From: Salipiger profundus
GTDB lineage: Bacteria > Pseudomonadota > Alphaproteobacteria > Rhodobacterales > Rhodobacteraceae
Assembly: GCF_001969385.1 (NCBI RefSeq)
Contig: NZ_CP014796.1
Span: 3,117,501 to 3,181,500 of the forward strand
Direction: 5' to 3'
DNA: 64,000 nucleotides
The notes under the pieces were generated by a model. It was given only the letters and a program-made list of their open reading frames with translations, was not told where the DNA came from and made no database searches. The position numbers were made by a program, and so were the translations under genes. This document shows, one piece after another, positions 1-64,000 of the stretch (its first letter is position 1; each line of letters begins with the position of its first letter).

Positions 1-1380
1 GTCGGGATGGTGCTGACCGCGCTCATCGCCATCGCGCAGGCGACCCGGCGCCACAACAAGTCCGCTTCGCGCCAGCTCGTCGCGCTCATGGCGGCCTTCG
101 TGCTGCTGCCGGCGATGCTGGCGGTGCCCTTCCACGAGGCGGTGCGGACGACGACCTTCCTCAATGCCTTCTTCGAGATGGTCTCGAGCCTGACCACCAC
201 CGGCGCCACGCTGTTCGAGCCGGGGCGGCTGTCGTCGGCCGAGCATCTCTGGCGGGCGCAGGTCGGCTGGATGGGCGGGCTGCTGATGTGGGTGGCGGCG
301 GCGGCGATCCTCGCGCCACTGACGCTCGGCGGCTTCGAGATCACCGCCCGCGGCGAGCCGGGGCAGGCGGTCGATGCCGGCGCGGTGCGGCGCGACATGT
401 CGGACCCGGCCGAGCGGCTCGGGGCCTCGTCGCGGCTGCTGGTGCCGATCTACGCGGCGCTGACGCTGGCGCTCTGGATCATGCTGATGATCGCCGGGGA
501 TTCGCCGCTGGTGGCCATCAGCCATGCGATGTCGACCATGGCGACCTCGGGCATCTCGCCGGTGGGCGGGCCGATGAACGCGGGCTCGGGCGTCGCGGGC
601 GAGATGATCATCTTCTGCTTCCTGTTCTTCGCGCTGTCGCGGCTCACCTTCTCGGGCGACACCGGCACCTCCTACCGGCCGGGGCTGCGCGAGGATCCGG
701 AGTTCCGGATGGGCCTGTCCATCGCCATCCTGGTTCCGGCGGTGCTGTTCCTGCGGCACTGGATCGCGTCCTTCGAGGTCGGCGAGGAGCAGAACTGGCT
801 GCTCGGCTTCCGGGCGCTCTGGGGCGGGGTCTTCACGGCGCTGTCGTTCCTGTCGACCACCGGCTTCGAAAGCGCCGACTGGGCGCAGGCGCAGGGCTGG
901 TCGGGACTGGCGACGCCGGGGCTGATCCTGATGGGGCTCACGATCATCGGCGGCGGCGTGGCGACCACGGCGGGCGGGGTGAAGCTGCTGCGGATCTACG
1001 CGCTGTTTCTCGCCGGCAAGCGCGAGCTCGAACGGCTGGTGCATCCGCACTCGGTCGGCCACTCGGGCGTCATGGCGCGGCGGATGCGGCGGCACGGGGC
1101 CTTCGTCGCGTGGGTGTTCTTCATGATGTTCGCCATGTCGATCGCGGCGCTGTCGCTGGTCTTCAGCCTGTTCCGGCTCGACTTCGAGAACGCCATGGTG
1201 CTGACCATCGCCGGGCTGACCAACTGCGGCCCGCTGATCCAGGCCGCCGCCGAGGTGCCCGTGGATCTGGGCGCGCTCGGGATCGGGGCCAAGCTGACGC
1301 TCTGCGCGGCGATGGTTCTCGGGCGGCTGGAACTGCTCGCGATCATCGCGCTCCTGACACCGGGTCTCTGGCGGGACTGA
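1..1380 (+). CDS. trkH: TrkH-family potassium uptake protein, 5' end outside the window
   Basis: Membrane subunit of the Trk potassium uptake system, which works with the NAD-binding TrkA protein. The reading frame is open from the first base, so the start lies upstream; about 459 codons are visible against a usual length near 480. All four pore loops of the TrkH/KtrB fold can be seen: LTTTGATLF near visible residue 65, MSTMATSGISPVGG near 175, FLSTTGFESADW near 285 and GLTNCGPLI near 405, each with the filter glycine. Strongly hydrophobic helices separate them. hfq and hflX follow, an order common in Rhodobacteraceae (family knowledge). Only the N-terminal 20-30 residues appear to be missing. 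Confidence 0.93.
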   Translation, partial: VGMVLTALIAIAQATRRHNKSASRQLVALMAAFVLLPAMLAVPFHEAVRTTTFLNAFFEMVSSLTTTGATLFEPGRLSSAEHLWRAQVGWMGGLLMWVAAAAILAPLTLGGFEITARGEPGQAVDAGAVRRDMSDPAERLGASSRLLVPIYAALTLALWIMLMIAGDSPLVAISHAMSTMATSGISPVGGPMNAGSGVAGEMIIFCFLFFALSRLTFSGDTGTSYRPGLREDPEFRMGLSIAILVPAVLFLRHWIASFEVGEEQNWLLGFRALWGGVFTALSFLSTTGFESADWAQAQGWSGLATPGLILMGLTIIGGGVATTAGGVKLLRIYALFLAGKRELERLVHPHSVGHSGVMARRMRRHGAFVAWVFFMMFAMSIAALSLVFSLFRLDFENAMVLTIAGLTNCGPLIQAAAEVPVDLGALGIGAKLTLCAAMVLGRLELLAIIALLTPGLWRD

Positions 1381-1537
1381 GGGGCTTTGCCTGCGGTCTG
1401 ACCAACGGGCAACCCACCGCCCGGGATTTGGGCAAAGACCGGATTTTCCGCTGGAAGTTCCGTAAACCGCGTTACATACTCGCTCGACAGAGGGAAGGCC
1501 GCACTGCGGCAAAAGGGCAAGAACAAAGGCAATTTCA

Positions 1538-1780
1538 ATGGCTTCGGACAGACAAAACCTTCAGGACGCATTCCTCAATCATGTCCGCAAAACCAAGGTT
1601 CCCGTCACAGTCTTTCTCATCAACGGGGTGAAGCTTCAGGGCGTCATCACGTGGTTCGACAATTTCTGCGTGCTGCTGCGCCGTGATGGCCAGTCGCAGC
1701 TTGTCTACAAGCACGCGATCTCGACGATCATGCCGTCGCAGCCGATCAACCTCTACGATGGCGATGGCGGCAACGATTGA
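1538..1780 (+). CDS. hfq: RNA chaperone Hfq
   Basis: Hexameric Sm-like RNA chaperone that pairs small RNAs with mRNAs. The 80-residue protein is almost only the Sm core. The Sm1 segment ([19 protein letters not shown]) and the Hfq Sm2 signature [12 protein letters not shown] are both present, while the disordered C-terminal tail of enterobacterial Hfq is short. The ATG is preceded by AAGG-rich sequence. The stop codon overlaps the TTG start proposed for hflX, so the two are probably co-translated, as in many proteobacteria. Confidence 0.98.
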
Positions 1781-3051
1781 GAGAACATGACCCGCATGTG
1801 ACCCGCGCCTGGGTCCTGCATCCCGACATTCGCTCCGACCGCGACCGCCGCGATGCGGAGATGGCGCTTGAAGAGGCGATGGCCCTTGCGGCCGCGCTCC
1901 CGGACCTCGAGGTTGCGGGCGGTGCCGTCGTGCCATTGCGCGATCCGCACCCCGGCACGCTGTTCGGTTCCGGCAAGATCGAGGAACTCGCCGAGCAGCT
2001 CAAGGCCGACGAGATCGAGCTTGTGCTGGTCGACGGCCCGGTGACCCCGGTGCAGCAGCGCAACCTCGAGAAGGCCTGGAAAGTGAAGCTTCTCGACCGG
2101 ACCGGGCTGATCCTCGAGATCTTCTCGGACCGTGCCGCCACCCGCGAGGGTGTGCTGCAGGTCGAGATGGCGCATCTGTCCTACCAGCGCACCCGGCTGG
2201 TGCGGGCCTGGACCCACCTTGAACGTCAGAGGGGCGGGCTTGGCTTCGTCGGCGGCCCCGGCGAAACCCAGATCGAGGCCGACCGCCGTGCCATCGACGA
2301 GCAGCTCGTGCGGCTGCGCCGGCAGCTCGACCGGGTGGTCAAGACCCGCGACCTGCACCGCAAGGCGCGTGCCAAGGTGCCTTTCCCGATCGTCGCGCTG
2401 GTGGGCTACACCAACGCCGGCAAGTCGACGCTGTTCAACCGGCTGACCGGGGCCGAGGTCATGGCCAAGGACATGCTCTTCGCCACGCTCGACCCGACCA
2501 TGCGGGCGGTGCGCCTGCCTACGGGCATCGAGGTCATCCTGTCGGACACGGTGGGCTTCATCTCCGACCTGCCGACCGAGCTGGTCGCGGCCTTCCGCGC
2601 CACGCTCGAAGAGGTGCTGGCCGCCGACATCATCCTGCACGTGCGCGACATCTCGCACCCGAACACCACCGAGCAGGCCGCCGATGTCGATGCAATCATG
2701 AAGTCGCTCGGCGTCGATGAAGAGGTGCCGCTGCTCGAGGTCTGGAACAAGGTCGACCTTCTCGATGGCGAGAGCCGCGACGCGATCCTGACCCGGGCCG
2801 CGCGCGAGGAGGACGTCTTTGCCGTCTCGGCGCTGACCGGCGAGGGCCTGCAGGAGATGCTGGCCGAGGTCACCGAACGGCTGCAGGGCGAGACCGTCGA
2901 GGAAGAGCTGCGGCTTGCCTTCGACGATGGCCGCCGCCGCTCGTGGCTCTTCAACAAGGGTCTCGTCCAGCACGAGCACCAGGACGAAGACGGCTTCGTC
3001 GTGAAGGTGCGCTGGACCGCCAAGGACCGGGCACAGTTCGAAACGCTCTGA
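1777..3051 (+). CDS. hflX: Ribosome-associated GTPase HflX
   Basis: GTPase that binds the large ribosomal subunit and splits stalled ribosomes. Residues 1-190 form the HflX N-terminal domain with the glycine-rich GGPGETQIE segment. The G domain follows, with the P-loop [12 protein letters not shown], the G3 motif DTVGF and the G4 motif NKVD, then a short C-terminal domain; length (424 aa) is normal. The longest reading starts at TTG 1777, overlapping the hfq stop as TTGA. An in-frame GTG at 1798 (417 aa) is an equally possible start; the ATG triplets nearby are out of frame. Confidence 0.95.
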
Positions 3052-3138
3052 TCCCGGCGGATTTCGCCGCTCCGGCTCTGGACGCCGGGGCGGGGGGCAC
3101 TAGATCGCCTGCGTCGACACGGGCATGGAGTGCGCGTC

Positions 3139-4137
3139 ATGGCCCGGGACCCCGGCCTTTCCAAATCCCTCGATTGGTTCATCGACGGCCCGCAGCCGAT
3201 GAAGTGGCGCGACGTGGCGACGATGGTGCTTGCCGTGGTCGTCCCGCCGGCGGTCGCGGTCTGGTTCTTCGGCGTGGCCGGCATGGCGGCCTTTGCCGCC
3301 TCGATGCCGGCGCACCTTGCCAGCCGCGAGGGCGGCGGGCTGGTTGCGCTGCTCGCCACGATGACCACGGGTCTTGCGGGGATGGTGGCAATCGGCGATC
3401 CGGTCATGGCGCTTCTGGTCGCGGGCTGCCTGTCGGTGATGACCGCCATCGCCTCGCATCACCAGCTTGCGCGCCCGGCAATGCGCGCGCTGCTGACCTG
3501 GACCCTGTTCACCGCGCCGATCATCCCTGACGACAACCTGCCGCAGCTTTTCGTCCTCTACCTTGCCGGCATGGTCTGGAGCGTCTCGGTCACCGTGCTG
3601 CTGGGCCGGGCCGGAACGCCTGCGGCGCTGACCGCCCAGAGCCGTGTCTACAGCGTGACCTTCGGCGTGGTCTTCGGCATCGGGCTGGTCTCTGCGGTCT
3701 GGCTCGGTGGCCAGCTGTTCGACGACCACGGCTTCTGGCTGCCGCTGACCTTCGTGATCCTGTCGATGCCACCCTATGGCGCGGTGTTCTCGCGCAGCCT
3801 CAAGCGGACGCTGGCGACACTGGTGGGGGCGCTCGCCTCGGTTGCGCTGTCGCAGCTGTCGCCGCCGACGGCGGTGACCGTGCTTCTCGCCGTGGCCGCG
3901 TTCCCGCTGGCCTTCCGCTTCATTCCGCGCAGCTCGTTCATTGGTGTCACGCTGCTGACCTTCACCATTCTCGAGGCGCTCTCGATGATCTCGGACGTGG
4001 ACATGCTGGCCGAGGCGCGCATCGAAACGGTGATCCTCGCGAGCCTCATGACGCTGGTGCTTGGCCTTGTTGCCGCCGGGGTGCTTGCCGTGCTGAAGCC
4101 CAATGCACTGCGCGAGATCACCTCGCCGAAGCAGTAG
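3139..4137 (+). CDS. FUSC-like integral membrane protein
   Basis: Polytopic inner-membrane protein of the fusaric-acid-resistance/aromatic-acid exporter (FUSC) type; substrate unknown. About 10 hydrophobic segments are visible, with a repeat-like second half beginning FWLPLTFVILSMPPYGAVFSR, which resembles the FUSC core (a conserved W-x-LT-x-V segment followed by a basic loop). ATG 3139 is chosen because GGAG lies 8 nt upstream; GTG 3130 would add three residues. It ends 18 bp from the convergent phosphotransferase gene. No cytoplasmic FUSC domain or partner membrane-fusion gene is nearby, so an export role is only inferred. Confidence 0.65.
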   Translation: MARDPGLSKSLDWFIDGPQPMKWRDVATMVLAVVVPPAVAVWFFGVAGMAAFAASMPAHLASREGGGLVALLATMTTGLAGMVAIGDPVMALLVAGCLSVMTAIASHHQLARPAMRALLTWTLFTAPIIPDDNLPQLFVLYLAGMVWSVSVTVLLGRAGTPAALTAQSRVYSVTFGVVFGIGLVSAVWLGGQLFDDHGFWLPLTFVILSMPPYGAVFSRSLKRTLATLVGALASVALSQLSPPTAVTVLLAVAAFPLAFRFIPRSSFIGVTLLTFTILEALSMISDVDMLAEARIETVILASLMTLVLGLVAAGVLAVLKPNALREITSPKQ

Positions 4138-4155
4138 CGGCAGGAGCCGCGCGGC

Positions 4156-5106
4156 TCAGGGCGCGAAGAGCTTATCCTTCACGGCCATGATCCGCCGTGC
4201 GGCAAGGTAGCGGGCCGCCTGTCGGCGCGACGGGGCAGCGGGCGTGGCCGCCCAGATTCCCAGCGCGAACAACCTCTGCAGGAACAGCAGCGCCTCCGGT
4301 GTGGTCCCGGTCGGGCCGTAGCCCCGGGCGAGGGCGGCCGCGAGCGGCGCCGGGTCGTCGTCTTCCGGCGCAAGGACCATGGCGTCGATCAGGAGCCAGA
4401 CGAGATCGCGCAGCGGTTCGTCCTCCTTCGCGTTCTCGAAGTCCAGTCCGACGAGACCGCCCTGCGTGGCCACGATGTTGGACAAGTGCAGGTCGCGATG
4501 GGTGACGGCGCGCCGCGCGGGCGTGCCGCGCACCTCGCGGGCCATGATCTCCATGCCGGCCACGTCCGATCGAAAGGCCTCGACCTCGGGAAAGGCCCGG
4601 GTGCCCTCGGCGTGCCAGTCGAACAGCCGGTGCAGCCAGGCGATCTGCCCCTTGGGGCGGAACGGATGGGAACGCGCGGTCGTGCCATGGAACGCGGCGA
4701 GCCAGCGCCCGGCCTCCTCCAGCCGCGCCAGCCGCTCCCGACCCGAGAGCACCGGCCAGAGTGCCGAAAGCACGGGGCCGTCGGCGTAATCCATCGCCAG
4801 CACCCCGCGTGCCTCGTCAAGGAACAGAACCTCCGGCGCGCCGCCAGGCAGCGCGGCGGCCACGGCACGCTGCCGCTCGGCCTGTGCCCGTGCGCGGGCG
4901 CCTTCGGCGGGCGCGTAGACCTTGACGACCAGCCTCTGCTCCGGCTGAGCCGCGCAGAACACCTGCGCCTCGAGCGGGCCGGCGGCGTTCTTCAGGCAGC
5001 CGAGCCCCCATTGCATGCCGGGATAGCGGTGGGCCAGCGCGGCACGCGCCTGCGCACGGGCCGCCTCCTTGGTGATTTTCGTGCTGTCGTCCGCCGCGTT
5101 CGTCAT
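4156..5106 (-). CDS. APH/choline-kinase-fold phosphotransferase
   Basis: Small-molecule kinase of the aminoglycoside phosphotransferase fold, 316 aa. The catalytic loop HRDLHLSN (near residue 205) and the metal-binding LDFEN (near 222) are intact, and a KVY lysine near residue 60 could contact ATP. Its ATG overlaps the stop of the upstream penicillin acylase gene by 4 nt, so the two are translationally coupled. The substrate cannot be read from the sequence; the APH fold also covers sugar, amino-alcohol and protein kinases, so an antibiotic-resistance role should not be assumed. Confidence 0.8.
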   Translation of the reverse strand: MTNAADDSTKITKEAARAQARAALAHRYPGMQWGLGCLKNAAGPLEAQVFCAAQPEQRLVVKVYAPAEGARARAQAERQRAVAAALPGGAPEVLFLDEARGVLAMDYADGPVLSALWPVLSGRERLARLEEAGRWLAAFHGTTARSHPFRPKGQIAWLHRLFDWHAEGTRAFPEVEAFRSDVAGMEIMAREVRGTPARRAVTHRDLHLSNIVATQGGLVGLDFENAKEDEPLRDLVWLLIDAMVLAPEDDDPAPLAAALARGYGPTGTTPEALLFLQRLFALGIWAATPAAPSRRQAARYLAARRIMAVKDKLFAP

Positions 5107-7571
5107 TCCTGCACGAGGCGCGTGACCCCGATCGACGCCGCCCGCGCAAGATCCGCGTCGAGCGACATCGGGATGTATTCGCCGCGCCGCCAGAGCGTTC
5201 CGAGATCGTCGTAATGCCGGGACAGGAAGTGCCCGGACTGCCCGGTCGAGGTCACGAAGACCGACGAGTCGGGATCGGCGAAATCATAGACCCCGCGATA
5301 GGTGGCGCCGTGCACGCTCAGGAACGGATCGTCTCCCTTGCCGGAGCTCACCCCGCGCTCGAGCGTGAAATCCCCGCCCGAGGTGCTTTGCCGGATGTTC
5401 ACGAAGTAGCGCAGCACCGGGATATCGCCGAGCACTGCATGCTTGTGCAGCGCCTGGTGCGCGTCGCCCCAGCGCAGCGATTCCAGCGCCGTCCCGTAGC
5501 GCTCGCCGATCCACACCAGCGCGTCGTCAAGCGCCATGCGGGCGATGTCGCTGCAGCTTTCCACCGCCACCGAGCGGATCACGTCGCACCATTTGCCGGC
5601 GCCGTCGACGTTGCGGAAGACGCGCTCGATGAACAGCGGCTCCACGTGGTCGTAGTCGTTGGCGAGCGGCCCCAGCTCGTCGCGGATCAACCGGTCCTGA
5701 AGGGCGCGGACCCAGGCGGCATAGATCAGCGGCTCGGGCAGATGCTCGTTCATCTCGCCGTTCCAGTTGGCCAGCAGGTCGAGCGCCCGGGCCCGCTGGC
5801 GCTCGGGGGTGCCCTCTGCCGCGGCCTCGCCGGTGTACCACAGGTCACGGCCGATGAGCGGCAGCAGCGTGCGCGCGGCCGGGGACACCGTGTCGAGCTG
5901 CGCCTCGATGAAGCTGTCGCGGGTGTGCACCTCGCGTCCCTGCATCAGCTGCCGCCAGCGCATCACGCGCTGGCTATCGCCCCAGTTGTAGCTGACGTGC
6001 AGCGGAAAGGGCCGGTCGACGACCTTGTTGTTGGTGTTGCCGACGATGCCGCCCGACGGGTCGATCCACGACGGGTGGTCCGCCTCGGGCAGGGTGCCCT
6101 GCCAGCGGTTCGCCTCGATCCAGCCGGGCGAGGGGATGCGGCCCTGGCTCTGATGCGCGGGATCGCGGCGCGGCATGGCGCCCACCAGCTTCAGCCCGAC
6201 GCTCTCGCGGTCCATCACCGTGAGCATCTGCGAAGGCGCGACGTAAGCCTTCGAGGCCTCGAAGGCCTCTTCGACGCTTCCCGCCTGCATGAGCTTCAGA
6301 GCACCGCTCATCGAGCTGTCTTCGTCGGAAAGCGCGGTCCAGCTCATGCTGACCACGTGACCCGGCGGCGTGATCGTCTCGAGCTCGAAGCGCGAGCGTG
6401 GCAGCACCGGGCCGTTGTCGGTCCAGCGCAGGGTGACGGTGACCGGCGCCGCGTCGCGGATCTCGACGATCGAGCGGCGCGTCTCGAAGCGTTTCCAGCC
6501 GTCGGGGGTGCGGTATTGCTCGGGGTTGTCGGGGTTCAGCTCTTCGATGTGCAGGTCCTGGTCGTCGAGATACGACGAGGTGATCCCCCAGGCGAGCCGC
6601 TTGGACCGGCCCAGCATCACCGCCGGAATGCCCGGGATGGTGCCGCCGATCACGTCGCCCGACTGCAGTTGCAGCCGTGCGAGATACCATGTCGAGGGTG
6701 CGGTGTAGCCAAGGTGGGGATCGTTGGCGAGCAGCGTGCCGCCACCGGCCGAGCGGTCGGGTGCGGCGGCCCAGGCATTCGAGGCGCCGGCCATGCCGCG
6801 CTCGGGCACCGGCGACAGCGCCGTGTGGTCGGTGGCCGGGGCGCTGGCGTAACGCGGCATGGTCGCGCCGGGAAGCAGGCTCGCGTAGTCGGGCAGGGCG
6901 GCGGTTCCGTCGCCGGGGATGTCGGGCAGGATGTCGGCCAGCCGTTCGGGGTCGGGCAGCAGCAGCGAGGTGCGGGCGCGCAGGATCTCGTCGCGGAACT
7001 GGCCGGACAGCTGCAGCGCCATGAGCTTGACCAGCGCGATGCTGTCGGCGGGCTGCCACGGCGCGATGGGCGCGTTGAAGAGGAAGAACTCGGGCGCGCC
7101 GCGGCCGAGGCTCTGCTCGTTGATCTCGGTGATGCGGGCGTTGATCCCGGCGGCGTAGGCGCGCAGCGCGGCCCGGGTCTCGGGGTCCTGCGCCGCGACC
7201 GAGCGCGTCGCCAGCGGGTAGAGGTCGAGCCGGCGCATGAGAATGTCGGTGTCGAGCGTGCGGCGGCCGAACACCTCGGAAAGGCGCCCCTGCACGGTGC
7301 GCCGCAGCAGCACCATCTGCCACAGACGGTCCTGCGCGTGGGCGTAGCCCAGCCCGTAGAAGGCATCGTCGTCGGACCCCGCGAAGATATGCGGCACCGC
7401 CGAGTTGTCGCGTACGATTTCTATCTCGCCGTCGGTGCCCGCCACCGCGAGCGTCTTGTCGTAGTCGGGAAGCGAGCGGGCGGCGAGGTAGTAGACCAGC
7501 ACCACCGCGATGACCGCCAGAACGATCGCCGCGGAGGCAAGCCTGAGAAGCCACCGGAATAGAAATGCCAT
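5103..7571 (-). CDS. Penicillin acylase family N-terminal-nucleophile hydrolase
   Basis: Ntn-hydrolase of the penicillin G acylase / acyl-homoserine-lactone acylase / cephalosporin acylase family, cleaving amide-linked acyl chains. The 822-residue precursor has one N-terminal hydrophobic helix (residues 5-28), an alpha region with VPHIFAGSDDDAFYGLGY, and the self-cleavage site at GASNAW (near residue 262) that would expose the catalytic serine. The downstream ANDPHLGY block and the NTNNKV segment with the oxyanion Asn are present. It probably acts in the periplasm or anchored at the membrane. A 4-nt overlap couples it to the APH-like kinase. Actual substrate (beta-lactam, quorum signal or peptide) is unknown. 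Confidence 0.9.
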   Translation of the reverse strand: MAFLFRWLLRLASAAIVLAVIAVVLVYYLAARSLPDYDKTLAVAGTDGEIEIVRDNSAVPHIFAGSDDDAFYGLGYAHAQDRLWQMVLLRRTVQGRLSEVFGRRTLDTDILMRRLDLYPLATRSVAAQDPETRAALRAYAAGINARITEINEQSLGRGAPEFFLFNAPIAPWQPADSIALVKLMALQLSGQFRDEILRARTSLLLPDPERLADILPDIPGDGTAALPDYASLLPGATMPRYASAPATDHTALSPVPERGMAGASNAWAAAPDRSAGGGTLLANDPHLGYTAPSTWYLARLQLQSGDVIGGTIPGIPAVMLGRSKRLAWGITSSYLDDQDLHIEELNPDNPEQYRTPDGWKRFETRRSIVEIRDAAPVTVTLRWTDNGPVLPRSRFELETITPPGHVVSMSWTALSDEDSSMSGALKLMQAGSVEEAFEASKAYVAPSQMLTVMDRESVGLKLVGAMPRRDPAHQSQGRIPSPGWIEANRWQGTLPEADHPSWIDPSGGIVGNTNNKVVDRPFPLHVSYNWGDSQRVMRWRQLMQGREVHTRDSFIEAQLDTVSPAARTLLPLIGRDLWYTGEAAAEGTPERQRARALDLLANWNGEMNEHLPEPLIYAAWVRALQDRLIRDELGPLANDYDHVEPLFIERVFRNVDGAGKWCDVIRSVAVESCSDIARMALDDALVWIGERYGTALESLRWGDAHQALHKHAVLGDIPVLRYFVNIRQSTSGGDFTLERGVSSGKGDDPFLSVHGATYRGVYDFADPDSSVFVTSTGQSGHFLSRHYDDLGTLWRRGEYIPMSLDADLARAASIGVTRLVQE

Positions 7572-7689
7572 CAGGAGTGCCCCGCTGTCCTCGGTCTTCG
7601 TGCGGGATTACCGCGCCGCCGCCCCCTTGCCAAGGGGCGGGACCCGGGCGACAGTCCCGCCAACGACAGCGATAACGGGAGCTTGAACC

Positions 7690-8562
7690 ATGGCGAAATG
7701 CGCATTCCTCGGTCTGGGTGTGATGGGCTATCCGATGGCCGGTCACCTCGTGGCCGCCGGCCACGACGTCACCGTCTACAACCGAACCTCCGCCAAGGCC
7801 GAAGCCTGGGTGGCCGAGCACGGCGGCACGCTGTCGCTGACCCCTCGAGAGGCGGCCGAGGGCGCCGAGTTCGTGATGGCCTGCGTCGGCAACGACGACG
7901 ACCTGCGCAGCGTCTGCCTCGGCGACGACGGCGCCTTCGCGGGCATGGCCGAGGGCACGGTCTTCGTCGATCACACCACCGTCAGCTCGATGGTGACGCT
8001 CGAGCTTGCCGAGATCGCCGCCGCGCGCGGCGCGGGCTTCGTCGATGCGCCGGTGTCGGGCGGGCAGGCCGGGGCCGAGAACGGCCAGCTCGTGGTGATG
8101 TGCGGCGGCGAGCAGGCGCAATACGACCGTGCCGCGCCGCTGATCGACGCCTATTCCAAGCTCTGCAAGCGCATCGGCGACACGGGGGCCGGCCAGAAGT
8201 GCAAGATGGTCAACCAGATCTGCATCGCGGGCCTGGTGCAGGGCCTGTCCGAGGGGCTGGCCTTTGCCGAGAAGGCCGGCATCGACGGCCGCGCGGTGGT
8301 CGAGGTCATCGGTGGCGGCGCCGCCGGCTCGTGGCAGATGGTCAACCGCTTCGAGACCATGCTCGACGACGAGTTCGACCACGGCTTCGCGGTGGACTGG
8401 ATGCGCAAGGACCTCGCCATCTGCCTCGCCACCGCCGAGGAGACCGGCGCCTCGCTTCCGGTCACCGCTCTGGTCGACCAGTTCTACAAGGACGTGCAGA
8501 ACATGGGCGGCGGCCGCTGGGACACCTCTTCGCTCATCAAGCGGCTCAAGGCGCTCGGCTGA
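7690..8562 (+). CDS. NAD(P)-dependent beta-hydroxyacid dehydrogenase
   Basis: Member of the 3-hydroxyisobutyrate dehydrogenase / tartronate semialdehyde reductase / 6-phosphogluconate dehydrogenase superfamily, 290 aa. The N-terminal Rossmann motif FLGLGVMGYPMAGHL (residues 5-19), the substrate loop DAPVSGGQAG (near 122) and the catalytic lysine in GAGQKCKMVNQ (near 172) are all visible. It is transcribed divergently from the penicillin acylase gene and ends at a strong terminator. It is intact, unlike the related mmsB at 24776-25647; the true substrate is not determined. Confidence 0.92.
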   Translation: MAKCAFLGLGVMGYPMAGHLVAAGHDVTVYNRTSAKAEAWVAEHGGTLSLTPREAAEGAEFVMACVGNDDDLRSVCLGDDGAFAGMAEGTVFVDHTTVSSMVTLELAEIAAARGAGFVDAPVSGGQAGAENGQLVVMCGGEQAQYDRAAPLIDAYSKLCKRIGDTGAGQKCKMVNQICIAGLVQGLSEGLAFAEKAGIDGRAVVEVIGGGAAGSWQMVNRFETMLDDEFDHGFAVDWMRKDLAICLATAEETGASLPVTALVDQFYKDVQNMGGGRWDTSSLIKRLKALG

Positions 8563-8581
8563 GCTCACCGCCGCTCCGATG

Positions 8582-8622
8582 AAAAAACGCGCGCCCCGCT
8601 CAGTGCCGGGCGCGCGTTTCTT
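8582..8622. terminator. Bidirectional intrinsic terminator
   Basis: A perfect 12-bp stem (arms 8585-8596 and 8608-8619) with an 11-nt loop is flanked by a T-rich run on the right and six A on the left. It sits between two convergent genes and could end both transcripts. Confidence 0.85.
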
Positions 8623-8697
8623 CTGGCTGGAAATATCCCGGGGGAGGCGCGCGCCCCGGCGCGCGACGGGGGCAGAGCCCCCTCCCGGAATGCGGTC

Positions 8698-9123
8698 TCA
8701 GACCAGTTCTGCCTTCATCGTGATCTCGGTGTCGAGCAGCTTCGAGATCGGGCAGTTCTCCTTGGCGGTCTGCGCGGCCTTGTCGAAATCCGCCGCGGTG
8801 GCGTTCGGCACCGAGGCCTTCACGTCGAGGTGGCTCTTGGTGACGGCGAACCCGTCGTCGTTCTTCTCGAGCGACACGGTGGCCTCGGTCGAGATGTCAT
8901 CGGCGGTGAAACCCGCCTCGCCGAGGATCATGCTCAGTGCCATTGAGAAGCAGCTCGCGTGCGCCGCGCCGATCAGCTCTTCGGGGTTGCTGCCCGGCTC
9001 GCCCTCGAAGCGCTTCTTGAAGCCGTAGTTCACGTTCTCCAGAACGCGCGACTCCGTCGAGATCGTGCCGGTGCCCTCGGTCAGGCTGCCTTTCCAGTTC
9101 GCGGACCCTTTTTTCTGGATCAT
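8698..9123 (-). CDS. OsmC family peroxiredoxin-like protein
   Basis: Thiol peroxidase of the OsmC/Ohr family that reduces organic hydroperoxides, 141 aa, cytoplasmic. The start is set at ATG 9123 because AAAGGAG lies just upstream (9130-9136) and the protein then begins with the typical OsmC opening MIQKKGSANWKG; a longer open frame upstream lacks family similarity. The two catalytic cysteines are visible in GAAHASCFSMAL (near residue 55) and ENCPISKLL (near 123). It stands alone between rne (divergent) and the dehydrogenase (convergent). Confidence 0.95.
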   Translation of the reverse strand: MIQKKGSANWKGSLTEGTGTISTESRVLENVNYGFKKRFEGEPGSNPEELIGAAHASCFSMALSMILGEAGFTADDISTEATVSLEKNDDGFAVTKSHLDVKASVPNATAADFDKAAQTAKENCPISKLLDTEITMKAELV

Positions 9124-9252
9124 GTCGTGCTCCTTTTCGGTTTCGGTGATCGCCCGCGATGCGGGCGCTTGGTCCCTCAACGCGTCAGTGCGGCTGCGGT
9201 TGCACCCGGCGGGACACCCTTGGACATGTTGCGCGCGGACGCACATTCCATA

Positions 9253-9282
9253 TTGTGTTTTCCACAGATGATCCTTTATGCT
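9253..9282 (+). promoter_or_regulatory. Putative sigma-70 promoter of rne
   Basis: TTGTGT (9253-9258) and TATGCT (9277-9282) are separated by 18 bp. Transcription would start near 9289, giving rne a leader of about 325 nt. Inferred from sequence only. Confidence 0.5.
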
Positions 9283-9288
9283 GAACGC

Positions 9289-9614
9289 CGGACCTCCGCC
9301 CTGCGAGAGGCCACAGAGAGTTTCGCTGTTCCGGCGCGTCCCCTTCAAGGACCCGGAACAGACCGATCGGGCCGCAAGGCCACCCGAAGACCGCCCGGAC
9401 CGCTCAGGCGACGGGCTGCAAACAGGCGCTACACGGACGCACCGTGCAAGCGTCGGAGAAGAACCGCGATGAAGCGTGCGACGCAATGGAGGCACCCGGG
9501 CGAAGACAGAGCGTCTTCCCGTGCCTGCGCGCCGCAACTCGCCCAGACAAGCCACGCCGCCTCACGTCTTCACCCGCCAGGGGAGGGCGTCGTCGCGCCG
9601 TGCAGACGGACAAC
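9289..9614 (+). promoter_or_regulatory. Long structured 5' leader of rne
   Basis: Gene-free stretch of more than 300 nt between the inferred start of transcription and the RNase E start codon. Two stem-loops stand out. One is at 9327-9360, with outer arms TGTTCCGG/CCGGAACA and inner arms GTCC/GGAC. The other is at 9491-9525, with outer arms GGCAC/GTGCC and an inner GAAGAC/GTCTTC stem. In E. coli a leader of similar length lets RNase E cleave its own mRNA for feedback control (established there); the same role here is inferred. Short open frames in the leader show no recognisable product. Confidence 0.45.
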
Positions 9615-12557
9615 ATGGCAAAGAAAATGCTCATCGACGCCACCCACGCGGAGGAAACCCGCGTCGTGGTGGTCGACGGAAACAAGGTCGAGGAATTCGA
9701 CTTCGAATCGGAGAACAAGCGTCAGCTAGCCGGCAACATCTATCTCGCGAAGGTCACCCGCGTGGAGCCCTCGCTCCAGGCCGCCTTCGTCGATTACGGC
9801 GGCAACCGCCACGGCTTCCTCGCCTTCTCTGAAATCCACCCGGATTACTACCAGATCCCCGTCGCGGACCGTCAGGCCCTGATGGAGGAAGAAGCCGCAC
9901 TCGCCGCCGAGGACGACGACGAGAACGACAAGGAAAAGTCGCGCTCGCGGTCCTCCAAGTCGCGGTCGCGCCGGTCGCGCTCGCGCTCCAAGGCCGAGAC
10001 CGCCGGCAACGACGACAAGACCGCCAGCGCGGACGTCTCCGAGATCAAGGGGATGGAGACCATCGACCTCGAGACCGAGGGCGCCGGTGACACGCCGCTC
10101 GACGTCGTCGAGGACACCATCGCCGCAGGCGCGGCCGACGCCCCCGTGGCCGATCCGGCTCCGGCGAACGACAGCGACGCCGGCACCGAAACGGCGCCCG
10201 CCGCCGAGGCGCAGCCCGCCGCGCGGGATGTCTCGGACGAGGGCGACGACTGCGACGACGATGACGGCGACAGCGATCCCCGGGACGACAGCATCGAGTC
10301 GGTCGCCGATGACGACACCGAGGAAGAGATCCGTCCGCGCCGCAAGCCGCGCGCCCGGAAGTACAAGATCCAGGAAGTCATCAAGGTGCGCCAGATCATG
10401 CTGGTGCAGGTCGTCAAGGAAGAGCGGGGCAACAAGGGTGCCGCGCTGACCACCTACCTGTCGCTGGCGGGTCGCTACTGCGTGCTGATGCCGAACACCG
10501 CCCGTGGCGGCGGCATCTCGCGCAAGATCACCAACGCCACCGACCGCTCGAAGCTCAAGCAGATCGCGCAGGAGATCGACGTGCCGAAGGGCGCGGGGCT
10601 GATCATCCGCACCGCGGGCGCCAAGCGCACCAAGACCGAGATCAAGCGCGACTACGAATATCTTCAGCGTCTGTGGGAGCAGATCCGCGAGCTGACGCTC
10701 AAGTCGGTCGCGCCCGCCAAGATCTACGAGGAAGGCGACCTCATCAAGCGCTCGATCCGCGACCTCTACAATCGCGAGATCGACGAGGTTCACGTCGAGG
10801 GCGAGAAGGGCTACCGCATCGCCAAGGACTTCATGAAGATGATCATGCCGTCCCACGCGAAGAACGTGAAGCATTACGTCGACCCGATGCCGCTCTTCGC
10901 GCGCTACCAGGTCGAGAGCTACCTCAGCTCGATGTTCAACCCGACCGTGCAGCTCAAGTCCGGCGGCTACATCGTCATCGGCGTGACCGAGGCGCTGGTC
11001 GCGATCGACGTGAACTCGGGCCGGGCGACCAAAGAGGGCTCCATCGAGGAGACTGCGCTCAAGACCAACCTCGAGGCCGCCGAGGAAGTGGCGCGCCAGC
11101 TGCGTCTGCGCGACCTTGCCGGCCTGATCGTCATCGACTTCATCGACATGGACGAGCGGAAGAACAACACCGCCGTCGAGAAGAAGCTGAAGGACAAGCT
11201 CAAGACCGACCGTGCCCGCATCCAGGTGGGCCGGATCTCGGGCTTCGGCCTGCTCGAGATGTCGCGCCAGCGTCTGCGCCCCGGCATGATCGAGGCGACG
11301 ACCCAGCCGTGTCCCGCGTGCCACGGCACCGGTCTCATCCGCTCCGACGACAACATGGCGCTGAACATCCTGCGCCAGATCGAGGAAGAGGGCACCCGCC
11401 GCCGTTCGCGCGAGGTTCTGGTGAAGTGCCCGGTCGGCATCGCGAACTACCTGATGAACCAGAAGCGCGAACACGTCGCCATGATCGAGGCCCGCTACGG
11501 CATGGCCGTGCGGATCGAAGGTGACACCGCGCTGGTCTCGCCCGACTTCACCATGGAGAAGTTCAAGACGGCGACCCGGAACGTGCCCGAGGTGGTCGCG
11601 CCGGTCGTGTCGGTCGACACCTCGCTGATGGACCAGATCGACGAGGACAGCGCCGAGGCGGAAGAGGTCGACCCCGAGGAGGCGCCCGCACCCGTGGCCG
11701 AGGCCGCCGCGCCGGCCCCCGAGGCCGAAGGCGAGGACGAGGGCAAGCCCAAGAAGCGTCGTCGTCGTCGCCGTCGCTCGCGGTCCAAGAACAAGGACAA
11801 CGGCGAGAACGGCCAGAACGGTGACGACTCCGCCCCCAATGGCGAAGACAAGGGCTCCGAGGACAAGACCGAGCAGGCGCCGGCAGAGACGGCCAAGGAC
11901 AAGGGCGAAACCCCTGCCGAGCCGGTCGCAGCCGCTGCGGATGCGCCGGTGGAGGCAAGCTCCGACGCCAGTGGCGAGGCGCCCGCCGCCGAGGAAGAGG
12001 CTCCTGCCAAGCCCAAGCGCAGCCGGTCGCGCAGCCGCTCGCGGAAGCCTGCAAAGGCCGAAACCGAGGCAGCGACCGAGAACGCTTCGGACGCGCCCGC
12101 AGCCGACGCCGCGCCCGCATCTGCGGTCGAGGAAACTGCCGCGCCGGTGGCCGAGCCTACCGCCGAGGTCGTGCCCGAAGCGCCTGCCGCCGAGGTGAGC
12201 GAAGCGCCCGAGCCTGAAGCAGAGCCTGAGCCCGCACCTGTTGCGGACCCCGAGCCGGAGGCGGCCGAGGAGGTCGCGGCACCGGCAGCGGAAGCTCCGG
12301 CAGTCGAACCTGCGCCGGAAGCGGAGGCACCGGCCGTCGAGCCTGCGTCGGAAGACGCGCCCGCCGAGCCGGAGGCAGCCGCACCCGCCGAGGAAGCCGA
12401 GGAGCCGGCCGAGACGCCGCAACCGGCGGAAGAGGCGACCGAGAGCGCGCCTGCGCCCGAGGAAGAGCGTCAGCCCGAGCCGGTCGCGGAAACCGCCGGC
12501 GAGGACAAGGACGACGGCAAGCCCAAGCGGCGCGGCTGGTGGTCGGTCGGTCTCTGA
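9615..12557 (+). CDS. rne: Ribonuclease E/G
   Basis: Essential single-strand endoribonuclease for mRNA decay and rRNA/tRNA maturation, here 980 aa. ATG 9615 gives the standard opening MAKKMLIDATHAEETR. The S1 domain (residues 35-100) is interrupted by an Arg/Ser and acidic insertion (about residues 100-250) typical of alphaproteobacterial RNase E. The catalytic DNase-I-like region carries VAIDVNSGRAT, and the zinc-link motif CPACHGTG is near residue 570. The C-terminal 300 residues are low-complexity: Arg-rich blocks (KKRRRRRRRSRSKN, KPKRSRSRSRSRKP) alternate with long Ala/Pro/Glu stretches, a probable RNA- and partner-binding scaffold. Confidence 0.97.
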   Translation: MAKKMLIDATHAEETRVVVVDGNKVEEFDFESENKRQLAGNIYLAKVTRVEPSLQAAFVDYGGNRHGFLAFSEIHPDYYQIPVADRQALMEEEAALAAEDDDENDKEKSRSRSSKSRSRRSRSRSKAETAGNDDKTASADVSEIKGMETIDLETEGAGDTPLDVVEDTIAAGAADAPVADPAPANDSDAGTETAPAAEAQPAARDVSDEGDDCDDDDGDSDPRDDSIESVADDDTEEEIRPRRKPRARKYKIQEVIKVRQIMLVQVVKEERGNKGAALTTYLSLAGRYCVLMPNTARGGGISRKITNATDRSKLKQIAQEIDVPKGAGLIIRTAGAKRTKTEIKRDYEYLQRLWEQIRELTLKSVAPAKIYEEGDLIKRSIRDLYNREIDEVHVEGEKGYRIAKDFMKMIMPSHAKNVKHYVDPMPLFARYQVESYLSSMFNPTVQLKSGGYIVIGVTEALVAIDVNSGRATKEGSIEETALKTNLEAAEEVARQLRLRDLAGLIVIDFIDMDERKNNTAVEKKLKDKLKTDRARIQVGRISGFGLLEMSRQRLRPGMIEATTQPCPACHGTGLIRSDDNMALNILRQIEEEGTRRRSREVLVKCPVGIANYLMNQKREHVAMIEARYGMAVRIEGDTALVSPDFTMEKFKTATRNVPEVVAPVVSVDTSLMDQIDEDSAEAEEVDPEEAPAPVAEAAAPAPEAEGEDEGKPKKRRRRRRRSRSKNKDNGENGQNGDDSAPNGEDKGSEDKTEQAPAETAKDKGETPAEPVAAAADAPVEASSDASGEAPAAEEEAPAKPKRSRSRSRSRKPAKAETEAATENASDAPAADAAPASAVEETAAPVAEPTAEVVPEAPAAEVSEAPEPEAEPEPAPVADPEPEAAEEVAAPAAEAPAVEPAPEAEAPAVEPASEDAPAEPEAAAPAEEAEEPAETPQPAEEATESAPAPEEERQPEPVAETAGEDKDDGKPKRRGWWSVGL

Positions 12558-12582
12558 TCGCCCCCACATGCTGAACACCAGG

Positions 12583-12611
12583 AAGCCCCGGCCCCGCGCC
12601 GGGGCTTTTTC
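12583..12611 (+). terminator. Intrinsic terminator of rne
   Basis: A 10-bp stem (12583-12592 with 12598-12607) and a 5-nt loop are followed by a T run, 25 bp after the rne stop codon. Confidence 0.9.
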
Positions 12612-12718
12612 GTGTCGGCCCCGGGGGCTGTGTCCGGAAACCCGCGCGCCAACGGGGGCAACGAGGATGTGACGCTGCGCCGCGTGACGCGGGCGTCGGT
12701 ATCTTCTATCGAGAGCAT

Positions 12719-13471
12719 ATGTTCGGAATCGACCTCATAGACGCCAGTCTTCTGCCGGCGATGCTCGTGGCGCTCGCCGCCGGGATTGTCTCGTTCCTCA
12801 GCCCCTGCGTGCTGCCCATCGTGCCGCCATACCTTGCCTTCATGTCGGGGGTGAGCATCGCCGAGATGGAAGCGGGGGGCCGGGCCCGGCTGCGCGCCTT
12901 TCTCGCGGCGCTGTTCTTCGTGCTGGGGCTCAGCACGGTCTTCGTGCTGCTTGGCTTCACCGCCTCGTGGCTGGGCATGTTCTTCCTGCAGAACCAGGTG
13001 CTTCTGGCGCGGATCTCCGGCGTTGTGGTGATCGTCTTCGGCCTGCATTTCCTGCACGTCTTCCGCATTCCGTTTCTTGACCGCGAAGCTCGCATCGAGA
13101 CCGGCGATACCGGAGGCTCGGCCTTCGGTGCCTACCTGCTGGGGCTCGCCTTCGCCTTCGGCTGGACGCCCTGCATCGGGCCGCAGCTCGGCGCGATCCT
13201 ATCGATGGCGGCATCGGAAACCTCGGTCGCGCGCGGCACCGCGCTGCTCGCGGTCTACGCCGCCGGGCTGGGCCTGCCGTTCCTGCTGGCGGCGGTGTTC
13301 CTCAGCCGGGCGATGGGCGTGATGAACCGGCTCAAGCGCCACATGGGGCTGATCGAGAAGGTCATGGGCCTGCTGCTCATCGCGGTCGGTCTCGCGCTGC
13401 TCACGGGCGCATTCTCGGCCTTTTCCTTCTGGCTGCTCGAGACCTTCCCGGCGCTCGGCGAACTCGGCTGA
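12719..13471 (+). CDS. CcdA/DsbD-type transmembrane thiol transporter
   Basis: Inner-membrane protein that moves reducing equivalents from cytoplasmic thioredoxin to periplasmic thiol proteins, for cytochrome c maturation or similar tasks. The 250-residue protein has six hydrophobic helices, and the two redox cysteines sit in the hallmark motifs FLSPCVLPIVPPYL (near residue 27) and GWTPCIGPQLGAIL (near 147). No Dsb or ccm gene is adjacent. The start at ATG 12719 has GAGAG just upstream. Confidence 0.92.
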   Translation: MFGIDLIDASLLPAMLVALAAGIVSFLSPCVLPIVPPYLAFMSGVSIAEMEAGGRARLRAFLAALFFVLGLSTVFVLLGFTASWLGMFFLQNQVLLARISGVVVIVFGLHFLHVFRIPFLDREARIETGDTGGSAFGAYLLGLAFAFGWTPCIGPQLGAILSMAASETSVARGTALLAVYAAGLGLPFLLAAVFLSRAMGVMNRLKRHMGLIEKVMGLLLIAVGLALLTGAFSAFSFWLLETFPALGELG

Positions 13472-13546
13472 CGCGCGCAGGGCTGCCTTAGTCTTGCCCT
13501 CATGATCTGTTAAGCAAGCTTGCGGAAAAGCGCAGGAGCAGGGGTC

Positions 13547-14791
13547 ATGGAGCCGTTGGACGGGCAGGAGATCAGACGGCGCCGGGTGTTCTACATCCCC
13601 GGCTACGACCCCATCCATCCGCGCCGCTACCGCGAGCTCTACCGCAAGGAGGGCGCGGCGCAGGCGGCGATCTCGGGCTACGAGATCGGGCTGAAACCGA
13701 AAGCGACCGGGGGTCGCTACGGCTGGCATGTCACCGGGTCCATGGATGGCGCCGATGTCGAGGCCGATGTCGAGGTGCTCGTCTGGTCCGACATCGTGCG
13801 CGACAGCATGTCGACGACGATCCCCGCCACCTACCTGCAACTGGTCCGCACCGCGTGGGAATACATCGCGACGGGCGCCCTTCGGCGGCTGATGCGGCTG
13901 CGCAAGGGGCCGGTGATCGCCGCGCTCTACCCTGTGGGGATGCTGTTGCTGCAACTGCTGCTGGCGCTGTTCGCGGGCTGGGCGGTCTTTGCCCTGCTGC
14001 TGTTTGCGCAGCCGTGGATCGGGGTCTTCGCGCCGCTGCTCGGCGCGGGGGCATGGGCCACCGTGGCGGTCTGGCTGCTGCGCCGGTTCAAGAAGAAGGA
14101 CGGAAAGCTCTTCGCCTATTACCTCATGCACGATTATGCCTTCTCGGCGCAGTTCCGGGGCGCCAACCCGCCCGAGCTCGAGACGCGCATGGCGGTCTTC
14201 ACCGACACCATCGCCGAGGCGTTCGGCGCGGAGGTGGACGAGGTTCTGGTGGTGGGTCACAGCTCGGGCGCGCATCTCGCGGTGTCGATTCTCGCCGATC
14301 TCATCCGCCAGGGCAGGGTGCCCGCCAACGGGCCGCGACTGGCGTTCCTGAGCCTCGGGCAGGTGGTGCCCATGGTCTCTTTCCTGCGCGAGGCGCACCG
14401 GCTGCGGGCGGACCTTGCCTATCTCTCGGCGCGTCCCGAGCTGACCTGGGTCGACGTCACGGCGCCCGGTGACGGCTGCGCCTTCGCGCTCTGCGATCCG
14501 GTCGCGGTGAGCGGCGTGGCGCCGCCCGACAAGCGCTGGCCGCTGGTCTTCTCGGCGCAGTTCACCCGCTCGTTGAGCCCGGCGCGCTGGAACGAACTGC
14601 GCTGGCGGTTCTTCCGGCTGCACTTCCAGTATCTCTGCGCCTTCGACCGGCCGCTCGATTACGATTACTTCCGGATCACGGCCGGACCTCTCAGCCTTGC
14701 CAGCCGCTACGCCGACCGGCCGCCGTCCAAAAGCCGCATCGACGCGCCGGTGTCGAAATTCGTCTCGCAAGACGTATCGCGAGCGTCATGA
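13547..14791 (+). CDS. Uncharacterised membrane-anchored alpha/beta hydrolase
   Basis: Protein of 414 aa not recognised as a named enzyme. It opens with a VFYIPGYDP strand-turn typical of alpha/beta hydrolases, then has two adjacent hydrophobic helices (about residues 130-180) followed by an RRFKKKDGK basic stretch. The nucleophile elbow VVGHSSGAHLAVS, with G-H-S-S-G, lies near residue 245. ATG 13547 is preferred because AGGAG lies 9 nt upstream; an in-frame TTG at 13520 is possible. The stop overlaps the P450 start by 4 nt (ATGA), so the two products are probably made together. A lipid- or ester-processing role is only inferred. Confidence 0.7.
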   Translation: MEPLDGQEIRRRRVFYIPGYDPIHPRRYRELYRKEGAAQAAISGYEIGLKPKATGGRYGWHVTGSMDGADVEADVEVLVWSDIVRDSMSTTIPATYLQLVRTAWEYIATGALRRLMRLRKGPVIAALYPVGMLLLQLLLALFAGWAVFALLLFAQPWIGVFAPLLGAGAWATVAVWLLRRFKKKDGKLFAYYLMHDYAFSAQFRGANPPELETRMAVFTDTIAEAFGAEVDEVLVVGHSSGAHLAVSILADLIRQGRVPANGPRLAFLSLGQVVPMVSFLREAHRLRADLAYLSARPELTWVDVTAPGDGCAFALCDPVAVSGVAPPDKRWPLVFSAQFTRSLSPARWNELRWRFFRLHFQYLCAFDRPLDYDYFRITAGPLSLASRYADRPPSKSRIDAPVSKFVSQDVSRAS

Positions 14792-16140
14792 CGCCGCCGA
14801 AACCGAAATCGCGCCCCGACCGGGTGTCGCTGCGGCGCTACGTGAAGCTCTTCCGCGAGGATATCCTCTCGGCGCAGCCGGCGCGGCTCTACCGGGCGTG
14901 GATGGCGGAGTTCCGCACGCCGTTCTTCCGCTCCTATCTCGTGAACCAGCCGGAGCTGGTCAGGACCGTGCTCAGGGAACGCCCGCTCGATTTTCCGAAG
15001 TCATCCCGGATATCGGAGGGGCTGCGCCCGCTGCTGGGCGACTCGGTCTTTCTGACCAACGGCGCGCAATGGCAGCGGCAGCGACGCATCATCGACCCGG
15101 CCTTCGAGGGCGGGCGCCTGCGCGAGACATATCCCGCGATGTGGGAGGCCGCGCAGGCGGCGCTGGCGCGGCTTCGCGGGCAGGCGGGCGGCGTCGTCGA
15201 GATCGAGGAGCACACCAGCCACGCCGCCGCCGACATCATCTTCCGCACGCTGTTCTCGATCCCCATCGAGGACGCGCTTGCGCAGAAGGTGTTCCACGAG
15301 TTCCGCGCCTACCAGCGCACCCAGCCGATCCTGAACCTCGCGGCCTTCGTGCCGCTGCCGCGCTGGATGCCGCGTTTCTTCCGTTCGGACACGAAGGCCG
15401 CCGCGAAGCGCATTCGCGCACTGATCACCGAGCTGACCGAGCGGCGCATGGCCGAGATCGCGGCGGGCACCGCGCCCGACGACCTTGCCACCAAGATCAT
15501 GACGACCCGCGACCCCGAGACCGGCGAGACCTTCTCGACCGAAGAGATGGTCGACCAGGTGGCGATCTTCTTCCTGGCGGGGCACGAGACCTCGGCCTCG
15601 GCGCTGGCCTGGGCGCTCTACCTAGTCGCGACGCACCCCGAGTGGCAGGCACGACTGGCAGACGAGGCGCAGGTGCTCGGCGACACGCCCGACTTCGGGG
15701 ACATGGCGAAGCTGCGCCTTTCGCGTGACGTGTTCCGCGAGGCGCTGCGGCTCTATCCGCCGGTGCCGATGATGGTGCGCGAGACGACCTGCCCGGAGCG
15801 GTTCCGCGACCGGGACGTTCCGAAGGGCGCGCAGATCGTGTTGTCGCCGTGGCACCAACACCGGCACGCGCGGCTCTGGGACAACCCCGACGGCTTCGAT
15901 CCCGCGCGCTGGAGCACCGAGAACGGTCGCGCCTGCCTGCGCGACGCCTACATGCCGTTTTCCGCCGGGCCGCGGGTCTGCACCGGGGCGGGGTTCGCGA
16001 TGGTCGAGGGGCCGCTGATGCTGTCGCTCATTTTGCGTGACCTGAAGCTCACCGCGCTGCCCGACCGCGTGCCCGAGCCGGTCGCGTTCCTGACCGTACG
16101 TGCCCGCGACGGCATCAATCTGCGCGTCGACCCACGTTAG
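14788..16140 (+). CDS. Cytochrome P450
   Basis: Heme monooxygenase, 450 aa, soluble bacterial type with no membrane anchor. Seen in order: the I-helix oxygen-binding FFLAGHETSASAL (near residue 262), the K-helix ExxR in EALRLYPP (near 320), and the heme-binding loop FSAGPRVCTGAGFA (near 395) with its cysteine ligand. The LYPP and MPFSAGPR contexts resemble fatty-acid or terpene hydroxylating bacterial P450s. It is translationally coupled to the membrane hydrolase upstream; no ferredoxin or reductase gene is next to it, so electron donors must come from elsewhere. Confidence 0.95.
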   Translation: MTPPKPKSRPDRVSLRRYVKLFREDILSAQPARLYRAWMAEFRTPFFRSYLVNQPELVRTVLRERPLDFPKSSRISEGLRPLLGDSVFLTNGAQWQRQRRIIDPAFEGGRLRETYPAMWEAAQAALARLRGQAGGVVEIEEHTSHAAADIIFRTLFSIPIEDALAQKVFHEFRAYQRTQPILNLAAFVPLPRWMPRFFRSDTKAAAKRIRALITELTERRMAEIAAGTAPDDLATKIMTTRDPETGETFSTEEMVDQVAIFFLAGHETSASALAWALYLVATHPEWQARLADEAQVLGDTPDFGDMAKLRLSRDVFREALRLYPPVPMMVRETTCPERFRDRDVPKGAQIVLSPWHQHRHARLWDNPDGFDPARWSTENGRACLRDAYMPFSAGPRVCTGAGFAMVEGPLMLSLILRDLKLTALPDRVPEPVAFLTVRARDGINLRVDPR

Positions 16141-16141
16141 C

Positions 16142-16162
16142 GGTTTACGTTAGCGTTAAACC
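16142..16162. repeat. Inverted repeat upstream of the aldolase gene
   Basis: GGTTTA and TAAACC arms separated by 9 nt, directly after the P450 stop and about 85 nt before the aldolase start. It has no T run and may be an operator or a weak transcript end. Confidence 0.3.
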
Positions 16163-16246
16163 TTTCCGGGCCACCTACCCATCCCGTGCGCACTCGTCTA
16201 TGCCTTTGGCAAACAGGCATTTACAGCATGGGAGAGAGGGTTCCTC

Positions 16247-17140
16247 ATGAGCGTTTTCGAAGCACAGAAAGAGAAGATGGCGACCGGCAAGGGCTTCATC
16301 GCCGCGCTCGACCAGTCGGGCGGATCGACCCCCAAGGCACTGCGTCTCTACGGCGTCGAGGAAGACGAATACGACGGTGAGGCCGAGATGTTCGGCGAGA
16401 TCCACAAGATGCGCAGCCGCATCATCACCGCTCCCGATTTCACCGACGCCAAGGTGCTCGGCGCGATCCTCTTCGAGCGTACCATGCGCGGCGAGGTCGA
16501 GGGCATCCCGACCGCCCAGTACCTTTGGGAAAAGCGCGGCGTCGTGCCGTTCCTCAAGATCGACAAGGGCCTTGCCGACAAGGAAAACGGAGTTCAGCTG
16601 ATGAAGCCGATGCCGGGTCTCGAGGATCTGCTCAAGGAAGCCAAGGAGACCTTCGGGATCTTCGGCACCAAGGAACGCTCGGTCATCCTTGAAGCCAACG
16701 CCGAGGGCGTGAAGGCCATCGTCGACCAGCAGTTCGAGGTCGGCAAGACCGTGGTCGCCGCCCGTCTGGTGCCGATCATCGAGCCGGAGGTCGATATCAA
16801 TTCGCCCACCAAGGCCGAGGCCGAAGAGATGCTGAAGGCCGAGATCAAGACCCATCTCGACGCGCTGCCAGAGGGCGACGACGTCATGCTGAAGCTCACG
16901 ATCCCGACCGTCGACGGACTTTACGACGAGCTGGCCGATCATCCGCGCGTCGTGCGCGTGGTGGCGCTCTCGGGCGGCTACTCGACCGACGTCGCCTGCG
17001 AGAAGCTCGCCAAGCAGCCGAAGATGATCGCTTCCTTCAGCCGCGCGCTGGCCGAGGGCCTGTCGAAGAAGCAGTCGGACGACGACTTCAACGCCGCGCT
17101 CGGAAGCAACATCGACAAGATCTACCAGGCTTCGGTCTGA
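16247..17140 (+). CDS. Class I fructose-bisphosphate aldolase
   Basis: Glycolytic/gluconeogenic enzyme that splits fructose-1,6-bisphosphate through a Schiff-base lysine, 297 aa. The opening [19 protein letters not shown] and the [12 protein letters not shown] segment with the active lysines match the short bacterial class I aldolases (Staphylococcus/cyanobacterial type) rather than E. coli Fba[13 protein letters not shown] carries the conserved glutamate and VVALSGGYS the phosphate-binding glycines. A GGGAGAGAGG ribosome site precedes the ATG, and a terminator follows closely, so the gene looks monocistronic. Confidence 0.95.
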
Positions 17141-17163
17141 GCCAAGACACCACCGGCTTGCGG

Positions 17164-17196
17164 AAAGGCGCGTCGCTTCGGCGGCGCGCCTTTTGT
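17164..17196 (+). terminator. Intrinsic terminator of the aldolase gene
   Basis: AAGGCGCG and CGCGCCTT arms (17165-17172 and 17185-17192), with further inner pairing, are followed by TTTTGTTTTG, 25 bp after the stop. Confidence 0.85.
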
Positions 17197-17426
17197 TTTG
17201 CCGCGGCCCCTCTTCCCCTGCGGTGGGCGAGGGCCCCGGTGGAACTCCGCCGATCCACGGCTGTGTCATTTGCATGGGCGACGGGCCGCCGCCGGTCCCG
17301 GCGGCTTCCGGCAGGGGCCCGCGCGTTTCGTACCGGTCACGGTGGGCGCCTTTCCGTGTGGCGCGGTTTCGGCAACATGGGCACAGGCGATCTCGCCACC
17401 ACTCACGGACCGCGGAAGGACCCCGC

Positions 17427-17666
17427 ATGACAAGGACGCTGACGACCTTTCTCGCGATCGGCGCCGCCTTTCCGGCGGCTGCCGCCTCGTTCGGCGAGGC
17501 GGATCGCAACGGCGACGGCGTGCTGACGGTGTTCGAGGTTCAGGAGGTCTGGCCCGAGGTCACGACCGAGGGCTTTCTCTACCTGGACAGCGACGGCGAC
17601 GGGCTTCTGAGCGAACGCGAGGTCGCGGCAGGCCGCGAAAAGGGGATGCTTTCCCGCGCGGACTGA
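17427..17666 (+). CDS. Small secreted EF-hand protein
   Basis: Predicted 79-residue calcium-binding protein. An N-terminal signal peptide (residues 1-20, ending AFPAAAAS) is followed by two EF-hand loops, DRNGDGVLTVFE and DSDGDGLLSERE, each with acidic residues at loop positions 1, 3, 5 and 12. ATG 17427 is chosen because AAGGA lies 6 nt upstream and a signal peptide begins there; the frame is open further upstream but without similarity. About 230 nt of gene-free sequence separate it from the aldolase terminator. Function beyond calcium binding is unknown. Confidence 0.75.
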   Translation: MTRTLTTFLAIGAAFPAAAASFGEADRNGDGVLTVFEVQEVWPEVTTEGFLYLDSDGDGLLSEREVAAGREKGMLSRAD

Positions 17667-17715
17667 CACGGCTGGCCGCCCTCGATTCCCCTCTGGGGCG
17701 GTCCGACCCGGCGTG

Positions 17716-18336
17716 TCAGGAGCGTGCGATGTAGCGGTCGCGGCGGTGGTTGACCGTGATCAGGAGGTTCAGCACGACGGCGCCCAGAAGCGACCAGAGC
17801 ACGCGCTCCCAGTCGAAGAGGAACAGCGCAAGGGTGAAGACGCAGAGGTCGAAACCCAGCTGCACGTGCCCCGCCTTGATGCCCTTGGTGTCCTGCGCCC
17901 AGAGCGCCACGATGCCGACGCCGCCCAGCGTCGCGCCGTGGCGGAACAGCATGAGCAGGCCGACGCCCGCCAGCATCCCCGACAGTGCCGCCCCAAGCGC
18001 GGGGTGCAGCTCGTTGATGGTAAGCACATGCGGCAGGCCTTCTGCGATGGCCGACATCATCGCGACCGCGGTGAAGCTCTTGATCGTGAAGCGCCAGCCG
18101 AGCTGCCGGATCGCCAGAAGGTAGAACGGCAGGTTGAGCACGAAGAAGATCGCGCCGAAGGGCAGGCCGGTCGGATAGGACACCACTAGGGACAGCCCGG
18201 CGATCTGGCCGGTGAACAGCTCGGATGCGCGCAGGAACTGGATCGACAACGCGACGAGCGTCGTGCCGACGAGCATCGCCTGAACGTCTTCCCAAAGCGT
18301 GTGGCGATCGGGCGGGGGGCTACCAAGGATCTGCAT
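17716..18336 (-). CDS. YitT family membrane protein
   Basis: Five- or six-helix integral membrane protein, 206 aa. The N-terminal helices carry GQIAGLSLVVSYPTGLPFGAI, which matches the YitT N-terminal consensus (G-G-x-x-G-[IL]-x-L with TG-x-P). The C-terminal DUF2179 domain of longer Firmicute YitT proteins is missing. The family's biochemical role is not established. It lies downstream of icd on the same strand, but a 247-nt gap and a stem-loop separate them. Confidence 0.8.
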   Translation of the reverse strand: MQILGSPPPDRHTLWEDVQAMLVGTTLVALSIQFLRASELFTGQIAGLSLVVSYPTGLPFGAIFFVLNLPFYLLAIRQLGWRFTIKSFTAVAMMSAIAEGLPHVLTINELHPALGAALSGMLAGVGLLMLFRHGATLGGVGIVALWAQDTKGIKAGHVQLGFDLCVFTLALFLFDWERVLWSLLGAVVLNLLITVNHRRDRYIARS

Positions 18337-18550
18337 GAGGCAGTCATGCTGACCTTTTGGCGCTCCGTCAAGCCATCTTGGGTTCGTCGTTTGGTTGAGC
18401 CGTGGGGTTTTCGGGACGAGAAAGGTCGGTCGTACGTGTTGGATCGTGCGGTAGCCCGCCCCGCAGCTGCGACTGGCTGTGCAGACTTGCAGCTTCCGTT
18501 CGGGGTGTGGAGCAGGGCGGGACGCCGGGTCGCAGCTGACGACGTGGACA

Positions 18551-18574
18551 AGGGGGGCCGCCGTAAGGCGGCCG
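18551..18574 (-). terminator. Stem-loop after icd, possible terminator
   Basis: GGCCGCC and GGCGGCC arms (18556-18562 and 18567-18573) with a GTAA loop lie just past the icd stop. The following run is C-rich with few T, so termination is plausible but not certain. The rest of 18337-18583 holds nothing I recognise apart from the probable YitT promoter region. Confidence 0.45.
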
Positions 18575-18583
18575 GCCCCGGGC

Positions 18584-19798
18584 TCAGCCGTGCAATGCCT
18601 TGTTGAGGTTTTCGTCCACCTTCTCGAGGAAGCCCATCGTGGTCAGCCACTTCTGGTCCGGCCCCACCAGCAGCGCGAGGTCCTTGGTCATCCAGCCGGA
18701 TTCGACGGTCTCGACCACGACCTTTTCGAGCGTCGTGGCAAAGGCCATGAGCGCGGTGTTGTCGTCGAGCTTTGCGCGGTGCTTGAGACCACCGGTCCAG
18801 GCGAAGATCGAGGCGATCGAATTGGTGGAGGTCGATTTGCCCTCCTGGTGTTGGCGGTAGTGGCGGGTCACCGTACCGTGCGCCGCCTCGGCCTCGACGA
18901 TCTTGCCGTCCGGCGTCATCAGCTGCGAGGTCATCAGCCCGAGCGAACCGTAGCCCTGCGCCACCGTGTCGGACTGCACGTCGCCGTCGTAGTTCTTGCA
19001 GGCCCAGACGAAACCGCCGTTCCACTTCATGCAGCAGGCGACCATGTCGTCGATGAGCCGGTGCTCGTACCAGATGTTCTTCTGCTTGAAGGCCGCCTCG
19101 AACTCTTCCTCGTAGACCTTCTGGAAGAGGTCCTTGAAGCGCCCGTCATAGGCTTTGAGGATGGTGTTCTTGGTTGAGAGATACACCGGCCAGCCCATGT
19201 TGAGCCCGTAGTTGAACGAGGCGCGGGCGAAGTCGATGATCGAAGCGTCAAGGTTGTACATGCCCATGTAGACGCCCGCCGACGGGGCTTGGTAGACTTC
19301 GCGCTCGATGACCTCGCCGTCGTCGCCCACGAACTTCATGGTCAGCGTGCCCGAGCCGGGGAAGTGGAAGTCGGTGGCCTTGTACTGGTCGCCAAAGGCA
19401 TGCCGGCCGATGACCACGGGCTTGGTCCATCCCGGCACCAGCCGCGGCACGTTGCGACAGATGATCGGCTGACGGAACACCACGCCACCGAGGATGTTCC
19501 GGATGGTGCCGTTGGGCGATTTCCACATCTTCTTGAGGCCGAACTCCTCCACCCGCGCCTCGTCGGGGGTGATGGTCGCGCATTTGACGGCGCAGCCGAT
19601 CTCCTTCGTCTTCTCGGCGGCGTCGATGGTGATCTGGTCGTTGGTTTCGTCACGCGTCTCGATCCCGAGGTCATAGTAGAGCAGGTCGAGATCAAGGTAG
19701 GGCAGGATCAGTTTCTTTTTGATGAAGTCCCAGATGATCCGGGTCATTTCGTCGCCGTCCATTTCGACGATCGGGTTCTCAACCTTGATCTTGGACAT
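18584..19798 (-). CDS. icd: NADP-dependent isocitrate dehydrogenase
   Basis: TCA-cycle enzyme oxidising isocitrate to 2-oxoglutarate with NADPH production; 404 aa, the homodimeric eukaryote-like (type II) form usual in alphaproteobacteria. Seen: [15 protein letters not shown] at the N-terminus, [12 protein letters not shown] with the substrate-binding serine and arginines (near residue 94), [15 protein letters not shown] and the NADP-binding [14 protein letters not shown] (near 308). An AT-rich stretch at 19845-19900 probably contains its promoter. Confidence 0.98.
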
Positions 19799-19960
19799 GC
19801 GGATCCCTTTCCTTTGGCATGTGCTGACAGTGGCGGATTAGACCAGATTCGCCATGAGCAAAAGATATGTATGCATTGGTATACGAAATGTGACGGCGCC
19901 TGCCGGAATTTTCGGCAGCCCGTAACAAATTGGAAAGAACATGGCTGCTAAAGGCAAGCC

Positions 19961-20287
19961 ATGTCTGCGCGTGTTCGCCTTTCTCTCGATGCCCTGCTCA
20001 TGTCGCTGGCGCTTGTCGCCGGGGTCGGAAGCAGCCTTGTTGCGGCGCTTGGGCCCGAAGTCCGCACGCCCGGGGTGCCGGTGCTCGTGGTCGCGCCGCC
20101 CTGGGGGCAGGCCGCTGCCGCGCTGGTGCTGGCCGCCGGCGGCCAGCCGGTCGGGCCCCTTGCCGCACCGTTCGGAACGCTTGCGGTCTTCGACCAGCCG
20201 GTGCCGCTCGAAAGACTTGCGGCGCTGGGTGCTTGGACCGTGCGGGACGCGCGCACGCTTGCCTCTCTCTGCGGAGTATCTTCATGA
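19961..20287 (+). CDS. Small membrane-anchored protein of unknown function, coupled to a chemoreceptor
   Basis: 108-residue protein not recognised as a named family. Residues 10-32 are a signal anchor or signal peptide ([19 protein letters not shown]). The remainder is Ala/Gly/Pro-rich with the patterns [21 protein letters not shown] and LGAWTVRDA, ending in CGVSS; similar small proteins appear in other Rhodobacteraceae as far as I recall. Its last four bases (ATGA) overlap the start of the methyl-accepting protein, so expression is coupled. A periplasmic accessory role to the receptor is inference. Confidence 0.6.
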
Positions 20288-21831
20288 TCGCCAAGCTTCT
20301 GTCCCGTGTCCGGACCATGCGAGAGCCCATGCTCGTCCTGTTGCTCGGGATCATGCTGATCCCGGTCCAGGTCGCCTCGGATCTCTATCTTGGCAACTCG
20401 GCGATGCCCGGCACGCTGTCCTCGCTGGGTCTGGTCGGTGCCGCGATCATGTCACTGCGGATCGGAAGCCGGCTCAGCGACTACGTGATCGCAACCTCCG
20501 TCGTGGCCGAGGTCATGGTGCTGACGGCCGTCTACCAGCTGCATCCATGGCAGATCGACACGCACATGGTATATTTCGTGATGCTGGCCGGGATCTCGGT
20601 GATGGGCCGTGTCAGCGTGCTGCTCTATGCCGCCGCGCTGGTGGCGCTGCACCATGCAACGTTTACACTCTTCCTGCCGGCACTGGTCTATCCGTCGATT
20701 GAGCTGGTCGAGAACATCATGCGGACAGCTCTTCACGGGGGCATCGTGTTGATGGAAACGGCCATTCTCACGATGGCGATCCTGCAGCGCAATGCCGCCA
20801 CCGCGCGGCTCGAGGAAAGCCGTGAGCTGATAGCCGACGAAAGCCACAGGGCGGCAGAGGCACAGGCCCGGGCCGAGGCCGCTGCGCGGGAAACGCGCGA
20901 AGTGGTCGCGCTTTTCAACCGGCATCTCCATCGCCTTGCAGACCGGGACCTCGGGTGTGCGATCGGTGGCGAGATGCCCGAGGCCTTCGAGGGCCTGCGC
21001 GCCGACTTCAACCAGGCCGTCAGCCAGCTCCAGGAGGCGCTTGGCGGCGCGACCGACAAAGCCACGGCCTTCGAGGAAGAAGCGCAGGCGCTTGAGGCGG
21101 TCACCGGCGACCTTTCCGCACGCAGCGAACGCCAGGCCCACGACCTGAGCGCGGCTGCCGGCGGCATCACCGAGATCACGCGGGCGCTGAACGGCACTGC
21201 GGATCAGGCCGGCACCGCCTCCGATCGGGCCCGCGTTGCGCGCGAGAGCGCCGAGCAGGGCGGCTCGGTCACGAACGAGGCGATCGAGGCCATGCGCCTG
21301 ATCGAGAAGAGCTCCTCGGAGGTTGGCAAGATCATCGACCTGATTGACGACATTTCGTTCCAGACCAACCTGCTGGCGCTGAATGCCGGGGTCGAGGCTG
21401 CGCGCGCCGGGGAGAGCGGCAAGGGGTTTGCCGTCGTCGCCTCGGAGGTTCGGCAGCTTGCGCAGCGCACGTCCGAGGCCGCGGCCGGGGTCAAGACGCT
21501 CATCATGGACAGCGAAGCGCAGGTGACGAACGGGGCGCGGCTGGTCAACGAGGCGGGAACCAGGCTTTCCGCAATCGTCGAAGAGGTAAGCGCGGTCAGT
21601 GGCATGATCTCGACCATCCGCGACGAAAGCCGCGGTCAGTCGGGCGAGATGGCCAAACTCTCGGAAACCCTGTCGCGGCTCGACAGCGAAACGCAGGACA
21701 CCGCGGGGCTCAGCGAAGAGATGGCCGCCATGGGACTGCGGCTGCGCGGCCATGCGCGGGAGCTTCTGGGCGAGATGGGCGCCTTTTCACTCGGCTCCGA
21801 CGCCAGCTCCGACCAGCGCCGCCGGGCATGA
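20284..21831 (+). CDS. Methyl-accepting chemotaxis protein with six-helix membrane sensor
   Basis: Chemoreceptor, 515 aa, signalling to CheA/CheW. Residues 15-180 form a hydrophobic sensor with about six helices and conserved polar residues ([31 protein letters not shown]). This pattern is seen in a group of alphaproteobacterial MCPs without a periplasmic domain. A coiled-coil/HAMP-like region follows. The signalling tip is [20 protein letters not shown], with [17 protein letters not shown] after it. The His-rich buried sensor suggests a small, membrane-soluble or gaseous signal, or redox sensing; this is inference. Confidence 0.9.
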
Positions 21832-21847
21832 CCCGCGATCACCCGGT

Positions 21848-23056
21848 TCAGCGCCCCGCCGCAGCCTCGACCCGGGCAAGCCGACGCATGAGCAGCAGCG
21901 CCAGCACGGCTTCGACGAAGATCCCGGCAGCAAGCGGCAGGGGGGTGCCGTCGAACATCAGTCCGTTCGGAACCGCGATGATCACCGCCGAGACCGTGGC
22001 GAGCGCGCCGATCACCGATGCGGCGAGGCCGGCGATATGGCCCACCGGCTCCATGGCGATTGCGTTGATGTTGCCGACGGTCAGCCCCATCTGGAAGAAC
22101 ACCGAAAGTTGCCAGACCAAAAACGCGGCGAAGCCGATCGGCCCGGTCAGACCGAAGGCGAACAGGACAAGCGCGATGCCGGCCATGACCGACTGGATCG
22201 CAAGCATGGTCGTCACGAGAAACCGCATCCCCAGCCGCATGACCAGCGTCGCGTTCAACACGCTGCCCGAGGCAGCGAGGATCGCCACGCCCCCGAACCA
22301 AAGCGGAAAGCTGTCGCCGTGGCCGAAACTGATGTCGTAGATCTGCTGCACAGTGGAGATCATCGAGAACAGCATCGCGAAGACAAGCGCCTGCACGGCA
22401 ATCGAAATGCGCACGACCTCGTGACCGAGAAGCTCGCGGGTTGCCGCACCGATCACCGCGAAACTGAAGGGGCGTCGCTTCTCGGCAGGGTGCGTCTCGG
22501 GCAGGCGAAGCATGAGCCAGAGCGACGAGACCGTCGCGAAGAAGATGAAGACACCGAAGATCCCGCGCCAGCCTGCGAGATGAATGATGAAGGCCCCGAT
22601 CGAGGGCGCAAGCGCCGGGAAGAGCGTGAAGACCATCATCACGAAGGACATGATCCGCGCCATGTCGCGGCCGGAGTGAAGGTCGCGCACGATGGCGAGT
22701 GCAACCACGCGCGGGCCCGCCGCGCCAAGCCCCTGAACGAGGCGCGCGGCCAGCAACAACTCGAGAGATTCCGCCTGCGCGGCGAGCGCGGACATGGCGA
22801 TATAGAGCGCGGCGCCGCCAAGGACGACAGGCTTGCGACCAAAACTGTCCGACAGCGGCCCGGTGAAGAACGTGCCGATGCCCATGCCGAGAACGAAGCT
22901 CGTCACCACAAGCTGCGCCCGGTTCAGGTCCGTGGGCGTCAGCGCCTCGCCGATCTCGGGAAGCGCGGGAAGCATTGCGTCGATGGAAAAGGCGATGGTG
23001 GCAAACAGCATCGCGAGCAGCGCGATGAATTCGACTCGTCCCGGGGCAGTCCGCAT
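21848..23056 (-). CDS. MFS drug exporter, Bcr/CflA type
   Basis: Proton-coupled exporter with 12 predicted membrane helices, 402 aa. The DHA1 signature motif A (GPLSDSFGRKPV) follows helix 2, and RLVQGLGAAGPRVVALAIVRD follows helix 4, which is the Bcr/CflA arrangement (R-x-x-QG). The first helix contains SIDAMLPALPEIG, also typical. Start at ATG 23056. It lies downstream of frnE on the same strand, with a stem-loop in the 192-nt gap, so it may have its own promoter. Substrate unknown. Confidence 0.9.
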   Translation of the reverse strand: MRTAPGRVEFIALLAMLFATIAFSIDAMLPALPEIGEALTPTDLNRAQLVVTSFVLGMGIGTFFTGPLSDSFGRKPVVLGGAALYIAMSALAAQAESLELLLAARLVQGLGAAGPRVVALAIVRDLHSGRDMARIMSFVMMVFTLFPALAPSIGAFIIHLAGWRGIFGVFIFFATVSSLWLMLRLPETHPAEKRRPFSFAVIGAATRELLGHEVVRISIAVQALVFAMLFSMISTVQQIYDISFGHGDSFPLWFGGVAILAASGSVLNATLVMRLGMRFLVTTMLAIQSVMAGIALVLFAFGLTGPIGFAAFLVWQLSVFFQMGLTVGNINAIAMEPVGHIAGLAASVIGALATVSAVIIAVPNGLMFDGTPLPLAAGIFVEAVLALLLMRRLARVEAAAGR

Positions 23057-23186
23057 GAAACCTCTGTCTCCTTGGTGATCGGAGGTGCCGCTGCGTGCTT
23101 GGCTCGCCGGTGCGCCGCCGTTGTCGTCGGGCTACGGGAATTGGTATACCGGCACAACCGCTCGACCCTTGGGGTAAGTGGCAAGT

Positions 23187-23211
23187 CAGCCATGCATCGG
23201 GTGCATGGCTG
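23187..23211. repeat. Perfect 10-bp inverted repeat after frnE
   Basis: CAGCCATGCA (23187-23196) and TGCATGGCTG (23202-23211) flank a 5-nt loop, 37 bp past the frnE stop. There is no T run, so it is either an RNA-stabilising end, a weak terminator or an operator for the exporter gene. Confidence 0.45.
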
Positions 23212-23248
23212 GCGCGCCACACGCAGCGGTGAAGCGGTCAGGAAACGG

Positions 23249-23899
23249 TCAGGGCAGTGCCGGCTGCGCGCCGCCCTCGCGAAGTTCCGCGATGACCCGG
23301 GACCAGAGGTCGGTGGGCTGGGCGCCGGGCACGGCATGCTGCCCGGCAACGACGAAGGTCGGCACCGAGGTAACCCCCATGCCGCGGGCGGCTGCATCCA
23401 TTTCCACGATTTCGCGGCGATCGGCGTCGGAGGCGAGCAGCCGCTGGACCAGGCTCGCGTCCAGTCCGCAGGCGTCGGCGATGTCGCCGAGAACCTCTCG
23501 GTCGCCGATGTCGCGGCCCTCTTCGAAATAGGCGCGGAAGAGAGAGGACACCACGGCGGTCTGCACCCCTTCGATGCCGGCCCAGTGGATCAGACGGTGC
23601 GCGTCGACGGTCGACGGCGTGCGTGCGATGTGGTCGAGGTCCAGCGCCAGCCCCGCGTCGCGCGCATGCTCGGTGACCGGAAGGTAGGCCTCCACCGCCT
23701 GCGCCTTGCCGCCGAACTTCGCCTCGAGGTAGGCGCGGCGGTCCATGCCTTCGGGCGGCATTTCGGGGTTCAGCATGAAGGGGCGCCAGCGGATCGTGAA
23801 GGGATGATCCGGCGCATCCAGAAGCGCGCGGTCGAGATAGGCCTTGCCGATGTAGCACCAGGGGCAGATCGGATCGGAGAATATGTCGAGCGTGACCAT
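23249..23899 (-). CDS. DsbA-family oxidoreductase of the FrnE type
   Basis: Thioredoxin-fold protein without a signal peptide, 216 aa, so cytoplasmic. The redox motif CPWC is at residues 12-15, the helical insertion spans about residues 45-165, and the cis-proline segment GVTSVPTFVVAG is near 178. This layout matches FrnE / 2-hydroxychromene-2-carboxylate isomerase-like proteins, implicated in oxidative-stress resistance in other bacteria. It is 72 nt downstream of the Crp-like gene on the same strand and is a likely target or operon partner. Confidence 0.9.
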   Translation of the reverse strand: MVTLDIFSDPICPWCYIGKAYLDRALLDAPDHPFTIRWRPFMLNPEMPPEGMDRRAYLEAKFGGKAQAVEAYLPVTEHARDAGLALDLDHIARTPSTVDAHRLIHWAGIEGVQTAVVSSLFRAYFEEGRDIGDREVLGDIADACGLDASLVQRLLASDADRREIVEMDAAARGMGVTSVPTFVVAGQHAVPGAQPTDLWSRVIAELREGGAQPALP

Positions 23900-23971
23900 G
23901 CGTGTACGTCCTTTTGGGGCTCTTCTAGCAGGGCACGGAGAGAGAAGCGACCGGGGAAAGGGGCTGTGACC

Positions 23972-24625
23972 TCAACCGCCGGTGTCCGCGATCCCCCGGA
24001 GCGTCGCCTCGTCGAGCAGTCGGACATTGCCACGTTCCAGCGCGACAATTCCACGCCGCGAAAACGCGTCGAGCCGGCGCGAGACCACCTCGCGCGCGGA
24101 ACCGATCATCGTGGCGATCTCGGCATGGGTGGCATGCAGGACGCCATTCTCGGCCCGCTGCAGAAGCGTTTCGGCCAAGCGGCATTCGATGCGTTGAAAG
24201 GCAACCTTTTCAAGGAGGTGCATCATGCTCTGCATCCTCTGGGCGAAGGCGTGGAAGACGAAGGTGCGAAAGCCCTCGTCGCGGCCCATCAGGGAGAGAA
24301 ACACGCCGCGCGGGATCAGCACGAGCCGGCAGTCGCTGCGGGTGACCGCCTCGCCGGAGTAATCGTCGCCGCCGAGCAGTCCCAGCGTCGACTGGATGCA
24401 GCTTTGCCCGGGTTCCACGGCATAGAGCAGGATGTCGCGGCCGGTGGGGCCGGTGAGGAACACGTCGATACGGCCGGACAGGACGATGACGAATCCCTCG
24501 ACCGAGTCACCGGGGCGGAACAGAACGGTCCCGCGCGGTGCGGCGAATGGTGCGAGCCGATCAAGGGCGGCGCGGTTCTCCGGTGCGAGCGTTGCGAGGG
24601 CGGGCGCGGTTCCGGTCCAGGTCAT
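23972..24625 (-). CDS. Crp/Fnr family transcriptional regulator
   Basis: DNA-binding regulator, 217 aa from ATG 24625; AAGGAG at 24637-24642 supports this start over an upstream in-frame one. The cyclic-nucleotide-like sensor domain covers residues 10-125 (GTVLFRPGD, GRIDVFLTG). The long dimer helix is around 130-155 and a winged helix follows, with recognition helix SAREVVSRRLDAF near 180. The N-terminal cysteine cluster of Fe-S FNR proteins is absent, so it is not a classical oxygen sensor. It heads a probable two-gene unit with frnE. Confidence 0.9.
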   Translation of the reverse strand: MTWTGTAPALATLAPENRAALDRLAPFAAPRGTVLFRPGDSVEGFVIVLSGRIDVFLTGPTGRDILLYAVEPGQSCIQSTLGLLGGDDYSGEAVTRSDCRLVLIPRGVFLSLMGRDEGFRTFVFHAFAQRMQSMMHLLEKVAFQRIECRLAETLLQRAENGVLHATHAEIATMIGSAREVVSRRLDAFSRRGIVALERGNVRLLDEATLRGIADTGG

Positions 24626-24775
24626 GTGCGCGGTGTCTCCTTGGGCGCAGGATGCATCGTCCTGCACCTGAAGAGAAGCACGTGCGCCCGGTCCGGGTGC
24701 CGCACCCGCCAAGCACCCGATGTGGCGCGGCTGACTGATCCGATGATCGGCGGGCGCGGGGCAGCCTGTTGCGGC

Positions 24776-25647
24776 TCAGCCTCTGCCGCGGCCCTCGAAC
24801 CTCGGCAGCATGGCCGAGAAGTCGCGCCCCTTGCCGCCCTCGTCCTCGACGAAGCTGCGGTAGAGTTCGAGCGCGCGCTGGCCCATGGGTGTGTCCGCGT
24901 CGGCGGTTTCGGCGGCCTGCTGCGAAAGGCCGAGATCCTTGAGCATCAGTTCGGCCGCGAACCCGGGCTTGTAGCCGTTGTCGGCGGGCGAGGTCGGCCC
25001 CACGCCGGGCGCCGGGCAGTAGGTGTTCATCGACCACGACGAACCCGACGAGGTCGAGACCACGTCGAACATCGCCTCACGCGACAGGCCCAGCTTGTCG
25101 GCCAGCGCGAAGGCCTCGCAGGTGGCGATCATCGTGACGCCGAGGATCATGTTGTTGCAGATCTTCGCCGCCTGGCCGTTGCCGGAGGGGCCGCAGTGCA
25201 CGGCCTTCTGGCCCATGATGTCGAAGAGCGGTTTCGCCTTGGCAAAGGCCTCCTCCGAGCCGCCGACCATGAAGGTGAGCGTGCCGCCGGCCGCTCCGCC
25301 GATGCCGCCCGAGACCGGCGCGTCGAGTGCGCCGAGACCCGCAGCCGCGGCCTGGTCGGCCACGGCGCGGGCGCTGTCGACGTCCACGGTGGAGCAGTCG
25401 AGCAGCACCGCGCCGGGCGCCATGGCGGGGATGATCTCGTCGGCGACGCTGCGCAGGATGGCCCCGTTGGGCAGCATGGTGATGACGACCTCTGGCCTGC
25501 CACGGCCCCGGGGCCCGAACCCGCCTGCGCGACGCCCTCGGCGGTGGCGCCGGCGACGTCGAAGCCGGTCACCGCGTGGCCGGCCTTGGCGAGATTGGCC
25601 GCCATGGGCGCGCCCATGTTGCCGAGCCCGATGAATGCGATCTTCAT
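24776..25647 (-). pseudogene. mmsB: 3-hydroxyisobutyrate dehydrogenase gene with a one-base frameshift
   Basis: Valine-catabolism enzyme (3-hydroxyisobutyrate to methylmalonate semialdehyde). The N-terminal part (MKIAFIGLGNMGAPMAANLA, start ATG 25647 with a GGAGGAG ribosome site) runs in one frame to about position 25495. The rest (EVVITMLPNGAIL, DAPVSGGIGG, GNGQAAKICNNMILG) continues in another frame to 24776. The total of 872 nt is exactly one base short of 291 codons, the normal family length, so a single lost base near 25493-25497 explains it. It lies next to a GC homopolymer-rich stretch, so a sequencing error is as likely as a real mutation. A divergent LysR gene adjoins. Confidence 0.88.
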
Positions 25648-25733
25648 GTCTTCTCCTCCCCGAACGAAATGCCGCGCGACGAAAGCATGATGGAAAACGC
25701 ACGTAAATTGTGAATTAGTCACCACCGGGTTGC

Positions 25734-26645
25734 ATGGATTCACATATGAGACAGGATTTCGACTGGGGCACGATGGAATGGTTTCTCGCGATCGCGCGGA
25801 CCGGGCGGCTGACGCTCGCCGCGCAGAAGCTGGGAATCGACCACACCACCCTCAGCCGCCGGGTGAAGGCGCTCGAGGAGGCACTCGGCGCGCGGCTCTT
25901 CGACCGGACCGTATCGGGCTACAGCCTCACGCCGCAGGGCGAGCGTTTCCTCGCGGCGGCGCAGCGGGTGGAAACCATCGCACTGCAGGCGGCCAGCGAC
26001 ATCTCGGGCGCCACCTCGCGAATCGACGGGACCGTGCGGGTCGGCGCGCCCGAGGGATTCGGCAGCAGCTTTGTCGCGCCGGCATTGGTGAGGCTGGGAC
26101 GCGCCCAGCCCGGACTGAAGCTCGAGCTCGTGTCGCTGCCGCGCCAGTTCAGCCTGACCAAGCGCGAGGCCGACATGGCCGTGAGCCTCGCCCGGCCCAG
26201 CAAGGGCCGACTGCACGCGCACAAGCTGACCAACTACGAGTTGGGGCTCTACGGCTCGAAGGCCTATCTTGCCGAAGCAGGGCGGCCCGAGACCCTCGCC
26301 GACCTGCGCCACCACGGCATCCTCGGCTACATCCAGGATCTCATCTACGCCCGCGAGCTGGACTACATCCCTCAGATTTCGCGGGATATCTCGCCCCGGT
26401 TGACGAGCTCCAGCCTGCCTGCGCAACTCAACATGACGCTGGCGGGCGGGGGGCTCTGCGTGCTGCCGCGTTTCCTTGCGCACGGGCATGCCGACCTCGT
26501 GCACGTCCTGCCCGAGGAGGTGCGGCTGGTGCGCTCGTTCTGGCTGGTGGTGCACAGCGAGTTGCGCGGCCTGTCCCGCATCCGCGCCTGCGCCGACTTC
26601 CTCACCGAGGAGGTACGTGCCGCCGGGGCGCTGTTCCACTACTGA
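25734..26645 (+). CDS. LysR family transcriptional regulator (divergent from mmsB)
   Basis: LysR-type regulator, 303 aa. The N-terminal winged helix (LTLAAQKLGIDHTTLSRRVK, residues 28-47) is followed by the effector domain beginning TVRVGAPEGFGSSF near residue 100. ATG 25734 or ATG 25746 may be the start. Divergent placement from mmsB suggests control of that gene or its pathway, by the usual LysR pattern. It shares clear sequence similarity with the next, tail-to-tail LysR gene. Confidence 0.92.
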   Translation: MDSHMRQDFDWGTMEWFLAIARTGRLTLAAQKLGIDHTTLSRRVKALEEALGARLFDRTVSGYSLTPQGERFLAAAQRVETIALQAASDISGATSRIDGTVRVGAPEGFGSSFVAPALVRLGRAQPGLKLELVSLPRQFSLTKREADMAVSLARPSKGRLHAHKLTNYELGLYGSKAYLAEAGRPETLADLRHHGILGYIQDLIYARELDYIPQISRDISPRLTSSSLPAQLNMTLAGGGLCVLPRFLAHGHADLVHVLPEEVRLVRSFWLVVHSELRGLSRIRACADFLTEEVRAAGALFHY

Positions 26646-26659
26646 CCCGCAGGACGGCT

Positions 26660-27568
26660 TCAGACCTCGGACAGCAGTAGCGCGCCGCGCCGGGACCGGG
26701 CCGCCCGCTGCAGGTATTCCGACACCGACCGGACCCGCGCGAGATCCTCGGTGCTCTGGTGGCTGACGATCCAGACCGTGCGCTTCAGCAGGTAGCGGTC
26801 GGTCAGCACCGGCACGAGGCCGGGATCGTTCAGCGCCATGAAACGCGGCAGGATTCCGAGCCCCGCCCCCGAACGGATCGCCTCGCGCTGCGCGGCCATC
26901 GAGCTTGACGCGAAACGCACCATCCGGCGCAGCCCCAGTTCCTCGAGAAAGCGCACCTCGCGCGAGAACAGCATGTCGGAGATGTAACCGACCAGCCGGT
27001 GATCCTGCAGTTCACCAAGTGCCTTGGGGGCACCCTTCTGCTGGATGTATTCCGACGAGGCGAAGAAATGCAGGTGGTAATCGGCGAGCTTGCGGGCCAG
27101 CAGCCGGCCGCTCTCGGGCAGCGACAGGCAGAGCGCGAGATGCACCTCCTGCTCGGCGACGCGGAACTCGCGCGAGCTGGCGACGACCTCGACGTCGACA
27201 TCGGGATTGTCCTGCTGGAAGCGGGTCAGGATCGCCGGCAGGAAGAAGGTGCCCAGACCGTCCGGCGCCCCCACGCGAACACGGCCGGACAAGCGTTTGT
27301 TCTGCCCCGATATTTCCTCGAGCAGCTTCTCGCCGGAATGCTCGATCTCAAGCGCGAAGGGCAGGATCCGCTCACCCGCTTTCGTCAGTTCGAAGCCGTC
27401 GGCCCGGCGCACGAAGAGGTGCGTGCCGATGGCCCGCTCGAGCGCCTTGATCCGGCGCGCGATAGTCGTCTGATCGACGCCGAGCACCTTGCCCGCGTCG
27501 GTCATGCGCTTCATCCGGTGAAGCGCGATAAAGACCCTGAGGTCGTTCCAGTCGAAGCCGTCCCGCAT
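26660..27568 (-). CDS. LysR family transcriptional regulator (divergent from TRAP genes)
   Basis: LysR-type regulator, 302 aa from ATG 27568; the frame is open further upstream, but the paralog aligns from MRDGFDWNDL. The winged helix MTDAGKVLGVDQTTIARRIK and the effector domain RVRVGAPDGLGTFFLP are clear. It is transcribed away from the TRAP transporter genes, and a perfect inverted repeat of LysR-box type starts 2 bp upstream of its start codon. Autoregulation and control of the TRAP operon are therefore likely (inference). Confidence 0.92.
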   Translation of the reverse strand: MRDGFDWNDLRVFIALHRMKRMTDAGKVLGVDQTTIARRIKALERAIGTHLFVRRADGFELTKAGERILPFALEIEHSGEKLLEEISGQNKRLSGRVRVGAPDGLGTFFLPAILTRFQQDNPDVDVEVVASSREFRVAEQEVHLALCLSLPESGRLLARKLADYHLHFFASSEYIQQKGAPKALGELQDHRLVGYISDMLFSREVRFLEELGLRRMVRFASSSMAAQREAIRSGAGLGILPRFMALNDPGLVPVLTDRYLLKRTVWIVSHQSTEDLARVRSVSEYLQRAARSRRGALLLSEV

Positions 27569-27569
27569 T

Positions 27570-27590
27570 TTTGCAGAAATGGTCTGCAAA
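27570..27590. promoter_or_regulatory. LysR-type operator between regulator and TRAP operon
   Basis: TTTGCAGA-N5-TCTGCAAA is a perfect 8-bp-arm inverted repeat that contains the T-N11-A LysR box. It overlaps the regulator's own 5' end and lies about 92 bp before the dctQ start. Confidence 0.7.
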
Positions 27591-27681
27591 TTTGTCCATG
27601 TCAAACCCGAATGTGCTGAATACCCTACCGCCAAAGGTCCGAGGCCTGTTCGCAGGAGCCTTTGGCAGGGAGGGAATTTCT

Positions 27682-28185
27682 ATGTCACTGATCCGTCTCA
27701 TCGACGGGATCAACGAGGTCGTCGGCAAGGCGGTCTCCTTCATCGCCGTCATATTCGCCGGCATGATCATCTACGACGTGATCATGCGCTACGGGTTCAA
27801 CGCGCCCACCACCTGGGCGTTCGACCTCACCAAGATGCTCTACGGGTTCTACTTCGTGATGCTGGGCGGTTACGCGCTGCGCCACGGTGCCCACGTGCGG
27901 GTCGACCTGGTCACCGACAACCTTGCCCCCATGGCACGCCGCATCATCGAGATCCTGGGCTACCTGATCTTCTTCTTCCCGTTTGCCTGGGTCTTCGTGA
28001 CCAAGAGCTGGGAATTCGCGATGCGCTCCTACGCGCAGGGCGAGACGACCTACGGCGCCGTGCAGCTTCCGGTCTACCCCGTGAAGATCGCCATGGCCGT
28101 GGCCGCTTGCCTGCTCGCGCTGCAGGGCATCTCGGAGGTCCTGAAACTCATCCTCAAGAAGCCGGAGTCCCATCATGTCGGGTGA
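27682..28185 (+). CDS. dctQ: TRAP transporter small membrane subunit
   Basis: Four-helix DctQ subunit of a tripartite ATP-independent importer, 167 aa from ATG 27682, which has AGGGAGG upstream and begins MSLIRLIDGINEVVG. Visible features are the conserved VIMRYGFNAPTTWAFDL in the second helix region and GGYALRHGAHVRVDLV. It overlaps the large subunit gene by 11 nt. It follows the LysR-type operator and probably starts the operon. Confidence 0.93.
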   Translation: MSLIRLIDGINEVVGKAVSFIAVIFAGMIIYDVIMRYGFNAPTTWAFDLTKMLYGFYFVMLGGYALRHGAHVRVDLVTDNLAPMARRIIEILGYLIFFFPFAWVFVTKSWEFAMRSYAQGETTYGAVQLPVYPVKIAMAVAACLLALQGISEVLKLILKKPESHHVG

Positions 28186-29500
28186 AACGATCGGTCTCAT
28201 CATGGCCGGTCTGCTGCTGATCGGCCTCTTCATGGGCCACCCGCTGGCCTTCGTCCTCGGCGGCACCGCCGTGCTCGGCGCGGTCATCGCCGGCAAGCCG
28301 ATGGTGCTGGGCATCGTCATCAACCGTATCTTCGGCGAGGTGCTCGACAACTACATCCTGATCGCCATTCCGCTGTTCGTGCTGATGGCGCGGTTCCTGT
28401 CCGACTCGGGCGTGACGGACCGGATGTTCGAGACCCTGCGGCTGCTGATGGCCAAGGTCACCGGCGGGCTCGGGCTCGCGGTGGTGTTCATCTCGATCCT
28501 GCTCGCGGCCACCACCGGCATCATCGGCGCTTCGATCACCGTGATGGGCGTCATGGCCCTGAAACCGATGCTGCAATACGGCTATTCCAAGCGGCTCACC
28601 ACCGGCGTCATCGCCGCGTCGGGCTGCCTCGGCATCCTGATCCCGCCGTCGATCATGCTGATCCTGATGGCGTCGAACTCGTCGCTGTCGGTGGGTGAAC
28701 TGTTCGCGGGCTCGATGGGACCGGGCATCATTCTCGGCCTGCTCTACGCCGGCTACGTCGCGCTCGTAGCGATCATCCGCCCCGACCTCGCGCCGCCGGT
28801 TCCGACCGACGACAAGGTCTCGCGGGGAACGCTGCTGCGGATGCTGGTGATGGAAGCGCTGCCGCCGCTCGTGCTTATCTTCGGTATCCTCGGCACCATG
28901 CTGGCGGGCATTGCCACCGCCACCGAGGCCTCGGCAATCGGCGCCGCGCTGGCGCTCGGCATCGTCATCTTCCGCGGCCGCTTCGAGTGGGCCACCTTCC
29001 GCTCGGCGGTCTACGAGACCGCGCGCACCTCGGCGATGATCCTGTTCATCGTGGTCGGCGCGACCGCCTTTACCGGCGTCTTCAACATCACCGGCGGCCT
29101 GCGTGCCGCGCAGGAACTCATGCGCTCGCTCGACATGGCCCCCTGGATGCTGATCGCGGTGATGATGTTCATCGTCTTCCTTCTCGGCATGTTCCTCGAC
29201 TGGACCGGCATCGTGCTGCTGTCGTTCCCGATCTTCCTGCCGATCGTGCAGGAGATGGGCGTCAACGAGCTCTGGTTCGTTGTGCTGACCGCCGTGGTGC
29301 TGCAGACCTCGTTCCTTTCGCCACCCTTCGGATACGCGCTGTTCTACCTGCGCGCGCTCGCCCCGAAGGAGGTGCGCACGTCCGACATCATCATCGGCGT
29401 GCTGCCGTTCATCGGACTGATCCTGATGATGGCCATGGCCATCGCGCTGTTCCCGCAGCTCGTGACATGGCTTCCGGCAACCCTTTACGGACCCAAATGA
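28175..29500 (+). CDS. dctM: TRAP transporter large membrane subunit
   Basis: Twelve-helix DctM subunit that couples sodium-driven transport to the binding protein, 441 aa. Features of the family: MGHPLAFVLGGTAV at the start, CLGILIPPSIMLILMA (the ILIPPS motif, near residue 152) and FLSPPFGYALFYLR near the end (residue 377). It overlaps dctQ by 11 nt and precedes dctP by 17 nt, so the three genes form one transcript. Confidence 0.96.
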   Translation: MSGETIGLIMAGLLLIGLFMGHPLAFVLGGTAVLGAVIAGKPMVLGIVINRIFGEVLDNYILIAIPLFVLMARFLSDSGVTDRMFETLRLLMAKVTGGLGLAVVFISILLAATTGIIGASITVMGVMALKPMLQYGYSKRLTTGVIAASGCLGILIPPSIMLILMASNSSLSVGELFAGSMGPGIILGLLYAGYVALVAIIRPDLAPPVPTDDKVSRGTLLRMLVMEALPPLVLIFGILGTMLAGIATATEASAIGAALALGIVIFRGRFEWATFRSAVYETARTSAMILFIVVGATAFTGVFNITGGLRAAQELMRSLDMAPWMLIAVMMFIVFLLGMFLDWTGIVLLSFPIFLPIVQEMGVNELWFVVLTAVVLQTSFLSPPFGYALFYLRALAPKEVRTSDIIIGVLPFIGLILMMAMAIALFPQLVTWLPATLYGPK

Positions 29501-29517
29501 GACAGGAGGAGATCTCA

Positions 29518-30606
29518 ATGACTCTCGGAAAGACCCTGGCTTCGGCCACCTTCGCGCTGACCCTCGTGGCAGGCGCCGCGTCGGCCCAGCAGAGCTGGCA
29601 GATGACCACCACCTGGCCGTCGTCGCTCGAACTGATCGAATTCGACAAGCATTTCGTGGACCTCGCCAACAAGCTGGCCGGCGACGAGGTGAACATCGAG
29701 TTCTTCGAGGGCGGCAGCCTCGTTCCCTCGGGCGAGGTCTTCGGCGCCGTCGAGAGCGGCACGATCCAGGCCGGCGCCGACTGGCCCGGCTACTGGGCCG
29801 GCCGTGACCCGGCGTTCTCGCCGCTCGCCACCACCTCGAGCCTGTTCAACGCCGTCGACTACGTGAACTGGATCCAGCAGTGGGGCGGCAAGGAAATCTA
29901 CAACGAGACCTACGGCAAGTTCGGCATGGTCTACCTGCCCTACGCCGTGACCAACAACGAGTCCGGCTTCCACACCAAGGAAGCGATCCGCTCGATCGAC
30001 GACCTGCAGGGCAAGCGCCTGCGGGTGTCCGGCCTCGAGCAGGGCCGGCTGCTCAACCAGCTCGGCGGCAGCCAGGTCTCCATGGCCGGCGGCGAGATCT
30101 ACCAGTCGCTCGAGCGCGGCGTGATCGACGGGGCCGAGTTCTCGACCCCCAACGTCGACTGGTCCGGCGGCTTCCAGCAGGTCACCGACTACTGGGCGAC
30201 CCCGGGCTGGCACCAGTCCGCGTCGGTCTTCGGCGTGATGATCAACAAGAGCGCCTGGGATTCGCTGAGCGCCGAGGCGCAGGAGAAGCTCGAGATCGCG
30301 GCTGACGCAACGATGCTGTGGTCGCTCGCCTTCACCGAGCGCCGCGCCAACGACGCCTACAAGAAGTTCGACGAGGCGAACGAGATCACCCGCATGGATG
30401 ACGAGGCGCTGGCCACGATCCAGGAAACCGCGAACGCGGTGATCGAGGAAGTCGCCTGCGAGAACCCGTCCTCGGCGAAGGTCTACCTGAGCCAGCTCGA
30501 GTACCTGCAGGACTACTCGGCATGGCGTTCGGCTTCGGCCCCGTTCAACCTCGGCCGGAACCCCGACGGCCCGGACATCGAGAAGATTCGCGGCTGCGCC
30601 GAGTAA
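29518..30606 (+). CDS. dctP: TRAP transporter substrate-binding protein
   Basis: Periplasmic DctP-type binding protein, 362 aa, with a signal peptide ending ASAQQS near residue 23 and a perfect AGGAGG ribosome site 8 nt before ATG 29518. Family features include GGSLVPSGEVFGAVESG (near 67), GKRLRVSGLEQG and the GVIDGAEFSTPNVD segment with the PGWHQ motif typical of the alpha-keto-acid/lactate-binding (TakP-like) group. A 2-oxoacid or hydroxyacid ligand is therefore plausible but inferred. The neighbouring mmsB (branched-chain acid metabolism) is compatible with this. Confidence 0.93.
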   Translation: MTLGKTLASATFALTLVAGAASAQQSWQMTTTWPSSLELIEFDKHFVDLANKLAGDEVNIEFFEGGSLVPSGEVFGAVESGTIQAGADWPGYWAGRDPAFSPLATTSSLFNAVDYVNWIQQWGGKEIYNETYGKFGMVYLPYAVTNNESGFHTKEAIRSIDDLQGKRLRVSGLEQGRLLNQLGGSQVSMAGGEIYQSLERGVIDGAEFSTPNVDWSGGFQQVTDYWATPGWHQSASVFGVMINKSAWDSLSAEAQEKLEIAADATMLWSLAFTERRANDAYKKFDEANEITRMDDEALATIQETANAVIEEVACENPSSAKVYLSQLEYLQDYSAWRSASAPFNLGRNPDGPDIEKIRGCAE

Positions 30607-30630
30607 GCGCAGGGGCGTGACGACAAGCGG

Positions 30631-30666
30631 CGGCGGCGCGGGACCATCCCGCGCCGCCGTTTTCGT
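30631..30666 (+). terminator. Intrinsic terminator of the TRAP operon
   Basis: A 13-bp perfect stem (30631-30643 and 30647-30659) is followed by TTTT, 25 bp after dctP. Without a T run on the other strand it may end the convergent thiamine operon less efficiently. Confidence 0.85.
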
Positions 30667-30684
30667 TTGACGGGCATCCGGGCG

Positions 30685-31416
30685 TCAGCTCTCCCACACC
30701 CGCCGGCACGCCGCGTCGACGCAGGCGTGCAGCGCCAGGGTGAGGACCGCCAGCACGATGAGCGCCGCGAACATCAGGTCGATCTTCGCCCGCCCGTTCG
30801 CCAGCAGCATCAGGTAGCCGAGCCCCTGCGAGGCCCCCACCCATTCCCCGATGATCGCCCCGATCGGCGCGTAGACCGCGGCGAGCCGCAGCCCCGAGGC
30901 GAAGCCCGGCATCGCGGCGGGCACCCGGATGTGCCAGAGCAGCCGCGCGGGACGCGCGCCCATCACCCGGCCAAGCTCGAGCCAGCCCTTGGGCGTGCGC
31001 ATCAGCGCATCGAAGAACGCCGAGGTCACCGGGAAATAGATGATGAGCAGCGCCATCGCGACCTTTGACCAGAGCCCGTAGCCCAGCCACAGCGTCAGGA
31101 TCGGCGCCAGCGCGAAGACCGGCACCGCCTGGCTGAAGACCAGCACCGGGCGCAGCACCGCCCGTGCCGCCGGCGAGGCCGCGAGCAGGATCGCCGTCGC
31201 AAAGCCAGCCGCCGCACCCAGCAAGAGCCCGAGCCCCACCTCGGCCGCCGTCACCAGCGCGTGTTCGGCGATCAGGGCGCGGCTGGTCCAGAGGGTTTCG
31301 GCCACGAGCAACGGCCCCGGCAGGATGAAGCGCGGCAGCTCTGCCAGCGTCACGACGGCCTGCCACGCCACAAGGCAGAGACAGGCGATGGCGGCAAGGC
31401 GCAGGGTCTGTCTCAT
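30685..31416 (-). CDS. thiX: ABC transporter permease, thiamine-precursor type
   Basis: Membrane subunit of the ThiXYZ-type importer for a thiamine pyrimidine precursor, 243 aa with six helices. The EAA-like loop ELGRVMGARPARLLWHIRVP (near residues 150-169) contacts the ATPase. It is last in the thiamine operon and overlaps the ATPase gene by 4 nt. Its identity rests on the operon context and similarity to NitT/TauT-type permeases; the family alone would allow other substrates. Confidence 0.85.
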   Translation of the reverse strand: MRQTLRLAAIACLCLVAWQAVVTLAELPRFILPGPLLVAETLWTSRALIAEHALVTAAEVGLGLLLGAAAGFATAILLAASPAARAVLRPVLVFSQAVPVFALAPILTLWLGYGLWSKVAMALLIIYFPVTSAFFDALMRTPKGWLELGRVMGARPARLLWHIRVPAAMPGFASGLRLAAVYAPIGAIIGEWVGASQGLGYLMLLANGRAKIDLMFAALIVLAVLTLALHACVDAACRRVWES

Positions 31417-32135
31417 GCGGCCTCCATGAGGTGACGATGCAGCCGCCCTTGGAAGGTCAGCGTTTCCGGCGCATCATAGGCGCGCGGCGGTTGGTCCTGA
31501 GGCACCGGCATTTCGGTGATTCCGTCCCCCGTCATCAGCAGCACGCGCTGCCCGAGCCGCGCGGCCTCGGCGGTGTCATGGGTGACGTGCAGCACCGTGC
31601 GCCCCGAGAGCAGCTCGGCGGACAGCTCCTGCATGAGCGCGCGCGAGCGGGCATCGAGCGCCGAGAACGGTTCGTCGAGCAGCACGACGGGGCGGTCCTC
31701 CATGAGTGTCCGGGCGAGCGCGGCGCGCTGGCGCTGGCCACCCGAGAGCGCGTGCGGTCGCTTGTCGGCATGATCGGCCAGCCCGACGCGGGCGAGCAGC
31801 GCGCGCGCCCTGTCGCGATCCGGGCGCTGCCCGCGCAGCGGGGCCCCGAGCGCGACGTTCGAGACGATATCGCGCCAGGGCATCAGCAGGTCGCTCTGCG
31901 CCATCAGGCCCACGCGCCCCGCCAATGGCTGCCCGTCCCCGGCACCATAGGTGCCGTCAAAGGAAACCTCCTCGCCGAGCCCGGCGAGCAGCCGCAGCAC
32001 CGTGGACTTGCCTACGCCCGACGGACCCAGGAGGCAGGTCCATGTCCCCGCGGGGACCGTGACCTCGATCGGACCGAAGATGGGCGCGTCCCCGATCGTC
32101 GCCCGCCCGGACAGATGCAGCGCCGGAGCGGTCAT
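31413..32135 (-). CDS. thiZ: ABC transporter ATPase, thiamine-precursor type
   Basis: Nucleotide-binding subunit, 240 aa from ATG 32135, which overlaps the tenA stop by 4 nt. Walker A GPSGVGKST, Q-loop MAQSDLL, signature LSGGQRQR, Walker B VVLLDEPFSALD and the switch histidine in HVTHD are all intact. Together with the flanking permease and the NMT1-like binding protein it forms an importer that would feed TenA. Confidence 0.9.
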   Translation of the reverse strand: MTAPALHLSGRATIGDAPIFGPIEVTVPAGTWTCLLGPSGVGKSTVLRLLAGLGEEVSFDGTYGAGDGQPLAGRVGLMAQSDLLMPWRDIVSNVALGAPLRGQRPDRDRARALLARVGLADHADKRPHALSGGQRQRAALARTLMEDRPVVLLDEPFSALDARSRALMQELSAELLSGRTVLHVTHDTAEAARLGQRVLLMTGDGITEMPVPQDQPPRAYDAPETLTFQGRLHRHLMEAA

Positions 32136-32803
32136 GCCGAAAGACCCATCTCCCAGAAGTCCACCTCGAGCCGGGTCGCCTTGGCGAAGCGCGCGCAAAC
32201 CCGTGGCCAGCGGGGGCTCTGCTCGGGCGCATCGCCCAGCCGGCGCGCCGCCGCCGCGTCGATCAGCGCGCCGACCGCCGCGCAGGTCTGCTGGTAGTCG
32301 GCATCGGCATAGGTCGCGATCCAGTCGCGGTAGGGCGTATCGCCCGCCTCCTGCCCCAGCCGCGCGCCGATCTCGCCGTAGCCAAGCACGCAGGGCGCCA
32401 GCGCTGCCAGCAGATCGAGGAAATCGCCCGAATGCCCGGCGTCCAGCACGTATCGCGTGTAGGCCAGGTTCTGCGGCGCTTCCTCGGCCGAGAAAAGCGC
32501 CTCCTCGGAGATGCCCTCGGCGGCGCAGGTCTGGACGTGCAGGCGCATCTCCTCGTCAAGGAGCGCGTGCACGGTCGCCGCGCAGGCACGCATCTCGTCC
32601 AGCGTTTCCGCCTTGGTCACCGCGAGCGCCCAGGCCCGCGAGAAATGCACGAGAAAGACGTAGTCCTGCACGAGGTAGTGCAGGAACGCGTCGCGCGGCA
32701 GGCTGCCGTCGCGCATCCCCTCGACAAAGGCGTGCCGGGTGTAGTCGTGCCACGTGTCGCCGGCGGCCGCGCGCCAGAGCGGGAAGGTCCGTCCGTAGCT
32801 CAT
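32132..32803 (-). CDS. tenA: TenA aminopyrimidine aminohydrolase (thiaminase II)
   Basis: Cytoplasmic hydrolase, 223 aa, that releases the HMP pyrimidine from degraded thiamine for reuse (established for TenA). The all-helical TenA fold shows YVFLVHFSRAWALAV near residue 48 and the active-site cysteine in APCVLGYGEIG near 138; the C-terminal catalytic glutamate lies in RLEVDFWEMG. Both flanking genes overlap it by 4 nt, tying the salvage enzyme to its importer. Confidence 0.95.
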   Translation of the reverse strand: MSYGRTFPLWRAAAGDTWHDYTRHAFVEGMRDGSLPRDAFLHYLVQDYVFLVHFSRAWALAVTKAETLDEMRACAATVHALLDEEMRLHVQTCAAEGISEEALFSAEEAPQNLAYTRYVLDAGHSGDFLDLLAALAPCVLGYGEIGARLGQEAGDTPYRDWIATYADADYQQTCAAVGALIDAAAARRLGDAPEQSPRWPRVCARFAKATRLEVDFWEMGLSA

Positions 32804-33738
32804 TCCACGGCCCCCATGTCGATGGCGAGCTCTGCGACGGGGCGCGTCGCCGCGGTCAGCCCGGCCTCTTGCAGGAAGGTCTCGAAGCGGGCGTAGCGGC
32901 CCGCGTCCAGCGCCTCGGGGCGCAGCGCGAAACGCGGGATGGTGTCGGCCCAGGCGCGTTCGTTCAACGCGTCCTGAAGCTCGGTCGAGGTCGCGGCGAA
33001 GGTCTCCCAGCTCTCCTGCGGATGGTTGACGATGTATTGCGTCGCGCGCTCGGTGGCCGACAGGAAGCGCCGGACCAGGTCCCGGTCCATGGTCTCGGGG
33101 TTGGCGACGTAGATCAGCTCGTCATAGGGCGGCACGCCCTCCTCCTCGGGGTAGAAGCAACGGCCCGCGACGCCCTCGATCTCCATCTGGTTCAGCTCGA
33201 AGTTGCGGAAGGCCCCGATCACCGCATCGACCTGCCCCGACATGAGCGCGGGCGACAGCGACCAGTTGACGTTGACCATCTCGACATCGTCCGGCGAAAG
33301 GCCCGCCTGCCCCAGCATCGCCGAGAGCACCGCGCCCTCGACACCCGAGACCGAGAAGCCCACCTTGCGGTCCTTCAGGTCGGCAATCTCTTCGATGGGG
33401 CCGTCGTCGAGCACCAGCAGGCAGTTCAGCGGGGTCGAGACCAGTGTGCCGACCCGCACCAGCGGCATCCCCTCGGCCACCTGCAGGTGCAGCTGCGGCT
33501 GGTACGAGATGGCAAGATCGGCGCGACCGGCTGCGGCCATCTTCGGCGGGTCCGAGGGGTCGGCGGGCGCGATCACCTCGACCTCGAGACCGGCGTCGGC
33601 GAAATAGCCCTCTTCCTGCGCGATGACGATGGGGCCGTGGTCGGGATTGACGAACCAGTCGAGCACGATGGTGAGCTTGTCCTGCGCGAGGGCGGGCGTG
33701 GCCGCGAAAAGCGCAAGCGCGGTGAGCATGGGTTTCAT
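32800..33738 (-). CDS. thiY: NMT1/THI5-like substrate-binding protein for a thiamine precursor
   Basis: Periplasmic binding protein, 312 aa from ATG 33738, with a signal peptide ending ATPALAQD near residue 20. The opening VLDWFVNPDHGPIVIAQEEG is the hallmark of ThiY/NMT1-like proteins that bind N-formyl-aminomethylpyrimidine (family knowledge). ISYQPQLHLQVAEG and GFSVSGVEGAVL follow. Position between thiF and tenA, with 4-nt overlaps at both ends, supports pyrimidine uptake as its job. Confidence 0.92.
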   Translation of the reverse strand: MKPMLTALALFAATPALAQDKLTIVLDWFVNPDHGPIVIAQEEGYFADAGLEVEVIAPADPSDPPKMAAAGRADLAISYQPQLHLQVAEGMPLVRVGTLVSTPLNCLLVLDDGPIEEIADLKDRKVGFSVSGVEGAVLSAMLGQAGLSPDDVEMVNVNWSLSPALMSGQVDAVIGAFRNFELNQMEIEGVAGRCFYPEEEGVPPYDELIYVANPETMDRDLVRRFLSATERATQYIVNHPQESWETFAATSTELQDALNERAWADTIPRFALRPEALDAGRYARFETFLQEAGLTAATRPVAELAIDMGAVE

Positions 33739-34718
33739 TCGGTATCTCCGGGTTGGTCGCCAAGAGCGACGAGCTTGATGTCTCCGGCCCAGACTTGGGC
33801 CAGCCGGTCCGCCGCCTGCCACGAGCGCAGGCCGGAGCGGCAACACAGGACGGCGCGCTGACCGGGGTCCGGCAGCGGCCCGCCGGGACCGAAGGCGGTC
33901 ACCGGCAGCCGATGCGCATCGGGGCGCACCAGCGGCGCCTCGGTCTCGGCGCGCAGATCGACGACGAAATCGCCGGCGGCGATGCCGGCGGGATCGAGAA
34001 AGCGCGGGGCGTGGTCGGGTTCCGGCGCGCCGGTGAAGCGGAAGCCGCCGAAGCGGAACCCCTGCGCCTCGAAGGTGACGAGCTGGCCGAGGGGCGACGG
34101 CGCGACTCCGGCGAGCAGCGCCAGCGCCATCTGCGCCTGCAGCGCTCCGATGGTCCCAACGACCGGTCCCAGCACGCCGTCCTCGGCGCAGGAGCCGGCG
34201 CGCTGCGGCAGGTCGGGAAACACCGCCCGCAGGCTGGGCGCGCCGCCGCAGAAGGCGCCGACGTGTCCGCCGGTGCCGATCACCGAGGCACTGACCAGCG
34301 GCTGCCCCGTCGCGTGGCAGCTGTCCGAGAGGATATAGCTCACCGCGAAACTGTCGGCGCAGTCGAGCACGAGGTCGGCGCCTGCGCAGAGCGCCGCGGC
34401 GTTGTCCGGGCCGAGCGCGTCCACGACCGCGTCGATGTGCACGTCGGCGTTCAGGGCCCGGATCGCCGCCGCCGCGACCTCGGCCTTGGGCGACCCGGCA
34501 TCGGTCTCGCGGAACAGGGTCTGGCGGTGCAGGTTGCTCGCCTCGACCCGGTCGGGATCGACCAGCGTGATCCGCCCCACCCCGGCGCCGCCGAGATATT
34601 GCAGAACCGGCGCCGCAAGACCGCCCGCGCCCACCACCAGCACATGGGCGGCGGCCAGCGCGGCCTGCCCCGCCGCACCGAACTCCGGCACCGCCACCTG
34701 TCGGGCGTAGCGGGTCAT
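33735..34718 (-). CDS. thiF: ThiF/MoeB-type adenylyltransferase with C-terminal rhodanese domain
   Basis: Activates the C-terminus of ThiS by adenylation and helps load sulfur, 327 aa from ATG 34718. The E1-like domain (residues 1-235) has the nucleotide motif VVGAGGLAAPVLQYL, ASNLHRQTLF and the catalytic cysteine in SCAEDGVLGP. The rhodanese domain (about 240-327) carries CCRSGLRS with the persulfide cysteine. Unusually, the paired CxxC zinc cysteines are missing: the segment normally reading C-x-x-C before the LFP-like turn is APSLRAVFPDLP. The fusion resembles MoeZ/ThiF-rhodanese proteins. Confidence 0.9.
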   Translation of the reverse strand: MTRYARQVAVPEFGAAGQAALAAAHVLVVGAGGLAAPVLQYLGGAGVGRITLVDPDRVEASNLHRQTLFRETDAGSPKAEVAAAAIRALNADVHIDAVVDALGPDNAAALCAGADLVLDCADSFAVSYILSDSCHATGQPLVSASVIGTGGHVGAFCGGAPSLRAVFPDLPQRAGSCAEDGVLGPVVGTIGALQAQMALALLAGVAPSPLGQLVTFEAQGFRFGGFRFTGAPEPDHAPRFLDPAGIAAGDFVVDLRAETEAPLVRPDAHRLPVTAFGPGGPLPDPGQRAVLCCRSGLRSWQAADRLAQVWAGDIKLVALGDQPGDTE

Positions 34719-35311
34719 CGTGTCACCTCGATCCAGTCGCGCGCACGTGCCTCGGGGTCGTCGTGCAGGGTGATGTCGGTCACCACCGAGACAATGTCGG
34801 CGCCCGCCGCGAAGGCCCCGGCCGCGCGCTCGACCCGCATCCCGCCGATGGCGACAAGCGGCAGCTCTCCGACAAGGCGCTTCCACTCGGTGACGCGCTC
34901 GAGCCCCTGCTGCTCCCATTTCATCTTCTTGAGGATCGTCGGATAGACCGGCCCGAGCGCCACGTAGTCGGGCCCGAGCAGCAGCGCCCGGTCGAGTTCA
35001 TCGTGGTCGTGCGTGCTGATGCCGAGCCGCAGCCCGGCACGCCGGATCGCGGGCAGGTCGGCCTCGTCGAGGTCCTCCTGCCCGAGGTGCAGCCAGTCGC
35101 AGCCCGCCTCGATCGCCACGCGCCAGTGATCGTTGACCACCAGCACCGCGCCATGCTGCCGGCAGAGCGCCTGCGCGCGGCTGATGATGGGAAGAAGCTC
35201 GACCTCGGGCGTGTCCTTGATGCGCAGCTGCACCAGTTTCACGCCGAGCGGCAGCATCCGTTCCAGCCACGCCACGCTGTCGAAGATCGGGTAGAACCTG
35301 TCGAGCCTCAT
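34715..35311 (-). CDS. thiE: Thiamine phosphate synthase
   Basis: Joins HMP pyrophosphate to the thiazole phosphate, 198 aa, TIM-barrel. [10 protein letters not shown] (near residue 24), [11 protein letters not shown] (near 57), LHLGQEDL and the glycine-rich VAIGGM near 150 match ThiE/TenI. The pyrophosphate loop, usually GP-x-[FY]-P-T-x-x-K, is present as [18 protein letters not shown], slightly longer and more basic than in E. coli, as in several alphaproteobacterial versions. It overlaps thiG and thiF by 4 nt on either side. Confidence 0.9.
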
Positions 35312-36078
35312 GCGAGAAACGCCTTTCCGATCAAAGGGGTGGAAGGCGCGGCCATGTCGCGCGCCTCCATCGGGTCGGCCTCGAAGGCCAGCCGACCGGC
35401 CTCGACCGCGCGGGCGAAACCCTGCGCCATGGCGGGCGGATCACCGGCCTTGGCGACGGCGGTGTTCAGCAGGACGGCATCGAAGCCCATCTCCATCGCC
35501 GCCGCCGCCTGGCTCGGCAGGCCGAGCCCCGCATCGACCACCATCGGCACGTCGGGGAACTGGGCGCGGAGCGTGCGCAGCCCGTAGATGTTGGTCAGCC
35601 CCAACCCGGTGCCGATGGGTGCGCCCCACGGCATCAGCACCTCGCAACCGACCGACAGCAGCCGGTCGGCCAGCACGATGTCCTCGGTGGTGTAGGGAAA
35701 GACCTTGAAGCCGTCGTCCACGAGGATGCGCGCGGCCTCGACCAGCCCGAAGGGATCGGGTTGCAGCGTGTCCGCGTGGCCGATGACCTCGAGCTTGATC
35801 CAGTCGGTCTCGAACAGCTCGCGCGCCATCTGCGCCGTGGTCACCGCCTCGCGCACCGAGTGGCAACCGGCGGTGTTGGGCAGGACCGCGACACCAAGGT
35901 CTCGGACGAGATCCCAGAACGCCGCGCCCGCCTTCTCGTGACCGGCCTCGCGGCGGACCGAAACGGTGGCGATGCCGGCGCCGGAACGCCGAAAGGCGTC
36001 CGCGAGCACTCCGGGCGAGGGATATTGCGCCGTGCCCAGCATCAGGCGCGATACGATGTCGGTATCGTAGAGCTTCAT
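35308..36078 (-). CDS. thiG: Thiazole synthase
   Basis: Builds the thiazole phosphate from deoxyxylulose phosphate, ThiS-thiocarboxylate and dehydroglycine, 256 aa, TIM-barrel. [15 protein letters not shown] (near residue 11), the Schiff-base lysine in DWIKLEVIG (near 97), [13 protein letters not shown] (near 145) and [13 protein letters not shown] (near 176) are typical. It is 1 bp after thiS and overlaps thiE by 4 nt. Confidence 0.97.
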
Positions 36079-36079
36079 C

Positions 36080-36277
36080 TCAGCCTCCTTGCCGCGGGGT
36101 GACGATCTCGACCCGGTCGCCCGGCGAGAGCGCGGTGCCGGCCCGGGCGGCGCTCGGCACGAAGTCCTCGTTGAGCGCGGTGGCGACCTTTGAATCGCCG
36201 TAGCCCAGTTCCTCGAGCGCGCCTGCCAGCGTCGTGGCGCGGACCTCGGTCGCGGTTCCGTTAATCGTGATCTTCAT
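36080..36277 (-). CDS. thiS: Sulfur carrier protein ThiS
   Basis: Ubiquitin-fold sulfur carrier, 65 aa, for thiazole formation. It opens [12 protein letters not shown], has the NEDFVPSA core, and ends in the diagnostic Gly-Gly (TPRQGG) that is adenylated by ThiF. The start at 36277 lies inside the end of thiO (17-nt overlap). Confidence 0.97.
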
Positions 36278-37238
36278 CCATGAACTCCGCTGTCGTTCCG
36301 TCGCAGGCCGCCGCCACCGCCATTTTCGCAAGCGCCGGCGCAAGCAGAAAACCGTGACGGAACAAGCCGTTGACATGAAAGGTGTCGCCCCTGCGCCGGA
36401 CGCGGGGCAGGTTGTCGGGAAAGGCCGGGCGCGCATCGGCGCCGATCTCGACCAGCTCGGCCTCGCCGAAGGCCGGGTGCAGCGCGTAGGCCGCCGAGAG
36501 CAGTTCGAGCACCGAGCGCACGCTGCGCCGCCGGTCCTCGCTTTCGATCTGCGTGGCGCCAAGCATGAAGAGCCCGTCGGCGCGGGGAACGATGTAGAGC
36601 GGATAACGCGGGTGCAGCAGACGCACCGGGCGCGACAGGCGGATGTCATGGCTGCGAAGCACCGCCATCTCGCCCTTGACCCCGCGCAGGTCGCTCAGTC
36701 GGTCGCGCGCCGAAAGACCCCGGCAGTCGAAGGTCAGCCCCTCCGGCGTTCCGCGCTCGGCGCGGAAACGGACGCCCGCCGCCTCGAGACGGTCGCGCAG
36801 GCAGGTGAGCGCCGCACGCGGGTCGAGATGCGCCTCGCCGGGGAAGAGCAGCGCCCGCTCGAAGCGACCGTCGAGGTCGGGCTCGAGTTCGGCAATGCCG
36901 TTGGCATCCTGTGTCACGTGCTCGGCGGTCCGGCGTGCGAAACGGTCGAGCTCGCGCCGGTCGCGGCCCAGCGTCAGCACAAGCGTGCCGCGCCGCTGCA
37001 CCTCGACACCCTGCGCAGCCCACCAGTCCGCGGCCTCCTGCCCGAGGCGGATGACGGGCTCCTCGGCGCTTTCGCCCTCGCAGAACGGCGCGAGCATGCC
37101 CCCCGCCCACCAAGAGCAGCCATGCGGGCCGGGACGGGGCGACGGATCGCAGACCGTCACGTCATGGCCACGCGCGACCAGCTCGGTCGCGACGCAGAGA
37201 CCGGCGACGCCGGCACCGATGACCGTGGCGCGGGTCAT
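36261..37238 (-). CDS. thiO: Glycine oxidase ThiO
   Basis: FAD enzyme oxidising glycine to the imine needed for the thiazole ring in aerobic bacteria, 325 aa. The dinucleotide motif [20 protein letters not shown] (residues 5-24) is clear. Further DAO-family features are [11 protein letters not shown] (near 50), DCRGLSARD and the C-terminal [13 protein letters not shown] that closes the FAD site. It is the first full-size gene after the TPP riboswitch. Its ATG overlaps the stop of a 29-codon leader ORF; only a weak GAGG ribosome site precedes it. Confidence 0.95.
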
Positions 37239-37324
37239 GGGCGGCCTCGCCTACGGACGGCGGGGCGAGCGCTGCCGCGCAAGGCGGGCGCGGTGTTCAG
37301 GCGGTCGGATGGGTGACGGCTCAT
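37235..37324 (-). CDS. Possible leader ORF between TPP riboswitch and thiO
   Basis: A 29-codon frame starts at ATG 37324 and stops as ATGA across the thiO start codon, the same coupling used through the rest of the operon. GGAGGA lies 8 nt before its ATG, inside a 10-bp hairpin. The predicted peptide (MSRHPSDRLNTAP at its start) is Arg-rich with no similarity I recognise. It may matter only as a translated control element for thiO; whether it is translated is not known. Confidence 0.5.
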   Translation of the reverse strand: MSRHPSDRLNTAPALRGSARPAVRRRGRP

Positions 37325-37329
37325 GCAAG

Positions 37330-37357
37330 GTCCTCCATCGACGCAAGGATGGAGGAC
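37330..37357 (-). promoter_or_regulatory. Ribosome-site-sequestering hairpin, expression platform of the TPP riboswitch
   Basis: On the transcript, GTCCTCCATC pairs perfectly with GATGGAGGAC (8-nt loop). The right arm contains GGAGGA, the ribosome site of the leader ORF at 37324. No U run follows, so control of translation rather than intrinsic termination is inferred. Confidence 0.6.
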
Positions 37358-37397
37358 GACCGGACGCGGAGAGACTCCCCCTGTTCGGTCGAGCTCC

Positions 37398-37475
37398 GTT
37401 CCCTACGCCGGTATTAGCCGGATCAGGTTCTATGGGTCGGCTGTCGCCTCTCAGCCCCTGACGGGGCACCCCAAC
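37398..37475 (-). promoter_or_regulatory. TPP riboswitch (THI element)
   Basis: The transcript contains the two conserved THI cores: GGGGCTGAGAGG with CTGAGA for pyrimidine binding, and ACCTGATCCGGCTAATACCG followed by GCGTAGGGAAC. The P1 ends (GTTGGGGTGCC at the 5' side, GTAGGGAAC at the 3' side) can pair. It sits 160 nt upstream of thiO and would repress the operon when thiamine pyrophosphate is plentiful (established for this element). Confidence 0.97.
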
Positions 37476-37487
37476 GGATTCACCACG

Positions 37488-37516
37488 ACGTTAACCGGAT
37501 GGGCGCGGCGATACAA
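37488..37516 (-). promoter_or_regulatory. Putative promoter of the thiamine operon
   Basis: TTGTAT (37511-37516) and TAACGT (37488-37493) on the minus strand are separated by 17 bp. The inferred transcript would begin about 6 nt before the riboswitch, which supports the call. Confidence 0.55.
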
Positions 37517-37828
37517 CTGCCCATCGTCCGCCCCCTGTCCCGCCGCGACCGCGCGCCGGTCTGGTCCGTCCGGTGACGGAGTCGCGAATTTCCGCTCATC
37601 GCCAGGCCGGCGGGATCATCCTGTCGCGGCCCGCTGGCAGGCCGCCGCCCCTGCACTATGTGCATTCCGCAAGGTTTCCGGATTTGGAGCAGATTTCGAC
37701 GTGCTGTCACATTTCGCGAGATGGGCTCCGGGCGCAGACTGCCCGGCATCGGCGGCCCGCTGCCACCCTTCGTGCATGACAGGCGCGTCGATGCCCGCCT
37801 TCCCGGGCAACGCCGGAGGCGCTGTCGC
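37517..37828. other. Gene-free region between the thiamine promoter and the PAP2 gene
   Basis: About 310 bp with no convincing reading frame. It should contain the promoter of the rightward PAP2-type gene; GGAGG at 37814-37818 is that gene's ribosome site. Nothing else is recognised. Confidence 0.5.
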
Positions 37829-38851
37829 ATGATCGCCTTTCCGTCGCTGGCCTTTCTCATCTTCGGTGTCGCTTACGCGCTGGTGTCACTGGTCTTCGCG
37901 ATCATCTTCCGCGACGGCGTGCTCGGCGAGATCCTGAGCTCGGTCTCCGGCGGACTGGACATTTCGCTGCGCTACTTCTGGGCCATGGCGCTGGTCATCA
38001 CCGCCTGGGCGGTGCGATCGGGCATCAAGCGCGGCGCGCCGCTGCGGGTGGCGGTCGGCAATGTCGCCGCCATCTACGCCGCGACCTTCGCGCTTCACTT
38101 CGGCTTCACGCTGTTCAAGACGACGATGCCAGAGATCGTGCCCCATTACGCCGACCCCTACCTCGCGGCGGTGGATGCCTGGCTGCACGGGCAGTCCGAC
38201 CCCTGGTCGGTGATCGACCGGCTGATCGGCTCGGCCCGGATGATCCAGCTCACGCCGCTCTACCAGGGGCCGTGGCTGGTCGCCGCCTTCCTGTTCCCGG
38301 TGATCCTCGTGGCCTCGGACGACAACCCCGAGCGGGTGAAGCGCTACCTCGTGCTCTACTGCTGCAGCTGGATCGTGATCGGCAATATCATCGCGCTTGG
38401 CGGCATGTCGGTGGGGCCGGTGTTCTACGACAGGTTCTACGGTAGCGCCCGCTTCGAAGGGCTGACCCGGACACTGGACGAGGCGGGGCTCGCACACACC
38501 ACGATGGGGATGCTGCAGGACTACCTGTGGAGCATGTTCGCCGCCGGTCGCGAGGGCTTCGGCACAGGCATCTCGGCCTTTGCCTCGGTTCACGTTTCGG
38601 TCGCCACCGTGATCGCGCTATACTGCGGTGAGCGCTCGCCGCTGCTCGCCGTCCCGAGCGGGCTGTTCTGCGGCATGGTGCTGCTGCTGTCGGTCTGGAG
38701 CGGCTACCACTATGCGGTCGATGGCTATGTCTCGATCGCGACCGTGGCACTGATCTGGGCCGGGCTCCGGCGCTGGTCGCGCAGTTCGGCGACCGGCAAG
38801 GCGCCGGCACGCTACGCGCTCGACGAACGGCTCGACGCCTCGCGCGACTGA
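37829..38851 (+). CDS. PAP2-family membrane phosphatase/transferase, inositolphosphotransferase-like
   Basis: Integral membrane enzyme, 340 aa with six to seven helices. The C-terminal half carries the PAP2 lipid-phosphatase signatures: SAFASVHVSVA near residue 256 and the GYHYAVDGYVS motif near 295, with the histidine and aspartate of the active site. The N-terminal half resembles the PAP2_3 (Aur1/Ipt1-like) group. ATG 37829 has GGAGG 10 nt upstream; the frame is open further upstream without similarity. A role in membrane phospholipid or glycolipid head-group exchange is plausible; the substrate is not known. Confidence 0.8.
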   Translation: MIAFPSLAFLIFGVAYALVSLVFAIIFRDGVLGEILSSVSGGLDISLRYFWAMALVITAWAVRSGIKRGAPLRVAVGNVAAIYAATFALHFGFTLFKTTMPEIVPHYADPYLAAVDAWLHGQSDPWSVIDRLIGSARMIQLTPLYQGPWLVAAFLFPVILVASDDNPERVKRYLVLYCCSWIVIGNIIALGGMSVGPVFYDRFYGSARFEGLTRTLDEAGLAHTTMGMLQDYLWSMFAAGREGFGTGISAFASVHVSVATVIALYCGERSPLLAVPSGLFCGMVLLLSVWSGYHYAVDGYVSIATVALIWAGLRRWSRSSATGKAPARYALDERLDASRD

Positions 38852-38857
38852 GACGGC

Positions 38858-38879
38858 GCCCGGCCTCATCGGACCGGGC
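38858..38879. terminator. Stem-loop between convergent genes
   Basis: GCCCGG and CCGGGC arms (38858-38863 and 38874-38879) lie between the PAP2 and MDR gene ends. There is no T run, so a terminator role is tentative. Confidence 0.35.
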
Positions 38880-38895
38880 ACCGTGCGTCACGACT

Positions 38896-39903
38896 TCACA
38901 TCGTGACGCAGATCTTGCCGAAATGATCGCCGCTTTCCTGCAGACGGAAGGCGTCTGCGAGATCCGCCAGATCGAAGGTCCGGTCCACCACCGGACGGAT
39001 GGCGAGCGTCTCGAGCGCGGCGACGAAATCCTGCTGGTGCTTGCGCGACCCGACGATCAGACCCTGCAGCCGCTGCTGCTTGCGCATCAGGTTGGCGGTG
39101 GGAATCTCGCCGCTGATGCCCGTCAGGATACCGATCAGCGCGAGGTGCGCGCCGGGACGGCCCGCGGTGATCGACTGCTCCAGCGTGGCCGGGCCGCCGA
39201 CCTCGACCACGATGTCGACGCCCCGCCCGCCTGTGAGCCGCTGCATCTCTGCGCCCCACTCCGGCGTGTCACGGTAGTTGATGACGTGATCGGCGCCCAG
39301 CTCGCGCAGCCGCTCGAGCTTCGCGTCCGACGACGAGGTCGCGATGACCCGCGCGCCCATCGCCTTGGCAATCTGCAGCGCGTAGATCGAAACGCCGCCA
39401 GTGCCGAGCACCGCCACGGTGTCGCCCGGCTTCAGGCCGCCGTCGACCACCAGCGCCCGCCACGCGGTGAGCCCGGCGGTGGTGATGGTGGCGGCCTCGG
39501 CATGGCTCCAGCCTTCGGGCGCGTGGGTGACCCAGCTTGCGGGCAGCGTCACGCTCTCGCGGGCGTAACCGTCGAGCCCGTCACCGGGCACGCGCGAGAA
39601 ATCCGAGGGCCGGAAGGCGCCGTCCTGCCAGTCGGGGAAGAAGCACGACACCACGCGGTCGCCGACGCCAACGTCGGTTACGCCGTCGCCGACCGCCGTG
39701 ACCTCGCCGGCACCGTCGGCCATGGGTATCCGCCCGTCGGCGGCGGCGTTTTCACGGGAGGCGACCATGTAGTCGTGGAAATTCAGCGAGGTGGCGTGCA
39801 GCCGCACGGTGATCTCGCCGGCCTTCGGCGCCTCGGCCTCGGGGGCGTCGGAGAGCACGAGGTTGTCGAGCCCGCCGGGGGCCTTGATGCTGATCTGTCT
39901 CAT
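38896..39903 (-). CDS. MDR-family NAD(P)-dependent alcohol dehydrogenase / quinone reductase
   Basis: Medium-chain dehydrogenase, 335 aa from ATG 39903. The GroES-like N-terminal domain shows SLNFHDYMVASR and MADGAGEVTAVGDGV. The cofactor domain has AVLGTGGVSIYALQIAKAMG near residue 168. The zinc-binding cysteine cluster and the catalytic GHE of classical alcohol dehydrogenases are absent (the corresponding position reads MADGAGE), so it is probably a zinc-free quinone-reductase-like member. It is 104 nt downstream of the aldose epimerase; membership in the sugar operon is uncertain. Confidence 0.88.
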   Translation of the reverse strand: MRQISIKAPGGLDNLVLSDAPEAEAPKAGEITVRLHATSLNFHDYMVASRENAAADGRIPMADGAGEVTAVGDGVTDVGVGDRVVSCFFPDWQDGAFRPSDFSRVPGDGLDGYARESVTLPASWVTHAPEGWSHAEAATITTAGLTAWRALVVDGGLKPGDTVAVLGTGGVSIYALQIAKAMGARVIATSSSDAKLERLRELGADHVINYRDTPEWGAEMQRLTGGRGVDIVVEVGGPATLEQSITAGRPGAHLALIGILTGISGEIPTANLMRKQQRLQGLIVGSRKHQQDFVAALETLAIRPVVDRTFDLADLADAFRLQESGDHFGKICVTM

Positions 39904-40007
39904 TCGGATGTCTTTCCGTCTTCTGGGTGTCGCGCCCACAGTGGAGCGATTGCCGCAAAGGGTAGACCGCATGGGCAGCGCGACCATCCCCGATCGCCGG
40001 ATCACGA

Positions 40008-40874
40008 TCAGCCGGGGCCGGCCGCCTGAGACACGTCGAGCGCCATCGCCCCCGAGACCGAGGCGCCCGGGGCGAGCGACCGCAGGCCGTCCGGCCCGGT
40101 CGCCGTCTCGCCGCTGACGTGACTTTGCGGCTCGAGCGCGAAGCGTGGCATGTCGGGGGTCGCGAAGAGCATCAGCGCCCCGAGCCCCCGCGCCTCCATC
40201 CGCAAGGTATAGCCGAGTGAGGGCTGGTCGATGTCCGCGCGGCCCGACCAGCCCGAATAGCACTGGTTGCGCCATGCCTCGGGCAGGCGGCGCGGGGCGC
40301 GGTAGTCCTCGCCCCCCGGAACAGGCTCGCGGCCGCGCGGCAGGTGCCCCTCGCCCTCGGGCCAGAGGTGCTGCGCGGCAAAGGCAACGGTCGTCTCCGG
40401 CAGGCGCGGAAAGAAGGGATGGAAACCCAGCCCGACCGGAAGCACGCCATCCCCGGTGGTCTCGAGCGTGAGCCCGAAGGCGGCACCGGTCGCGGTCAGC
40501 GCGATGTCAAAGGTCATGCGCAGGCGCATCGGGTCGCGGTCTGCCGGATCGAGGCGCAGCCGCAGGCGGTCGGAGCTCTGTGCCGCCACCGTCCAGGTGC
40601 GCTGCCAGGCGATCCCGTGCAGCGCCAGTGGCTCGTCGGTGTTGGGCTGCACCGGAATCACGTGGTTGCCATGGCGCAGCCGGTTGCCCCGCGCGCGGTT
40701 GGCGAAGGGCGCCATGAGGAACATCGCGGCTTCGGCCGGGCCATCACCCGGAGGGTCGGCGGGGGCCAGCACGGGCACCGCGCCCGCCCCCATGAGCGCC
40801 TCGAACCGCAGGACCGAGGCCCCGCGATCCGGGTCGACAGTCAGCCGGACGCGGTCGTTTCCGAGCGCGATCAT
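40008..40874 (-). CDS. Aldose 1-epimerase family protein
   Basis: Galactose-mutarotase-fold protein, 288 aa, interconverting alpha and beta anomers. PFANRARGNRLRHG (near residue 55), LHGIAWQRTW with the catalytic histidine (near 83), and GFHPFFPRL with the second active histidine (near 148) match the family; the catalytic glutamate is probably in FALEPQSHVSGE. It is 3 bp after the lactonase gene in the sugar operon and would supply the beta-anomer to the dehydrogenase. Confidence 0.88.
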   Translation of the reverse strand: MIALGNDRVRLTVDPDRGASVLRFEALMGAGAVPVLAPADPPGDGPAEAAMFLMAPFANRARGNRLRHGNHVIPVQPNTDEPLALHGIAWQRTWTVAAQSSDRLRLRLDPADRDPMRLRMTFDIALTATGAAFGLTLETTGDGVLPVGLGFHPFFPRLPETTVAFAAQHLWPEGEGHLPRGREPVPGGEDYRAPRRLPEAWRNQCYSGWSGRADIDQPSLGYTLRMEARGLGALMLFATPDMPRFALEPQSHVSGETATGPDGLRSLAPGASVSGAMALDVSQAAGPG

Positions 40875-40877
40875 CGG

Positions 40878-41747
40878 TCAGCCCGCGAAGATCGGTCGCG
40901 GCAGCCCTTCGATGCCGACAGGGACGCGCAGGAGCGCCCCGGCCAGTGGCTCGGCCTCGCGCTGCGCGTCGGAGTAATCCCAGGTCGAGGTGGTCACCAC
41001 GAGGTCCTGCCCCACGAAGGCGCAGGAGGTCGGACGCGACACCGGCAGCTCGATGATCCGGTCGAGGCGCCCGTCGGGCGCCAGCCGCAGGATGCAGCCG
41101 CCGTCCCATCGGGCATTCCAGAGGAATCCCTCGGCGTCGACCGCCGATCCGTCCGGTCCGCCGGGCAGATCCTCCGGAGGCCGGAACTCCGACCGCTGCG
41201 GGCCGAGCGTGCCGGTCCCGGGGTCGTAGTCGAAGGCCATGAGGCGCCCGTCGGAGGAATCCGCCGTGTAGAACACCGTGCCGTCGGGACTGAAGGCGAT
41301 CGTGTTGGCGATGCCGATGCCGCCCTTCAGGTGGCGCAGCGCCGCGTCGGTGTCGAGCGCGTACAGACTGCCCGTCGCGCCGGTGCCGGCCATGTTCATG
41401 CTGCCGGCAAGGAACCGGCCGGCCGGATCGGTTCCGCCGTCGTTGAAGCGGTTGTCGGCGAGTTCGGCCTCGGGCGCGTGCAGCAGCGGCGCACGGGTCC
41501 CGGTGGCGTCGAAGCGTGCAAGCCCATCCGCGAAGGCGCCGATGTAGCCACCGCCAGCCGCCGGGGCAAAGGCGGTCAGGGCGCTGTCGAACGCCACCGT
41601 GCGCAGTTTTCCGGAACTCAGGTCGAGCCGGTGCCACAGCGCTTGGCCGATATCGACCCAGCCAAAGGCATTCTCGGCCTCGAGCCAGAGCGGGCCCTCG
41701 CCGAGAAGGTCGCCCTGATGGCTGAGAACCTCGATCGTTGCGGTCAT
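40878..41747 (-). CDS. SMP-30/gluconolactonase family lactonase
   Basis: Six-bladed propeller lactonase, 289 aa from ATG 41747. Metal ligands are visible: the glutamate in GEGPLW (near residue 17), the asparagine in NRFNDGGTDPAGRF (near 98), IANTIAFSPDG, and DGSAVDAEGFLWNARW (near 190). It would open the sugar lactone made by the SDR dehydrogenase to the aldonic acid. Its start overlaps the stop of the GntR regulator gene by 4 nt. Confidence 0.92.
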   Translation of the reverse strand: MTATIEVLSHQGDLLGEGPLWLEAENAFGWVDIGQALWHRLDLSSGKLRTVAFDSALTAFAPAAGGGYIGAFADGLARFDATGTRAPLLHAPEAELADNRFNDGGTDPAGRFLAGSMNMAGTGATGSLYALDTDAALRHLKGGIGIANTIAFSPDGTVFYTADSSDGRLMAFDYDPGTGTLGPQRSEFRPPEDLPGGPDGSAVDAEGFLWNARWDGGCILRLAPDGRLDRIIELPVSRPTSCAFVGQDLVVTTSTWDYSDAQREAEPLAGALLRVPVGIEGLPRPIFAG

Positions 41748-42487
41748 GCGGCCCCCGCTGTGTCTGTCCCGGTCTTGGCGGCCACCCGCGCGAGATCGCG
41801 CGCGGCCACGTCTATGAGCTGTGCCATGAGCGTCCGCGCGGTGTCGCCCTGTCGCATCCGGATCGCTTCGAGCACCTCGCCATGGGTGTCGAGCGAATCC
41901 GCGAAGTTCTCGGACGCCTCGGCGGTCATCCGGAAGCTCATGCGCAGCGCAGAGCCGATGACCGCGCCGAAGTTGGCGAAGATCTCGTTCTTCGAGGCCA
42001 TGAGGATCGCGAAGTGAAAGGCCTCGTCCGCGGAGACCGTCGCGTCGATGTCGTCGCCGCGCGCGGTACACATGCGGTGATAGGCCTCCTGCATCCGCCC
42101 GAGGTCCGACCCGTCGGCGCGCGCGGCGGCCATCTCGGCGGCGGCGGGCTCGATGACCTGCCGCGCCTCGGTCAGCGAGCGGATGAAAACCAGGTCCGGC
42201 GGCAGGCTCTCGCGCCACGCGAGGATGTCGCCGTCGAGGTGGTTCCAGCGGGTCGGCGGCAACACGATGGTGCCGACCCGGGGGCGGCTTTCGATGAGCC
42301 CCTTGCCCGCGAGCATCCGCACGGATTCGCGCAGGGCGGTGCGGCTCACCTCCATCCGCTCCTGCAGCGCCTCTTCGGTGGGCAGGCGGTGGCCCGGTGC
42401 GATCTCGCCCGACAGGATCATCCGGGCGAGGGTCGAGGTCACGATTTCCCGTGCCCCGCCCTGTCCTCTCTGTTTCGGTTCTGCCAT
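41744..42487 (-). CDS. GntR-family regulator, FadR/FCD subgroup
   Basis: Transcription factor, 247 aa, likely controlling the surrounding sugar operon. The winged helix (GHRLPTEEALQERMEVSRTA and LRESVRMLAGKGLIESRP) occupies residues 30-75. The helical FCD effector domain follows with its metal-ligand pattern around FIRSLTEARQVIEP and ADEAFHFAILMASKN. It is embedded inside the operon between the permease and lactonase genes, a common arrangement for aldonate- or lactone-responsive regulators. Confidence 0.93.
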   Translation of the reverse strand: MAEPKQRGQGGAREIVTSTLARMILSGEIAPGHRLPTEEALQERMEVSRTALRESVRMLAGKGLIESRPRVGTIVLPPTRWNHLDGDILAWRESLPPDLVFIRSLTEARQVIEPAAAEMAAARADGSDLGRMQEAYHRMCTARGDDIDATVSADEAFHFAILMASKNEIFANFGAVIGSALRMSFRMTAEASENFADSLDTHGEVLEAIRMRQGDTARTLMAQLIDVAARDLARVAAKTGTDTAGAA

Positions 42488-42494
42488 GCGCGCC

Positions 42495-43480
42495 TCAGCT
42501 CTTGTTCAGTCGGTATTCTGCCAGGAAAACGGCAAGGATCAGAAGCGTCCCCTTGGCGAGCATCTGGTAGAACGTCGGCACCGCCGTCAGGATCATCCCG
42601 TTGTTGAGCACCCCGATGATCGCCACGCCCAGCAGCGCGCCGACCACCGTGCCCCGGCCGCCCTGCATCGCGCAACCGCCAAGGAAGGCCGCCGTGATCG
42701 CCTCGAGTTCCAGCCCGTCCGAGCCCGAGATCGGCTGCCCCGAGCCGGTCCGCGCCGCCAGCAGGATGCCGCCCACACCGGCCATGATGCCCGACACGAT
42801 GTAGATCGCCACCCGGTAGCTGGGGATGTTGAGCCCCGACAGCCGCGCCACGATGGGGTTGCCGCCGATGGCATAGTAATTCCGGCCGACGATGCTCTTG
42901 TGCATGAAGATATAGAAGCCGATCGCTACGGCGATGAGGATCCAGATCGGCGCCGGCAGGCCCAGGATGCGGCCGGTGCCGATCCAGCGGAAGGCGTCGT
43001 TGAAGATCGAGATCGACTGCCCGTTCGACAGGATGAAGGCGATGCCGCGGAAGATCGCCATGGTGCCCAGCGTCACGATCACCGCGTTGATCCGCCCGTA
43101 GGTGATCAGCAGCCCGTTGACCAGCCCGGCAAGACCGCCCACGACGATACCCGCCAGCAGGCCCGCGCCCGCCATGTCGGTGGCCTGGATCGCCATGGCG
43201 GTTGCCACGGTCGTCAGCCCCACGATGGAGCCCACCGAGATGTCGAGCCCGCCCGAGACGATCACCCCGGTCTGCGAGATCGCGAGAACCCCGAGGATCG
43301 CCACGCCCATGCCGATGTTCAGCAGGTTGCGCGTCGAGAAGAAGACGTCGCCGCGCAGCACTCCGAAGATGACGAGCAGCCCCACCAGTGCCACCAGCAG
43401 GCTGATGTTGTGAATTCCGATACGCTCGATGACACGGTGCATGCTGAACCCTCCGCGCCCTGCGCTTGCGGTCTGATCGG

Positions 43481-43484
<4 letters not shown>
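42495..43484 (-). CDS. Sugar ABC transporter permease (RbsC/AraH type)
   Basis: Inner-membrane subunit of a CUT2-family sugar importer, 329 aa with eight to ten helices. QTGVIVSGGLDISVGSIVGL (near residue 65) is the family hallmark, followed by INAVIVTLGTMAIFRGIAF and GRNYYAIGGNPIVARLSG. It overlaps the ATPase gene by 4 nt and lies 7 bp before the regulator. Confidence 0.95.
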
Positions 43485-45016
<1,532 letters not shown>

Positions 45017-45051
45017 GATTGGCCCTCCTCCGTTGCGTCCGGGTCACGTTG

Positions 45052-45080
45052 GTCGGGCGGCGGACCGCGCCGCCCGACCG
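45052..45080 (-). repeat. Intercistronic stem-loop after the sugar-binding-protein gene
   Basis: A 12-bp perfect inverted repeat (45052-45063 with 45069-45080, 5-nt loop) in the 71-nt gap between binding-protein and ATPase genes. Similar hairpins in other ABC operons stabilise the upstream mRNA so that binding protein is made in excess; that role is inferred. Confidence 0.75.
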
Positions 45081-45087
45081 GCCCGAC

Positions 45088-46059
45088 TCAGTTGCAGAGC
45101 TGGTCCGAGTAGTCGCCGAAGTTCTCCATCGTGATGAACTCGGGATCGGAATAGGTCGCCTGCGGCAGCTCCGTGCCGTCCTTGATCGCGGCGAGCAGCA
45201 GCTCGACCGCGTCGCGGCCGTGGTTGGCCGAGTTGAGCCACATAGTGCCCTTGAAGGCCGACTCCCGCCCGTTGCCGAAGGCGTCGCAGGCGCGGCTTCC
45301 GTCGATCCCGATGCCGATGCCCGCGTCCGCCGGGTAGCCCGAGTTCTCCATCGCCCGCGCCGCGCCCAGCACACCGTCGTCGTTGCAGGCGTAGAAGATC
45401 CAGTGATCGTATTGCGGGTTCGCGGTCAGCGTGGTGGTCATGACGTCGATGGAGTTGACCATCGTGTTGTCATAGGCCGCACGCACGATCTGGTCCTCGG
45501 TCAGGTCCGAATTCTCGAGCAGCGCCTTCTCGGCCCCGCCGTTGCGCTGCATGCAGGTGTCGGCCTTGCGGTCCTCGATCGAGACGACGCCGACCGAGTC
45601 CTTGCTCCAGCCGCTCTCCTCGTAGAAGGTCGCCAGCTCCTCGCCGACCCGCTCGCCGATGGCGAAGGCGTTGAGCCCGACGTAGGGCACGGGCTCGCCG
45701 GCCTCGTTCCTGATGTCGTCGTCGACCGCGACGAGCGGCACGCCGGCCTCGGCGGCGCGGGCGGCGACGACCGGCCCCAGCGCCCGGTCGGGCACCACGA
45801 TGGCGATGCCGTCGACGCCGTCGCCGATCATCGTGTCGAGCGTGGTGATCGCCAGGTCGGCGTTGAACTGCACGTCCTGGCTGACGAACTCGGCGCCACC
45901 CTCGCGTGCCGCCTCGGCCGCGCCCGCGACCTCGGCCACGAACCAGGGGTGGTCCCCCATCTTGTTGATGTAGCCGATCTTGAGATCGTCCTGCGCCTGC
46001 GCGGCAAGCGGCACGATCAGCGCGGCCAGGCAGGCCGTCGTGAGGTGATTAAGTTTCAT
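45088..46059 (-). CDS. Sugar-binding periplasmic protein, AraF-like
   Basis: Substrate-binding protein of the CUT2 importer, 323 aa from ATG 46059 (GGGAGGAG ribosome site), signal peptide ending LAAQAQDD near residue 22. The order of conserved blocks, GDHPWFVAEV, VPDRALGPVVAARA, VAVDDDIRNEAG, AIGERVGEEL and GIGIDGSRACD, parallels L-arabinose-binding AraF more than ribose- or galactose-binding proteins. An L-arabinose-, fucose- or galactose-type ligand is therefore inferred. It is 28 bp after the SDR gene. Confidence 0.9.
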   Translation of the reverse strand: MKLNHLTTACLAALIVPLAAQAQDDLKIGYINKMGDHPWFVAEVAGAAEAAREGGAEFVSQDVQFNADLAITTLDTMIGDGVDGIAIVVPDRALGPVVAARAAEAGVPLVAVDDDIRNEAGEPVPYVGLNAFAIGERVGEELATFYEESGWSKDSVGVVSIEDRKADTCMQRNGGAEKALLENSDLTEDQIVRAAYDNTMVNSIDVMTTTLTANPQYDHWIFYACNDDGVLGAARAMENSGYPADAGIGIGIDGSRACDAFGNGRESAFKGTMWLNSANHGRDAVELLLAAIKDGTELPQATYSDPEFITMENFGDYSDQLCN

Positions 46060-46087
46060 GGTTCTCCTCCCATTCACTCGTTTGAAG

Positions 46088-46849
46088 TCAGTCGTGGAAC
46101 AGCGCCGATCGTCCTCCGTCGATCATGATGGTCTCGGCGTTGATGAAGGGCGCCTCGTCGGACGCGAGAAAGACCGCGGTCATCGCGACCTCCTCGGGTC
46201 GGCCGATGCGGCGCGGCGGATGCAACGCCTCGGCCCGACCGCGCTCGGCGGCGGGATCGTCGAAACCGGCCCAGTAGGTCCGGGCGATCTCGGTGTCGAT
46301 GTAGCCCGGCGCGATGGCGTTCACCCGGATGCCCTCGGCCGCGTACTCGATGCCGAGCGCGCGCGTCAGCCCGATGAGCCCGTGCTTGGCGACCGGGTAG
46401 GGAAAGGTATGCGGGATGATCTGGAAGCCGTGAGTGCTGGCGATGTTGACCACCGCCCCCGCGCCCTGTTCGCGCATCGCGGGCAGCACCGCCTCGGCCA
46501 TGGCCCAGCAGGCCTCGAGGTCGAGCGACATGCATTTCGCCCACTCGCTGCGCGGCATCTCGTGCGGGCGGTGAAAGACGTTGGCACCGGCGTTGTTGAT
46601 CAGCACGTCGATCCGCCCGAACCGCTCGAGCGTCTCGCGCGCCACGGCCTCGACCTGCGCCTGCACCGTCACGTCGGTCTGCACGAAGTGCCCGCCGATC
46701 TCGTCGGCCACCGCCTGGCCGGTCTCGCTGTTGCGCTCGGCGACGACGACGCGCGCGCCCTCGGCGGCAAAGCTGCGGGCGATGGCGGCGCCGATCCCCT
46801 GCCCCGCGCCGGTGACGATGGCCACCTTGTCCGTGAGCCGCCCCGCCAT
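46088..46849 (-). CDS. Short-chain dehydrogenase/reductase, probable sugar dehydrogenase
   Basis: SDR enzyme, 253 aa from ATG 46849 (one-base overlap with the dehydratase stop; GTG 46852 is also possible). The cofactor motif TGAGQGIGAAI (residues 14-24), the NNAGAN block (near 88) and the catalytic YPVAK (near 153), with a serine shortly before, are intact. In this operon the likely reaction is oxidation of the imported aldose to its lactone. Confidence 0.93.
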   Translation of the reverse strand: MAGRLTDKVAIVTGAGQGIGAAIARSFAAEGARVVVAERNSETGQAVADEIGGHFVQTDVTVQAQVEAVARETLERFGRIDVLINNAGANVFHRPHEMPRSEWAKCMSLDLEACWAMAEAVLPAMREQGAGAVVNIASTHGFQIIPHTFPYPVAKHGLIGLTRALGIEYAAEGIRVNAIAPGYIDTEIARTYWAGFDDPAAERGRAEALHPPRRIGRPEEVAMTAVFLASDEAPFINAETIMIDGGRSALFHD

Positions 46850-48021
46850 CACCAGTCCACCACGGTGCCGTCGGGCATCACCGCGTTGCGGGTGTGCAGC
46901 ACTTCCTGCTCGAAGGGATGACGGGCGATCTCGGCCTCGTTCACCTCGAGCCCGAGGCCCGGCTTCTCGGGCAGGTCCCAGCGGCCGGGTGTCCGGTCGA
47001 TGGGCCATTGCACGACGTCGTCGTACCACGGCACCGCGCCGACCATCTCTTCCTGAATGATGTGGTTGGGCGTCGAGACGCCGAAATGCAGCGCCGCGAT
47101 CCCGGCGATGGGGCCCAGCGGGTTGTGCGGCGCGACGCCGATGCCCGCGGTTTCGCAGATCGCCGCGATCTTCTTGGCCTCGGAGATGCCGCCGACATGC
47201 ACGATGTCGGGCTGCGCGATGTGGAAGGCCCGCCGGCGAATGGCGTCCTCGAACGCGGCCCGGCCGATGAGACGCTCGCCGGCCGCGATGCTGATGCGCG
47301 ACGTCCGGGTCAGCTCGACGCAGTTGTCGATCTGCTCTGGCGGCACCGGCTCTTCGGCGAACAGCGGTCGGGCCGGCTCGAGTGCGCGCAGGAAATCCCG
47401 CGCCAGCGCCGCCGAGGCCGGGCGGCCGTGGAAATCGACCATGATGTCGACGTCGGGGCCCACCGCCTGCCGCAGCGAATCCATCGCCATGCCGACGCTG
47501 TCGATGGCCCGGTTGGGCGCGATGTAATGGGCGTAGGGGATCGAGACGACCTTGACCGCGTCATAGCCCGCATCGACCACCTGCCGGCCGCGCTCGGCCA
47601 GTTCCTCGGCACCGTCGGTCTCGTAGACCGAGCTCATGTTGCCCATCCCGAGATGCGTGTAGGTGCGCAGGTGGTCGCGGCACTTGCCGCCCAGCAGGCG
47701 CCAGACCGGCGTGTCGAGCGATTTCCCGAGGATGTCCCACAGCGCGATCTCGATGCCGCTGATCGCGGACATGCCGATCACGCCCATGCGCCAGAAGCCG
47801 TGACGGGTCATCACCTGAAAACATTGCTCGATGTCGCGGGGGTCCATCCCGACGAGCAGCGGCTCGAGGTCCGCGATGGCCCCGATGACCGAGCGCGTCT
47901 TCCATTCGAGCGTCGCCTCGCCCCAGCCGATCAGGCCGGGAACGTCGGTGTCGACCCGGACGAAGACCCAGTTTCGCATCTGCGCGTTGCAGGTGACGGC
48001 GCTGATCCCGGTGATCCGCAC
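46849..48021 (-). CDS. Enolase-superfamily sugar-acid dehydratase, D-galactonate dehydratase type
   Basis: Mandelate-racemase-like dehydratase, 390 aa, GTG start with GGGAGGAG upstream. Magnesium ligands and catalytic residues match DgoD: DFHGR (near residue 193, Asp and His), EEPVPPEQ (near 219), AAGERLIGR (near 243) and APHNPLGPIAG (near 296) with the general-acid histidine; the C-terminal KPGLGLEVNEAEI is also DgoD-like. It would convert the aldonate to the 2-keto-3-deoxy acid. First gene of the leftward sugar operon. Confidence 0.92.
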   Translation of the reverse strand: MRITGISAVTCNAQMRNWVFVRVDTDVPGLIGWGEATLEWKTRSVIGAIADLEPLLVGMDPRDIEQCFQVMTRHGFWRMGVIGMSAISGIEIALWDILGKSLDTPVWRLLGGKCRDHLRTYTHLGMGNMSSVYETDGAEELAERGRQVVDAGYDAVKVVSIPYAHYIAPNRAIDSVGMAMDSLRQAVGPDVDIMVDFHGRPASAALARDFLRALEPARPLFAEEPVPPEQIDNCVELTRTSRISIAAGERLIGRAAFEDAIRRRAFHIAQPDIVHVGGISEAKKIAAICETAGIGVAPHNPLGPIAGIAALHFGVSTPNHIIQEEMVGAVPWYDDVVQWPIDRTPGRWDLPEKPGLGLEVNEAEIARHPFEQEVLHTRNAVMPDGTVVDW

Positions 48022-48042
48022 GATGTTCTCCTCCCATTTGTA

Positions 48043-48076
48043 GTATTATTAGCTCTTATTCATATACCCCTGTCAA
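48043..48076 (-). promoter_or_regulatory. Promoter of the sugar operon
   Basis: On the minus strand a consensus TTGACA (48071-48076) is followed after 18-19 bp by an AT-rich TAATAATAC-type -10 region (48043-48052), in an otherwise GC-rich window. The GntR regulator probably binds here; no clear palindrome was identified. Confidence 0.6.
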
Positions 48077-48243
48077 GGGAGTGACTTCAGGGCTGTCTTT
48101 TCCGCCTTTTTTCATAGCCTTGCACCGCAATCCCGGCTGCGTCGGCAGGGGTGCACATGCCCCGAAAGAAAAGGCGCGCGGCGGCTCTTGGCCACCGCGC
48201 GCCTCGGGCGAGCTGGTCGGATTCGGGATCGGCGGGCGCCGGA

Positions 48244-49425
48244 TCAGGCGGCGAGGGCCGGCCGGTCGCCGCGCTGCGCGTCGGCGAAGGCAATGCCCAG
48301 TACGAGGATGCCACCGGCGGCGAGCGCCGAGCCGACGAGGCCGGTCGCCTCCCAGCCGTGACCGGCCTGAAGCGTCATGCCGGCAAGGAACGGCCCCAGC
48401 GCGTTGGCCAGGTTGAAGGCTGCGTGGTTGAGCGCCGCCGACAGCTCCTGCGCCTCGCCTGCCACGTCGATCAGCCGCATCTGCAGCGGGATCACCAGCC
48501 CGGCGGTGGTGCCGAGCATCAGGATCGTGGTGCCCATCAGCTGCCAGTTGCCGATCACCTGCGTGTAGAGCAGCGGCACCACGGCCATCCCTGTGAGCAG
48601 CACGAGCATGCCGCCGAACCGCGACCAGGACGCCAGCCGCCCTGCCACCGCGTTGCCGAAGGAGGCGCCGATGCCAAAGGCCGACAGCGCCATCGCGATG
48701 CCCCAGCTCGGCGCGGTCGTCGCGTCCATCAGCGCCGACGAGAGGTAGGAATAGACGGCGAAGATGCCGCCGAAGCCCACCGCCCCGATGCCGAGCGTCA
48801 GCCAGATCGCGCGGTTCTTCAGTGCCCGCAGCGCGTCCATCGGGTTGGTCTCGCGGTCGGGGGCCTCGTAGGGCGCGACCCAGAGCAGCAGGGCGGCGGC
48901 GAACAGCGCGATCACGGTCACCAGAACGAAGCAGGCTCTCCAGCCGAACGCCTCGCCGATGTAGCCGGCCGCCGGCACGCCGATCACGTTGGCGAGCGTC
49001 AGCCCGAGCATCACCTGAGCGACACCGGCGGCGCGACGGCCCACCGGCAGCATGTCCGACGCGAGCAGCGTGGCGATCCCGAGGTAGGCGCCATGCGGCA
49101 GCCCCGACAGCATCCGCGTGCCGTTGAGCACCGACATCCCCGGCGCCATGGCGGTCAGCAGGTTCGACGCGCCGAAGGCCGCGATCAGCCCGGCGAGCAT
49201 GTATTTCTTGGGGAACTTCGCGCCGATCAGCGCGAGCACCGGGGCGCCGATGACGACGCCAAGAGCATAGCCGCTCACCGCGTGGCCGGCCTCGGCCTCG
49301 GAAATGCCGAAGTCGGCCGCATAGAACGGCAGGAGTCCCATCGCGGCGAACTCCGAGACACCGATGGCAAATGCGCCAAGGGCGAGCGACACGATGGTCC
49401 AGCGGACGCGGGCGTGTGTGTACAT
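48244..49425 (-). CDS. MFS exporter, DHA1/AraJ-like
   Basis: Twelve-helix major-facilitator transporter, 393 aa from ATG 49425 (GGGAGG 7 nt upstream). The opening SLALGAFAIGVSEFAAMGLLP and the RMLSGLPHGAYLGIATLLA block (near residue 98) are typical of the sugar-efflux/chloramphenicol-resistance subgroup (AraJ, YdhP, SotB). It may release excess sugar, inducer or drugs; it is transcribed separately from the sugar operon. Confidence 0.9.
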   Translation of the reverse strand: MYTHARVRWTIVSLALGAFAIGVSEFAAMGLLPFYAADFGISEAEAGHAVSGYALGVVIGAPVLALIGAKFPKKYMLAGLIAAFGASNLLTAMAPGMSVLNGTRMLSGLPHGAYLGIATLLASDMLPVGRRAAGVAQVMLGLTLANVIGVPAAGYIGEAFGWRACFVLVTVIALFAAALLLWVAPYEAPDRETNPMDALRALKNRAIWLTLGIGAVGFGGIFAVYSYLSSALMDATTAPSWGIAMALSAFGIGASFGNAVAGRLASWSRFGGMLVLLTGMAVVPLLYTQVIGNWQLMGTTILMLGTTAGLVIPLQMRLIDVAGEAQELSAALNHAAFNLANALGPFLAGMTLQAGHGWEATGLVGSALAAGGILVLGIAFADAQRGDRPALAA

Positions 49426-49801
49426 TGCGGGCCTCCCGCTCTGTGTGTGGTGGTGGATGCTGCCGTTGCAGCGAACCCGCGACATATCGAATGTGATCGC
49501 TCACACAATGGCGGTTCCATCATCCCCGATCTGACGTGTGTGCATGTCGGAGAGGGACGCGTTTCTCTTGCCGCGCAAAGACCTTAGCCGGCGGCAAGAG
49601 CGAGCGGCCGCGCCGCCCCGATGCGGGGCAGGCGTGGTCGAATGCATGCCTGTCGGGACGTGCAAGGATGCGGCGCCGATGCACCCGCGTGATGGCATCG
49701 GCCTCCTCGGGGATCGCATCGGAGCGACGTCAGAGAGGCGCGAAGCGCCCGCGCGGCGGTGCAACTCGAACGCGGATCGAAGCCCCGCCCGGGCCGTGAC
49801 T
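49426..49801. other. Gene-free region containing an operator-like inverted repeat
   Basis: About 375 bp without a convincing gene between the MFS start and the amidohydrolase stop. TGTGATCGCTCACA at 49492-49505 (TGTGA and TCACA arms, 4-nt centre) lies about 70 bp upstream of the MFS start and may bind a repressor. The rest, 49510-49801, shows nothing recognisable, though it may hold the transcript end of the amidohydrolase gene. Confidence 0.4.
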
Positions 49802-51025
49802 TCAGCCGGCGCTGTCGGAGCTGATCCAGCGGCGCAGCAGCGCCTCGATCACCGCGCCGCCGTTGCGCAGGTCGTCCGGTAGCGTGAGCTCGGCCTCGTT
49901 GTGGCTGAGCCCGTCGACACTCGGCACGAAGACCAGCGTGCTCGGCATCGCCGCCGCCAGTGCCAGCGCGTCGTGGCCGGTGATGGTCAGCATCCCGGTC
50001 GCCCTGAGACCCAGCTCGTCCGCCACCGCCAGCGTATCGCCCACCCCCTCGGGGTCGAGCGCCGTGCCCGGGCGGGCCTCGTCGGTGAAGACCTCGATGC
50101 CGCAGCCGAGCGCGGAGACCTCGGGCCCGATGGCCTGCATGAAGCGGTCGCCGACCTCGGTGCAGACCTGCTGCTCGGGGTTGCGGATCTCGAAGTAGAC
50201 CGTGACCCGCGAGGCCACGACGTTCGGGCTGTCGGGCTCGGCCACGATCTTGGCGGCGGACCAGTGCAGCAGCGCCTCTTCCGCCTCCATCTGCGCATGA
50301 AACCGGGTGATCGCCAGCGCCGCCGCGCGCATTGCGTCGCGCCGCTTGCCCATCGCCGTGGGCCCCGTGTGCGAGGGGGCGCCGGTGAAACTCAGCGTCA
50401 GCTTGCGCACGCCCCACGAGGCCGTGACTGCACCGATCTGCAGGCCGGTCTCCTCGAGGTGCCCGCCCTGCTCGACGTGCAGCTCGAGGTTGCGCACGGG
50501 CGTCAGGTCGAGCGGGTCTTCTCCGAGAAACCCGATCTCTTCGAGGGCCTCGCCCATGCTCACGCCCAGCCGGTCGGTCAGGCCGAGCGCGAAATCGGCG
50601 GTATACTTGCCGGTGAACACCGAGCTGCCGGTCAGGCTGGGCTGGAACCGGGCCCCCTCCTCGTTGGTCCAGTTCACCACGGTGATGTTGTGCCGCGCCG
50701 CGCCACCCTCGGCGTGAATCTTCGAGGCCGCCGCCAGCGCCGACAGCACGCCGAGCGAGCCGTCGAACCGGCCGCCCGTCGGCTGGCTGTCGAGATGGGA
50801 GCCGCAGAGCACCGTCGTGTCAGCATCGGGCGCCGTCGGGAAGGTGGCGAACATGTTGCCCACCGGGTCGACCGTGACGCGGGCCCCGCGCGCGGTCGCG
50901 ATCTCGGCGAAGAGACGACGGGCGGCACCGTCCTCGGCGCTGCCGGTCAGACGGCGCACCCCGCCACCGGGCGTGGCGCCGATTTCGGCAAAACGGTCGA
51001 GCAGGGCGATCAGGTCGTCGGGCAT
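49802..51025 (-). CDS. M20-family Zn-dependent amidohydrolase (hydantoinase/carbamoylase type)
   Basis: Dinuclear zinc hydrolase of the N-carbamoyl-L-amino-acid amidohydrolase / allantoate amidohydrolase / beta-ureidopropionase family, 407 aa from ATG 51025. Metal ligands are visible in CGSHLDSQPTGGRFDGSLG (near residue 80), NEEGARF (near 125) and LELHVEQG (near 188); GAPSHTGPTAMGKRRDA holds the substrate arginine region and LSHNE the last histidine. It would release ammonia (and CO2) from a ureido compound. The neighbourhood (amidase, urease) fits nitrogen scavenging. Confidence 0.92.
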   Translation of the reverse strand: MPDDLIALLDRFAEIGATPGGGVRRLTGSAEDGAARRLFAEIATARGARVTVDPVGNMFATFPTAPDADTTVLCGSHLDSQPTGGRFDGSLGVLSALAAASKIHAEGGAARHNITVVNWTNEEGARFQPSLTGSSVFTGKYTADFALGLTDRLGVSMGEALEEIGFLGEDPLDLTPVRNLELHVEQGGHLEETGLQIGAVTASWGVRKLTLSFTGAPSHTGPTAMGKRRDAMRAAALAITRFHAQMEAEEALLHWSAAKIVAEPDSPNVVASRVTVYFEIRNPEQQVCTEVGDRFMQAIGPEVSALGCGIEVFTDEARPGTALDPEGVGDTLAVADELGLRATGMLTITGHDALALAAAMPSTLVFVPSVDGLSHNEAELTLPDDLRNGGAVIEALLRRWISSDSAG

Positions 51026-51211
51026 CGGGTGTCCTCGGGGCTGGGATGACGCCGCGCACCCTGCGCCGCCCCGCACCGCCAGAACAGGGGCCGGGCCACT
51101 TCCTCGCGCGGGAGGCACGACACGGCGGACGCAGGGACAAGTGCGCCAGCGATCGGCCCGCGACAACCCATCGGGGCCGTGCCACCATCGGCCGGAAACA
51201 GCGAGGACCCC

Positions 51212-52162
51212 ATGGATCAAGGACCGGACATCCGCTCGATCATCCGCCGCGTGCCGGGCTGGGAAGACCGCCCCGTCGTGGTCGAGGCCGCCATCCCGGT
51301 GCTGGCCTCCCCGTCATGGCGCGGGGTGGACGGCGCACCGCTCGTGGCCCGCGACACCGAGACCGGCGCCACGCTCTTCGTCAAGCACCTGCACGAGGAC
51401 ACCGGCTTCTACATCGAGCCGGACCATGCCTTCGAGGCCGCCCGCATCGCCGGCGAGACCGGCGTCGGACCGCGCGTGCTGGTCGCGGATGCGCAGGCCC
51501 GGGTGCTGGTGACGGAATACCTTGGCGAAGGCTGGCGCACCGCCGGACTCGAACATGCCGCCGACGCAGGTTTCGTCGACCGCGTGCTCGCCGCGCGGGC
51601 GCAGCTCGCCGAGGGCCCGGCGCTGCCCGCCCGTGTGGATGTCTTCGCCGAGTTGAACCGTCTTCACGCGCTCGTGGCCGAGACCGGCGCGACCACGGCC
51701 CCCGACGTGGACTTCGCCTTTGACCTCGTGATGCTGGCCGCCGAGCGCGCGGGCCGCGACATCCCGGTGCCGATCCACGGAGACGGCAACCTGTCGAACG
51801 TGCTATTCCACGTCTCGGGCGAGATCCGGCTCGTCGACTACGACCGGGCCGGCATGGGCAGCCCCTGTGAGGAGCTGGGCAGCGCGCTGGTCGAGATGTG
51901 TGCCTTCGAGCCGCCTGCCCGCGCGGCGTTCTCGCGCGCGGCGGCGGCCTTCGGGCTGCCGGACACCGACGAGGTCTTCGACCGGGTTCGCCTCTACGGG
52001 ATCGCAGACGACCTGCGCTGGACGCTGATCGGCATGCTGATGGGACACCTGAGCCCCCGCAAGCACGAGGAATTCTACAAGTTCGGCCTGTGGCGGCTGG
52101 TGCGCCTGCGCGCGGCGCTGCGCGACCCCCGCTTCGGCGAAAGACTGAGGAGCGCCGCATGA
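51212..52162 (+). CDS. Choline-kinase-like phosphotransferase, first of a tandem pair
   Basis: APH/ChoK-fold kinase, 316 aa from ATG 51212 (GAGGA 4 nt upstream). The catalytic loop IHGDGNLSNVLF near residue 195 and the metal-binding LVDYDRAGMG near 212 are intact, as is an early LFVKHLH segment for ATP. It overlaps the second kinase by 4 nt. Substrate unknown; the LicA/choline kinase relatives phosphorylate choline or ethanolamine. Divergent from the amidohydrolase gene. Confidence 0.8.
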   Translation: MDQGPDIRSIIRRVPGWEDRPVVVEAAIPVLASPSWRGVDGAPLVARDTETGATLFVKHLHEDTGFYIEPDHAFEAARIAGETGVGPRVLVADAQARVLVTEYLGEGWRTAGLEHAADAGFVDRVLAARAQLAEGPALPARVDVFAELNRLHALVAETGATTAPDVDFAFDLVMLAAERAGRDIPVPIHGDGNLSNVLFHVSGEIRLVDYDRAGMGSPCEELGSALVEMCAFEPPARAAFSRAAAAFGLPDTDEVFDRVRLYGIADDLRWTLIGMLMGHLSPRKHEEFYKFGLWRLVRLRAALRDPRFGERLRSAA

Positions 52163-53112
52163 GCACCCCGCAACGCCGCATGGGCGAGGCCCGCACCCCC
52201 GACGAGCAGAACGCCGAAGCCGCCATCCGCATGGTCCCCGCCTGGGCCGGCTCTGAAAGCGATATCGCCTACCGGATGATGGTCGGTGGTCTCAACAACC
52301 GCAATTGGCATATCGAGGTGGCGGGCGACGACCGGTCCTATTTCCTCAAGATCCCCGGTGACGGCACCGAGATCTTCATCAACCGCGCCACCTCCTACGA
52401 GGCGGCCAGCCATGCCCACGGGGTCGGCATCGCGCCCGAGGTCATCTTTCACGACGCGAACACCGGCACCGAGGTGCACGAGTTCCTCGAGGGCCACACC
52501 ACCTGCACCACCGCCGACTTCATGCGCCCGGACGTGCGCGAAAAGGTCATCCGTCTCTTCCGCACCCTGCATTCCGGCCCGGTTCTGAGCCAGGTGAAGA
52601 CCATCTTCGACCTGATCGACGAGCACCTGGAACAGGCCGCCGAGCTGGGCTCCTCGATGCCCGAGGACCTGCCCTGGCTGCTGCACCACTACGAGAAGAT
52701 CCGCGCCGCCTTCACGGCGTCGGGCATGGATATCGTGACCTGCTACAACGACCCCATGCCGGGCAACTTCCTGTTCTCGCCGACCGGAGAGCTGAAGCTG
52801 ATCGACTACGAGTTCGCCTCGGCCAACGAGCGCAGCTACGACATCGGCGTCTTCGCCTGCGAGATGTTTCTCGAGGAAGACGAGACCGACGCGCTGATCG
52901 AGACCTACTTCGGCTCCGTCACGCCCCAGATGCAGGCGCGGGTGAACCTCTGCCGCATCCTTGCCGACCTGAAGTGGGGAAGCTGGGCGGTGGTCAACCG
53001 CAAGCTCACCGACTGGGACTTCGACTTCCAGAAATACGGGCTGTGGAAATACATGCGCGGCCGCGCGATGATGATGGACCCGCGCTTCGACAGCTGGCTG
53101 CGCCACACCTGA
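52159..53112 (+). CDS. Choline/ethanolamine kinase family protein, second of the pair
   Basis: Kinase of 317 aa. CYNDPMPGNFLF (near residue 196) and LKLIDYEFASANERSYDIG (near 213) match the choline/ethanolamine kinase signature (N-D-x-x-x-x-N, then IDYE-[FY]-A). The GGLNNRNWHIEV glycine-rich start and the YFLKIPGDG lysine for ATP are also present. Its start overlaps the first kinase (ATGA), and a strong terminator follows. The two kinases align only loosely, so they may act on different amino-alcohols or form a hetero-oligomer (inference). Confidence 0.87.
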   Translation: MSTPQRRMGEARTPDEQNAEAAIRMVPAWAGSESDIAYRMMVGGLNNRNWHIEVAGDDRSYFLKIPGDGTEIFINRATSYEAASHAHGVGIAPEVIFHDANTGTEVHEFLEGHTTCTTADFMRPDVREKVIRLFRTLHSGPVLSQVKTIFDLIDEHLEQAAELGSSMPEDLPWLLHHYEKIRAAFTASGMDIVTCYNDPMPGNFLFSPTGELKLIDYEFASANERSYDIGVFACEMFLEEDETDALIETYFGSVTPQMQARVNLCRILADLKWGSWAVVNRKLTDWDFDFQKYGLWKYMRGRAMMMDPRFDSWLRHT

Positions 53113-53127
53113 TGCCCTGAATTTCAG

Positions 53128-53153
53128 CAGGCGCGACACCGCGCCTGTTTTTT
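53128..53153 (+). terminator. Intrinsic terminator of the kinase operon
   Basis: CAGGCGCG and CGCGCCTG arms (53128-53135 and 53140-53147), 4-nt loop, then TTTTTT; 16 bp after the stop. A small palindrome CTGAA-T-TTCAG (53117-53127) precedes it. Confidence 0.93.
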
Positions 53154-53166
53154 CACGCTCGTTTAG

Positions 53167-53178
53167 TTGAATTTTCAA
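53167..53178. promoter_or_regulatory. Palindrome upstream of the DeoR-type regulator
   Basis: TTGAA-TT-TTCAA in an AT-rich patch about 65 bp before the regulator start; a candidate autoregulatory operator or part of the promoter. Confidence 0.35.
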
Positions 53179-53241
53179 TATTATCTGAGGACAGTGAGGA
53201 GGAGGCGGCCCAGTGCCGTTACAGGAAATGTCAGGGTCCGC

Positions 53242-54042
53242 ATGGCCGAACAGACCACCACTCACGCCCCCCCGCGGTTGCGCCGCGCGTGCCGGCAGGA
53301 CCGGATCCTTGCAGAGCTTCACGCCCAGCCCGCGCTCCGGGCCTCGGAGCTGTCCCAGATGCTCGAGGTCTCGCACGAGACCATCCGCCGCGACCTGATC
53401 GACCTCGACCGGCGCGGCCTGCTGCGGCGCACCTACGGCGGCGCGCAGCGGTCCCTGCGGTTCGAGGCGCCCGTCGGCGAGCGGCGCTTCATGCATGTCG
53501 ATGCCCGCGAACGCATCGGCGCCGAAGCCGCGGCGCTGGCCCGGCCCGGGCAGGTGGTAATGATCGGCAGCGGCTCGACCTGCTGGCACGCGGCGCGCCG
53601 CATCGCCACCGACTGCCGCGCGGTCACCGCGATCACCAACGACCACGCGGTCGCCGAGGCGCTCTGCGGCAACGACACGATCCAGATCATCATGCTCGGC
53701 GGCCGGTTGCACCCGGGCGAGCGCTACGCCTGGGGGCCGCAGGCGGTGGAAGAGCTCACCCGCTACCGCGCCGACTGGGCGATCCTCGGCACCTCGGGCA
53801 TCGACGGTCTGGGCGCGCATGACATCGACGACCATGCCGCAGGCGTGCTGCGCCGGATGATCCGCCAGTCCCGCCGCGTCGCGATCCTCGCCGACCGCTC
53901 GAAGTTCGGACAGGCGGCGCTCGCCCGGATCGCCGGCTGGTCCGAGGTCGACACGGTGATCTGCGACGCGCCGCCCGATGGCCCCCTCGCTGCGACACTC
54001 GCGGGCCACGGCGTCGATATCCGCCTGCCCTGCGCCGCCTGA
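53242..54042 (+). CDS. DeoR/GlpR-family transcriptional regulator
   Basis: Repressor of 266 aa. The N-terminal helix-turn-helix ELSQMLEVSHETIRRDLIDL (near residue 40) is the standard DeoR signature, followed by GLLRRTYGGA. The C-terminal sensor has the sugar-phosphate-isomerase-like fold, with MIGSGSTCWHAARRI (near 113), TNDHAVAEAL and the C-terminal ILADRSKFGQAAL. ATG 53242 is used; the upstream in-frame sequence lacks similarity. It may respond to a phosphorylated product of the neighbouring kinases (inference). Confidence 0.9.
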   Translation: MAEQTTTHAPPRLRRACRQDRILAELHAQPALRASELSQMLEVSHETIRRDLIDLDRRGLLRRTYGGAQRSLRFEAPVGERRFMHVDARERIGAEAAALARPGQVVMIGSGSTCWHAARRIATDCRAVTAITNDHAVAEALCGNDTIQIIMLGGRLHPGERYAWGPQAVEELTRYRADWAILGTSGIDGLGAHDIDDHAAGVLRRMIRQSRRVAILADRSKFGQAALARIAGWSEVDTVICDAPPDGPLAATLAGHGVDIRLPCAA

Positions 54043-54065
54043 GCCGTTCCCGAAGGATCAAGACC

Positions 54066-54938
54066 ATGACCATCCACACCAACCTGCTCGACCGTCCCGA
54101 CCCCCGAGCGCTGACGCTCGGCAGCCTCGGCATCCTGCGCTGCGGCGAGGGCGAAACGCAGCATCTCAACCCGACCGACCCGTCGGGCGCGGCCTGCTAC
54201 CATCTCGTCTTTCCGCTGAACGCCCCGACCCGCTTCTGCCAGGCCGGGCAGACCGGAGAGGTCCGCGCCGGCGGATACGTCCTGTTGCGCGGCGACCGGT
54301 TCTACGACCTCTCGTCGCCCTCTGACCTCGCGCGGTGGGTGGTCACCATCCCGGCCCGCGCGCTTCGCGACCGGCTCGTCGCGGTCGATGCGCATGTCGC
54401 CGGGCGGTTCCGCGCCAACCCGGAGATGGCCGCCTTCGTCCTGCGGACGATCTCGTCCACGGCGCATATCTTTCAAGACAACAGGCTGCCGCCCCGGCCC
54501 GAGGCGCTGGCCGCGGAAATCGTCGCGCTCACCGCGCTGATGATCGGGGCCGAGGACGGCTGCGACGAGAACCTCTCGAACGTCGGCCGGAGCCGGACGC
54601 GGCAGCGCATCATGGATCACATCGAGGCGCACCTGGGCGACCCGGACCTCGGTCCAGACACCATCTCCCGCGCGGTCCGGATCTCGCGCAGCTACCTCTA
54701 CGAGCTGCTCGCCGAGGGCAACGAGACGGTGTCGGGCTTCATCCGCAGCAGGCGCCTTCAGGCCGCCTACGAAATGCTGATCGGCGATCCCCGCGGCAGC
54801 GTCGCGATCTCCGAGGTCGCCTACCGCACCGGCTTCCGCAGCCCCTCGCATTTCTCGCGCAGCTTCACCCGCCATTTCCACGCGACGCCCCGCGACATCC
54901 GTGCCGGCGCCGCCACACTTTCGAGACCCGCCGAATGA
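54066..54938 (+). CDS. AraC-family transcriptional regulator
   Basis: Activator-type protein, 290 aa. The N-terminal part (1-180) resembles the cupin-like AraC-binding domain (LVFPLNAPTRFCQAGQTGEV). The C-terminal double helix-turn-helix is clear: ISRAVRISRSYLYELLAEG (near residue 200) and ISEVAYRTGFRSPSHFSRSF (near 250). It is 24 bp after the DeoR gene and overlaps the HAD gene by 4 nt, so the three form an operon. Confidence 0.9.
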   Translation: MTIHTNLLDRPDPRALTLGSLGILRCGEGETQHLNPTDPSGAACYHLVFPLNAPTRFCQAGQTGEVRAGGYVLLRGDRFYDLSSPSDLARWVVTIPARALRDRLVAVDAHVAGRFRANPEMAAFVLRTISSTAHIFQDNRLPPRPEALAAEIVALTALMIGAEDGCDENLSNVGRSRTRQRIMDHIEAHLGDPDLGPDTISRAVRISRSYLYELLAEGNETVSGFIRSRRLQAAYEMLIGDPRGSVAISEVAYRTGFRSPSHFSRSFTRHFHATPRDIRAGAATLSRPAE

Positions 54939-55702
54939 CGTCCCCGATCCGTGCCGTGATTTCCGATCTCGATGGCGTCGTCTGGCGTGGCGAGGCGCCC
55001 ATCCCCGAGGCCGTCGCGACCCTGTCCGGCTGGTCGGCGCGCGGCGTGCCGCTGGCCTTCGTCACCAACAACTCCGCCTGCTCGGCACAGGAGTTCGCCA
55101 CACGCCTGCAGGGCCTCGGGATCGCCGTGGACCCCGGCCACGTCATCACGCCGATCGAGGCGCTCGACGCGCTCTTGCGCGATCGCCACGCCGGCGCGCG
55201 GGTCTACGTCATCGGCGCCGAGGCCCTGTCGGACGCGGTGCGCGCGGCCGGGGCGACGGTCGTGACCGGGCCCGAGGCCGATGTCGTGGTTCTCGGCACC
55301 GACTACGGGCTGAGCTTCGAGAAACTCCGCATCGCCACCAACGCGCTGCTCGGCGGCGCCGTCCTCGTAGCCACCAACCCCGACACGCTGTCGCCGGTGG
55401 CCGACGGCTTCGAGCCCTGCGTGGGCTCGCTCGTGGCCCTGTTCAAGGCGGCGGTGCCGGGGCTCGAGACCATCGTGCTCGGCAAACCCCAGCCGGCGCT
55501 GCTGCGCGCGGCGATGGCGCGGCTCGGGGCCGCTGCCCACGAGACGGTGATGATCGGGGACCAGGTCTCGACAGACATCCGCGCGGCCGAGGCCGCCGGC
55601 GTCCGGGGCTTTCGCATCACCACGAACCCGCACCAGGTCGCCCGTCCGGACGACCCTCTGCATGAGGTGATCGACCGGCTCGACGAGATCGCGCCCGCCT
55701 GA
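54935..55702 (+). CDS. HAD-IIA family phosphatase (NagD-like)
   Basis: Sugar- or polyol-phosphate phosphatase, 255 aa. HAD motif I ISDLDGVVWRGEAPI (near residue 9) with the nucleophile aspartate, motif II VTNNSAC (near 45), the lysine motif LGKPQPALL (near 180) and motif IV MIGDQVSTDI (near 205) are present; the type-IIA cap lies between motifs II and III. It overlaps the AraC gene by 4 nt. A phosphatase beside two small-molecule kinases suggests handling of a phosphorylated amino-alcohol or glycerol compound. Confidence 0.9.
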   Translation: MTSPIRAVISDLDGVVWRGEAPIPEAVATLSGWSARGVPLAFVTNNSACSAQEFATRLQGLGIAVDPGHVITPIEALDALLRDRHAGARVYVIGAEALSDAVRAAGATVVTGPEADVVVLGTDYGLSFEKLRIATNALLGGAVLVATNPDTLSPVADGFEPCVGSLVALFKAAVPGLETIVLGKPQPALLRAAMARLGAAAHETVMIGDQVSTDIRAAEAAGVRGFRITTNPHQVARPDDPLHEVIDRLDEIAPA

Positions 55703-55733
55703 CATCTGGCTTTCATGAGAAGCGTTTGAAGCT

Positions 55734-55758
55734 CCGGGGGCGCGGCATCGCGCCCCGG
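55734..55758. terminator. GC-rich stem-loop between convergent HAD and MarR genes
   Basis: CCGGGGGCGCG and CGCGCCCCGG arms with a GCAT loop and one bulged G. No T run on either side, so bidirectional termination is possible but unproven. Confidence 0.4.
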
Positions 55759-55772
55759 TCCGGCGAAGCGCC

Positions 55773-56192
55773 TCAGGCGCCGAGGTCGGTCAGGATGCGC
55801 CGCACGTCGCCAAGCTCGGTGGTGCCGAAGGCCTCGGCGATGTGGCGCTCGTGATCCTCGCCGATATCGCCGAGTTGCCGGCACATGGCGACACCGCTCG
55901 CGGACAGCGCCACGCGCACCTTGCGGCGGTCCTTCTCGTCGGGCACCCGGAACACGAGCCCCTCGCGCACCATGCGATCGATGATCTTGGTCAGCGTCGC
56001 GGGCTCGACCAGCACCTTCTCGGCCAGCCGGCCCATGGGCAGCGGCCCCTCTTCCTCGAGCGATTTCAGGACACGATACTGCTCGACCGCGATGCCGTTC
56101 GACTGGAGACGCTTGGTCAGGTCTTCCTCGATGAGGCGGTTGGCGCGGGCAATGAGATATCCGAGCTGCTCGGTGAACTTGGGATCGGCCAT
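55773..56192 (-). CDS. MarR-family transcriptional regulator
   Basis: Winged-helix regulator, 139 aa from ATG 56192 (GAGGAAA ribosome site). The DNA-binding core LPMGRLAEKVLVEPATLTKI (near residue 52) and the wing GLVFRVPDEKDRRKVRVALS (near 80) are textbook MarR. It is followed leftward by the HAD stem-loop. Its promoter shares TTGTGGA with the promoter regions of the binding protein and amidase, so it probably represses itself and them (inference). Confidence 0.93.
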   Translation of the reverse strand: MADPKFTEQLGYLIARANRLIEEDLTKRLQSNGIAVEQYRVLKSLEEEGPLPMGRLAEKVLVEPATLTKIIDRMVREGLVFRVPDEKDRRKVRVALSASGVAMCRQLGDIGEDHERHIAEAFGTTELGDVRRILTDLGA

Positions 56193-56228
56193 GGGGTTTC
56201 CTCGAACAACCTGAAATCGAATGAAGAT

Positions 56229-56257
56229 ATAGTATCGGTGGTTGAGTAAATCCACAA
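56229..56257 (-). promoter_or_regulatory. Putative promoter/operator of the MarR gene
   Basis: TTGTGG (56252-56257) and TACTAT (56229-56234) on the minus strand, 17-bp spacer. The imperfect palindrome GTGG-N10-CCAC fills the spacer region. The 12-mer ATATTGTGGATT at 56249-56260 recurs upstream of the amidase. Confidence 0.55.
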
Positions 56258-56261
56258 TATT

Positions 56262-56301
56262 TGAAAATGAGAATAATTACCGGCAGACAATTGCCTGCCG
56301 G
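56262..56301 (-). terminator. Intrinsic terminator of the binding-protein gene
   Basis: CCGGCAG and CTGCCGG arms (56280-56286 and 56295-56301) with an 8-nt loop, followed on the minus strand by TAATTATTCTCATTTT, 41 bp past the stop. Confidence 0.6.
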
Positions 56302-56341
56302 ACTGTTGCAATACGTCCCCGACCGCGCGGACCGACCGGGA

Positions 56342-57379
56342 TCAGGCGAAAGCGCGCTGCACCCTGAATTCCACCCCGTCGGCCTCGGCCAGACGCACGC
56401 TCGCGTCCTTGTCGCTGCGCCCGATCAGCCGGTAGGCGTGGTCACGCTGCAGCCGAGGCCGCAGGAAATGCGCCATGCGGCAACCGTCGACCCGGCCGAC
56501 CTGCCGCGCCAGCGCCGCCACGAGGTAGATCGCGTCGTAGCATTGCACCGAATTCGCCGTCATCGTCGGCCGCTGCCCTGAGAAGCACGCGTCGTATTTC
56601 TCGGCGAGCGCATCGCGCCCGTGGCCCCGGCTGGTGTCGAAATAGGCCTGCGCGGCAAAGAGGTTCTCGGTGCCGCCATCCGCCAGCGCCATGAGCTGGG
56701 TCTCGTCGAAGGCGAGGTTCAGTCGCGTGATCCGGCCGCTCAGCCCGTCGTCGGCGAAGGCGCGGTTGAAGCAGACCGAGTCCTCACCCAGCATGGCGAT
56801 CACCACCACGTCGGGCTGCGCCTTGCGGATGCGGTCCAGCACCTCGCCGTAGTCGCGCTGGCCGAACGGCAGCAGCATCTCGCCCACGAACTGTCCGCCC
56901 GCGTGCTGCACCGCCTCCTCGGTGGTGCCATGCGCGACGCGCGGCCAGATGTAGTCGTTGCCGACGAAGAAGAAGCGCTTGGCATGGCGGTTGGTCGCCA
57001 TCCACTCGAGGCTCGGATTCAGCACCTCGCTGTCGGTGATGCCGAGCTGCGCAGTGCCCGGGCCGCAGAAGCCACCCTCGTAATGCGGGGTGTAGATGTA
57101 GGGCGCGAGCCCGCCGAGACCGCGCCGCACCGCGGGGCGCAGGTCGCTCGACTGCAGGCCGATCACCGCGTCGACGTTCTCGGTCAGGGCAAGCTTCTGC
57201 GCGGCCTTGTAGGCGCTCGCCTGCGTGTCGCCCGAGTCGATCTGCACGAGTTCGATTTCCTGCCCGAGGACACCCCCGGCAGCGTTCAGCTCGGCCGCGG
57301 CGAGCAGCGCCGCGCCCTGGGCTCCGAGGGTCCAGATACCAGCAAGCCCGTCGTGAGAGAGGATCAAACCGATTTTCAT
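56342..57379 (-). CDS. Leaderless amide-type periplasmic-binding-fold protein (AmiC-like)
   Basis: Type I ligand-binding protein related to the amide/urea/branched-chain group (Peripla_BP_5/6), 345 aa from ATG 57379. It starts directly with MKIGLILSHDGLAGIW, the first beta-strand, and has no signal peptide. It is therefore probably a cytoplasmic sensor like Pseudomonas AmiC rather than a transport protein. Family features include NAAGGVLGQEIELV (near residue 34), YTPHYEGG (near 97, cf. YPTPYEG in AmiC) and FFVGNDYIWPR (near 134). No ABC membrane or ATPase genes adjoin. Divergent from the amidase. Confidence 0.85.
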   Translation of the reverse strand: MKIGLILSHDGLAGIWTLGAQGAALLAAAELNAAGGVLGQEIELVQIDSGDTQASAYKAAQKLALTENVDAVIGLQSSDLRPAVRRGLGGLAPYIYTPHYEGGFCGPGTAQLGITDSEVLNPSLEWMATNRHAKRFFFVGNDYIWPRVAHGTTEEAVQHAGGQFVGEMLLPFGQRDYGEVLDRIRKAQPDVVVIAMLGEDSVCFNRAFADDGLSGRITRLNLAFDETQLMALADGGTENLFAAQAYFDTSRGHGRDALAEKYDACFSGQRPTMTANSVQCYDAIYLVAALARQVGRVDGCRMAHFLRPRLQRDHAYRLIGRSDKDASVRLAEADGVEFRVQRAFA

Positions 57380-57407
57380 ACGGAATCGGTAACGCGTGTT
57401 GGACCTC

Positions 57408-57424
57408 TCCACAAAGACTGTGGA
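57408..57424. promoter_or_regulatory. TCCACA-N5-TGTGGA inverted repeat
   Basis: A 6-bp-arm inverted repeat about 30 bp upstream of the AmiC-like start. Its left arm read on the minus strand (TTGTGGA) recurs at the marR and amidase promoters; candidate MarR-type operator. Confidence 0.55.
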
Positions 57425-57519
57425 ACTTCACATCCGCCGCCACGCAGCGAGTGCCTATTCTCTACGCAGGATTCCGGCCGCGACTGCCAAGAATGCGCCG
57501 GAGCAGGATCGTCGGGATT

Positions 57520-57531
57520 ATATTGTGGATT
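57520..57531 (+). promoter_or_regulatory. ATATTGTGGATT element upstream of the amidase
   Basis: Identical 12-mer to the one in the marR promoter, 67 bp before the amidase start. Candidate shared operator or promoter part. Confidence 0.5.
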
Positions 57532-57597
57532 CTCGGATATTATCGTTTTCTAGTATTTGCAGGAGACATCTTTCCGACAAGACCTAGGAGACCCCCC

Positions 57598-59043
57598 ATG
57601 AACGCCCACAGCAAGGTGGCCAACCTGTCCTCGCGCGATATCCCGGACCTTTCCCTCACCGAGACCAGCGCGCTGATCGCCAGCGGCCAGGCGACGCCGC
57701 TCGAGGTGACCGAGGCTGTCCTGTCGCGTATCGACGCGGTCGAGGACAAGCTCACCGCCTTCATCGCCCTCACGCGCGACCGCGCGCTCGAAAAGGCCGA
57801 GATCGCCACGAAGGAACGCGCCGCCGGCCTCGATCGGGGCCCGCTGCATGGCATTCCCTTCGCGCTCAAGGACCTGTGCGAAACCGATTTCGCGCCGACC
57901 TCGGCGGGGCTGGCCCTGCTCAAGGACAACCAGACCGGGCGCAACGCCACGGTGACCGAGCGGCTCGAACAGGCGGGCTGCATCACGATCGGCAAGCTCG
58001 GCATGACCGAGGGTGCCTATTCCGGTCACAACGACAAGATGGCGGTGCCGAAGAACCCGTGGAACCCCAAGCTGTGGCCGGGCTCCTCGTCCTCGGGCTC
58101 GGGGGTATCGGTCGCTGCCGGCATGGCCTTCGGCTCGACCGGCTCGGACACCGGCGGCTCGATCCGCTTCCCTTCGGGAGCCTGCGGCATCACCGGGATG
58201 AAAGGCACCTGGGGCCGGGTCAGCCGTCATGGCGTGTTCGCACTGGCCGACAGCCTCGACCACGTCGGCCCGATGGCCCGCACCGCCGAGGACTGCGCCG
58301 CGATCATGACCGCCATCGCGGGGGCCGACGCCAACGACCCGACCGCGCTTCTGGCGCCGGTGCCTGACTACCTCGCTGCCTGCGCCGGCCCGGTCCGGGG
58401 AATGCGCATCGGCGTCGACCGCGCCGCGGTGATCGACGAGAGCGCGCCCGAAACCGCCGCCGTCATCGAGGAAGCCATCGCGGTCTACGAGAGCCTCGGC
58501 GCCGAGATCGTGCCGGTCTCCTTCCCCTGGCCCTCGGACGCGGTCGACCAGTGGACGGTGCTCTGCGCCATCGAGGTCGCGCTTGCCCACGAGGGCCGCT
58601 TCCCCGAGCAGCGCGACGGCTACGCGCCGCATCTGACCGAGCTGCTGGACTACGGCCTGAGCCTGTCCGCGAAAGACGTCGGCGCGGCGATGCAATGGCG
58701 GCTGGTCTACAACGGCAGCGTGGCGCGGGCGATGCACGGGCTCGACGCGGTGCTGTTCCCGATCACCGGCGCGCCGATGGCGGAGCTGGATAATCCCTAC
58801 GCCGCGCCGTCGGCGGGCAAGGGCGAGAACCTCGGCGACATGCTGAAGTTCACCGCACCGGCCGATTTCACCGGCTATCCGTCGCTGACGCTGCCCGGCG
58901 GCTTCGACAGCCGTGGCGGGCCGATCGGCTTCCAGCTGATGGGTCACGCGCTGACCGAGGACAAGCTCTTCAAGCTCGGCGCGGCGTTCCAGCGGGTGAC
59001 CGACCTTCATACGAAGCGGCCGGACCTCACGCGGTTCATGTAA
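57598..59043 (+). CDS. Amidase, amidase-signature family
   Basis: Ser-Ser-Lys amide hydrolase, 481 aa from ATG 57598 (TAGGAG ribosome site). The catalytic lysine is in IPFALKDLCET (near residue 88), the cis-serine in PGSSSSGSGVSVAAG (near 163) and the nucleophile serine in GSDTGGSIRFP (near 187). The NLGDMLKFTAPADFTGYPSL block near 427 fits the same family. It would release ammonia from an amide, probably sensed by the AmiC-like protein. Its last 8 bp overlap the end of the convergent ureD gene. Confidence 0.95.
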   Translation: MNAHSKVANLSSRDIPDLSLTETSALIASGQATPLEVTEAVLSRIDAVEDKLTAFIALTRDRALEKAEIATKERAAGLDRGPLHGIPFALKDLCETDFAPTSAGLALLKDNQTGRNATVTERLEQAGCITIGKLGMTEGAYSGHNDKMAVPKNPWNPKLWPGSSSSGSGVSVAAGMAFGSTGSDTGGSIRFPSGACGITGMKGTWGRVSRHGVFALADSLDHVGPMARTAEDCAAIMTAIAGADANDPTALLAPVPDYLAACAGPVRGMRIGVDRAAVIDESAPETAAVIEEAIAVYESLGAEIVPVSFPWPSDAVDQWTVLCAIEVALAHEGRFPEQRDGYAPHLTELLDYGLSLSAKDVGAAMQWRLVYNGSVARAMHGLDAVLFPITGAPMAELDNPYAAPSAGKGENLGDMLKFTAPADFTGYPSLTLPGGFDSRGGPIGFQLMGHALTEDKLFKLGAAFQRVTDLHTKRPDLTRFM

Positions 59044-59809
59044 GCGAACGGATCTGCCGGAAGGCGCGGTCGAGCGCGCCTCCGGTCCGTGCGGCGATGC
59101 GGACGATCTGTCCCGCGTCGCCGCGCGCAGCCCCGGCGGCGGCGTAGCAGTCGGGCAGCTCCAGCGGGCCTTCGTCGAAGGGGCGCGCGCCGATGAAGGT
59201 CACGGTGCCGAAGGCCGCCACACCCCCACGCAGGGCCGCAAATCCGATCAGATCCGCCTCGGTCACATGCTGCCGTTCGCGCAGGATCGTGCGGCCTTCG
59301 GTGTCCTCGATGACGAGGTCGGAATCCCAGAAGCCGCCCCTTGCCCCGGCTTCCGGCTCCCGGCGACAGAATCCGTCGAAGAGGACCGCCCGCGCTCCGG
59401 GGGCCAGTGTCACACCGATGCGCTGGTGCATTTTCGCCCCGGTCATCAGCACGTTCGGATCGGCGAGATGGCGCACGATTGAACCGTCCTCGGCGAAAAA
59501 GCTCCAGTCGGAACGGCAGGCCCGTCCGCGCCGCGCGTCGGCGTGGATCATCAGCGCGCCCGCGCTCACCATGTCGACCGAGGCACCGGCCTGAACGCGC
59601 ACCTCGTGCCGCCAGTGATCGCCTGGAAGCAGCGCCGCGCCGGCGCATTGCGGCAGGATGGTGAGCGGCCCCTGCAAGCCCTCGCGCCGGTATCCGCGCG
59701 GCAGCGACCAGGGCCATTCGACGTGGCGGTCGAGGATCGCCGTGCCGCCGTCCGGTGCCAGCCCGCAGGTGAGCGCGACCTGCGGCGGCGCTGCGCCGAA
59801 ATCCTTCAC
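59036..59809 (-). CDS. ureD: Urease accessory protein UreD
   Basis: Scaffold for nickel delivery to apo-urease together with UreF and UreG, 257 aa. The family pattern is visible in [20 protein letters not shown] (near residue 47), [16 protein letters not shown] (near 80), [13 protein letters not shown] and LRERQHV. It is last in the operon, overlapping ureG by 4 nt, whereas ureD usually comes first in Rhodobacteraceae urease clusters (from memory of the family). The 3' end overlaps the amidase. Confidence 0.9.
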
Positions 59810-60411
59810 TTGAAGAGCACCTCGCGGCGCAGGTGCCCGACCACCTCGGCCACGCCCTCGCCCTTGCGGCAGACCGTGGGCAGCACCGCGCCACCACCGC
59901 GGACCTCGGTCGCCTCGGTCAGCATCTTCGGAAAATCGACGCCCACATGCGGCGCGAGATCGGCCTTGTTGATGACCAGCAGGTTGGCTTGCAGGATGCC
60001 CGGCCCCTTCTTGCGCGGGATGTCGTCGCCGCCCGCCACGTCGATCACGAACATCCAGTAATCCACGAGATCCGGCGAGAACGTCGAGGCGAGGTTGTCG
60101 CCGCCCGACTCCAGCAGGATGAGATCGAGGCCGGGGTAATCTGCCTCGAGCCGGTCGGCGGCGGCCATGTTGAGCGTCGGGTCCTCGCGGATCACCGTGT
60201 GCGGGCAGGCCCCTGCCTGCACCGCGCGCACCCGGTCGGGGTCGAGCTTGCCGCCCTTGCGCAGGCGCTCGGCGTCCTCGTCGGTGACGAGATCGTTGGT
60301 GATCACGGCGGTCTCTATGCCCGCTTCTTTCAGTTCGGCCAGCATGGCCTCGATCAGGGCGGTCTTGCCGGAGCCCACGGGGCCTCCGATGCCGACACGT
60401 GCGGCTGTCAT
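59806..60411 (-). CDS. ureG: Urease accessory GTPase UreG
   Basis: Nickel-binding SIMIBI GTPase, 201 aa from ATG 60411. P-loop [26 protein letters not shown], the nickel motif [13 protein letters not shown] (Cys-Pro-His), the [15 protein letters not shown] block and [10 protein letters not shown] are all intact. It overlaps ureC and ureD by 4 nt each. Confidence 0.97.
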
Positions 60412-62111
60412 CTCAGGAAATACCTTCTTGCCAGGGGAACGCTGCGGGCCGGTTCGGCCACGAGAGGCACGCCGTCCGCCTCGACCTCGAAGGTCTGCGG
60501 ATCGACGGTGATCTTCGGCAGCGCGGTGTTTCGGATCATGTCGGACTTGCCGAGCTTGCGCACATTCTTGATCTGCACGAACGGCTTCTGCACGCCCAGC
60601 TTGGCCTCGGTGCCGGCCTCGATGGCCAGCTTCGACACGAAGGTCACGCCGAGCTTGTGCTTGGCCGTGCCCAGCGAGCCCCACATCGGGCGGTGAATCA
60701 TCGGCTCGGCGCCGGGGAAGCTGGCGTTGCCGTCGCCCATGGTGGCCCAGACGATGGTGCCGGACTTGATGACCGTGCGGGGCTTGGCGCCGAAGAAGGC
60801 AAAGGGCCAGAGCACGATGTCCGCCATCTTGCCGGGCGCGATGGAGCCGACCTCGTGGTCGATGCCCGCCGCGATCGCCGGGTTGATGGTGTATTTCGCG
60901 ATGTAGCGCAGGATGCGCTCGTTGTCCGCCTGCGCCGTCGTCTCCTCGGGCAGACGCCCCACCCGGTCCTTCATCACCGAGGCCAGCTGCCAGCATTTCG
61001 CAAGGTTCTCGGCGAGCCGCCCCATGCCCTGCGTGTCGGTGGCGAAGATCGAGATCGCACCGCTGTCGTGCAGCAGATCCTCCGCCGCCATCGACTGCGG
61101 GCGGATGCGCGCCTCGGCAAAGGCGACGTCCTCGAGCAGGTCGAAGCTCATCATGTGGGCGAGCATGGTCATCGGCACGCCCTCTTCGAGCGCGGGCAGC
61201 GTGTAGGGGTTGGTGGGGTTCGTCGATGACGGCAGCACGTTGGGGTAGCCGTTCACCACGAGGATGTCGGGCGCGTGGCCGCCCCCTGCCCCCTCGGTGT
61301 GATACATGTGGATCGAACGGCCCGCGATGGCGTCCATCGTGGTTTCGTAGAAGCCGAACTCGTTGATCGTGTCGGTGTGCAGGTGCACCGAGAAATCCGC
61401 GTCGTCGGCAGCTGTCAGCGTGCCGTCGAGCACCGCCGGGGAAGCACCGAAATCCTCGTGGATCTTCACGCCGAGGGCGCCGCCGCTGACGCTTTCCGCC
61501 ACCGCCTCGGGGTTGGAGTTTCCCCGACCGAGGAAACCGAAGTTGATCGGGTATTCATCGGCAGCCTGGATCAGCTTGCCCAGCACGTTCGGCCCCGAGC
61601 ACGACACGTCGAAGTTCGGGCCCGGCGACATGCCGATCATCGTGGTGCAGCCGCCGGCCAGCGCATGGTGGCACTGCTGCGGCGACAGGAAGTGGGCGTG
61701 CGCCTCGATGGCCCCGGCGGTGACGAAATGGTTGTCGCCATGCACGGTGGTGGTGTTGGGGCCAGTCGTCATGCCGGGCGTCACGCCTTCCATGATGTCG
61801 GGGTTGCCCGCCTTGCCCACACCGACGATGCGCCCGTCGCGGATGCCGATATCGCCCTTCACGATGCCGAGCTCCGCGTCGATGATGATCGCGTTCATGA
61901 TGACCATGTCGAGCGCGCCGTTCGCCGCCGTGCCGGTGGTGCAGAACCCCTCGCCGTCGCGCATGATCTTGCCGGCGCCGGCGGTCAGCTCGTCGCCCGG
62001 GTGGGTGTGGTCGTGCTCGATCTCGGCGATCAGCGAGGTATCGCCAAGGCGGACCATGTCGCCCGTGGTCGGACCGTAGAGCCGGGCATAGGCATCTCGT
62101 GCAAGTTTCAT
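60408..62111 (-). CDS. ureC: Urease alpha (catalytic) subunit, divergent form
   Basis: Nickel amidohydrolase splitting urea, 567 aa. Nickel ligands are intact: [10 protein letters not shown] (near residue 136), the carbamylated lysine in GVKIHEDFG (near 217), [26 protein letters not shown] and the aspartate in ATDTQGMGR (near 360). The mobile flap, normally M-V-C-H-H-L-D, reads [10 protein letters not shown]: the cysteine is replaced by alanine, while the catalytic histidine is kept. This suggests a separate urease lineage. It overlaps ureAB and ureG by 4 nt. Confidence 0.97.
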
Positions 62112-62782
62112 TTGACGTATCCCTTCTGCCTTGCGCGCTCCAGCGCCGTCTCGAGGCCGCTTTCCACCGGACCCTCGGTCAGCCCGGCGAACCCGTGCAC
62201 CACCCGCTTGCCGCCGTAGGGCACCAGCACGACCTCTTTCTCGATCCCGGGATCGAAGCGTTCACCCCCGCCCGAGGGCCGGTCGAGGCGCATCCCGAAG
62301 GCGGCTTCGCGGTCGAATTGCAGCGCCGGGTTCACCTCGAAGAAATGCGCGTGGGAGCGGACCTGGATGGTGCGGTCGCCGGTGTTGAGCACGGTGACCG
62401 TGCGCGCCTCGCGACCCGCGTTGATCTCGATCTCTCCGCTCGCGGGGATGACCTCGCCGGGGATCGGATCGCCCGGCGCGGGGGCGATGGGGTCGAACAC
62501 GGTGATGAGCTTGGTGCCCTCGGCCATCGATACCTCGACCGAGAAGGTCTTGAGCATATGCGCCACGCCGGGCTCGACCTGCTCATGCGTGAGCAGCGTC
62601 GAGGCATGCGAGACGATTTCGCTGTGCGTGTGGCCGTGGCGGGCAAAGGTCAGCAGCTCGTCGGCGAGCAGCGCCACCGCCTCGGGGTGTGCGAGCCGGA
62701 TGCCCTGCGCCACGTAGCGGCGGGCGAGTTCCGCGGCGGTGAAGATCGTCAGCCGCTCCATTTCGGTGGGTGTCAGGTGCAT
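62108..62782 (-). CDS. ureAB: Fused urease gamma/beta subunit
   Basis: One 224-residue chain replaces the usual separate UreA and UreB. Residues 1-100 are gamma ([35 protein letters not shown]). From about 105 the beta part begins ([19 protein letters not shown], with [19 protein letters not shown] near 141 and [11 protein letters not shown]). Such fusions are known, for example in Helicobacter UreA and some Pseudomonas and Streptomyces ureases. Overlaps ureC by 4 nt. Confidence 0.95.
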
Positions 62783-62794
62783 CTGCGCGCCTTT

Positions 62795-63445
62795 CTAGTT
62801 GATGAAGAGCCGCCCGTCGCGCGGACGCATCAGCGCCACGTCCGACAGCGGCATGAAGCCCGAGGGCAGATCGTCGGGGGCGGGCTCCGTCGCGAGGTCC
62901 GCGATGAGCGGCGCGAGGTCGAGAAGTTCCCGCTGGGTGGTGATCGCGCCAGATTGGCCCAGCCGGACCGCCGCCGAGAAGGCGCCCCGCGCCATGCCGA
63001 GCGCCGAGGTTTCCAGCGCCTCCGTCAGGTTCAGCCCGCAGGCGCGGAGGAAGACGCCATGCGCCACCGCGAAGTGGCCGATGCCCCGCGCCTGCGCGTC
63101 GAGCGCGCCGGGGTCCATCGTCACCCGCAGCGCGCGGGCCGAGGCGAAGAGTGCGTCGCCGGCCTCGGCACTGTCGCGGCGCAGGCGTTCCACCGGCATC
63201 AGCGTGTCGACGGTCTCGAACCACGCGGTGAGCGCGTCTCCGGACAGGTCGAAGCCCCGCGCCAGCGCCACCCGGTCGAAGCGGAACCAGCGCGTGCGCA
63301 GCTCCATCGCCACCCATGCGGCGAGCGAGCGCTTGCAGACCTGGCCCTCGGCCAGTGCGCTTTCCAGCCCCCAGGAATAGGCGAAGACGCCCGAGGGGAA
63401 GGCGCTGTCGGCAAGCTGCATCGCGCGGATGGTCGAAAGCGTCAT
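62795..63445 (-). CDS. ureF: Urease accessory protein UreF
   Basis: All-helical partner of UreD and UreG in nickel insertion, 216 aa from ATG 63445. The opening MQLADSAFPSGVFAYSWGLE is diagnostic, and HFAVAHGVFLRACGL and RLGQSGAITTQRELL follow. It overlaps ureE by 4 nt and is 12 bp before ureAB. Confidence 0.95.
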   Translation of the reverse strand: MTLSTIRAMQLADSAFPSGVFAYSWGLESALAEGQVCKRSLAAWVAMELRTRWFRFDRVALARGFDLSGDALTAWFETVDTLMPVERLRRDSAEAGDALFASARALRVTMDPGALDAQARGIGHFAVAHGVFLRACGLNLTEALETSALGMARGAFSAAVRLGQSGAITTQRELLDLAPLIADLATEPAPDDLPSGFMPLSDVALMRPRDGRLFIN

Positions 63446-63915
63446 TCCGCGTCCATGATCTCGAAATCGGCAAGGCCGCGCAGGTCCGTGAGCCGCGCCT
63501 CGTAGCGGTCGCGCGGGCCGTCGAGCACCACGTCCATCACGCCCGCGCCGAACACCACCTTCCAGTGCAGGTTGCCGCACCAGTGACCGAGCCGCAGGGC
63601 ATCGTCGACGGTGGCGGGCTTCAGGCGCATCCGGGCCGCGCCGTCGATGCGGGCGATGATGGCGAGCCGTCCGTCGTGGAACAGCACCGCGCCGTCCGAC
63701 AGTCCCTGCTCTCGCGGCAGCGCGATGGCGCAATCGCGACCGCGGTCGGTCGTCACCCGCATCCGCTTGCGCGCGGCGTCGGCCTCGGGGATCGAGACGG
63801 TCTCGAGCGCGCCCTCGTGTTCCAGCGCATGCAGCCGGTCGTGCCATTCGGCGTCGGCCGCGCGCCCCAGCACCGCTTCGAGCATCAGCGGCCCGTCCGG
63901 GATCTGGTCTTTCAT
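63442..63915 (-). CDS. ureE: Urease nickel metallochaperone UreE
   Basis: Nickel carrier for urease maturation, 157 aa from ATG 63915, where AAGGAC lies upstream; ATG 63957 in frame is an alternative. The UreE C-terminal domain is recognisable: AMRLKPATVDDA-like segment and LRLGHWCGNLHWKVVF (near residue 107), with the metal-binding histidine. The His-rich tail found in Klebsiella UreE is absent. First urease gene visible; its promoter probably lies beyond or near the window end. Confidence 0.88.
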   Translation of the reverse strand: MKDQIPDGPLMLEAVLGRAADAEWHDRLHALEHEGALETVSIPEADAARKRMRVTTDRGRDCAIALPREQGLSDGAVLFHDGRLAIIARIDGAARMRLKPATVDDALRLGHWCGNLHWKVVFGAGVMDVVLDGPRDRYEARLTDLRGLADFEIMDAE

Positions 63916-64000
63916 CTGTCCGTCCTTGCGAAGGGGAAAAGCCCGCCCCCGGGTCATCAGGGGACGGGAAGGTCTCCGGGGAGGGAGCGTTACCAGCTGG

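Follow-up and report, generated by a model that had tools for sequence, protein, structure and literature searches.

A thiD remnant as the probable translation relay between a TPP riboswitch and thiO in Salipiger profundus

Which open reading frame is controlled by a TPP riboswitch when the first intact gene behind it has little ribosome-binding site of its own? The question is raised by the thi operon of Salipiger profundus, in which the riboswitch lies ahead of thiO-thiS-thiG-thiE-thiF, as assigned by position and family matches, and GCGAGG is the only ribosome-site candidate upstream of thiO. The window analysed here is a stretch of 64,000 nucleotides (contig NZ_CP014796.1, positions 3,117,501 to 3,181,500), and the features concerned are collected in Table 1. 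A preliminary description of this DNA had proposed a TPP riboswitch, a perfect 10-bp hairpin burying a GGAGGA ribosome site, a 29-codon ORF with an ATGA across the thiO start, and a weak site for thiO itself; all four were confirmed. The RF00059 aptamer is the sole Rfam match at gathering level within the window, and shows standard pairing at 24 of the 25 model pairs.

Table 1. Leader and thi operon features in the window (positions within the 64,000-nt stretch).
Feature	Position	Strand	Evidence or remark
TPP riboswitch aptamer (THI element, RF00059)	37383..37483	-	78.8 bits, E 6.9e-14; gathering score 54.3
Predicted anti-antisequestor, GGAGCUCGACCG	37386..37397	-	overlaps P1 3' strand; in predicted ligand-free minimum
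Sequestering hairpin, 5' arm (anti-Shine-Dalgarno), GTCCTCCATC	37348..37357	-	sequence; 10-bp arm duplex -17.2 kcal/mol
Sequestering hairpin, 3' arm, GATGGAGGAC	37330..37339	-	sequence; contains GGAGGA 37336-37331
Leader ORF, thiD remnant	37235..37324	-	sequence; 29 codons + TGA; 5' 57 nt similar to thiD starts
Overlap of leader stop and thiO start, ATGA	37235..37238	-	sequence; 4 nt; thiO ATG at 37238
thiO, glycine oxidase, first intact operon gene	36261..37238	-	TIGR02352, 241.2 bits, just below cut-off 250.8
thiS	36080..36277	-	TIGR01683, 60.7 bits, cut-off 37.45; 17-nt overlap with thiO
thiG	35308..36078	-	position, NCBIfam without match; 1-nt gap after thiS
thiE	34715..35311	-	NF000734, 342.3 bits, cut-off 252; 4-nt overlap with thiG
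thiF	33735..34718	-	TIGR02356, 236.6 bits, under cut-off 275.25; 4-nt overlap with thiE

The short overlaps and gaps from thiO to thiF indicate that the operon genes are apparently coupled in a series headed by the leader ORF. The gene that we take to be thiG was named from its position and sequence. ThiF extends about 125 residues past its family match, and includes a CRSGLRS stretch that is presumably rhodanese-like. Behind thiF, the segment 31413-33735 encodes an SsuA-family binding protein (match below cut-off), TenA (thiaminase II, a salvage enzyme) and an ORF resembling an ABC ATPase; pyrimidine salvage and uptake may thus belong to the same operon as the thi genes.

All ten pairs of the hairpin (37357-37330) are formed around a loop of 8 nt, and GGAGGA is spaced 6 nt from the leader ATG at 37324. 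For the thiO ribosome site, 21 kcal/mol was needed for opening (a single computed value, obtained without control), and a weak and structured site of this kind fits coupling. The sequence 3' of the hairpin has no T-run, and the reading of the hairpin as a terminator was rejected on this ground. The strength of the stem was reached by 3% of 100 dinucleotide shuffles of the sequence preceding the ribosome site; the bare fold energy of the stretch was unremarkable (z of -1.54 and -0.77 in two runs). Under a null of shuffling and random frame, the probability that one 29-codon ORF would end at thiO is about 0.28. The significance of the arrangement lies in comparison with relatives, not in the window by itself.

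Folding of 37483-37300 gave a free minimum of -81.0 kcal/mol. Here the anti-Shine-Dalgarno arm is taken up in pairs with P1 and the 3' side of the aptamer, so that the 10-bp hairpin does not form, and GGAGGA is partly paired within a weak local helix. The predicted anti-antisequestor GGAGCUCGACCG makes 10 of 12 pairs with 37362-37351 (duplex -17.7 kcal/mol). When the aptamer was enforced, the energy was -74.6 kcal/mol, a cost of 6.4 kcal/mol, the hairpin closed and the ribosome site was fully paired. A TPP-binding energy greater than this cost would flip the fold. The unpaired fraction of GGAGG was 0.39 in the free RNA and 0.00 with P1 and P2 forced. The aptamer-folded RNA is predicted to hide the ribosome site of the leader, and the free RNA to hide it less; in the energy model of the window, the aptamer/antisequestor and Shine-Dalgarno hairpin structures are mutually exclusive.

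Within the genus, 20 genomes were sampled, of which nine carried the TPP element and a close thiO on one fetched stretch. In seven of these (G002 and G007-G012) thiD lies between the two; it is absent from the window and from G017. In the Salipiger abyssi contig (G002, locus L076), the thiD ribosome site lies within a compact CCTCCACC/GGTGGAGG hairpin, and the ThiD N-terminus reads MTPHPSALTIAGSD. A wider locus set was then collected: 80 named loci, the top-scoring ones among 542 or more; 30 loci from 394 family genomes drawn, 128 of which matched thiO with E <= 1e-60; and 97 upstream stretches from the remaining thiO matches. The genome G097, in which the locus runs to a contig edge, lay outside the set. 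A total of 215 of 223 loci could be placed; in the other eight (L041-L047 and L155) the start motif of thiO could not be recognised. Seven of these, L041-L047, belong to the genus but have a more distant thiO, and their leaders lie outside the survey.

Among the 215 placed loci, duplicates counted, 155 showed the order TPP, full-length thiD and thiO, with thiO at a distance of at least 840 nt. The TPP element was near thiO with thiD absent in 11, thiD was shortened in six (three keeping most of it and three a fragment), neither TPP nor thiD was found upstream of thiO in 38, and thiD stood without detected TPP in five, three of them at contig ends. The TPP-thiO distance was 868-967 nt in the 145 distinct intact loci, of which 112 have a thiD-thiO overlap of 4 nt and 12 an overlap of 8 nt; in this count, a thiO start yielding 4 nt took precedence over other possible starts. 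At one locus (G130:C9:25595-26556) the thiO match is broken into two parts that lie in different frames, as though by a frameshift.

After removal of duplicates and inclusion of the later-found L292, the loss set comprised 11 distinct loci with thiD lost or broken. An open leader of 20 to 138 codons was present in ten of the 11, overlapping thiO by 4 nt in eight cases, 8 nt in one and 16 nt in one; conservation of frame and stop position, on which the preliminary description had made its reading depend, was therefore borne out. The 4-nt overlap reads ATGA in these leaders, except for GTGA in Albimonas pacifica. The leaders of Heliomarina baculiformis (L078, 138 codons) and Primorskyibacter flagellatus (L090, 123 codons) are clearly thiD with large parts missing, and these in-frame remnants, together with the shorter stubs, represent decay intermediates. 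The stubs include L230 in G378 (58 codons, ending 8 nt inside thiO), Amaricoccus solimangrovi L131 (25 codons, ending 16 nt inside thiO) and, all with a 4-nt overlap, L166 in G281 (55 codons), L292 in G417 (43 codons), Citreicella C3M06 L070 (23 codons), Albimonas CAU 1670 L084 (21 codons, TTG start) and Albimonas pacifica L086 (20 codons). In the eleventh locus (L193/L284, G356), thiD is gone and a start is fused in frame to thiO; here an N-extended ThiO is apparently under direct control of the riboswitch, an alternative outcome to the relay. A congener of L230 (L293) carries a full-length thiD (tblastn 5-266 of 267) with an 8-nt overlap on thiO, and this shared overlap indicates that the L230 stub retained the ancestral junction. 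In Amaricoccus solimangrovi (L131, 3840-4001), the leader ATG lies 2 nt past the P1 strand AACGG, leaving no space for a separate Shine-Dalgarno hairpin, and the sole purine-rich site is inside the aptamer, which suggests direct sequestration of the ribosome site.

The origin of the leader, which the preliminary description had left out, was examined by ungapped, in-register comparison of the first 57 nt with the thiD starts of 12 relatives, using 5000 codon shuffles. The window leader gave an identity of 0.532, compared with 0.354 in the shuffle null, and that of its sister L070 gave 0.556, compared with 0.363; none of the 5000 shuffles was as high in either case. The similarity was marginal for the Albimonas pair (p 0.04 and 0.06), and no signal was detected in this 57-nt test for L166, L230 and L131, the thiD ancestry of which rests on position, not sequence. 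The register used is the commoner one (12 of 21 relatives), adopted after the result for the rarer one (8 of 21), in which the signal was absent, was known. In none of seven leaders tested did the last 45 nt resemble the thiD end (lowest p 0.056). The 29-codon ORF gave no match in an NCBIfam search and a full kinase domain is absent, so that it is a thiD remnant, not a ThiD. By its sequence, the leader ORF of the window is what remains of thiD; as a hollowed-out form of the usual first operon gene, it would imply that the riboswitch never moved.

Leader lengths differ by 18 nt between the window and L070, by 3 nt within the Albimonas pair and by 36 nt between G281 and G417, in all three sister pairs by a multiple of three. 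Comparison of the peptides by eye, including that of L070, revealed no evident shared motif. Frame and junction are kept, and the peptide is not; the Arg-rich peptide of the window is best read as GC-rich filler, apparently unconserved even between sister species. As a null for the frame, interiors were dinucleotide-shuffled with random length and a stop was sought between -6 and +20 nt relative to the start of thiO. Each of the seven stubs tested had a chance of 0.28-0.35 and each of the two long remnants one of 0.03-0.05, giving a product of 3e-6 for seven events, or 0.003 with the two long remnants left out. On a quickly built tree of 106 thiO rows, eight changes were required for the ten loss rows, one being the fused case, and well-supported branches force only three.

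A stem over the ribosome site better than shuffles (p <= 0.05) was found in 18 of 35 near loci, the window included, and in 43 of 146 distinct leaders. The proposal of a conserved hairpin stood in five of the eight loss loci tested (window, L166, L230, L090 and L078) and failed at this threshold in the other three (L070, L086 and L084). The stems were drawn for each locus as the best for its own sequence, and their pair counts are not an independent test of covariation; the RNAalifold consensus on a MAFFT alignment was weak (-0.41 kcal/mol, 5 pairs). When 29 loci were folded, the mean unpaired fraction of the ribosome site was 0.17 in the free RNA and 0.04 with P1 and P2 forced, a change of at least 0.2 occurring in only eight. 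Among the eight loss loci folded, the window alone changed to this extent and the seven others did not.

Why thiD should be dispensable at these loci is suggested by a second copy. Another full-length thiD was present elsewhere in all ten loss genomes searched, 53-60% identical to the query and all with E below 1e-68; G417, the genome of the L292 stub, lay outside this set. In the genome of the window, the second full-length thiD (L002, minus strand of G000:C2) stands behind its own TPP riboswitch on a 225-kb contig, perhaps a plasmid, and probably made the operon copy redundant. The controls were 30 genomes hand-picked, not at random, from intact loci, and searched at an E cut-off of 1e-30, stricter than that used for the loss genomes. 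A second full thiD was found in one of 29 (G010) and a second fragment in one of 29 (G374); the thirtieth control (G276) has a shortened operon thiD together with a second copy. Fisher's test of 10/10 against 1/29 gave 1.7e-8, and 3.4e-8 with G276 and the G374 fragment included, the loci being treated in both without correction for kinship. The operon thiD of G276 (L072, Allosediminivita pacifica, 3309-3992) lacks about 35 internal codons without change of frame and, with the second full thiD in the same genome, is apparently at the start of decay.

We consider it likely that a vestigial thiD, in the form of the leader ORF, now serves as a translation relay, gated by TPP and coupled to thiO. 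This reading is based on the anatomy, the thiD-start homology and the recurrence of frame and junction as seen in the sequences, from which we infer the ligand response, leader translation, reinitiation at thiO and the order of events. In the ancestral state, a TPP riboswitch would have gated the thiD ribosome site, and thiO and the later genes would have been reached by ribosomes crossing short stop/start overlaps. A second, unlinked thiD would have rendered the operon thiD redundant and its body would have been deleted; the gated start and the open frame ending on thiO would have been retained because they form the ribosome entry point of the operon. The best reading of the present switch is the one proposed earlier, in which TPP hides the ribosome site of the leader and thiO follows by coupling. 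Without TPP, the P1 3' strand and flanking bases would pair with the anti-Shine-Dalgarno arm, GGAGGA would be freed from the hairpin, and ribosomes would translate the 29 codons, terminate at ATGA and reinitiate on thiO. In the presence of TPP, P1 would form, the 10-bp hairpin would close over GGAGGA, and the leader would stay untranslated and thiO silent.

Alternatively, the leader could be passing pseudogene debris, with thiO starting translation by itself, TPP acting on transcription or RNA stability, and the frame due to coincidence or recency. The unconserved peptides, the chance of about 0.3 for any single such junction and the recent look of some losses (the two long remnants, and G378 with a congener holding full thiD) are in agreement with debris. 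We nevertheless regard it as improbable, since ten of the 11 loss loci are in coupling frame and the remaining one is fused in frame, length changes in three sister pairs are multiples of three, and the start and ribosome site are retained; the hairpin without a following T-run and the weak, structured thiO site (computed without control) also speak against it.

An open frame up to thiO would likewise be required if leader translation shielded the nascent RNA from Rho-dependent termination instead of handing ribosomes over to thiO, and GC-rich untranslated leaders are typical targets of Rho. Shielding is unlikely as the main role: it offers no reason for the exact coincidence of stop and start (a 4-nt overlap in eight of ten leaders), although this junction is also an inheritance from thiD, and in the comparable ppe2 system of Mycobacterium tuberculosis the authors, in the text considered here, concluded that Rho was not accountable for the loss of expression (PMC11260477). 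That the eight Arg residues among the 29 codons mark a true leader peptide, sensing something by ribosome stalling or attenuation, is hardly credible, because inspection by eye shows no evident motif common to L070 and the other leaders, no terminator T-run follows the hairpin, and TPP is already sensed by the riboswitch. A functional Arg-rich peptide was rejected for want of evident conservation, and the leader falls outside the attenuation class, the sister peptides being unrelated by eye and the T-run absent.

If the relay is accepted, a concrete and repeated origin is provided for bacterial leader ORFs, namely decay of the first operon gene under selection for coupling. On balance we favour a general route from gene to upstream ORF: operons that are riboswitch-gated and translationally chained could not simply lose their first gene, and a redundant one would be hollowed into a translated, sequence-free relay with only start, frame and stop selected, about seven times by parsimony in the thi operons of this group. 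The series from 138-codon remnants to 20-codon stubs offers natural replicates for testing what an upstream ORF must have in order to deliver ribosomes to the gene behind it, and annotation may miss the ORF that is actually under riboswitch control.

The ordinary TPP-thiD-thiO operons of relatives have the same aptamer class and kind of platform and usually the same 4-nt junction as the window, but have a full-length, presumably functional thiD. In translational TPP riboswitches of the E. coli thiM type, P1 formation leads to closure of a Shine-Dalgarno hairpin, as is predicted for the window; the hidden site of that type, in contrast, belongs directly to the regulated enzyme gene. The closest parallel is ppe2 of M. 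tuberculosis, where a B12 riboswitch is followed by an upstream ORF, uPPE2, with its own ribosome site and an AUGA overlap with a gene lacking one, and where the downstream gene was shown to need translation of the upstream ORF, mainly by termination-reinitiation (PMC11260477, as far as considered here). The hidden ribosome site of the upstream ORF, the NUGA overlap and the downstream gene without a strong site are common to both systems, which differ in ligand, in phylum and in that ours is predicted rather than experimentally tested; the terms 'pseudogene' and 'remnant' are absent from the main text of that paper. For cbrX-cbrA of Pseudomonas putida, translation, not sequence, of a short upstream ORF drives the overlapping gene, but the CbrX sequence is conserved, and the part of the paper considered mentions neither a riboswitch nor an origin from a gene remnant (PMC6591292). 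Upstream ORFs that merely deliver ribosomes are mentioned in a 2025 review of coupling, the main text of which does not contain the terms 'leader peptide' or 'gene loss' (PMC12548453). Among the literature matches listed, there was neither a bacterial TPP riboswitch that works by way of a coupled leader ORF nor such a thiD remnant. Riboswitch-gated coupled upstream ORFs are thus already known, and the extension of such relays to the TPP class and their repeated origin by the hollowing of a gene appear to be new.
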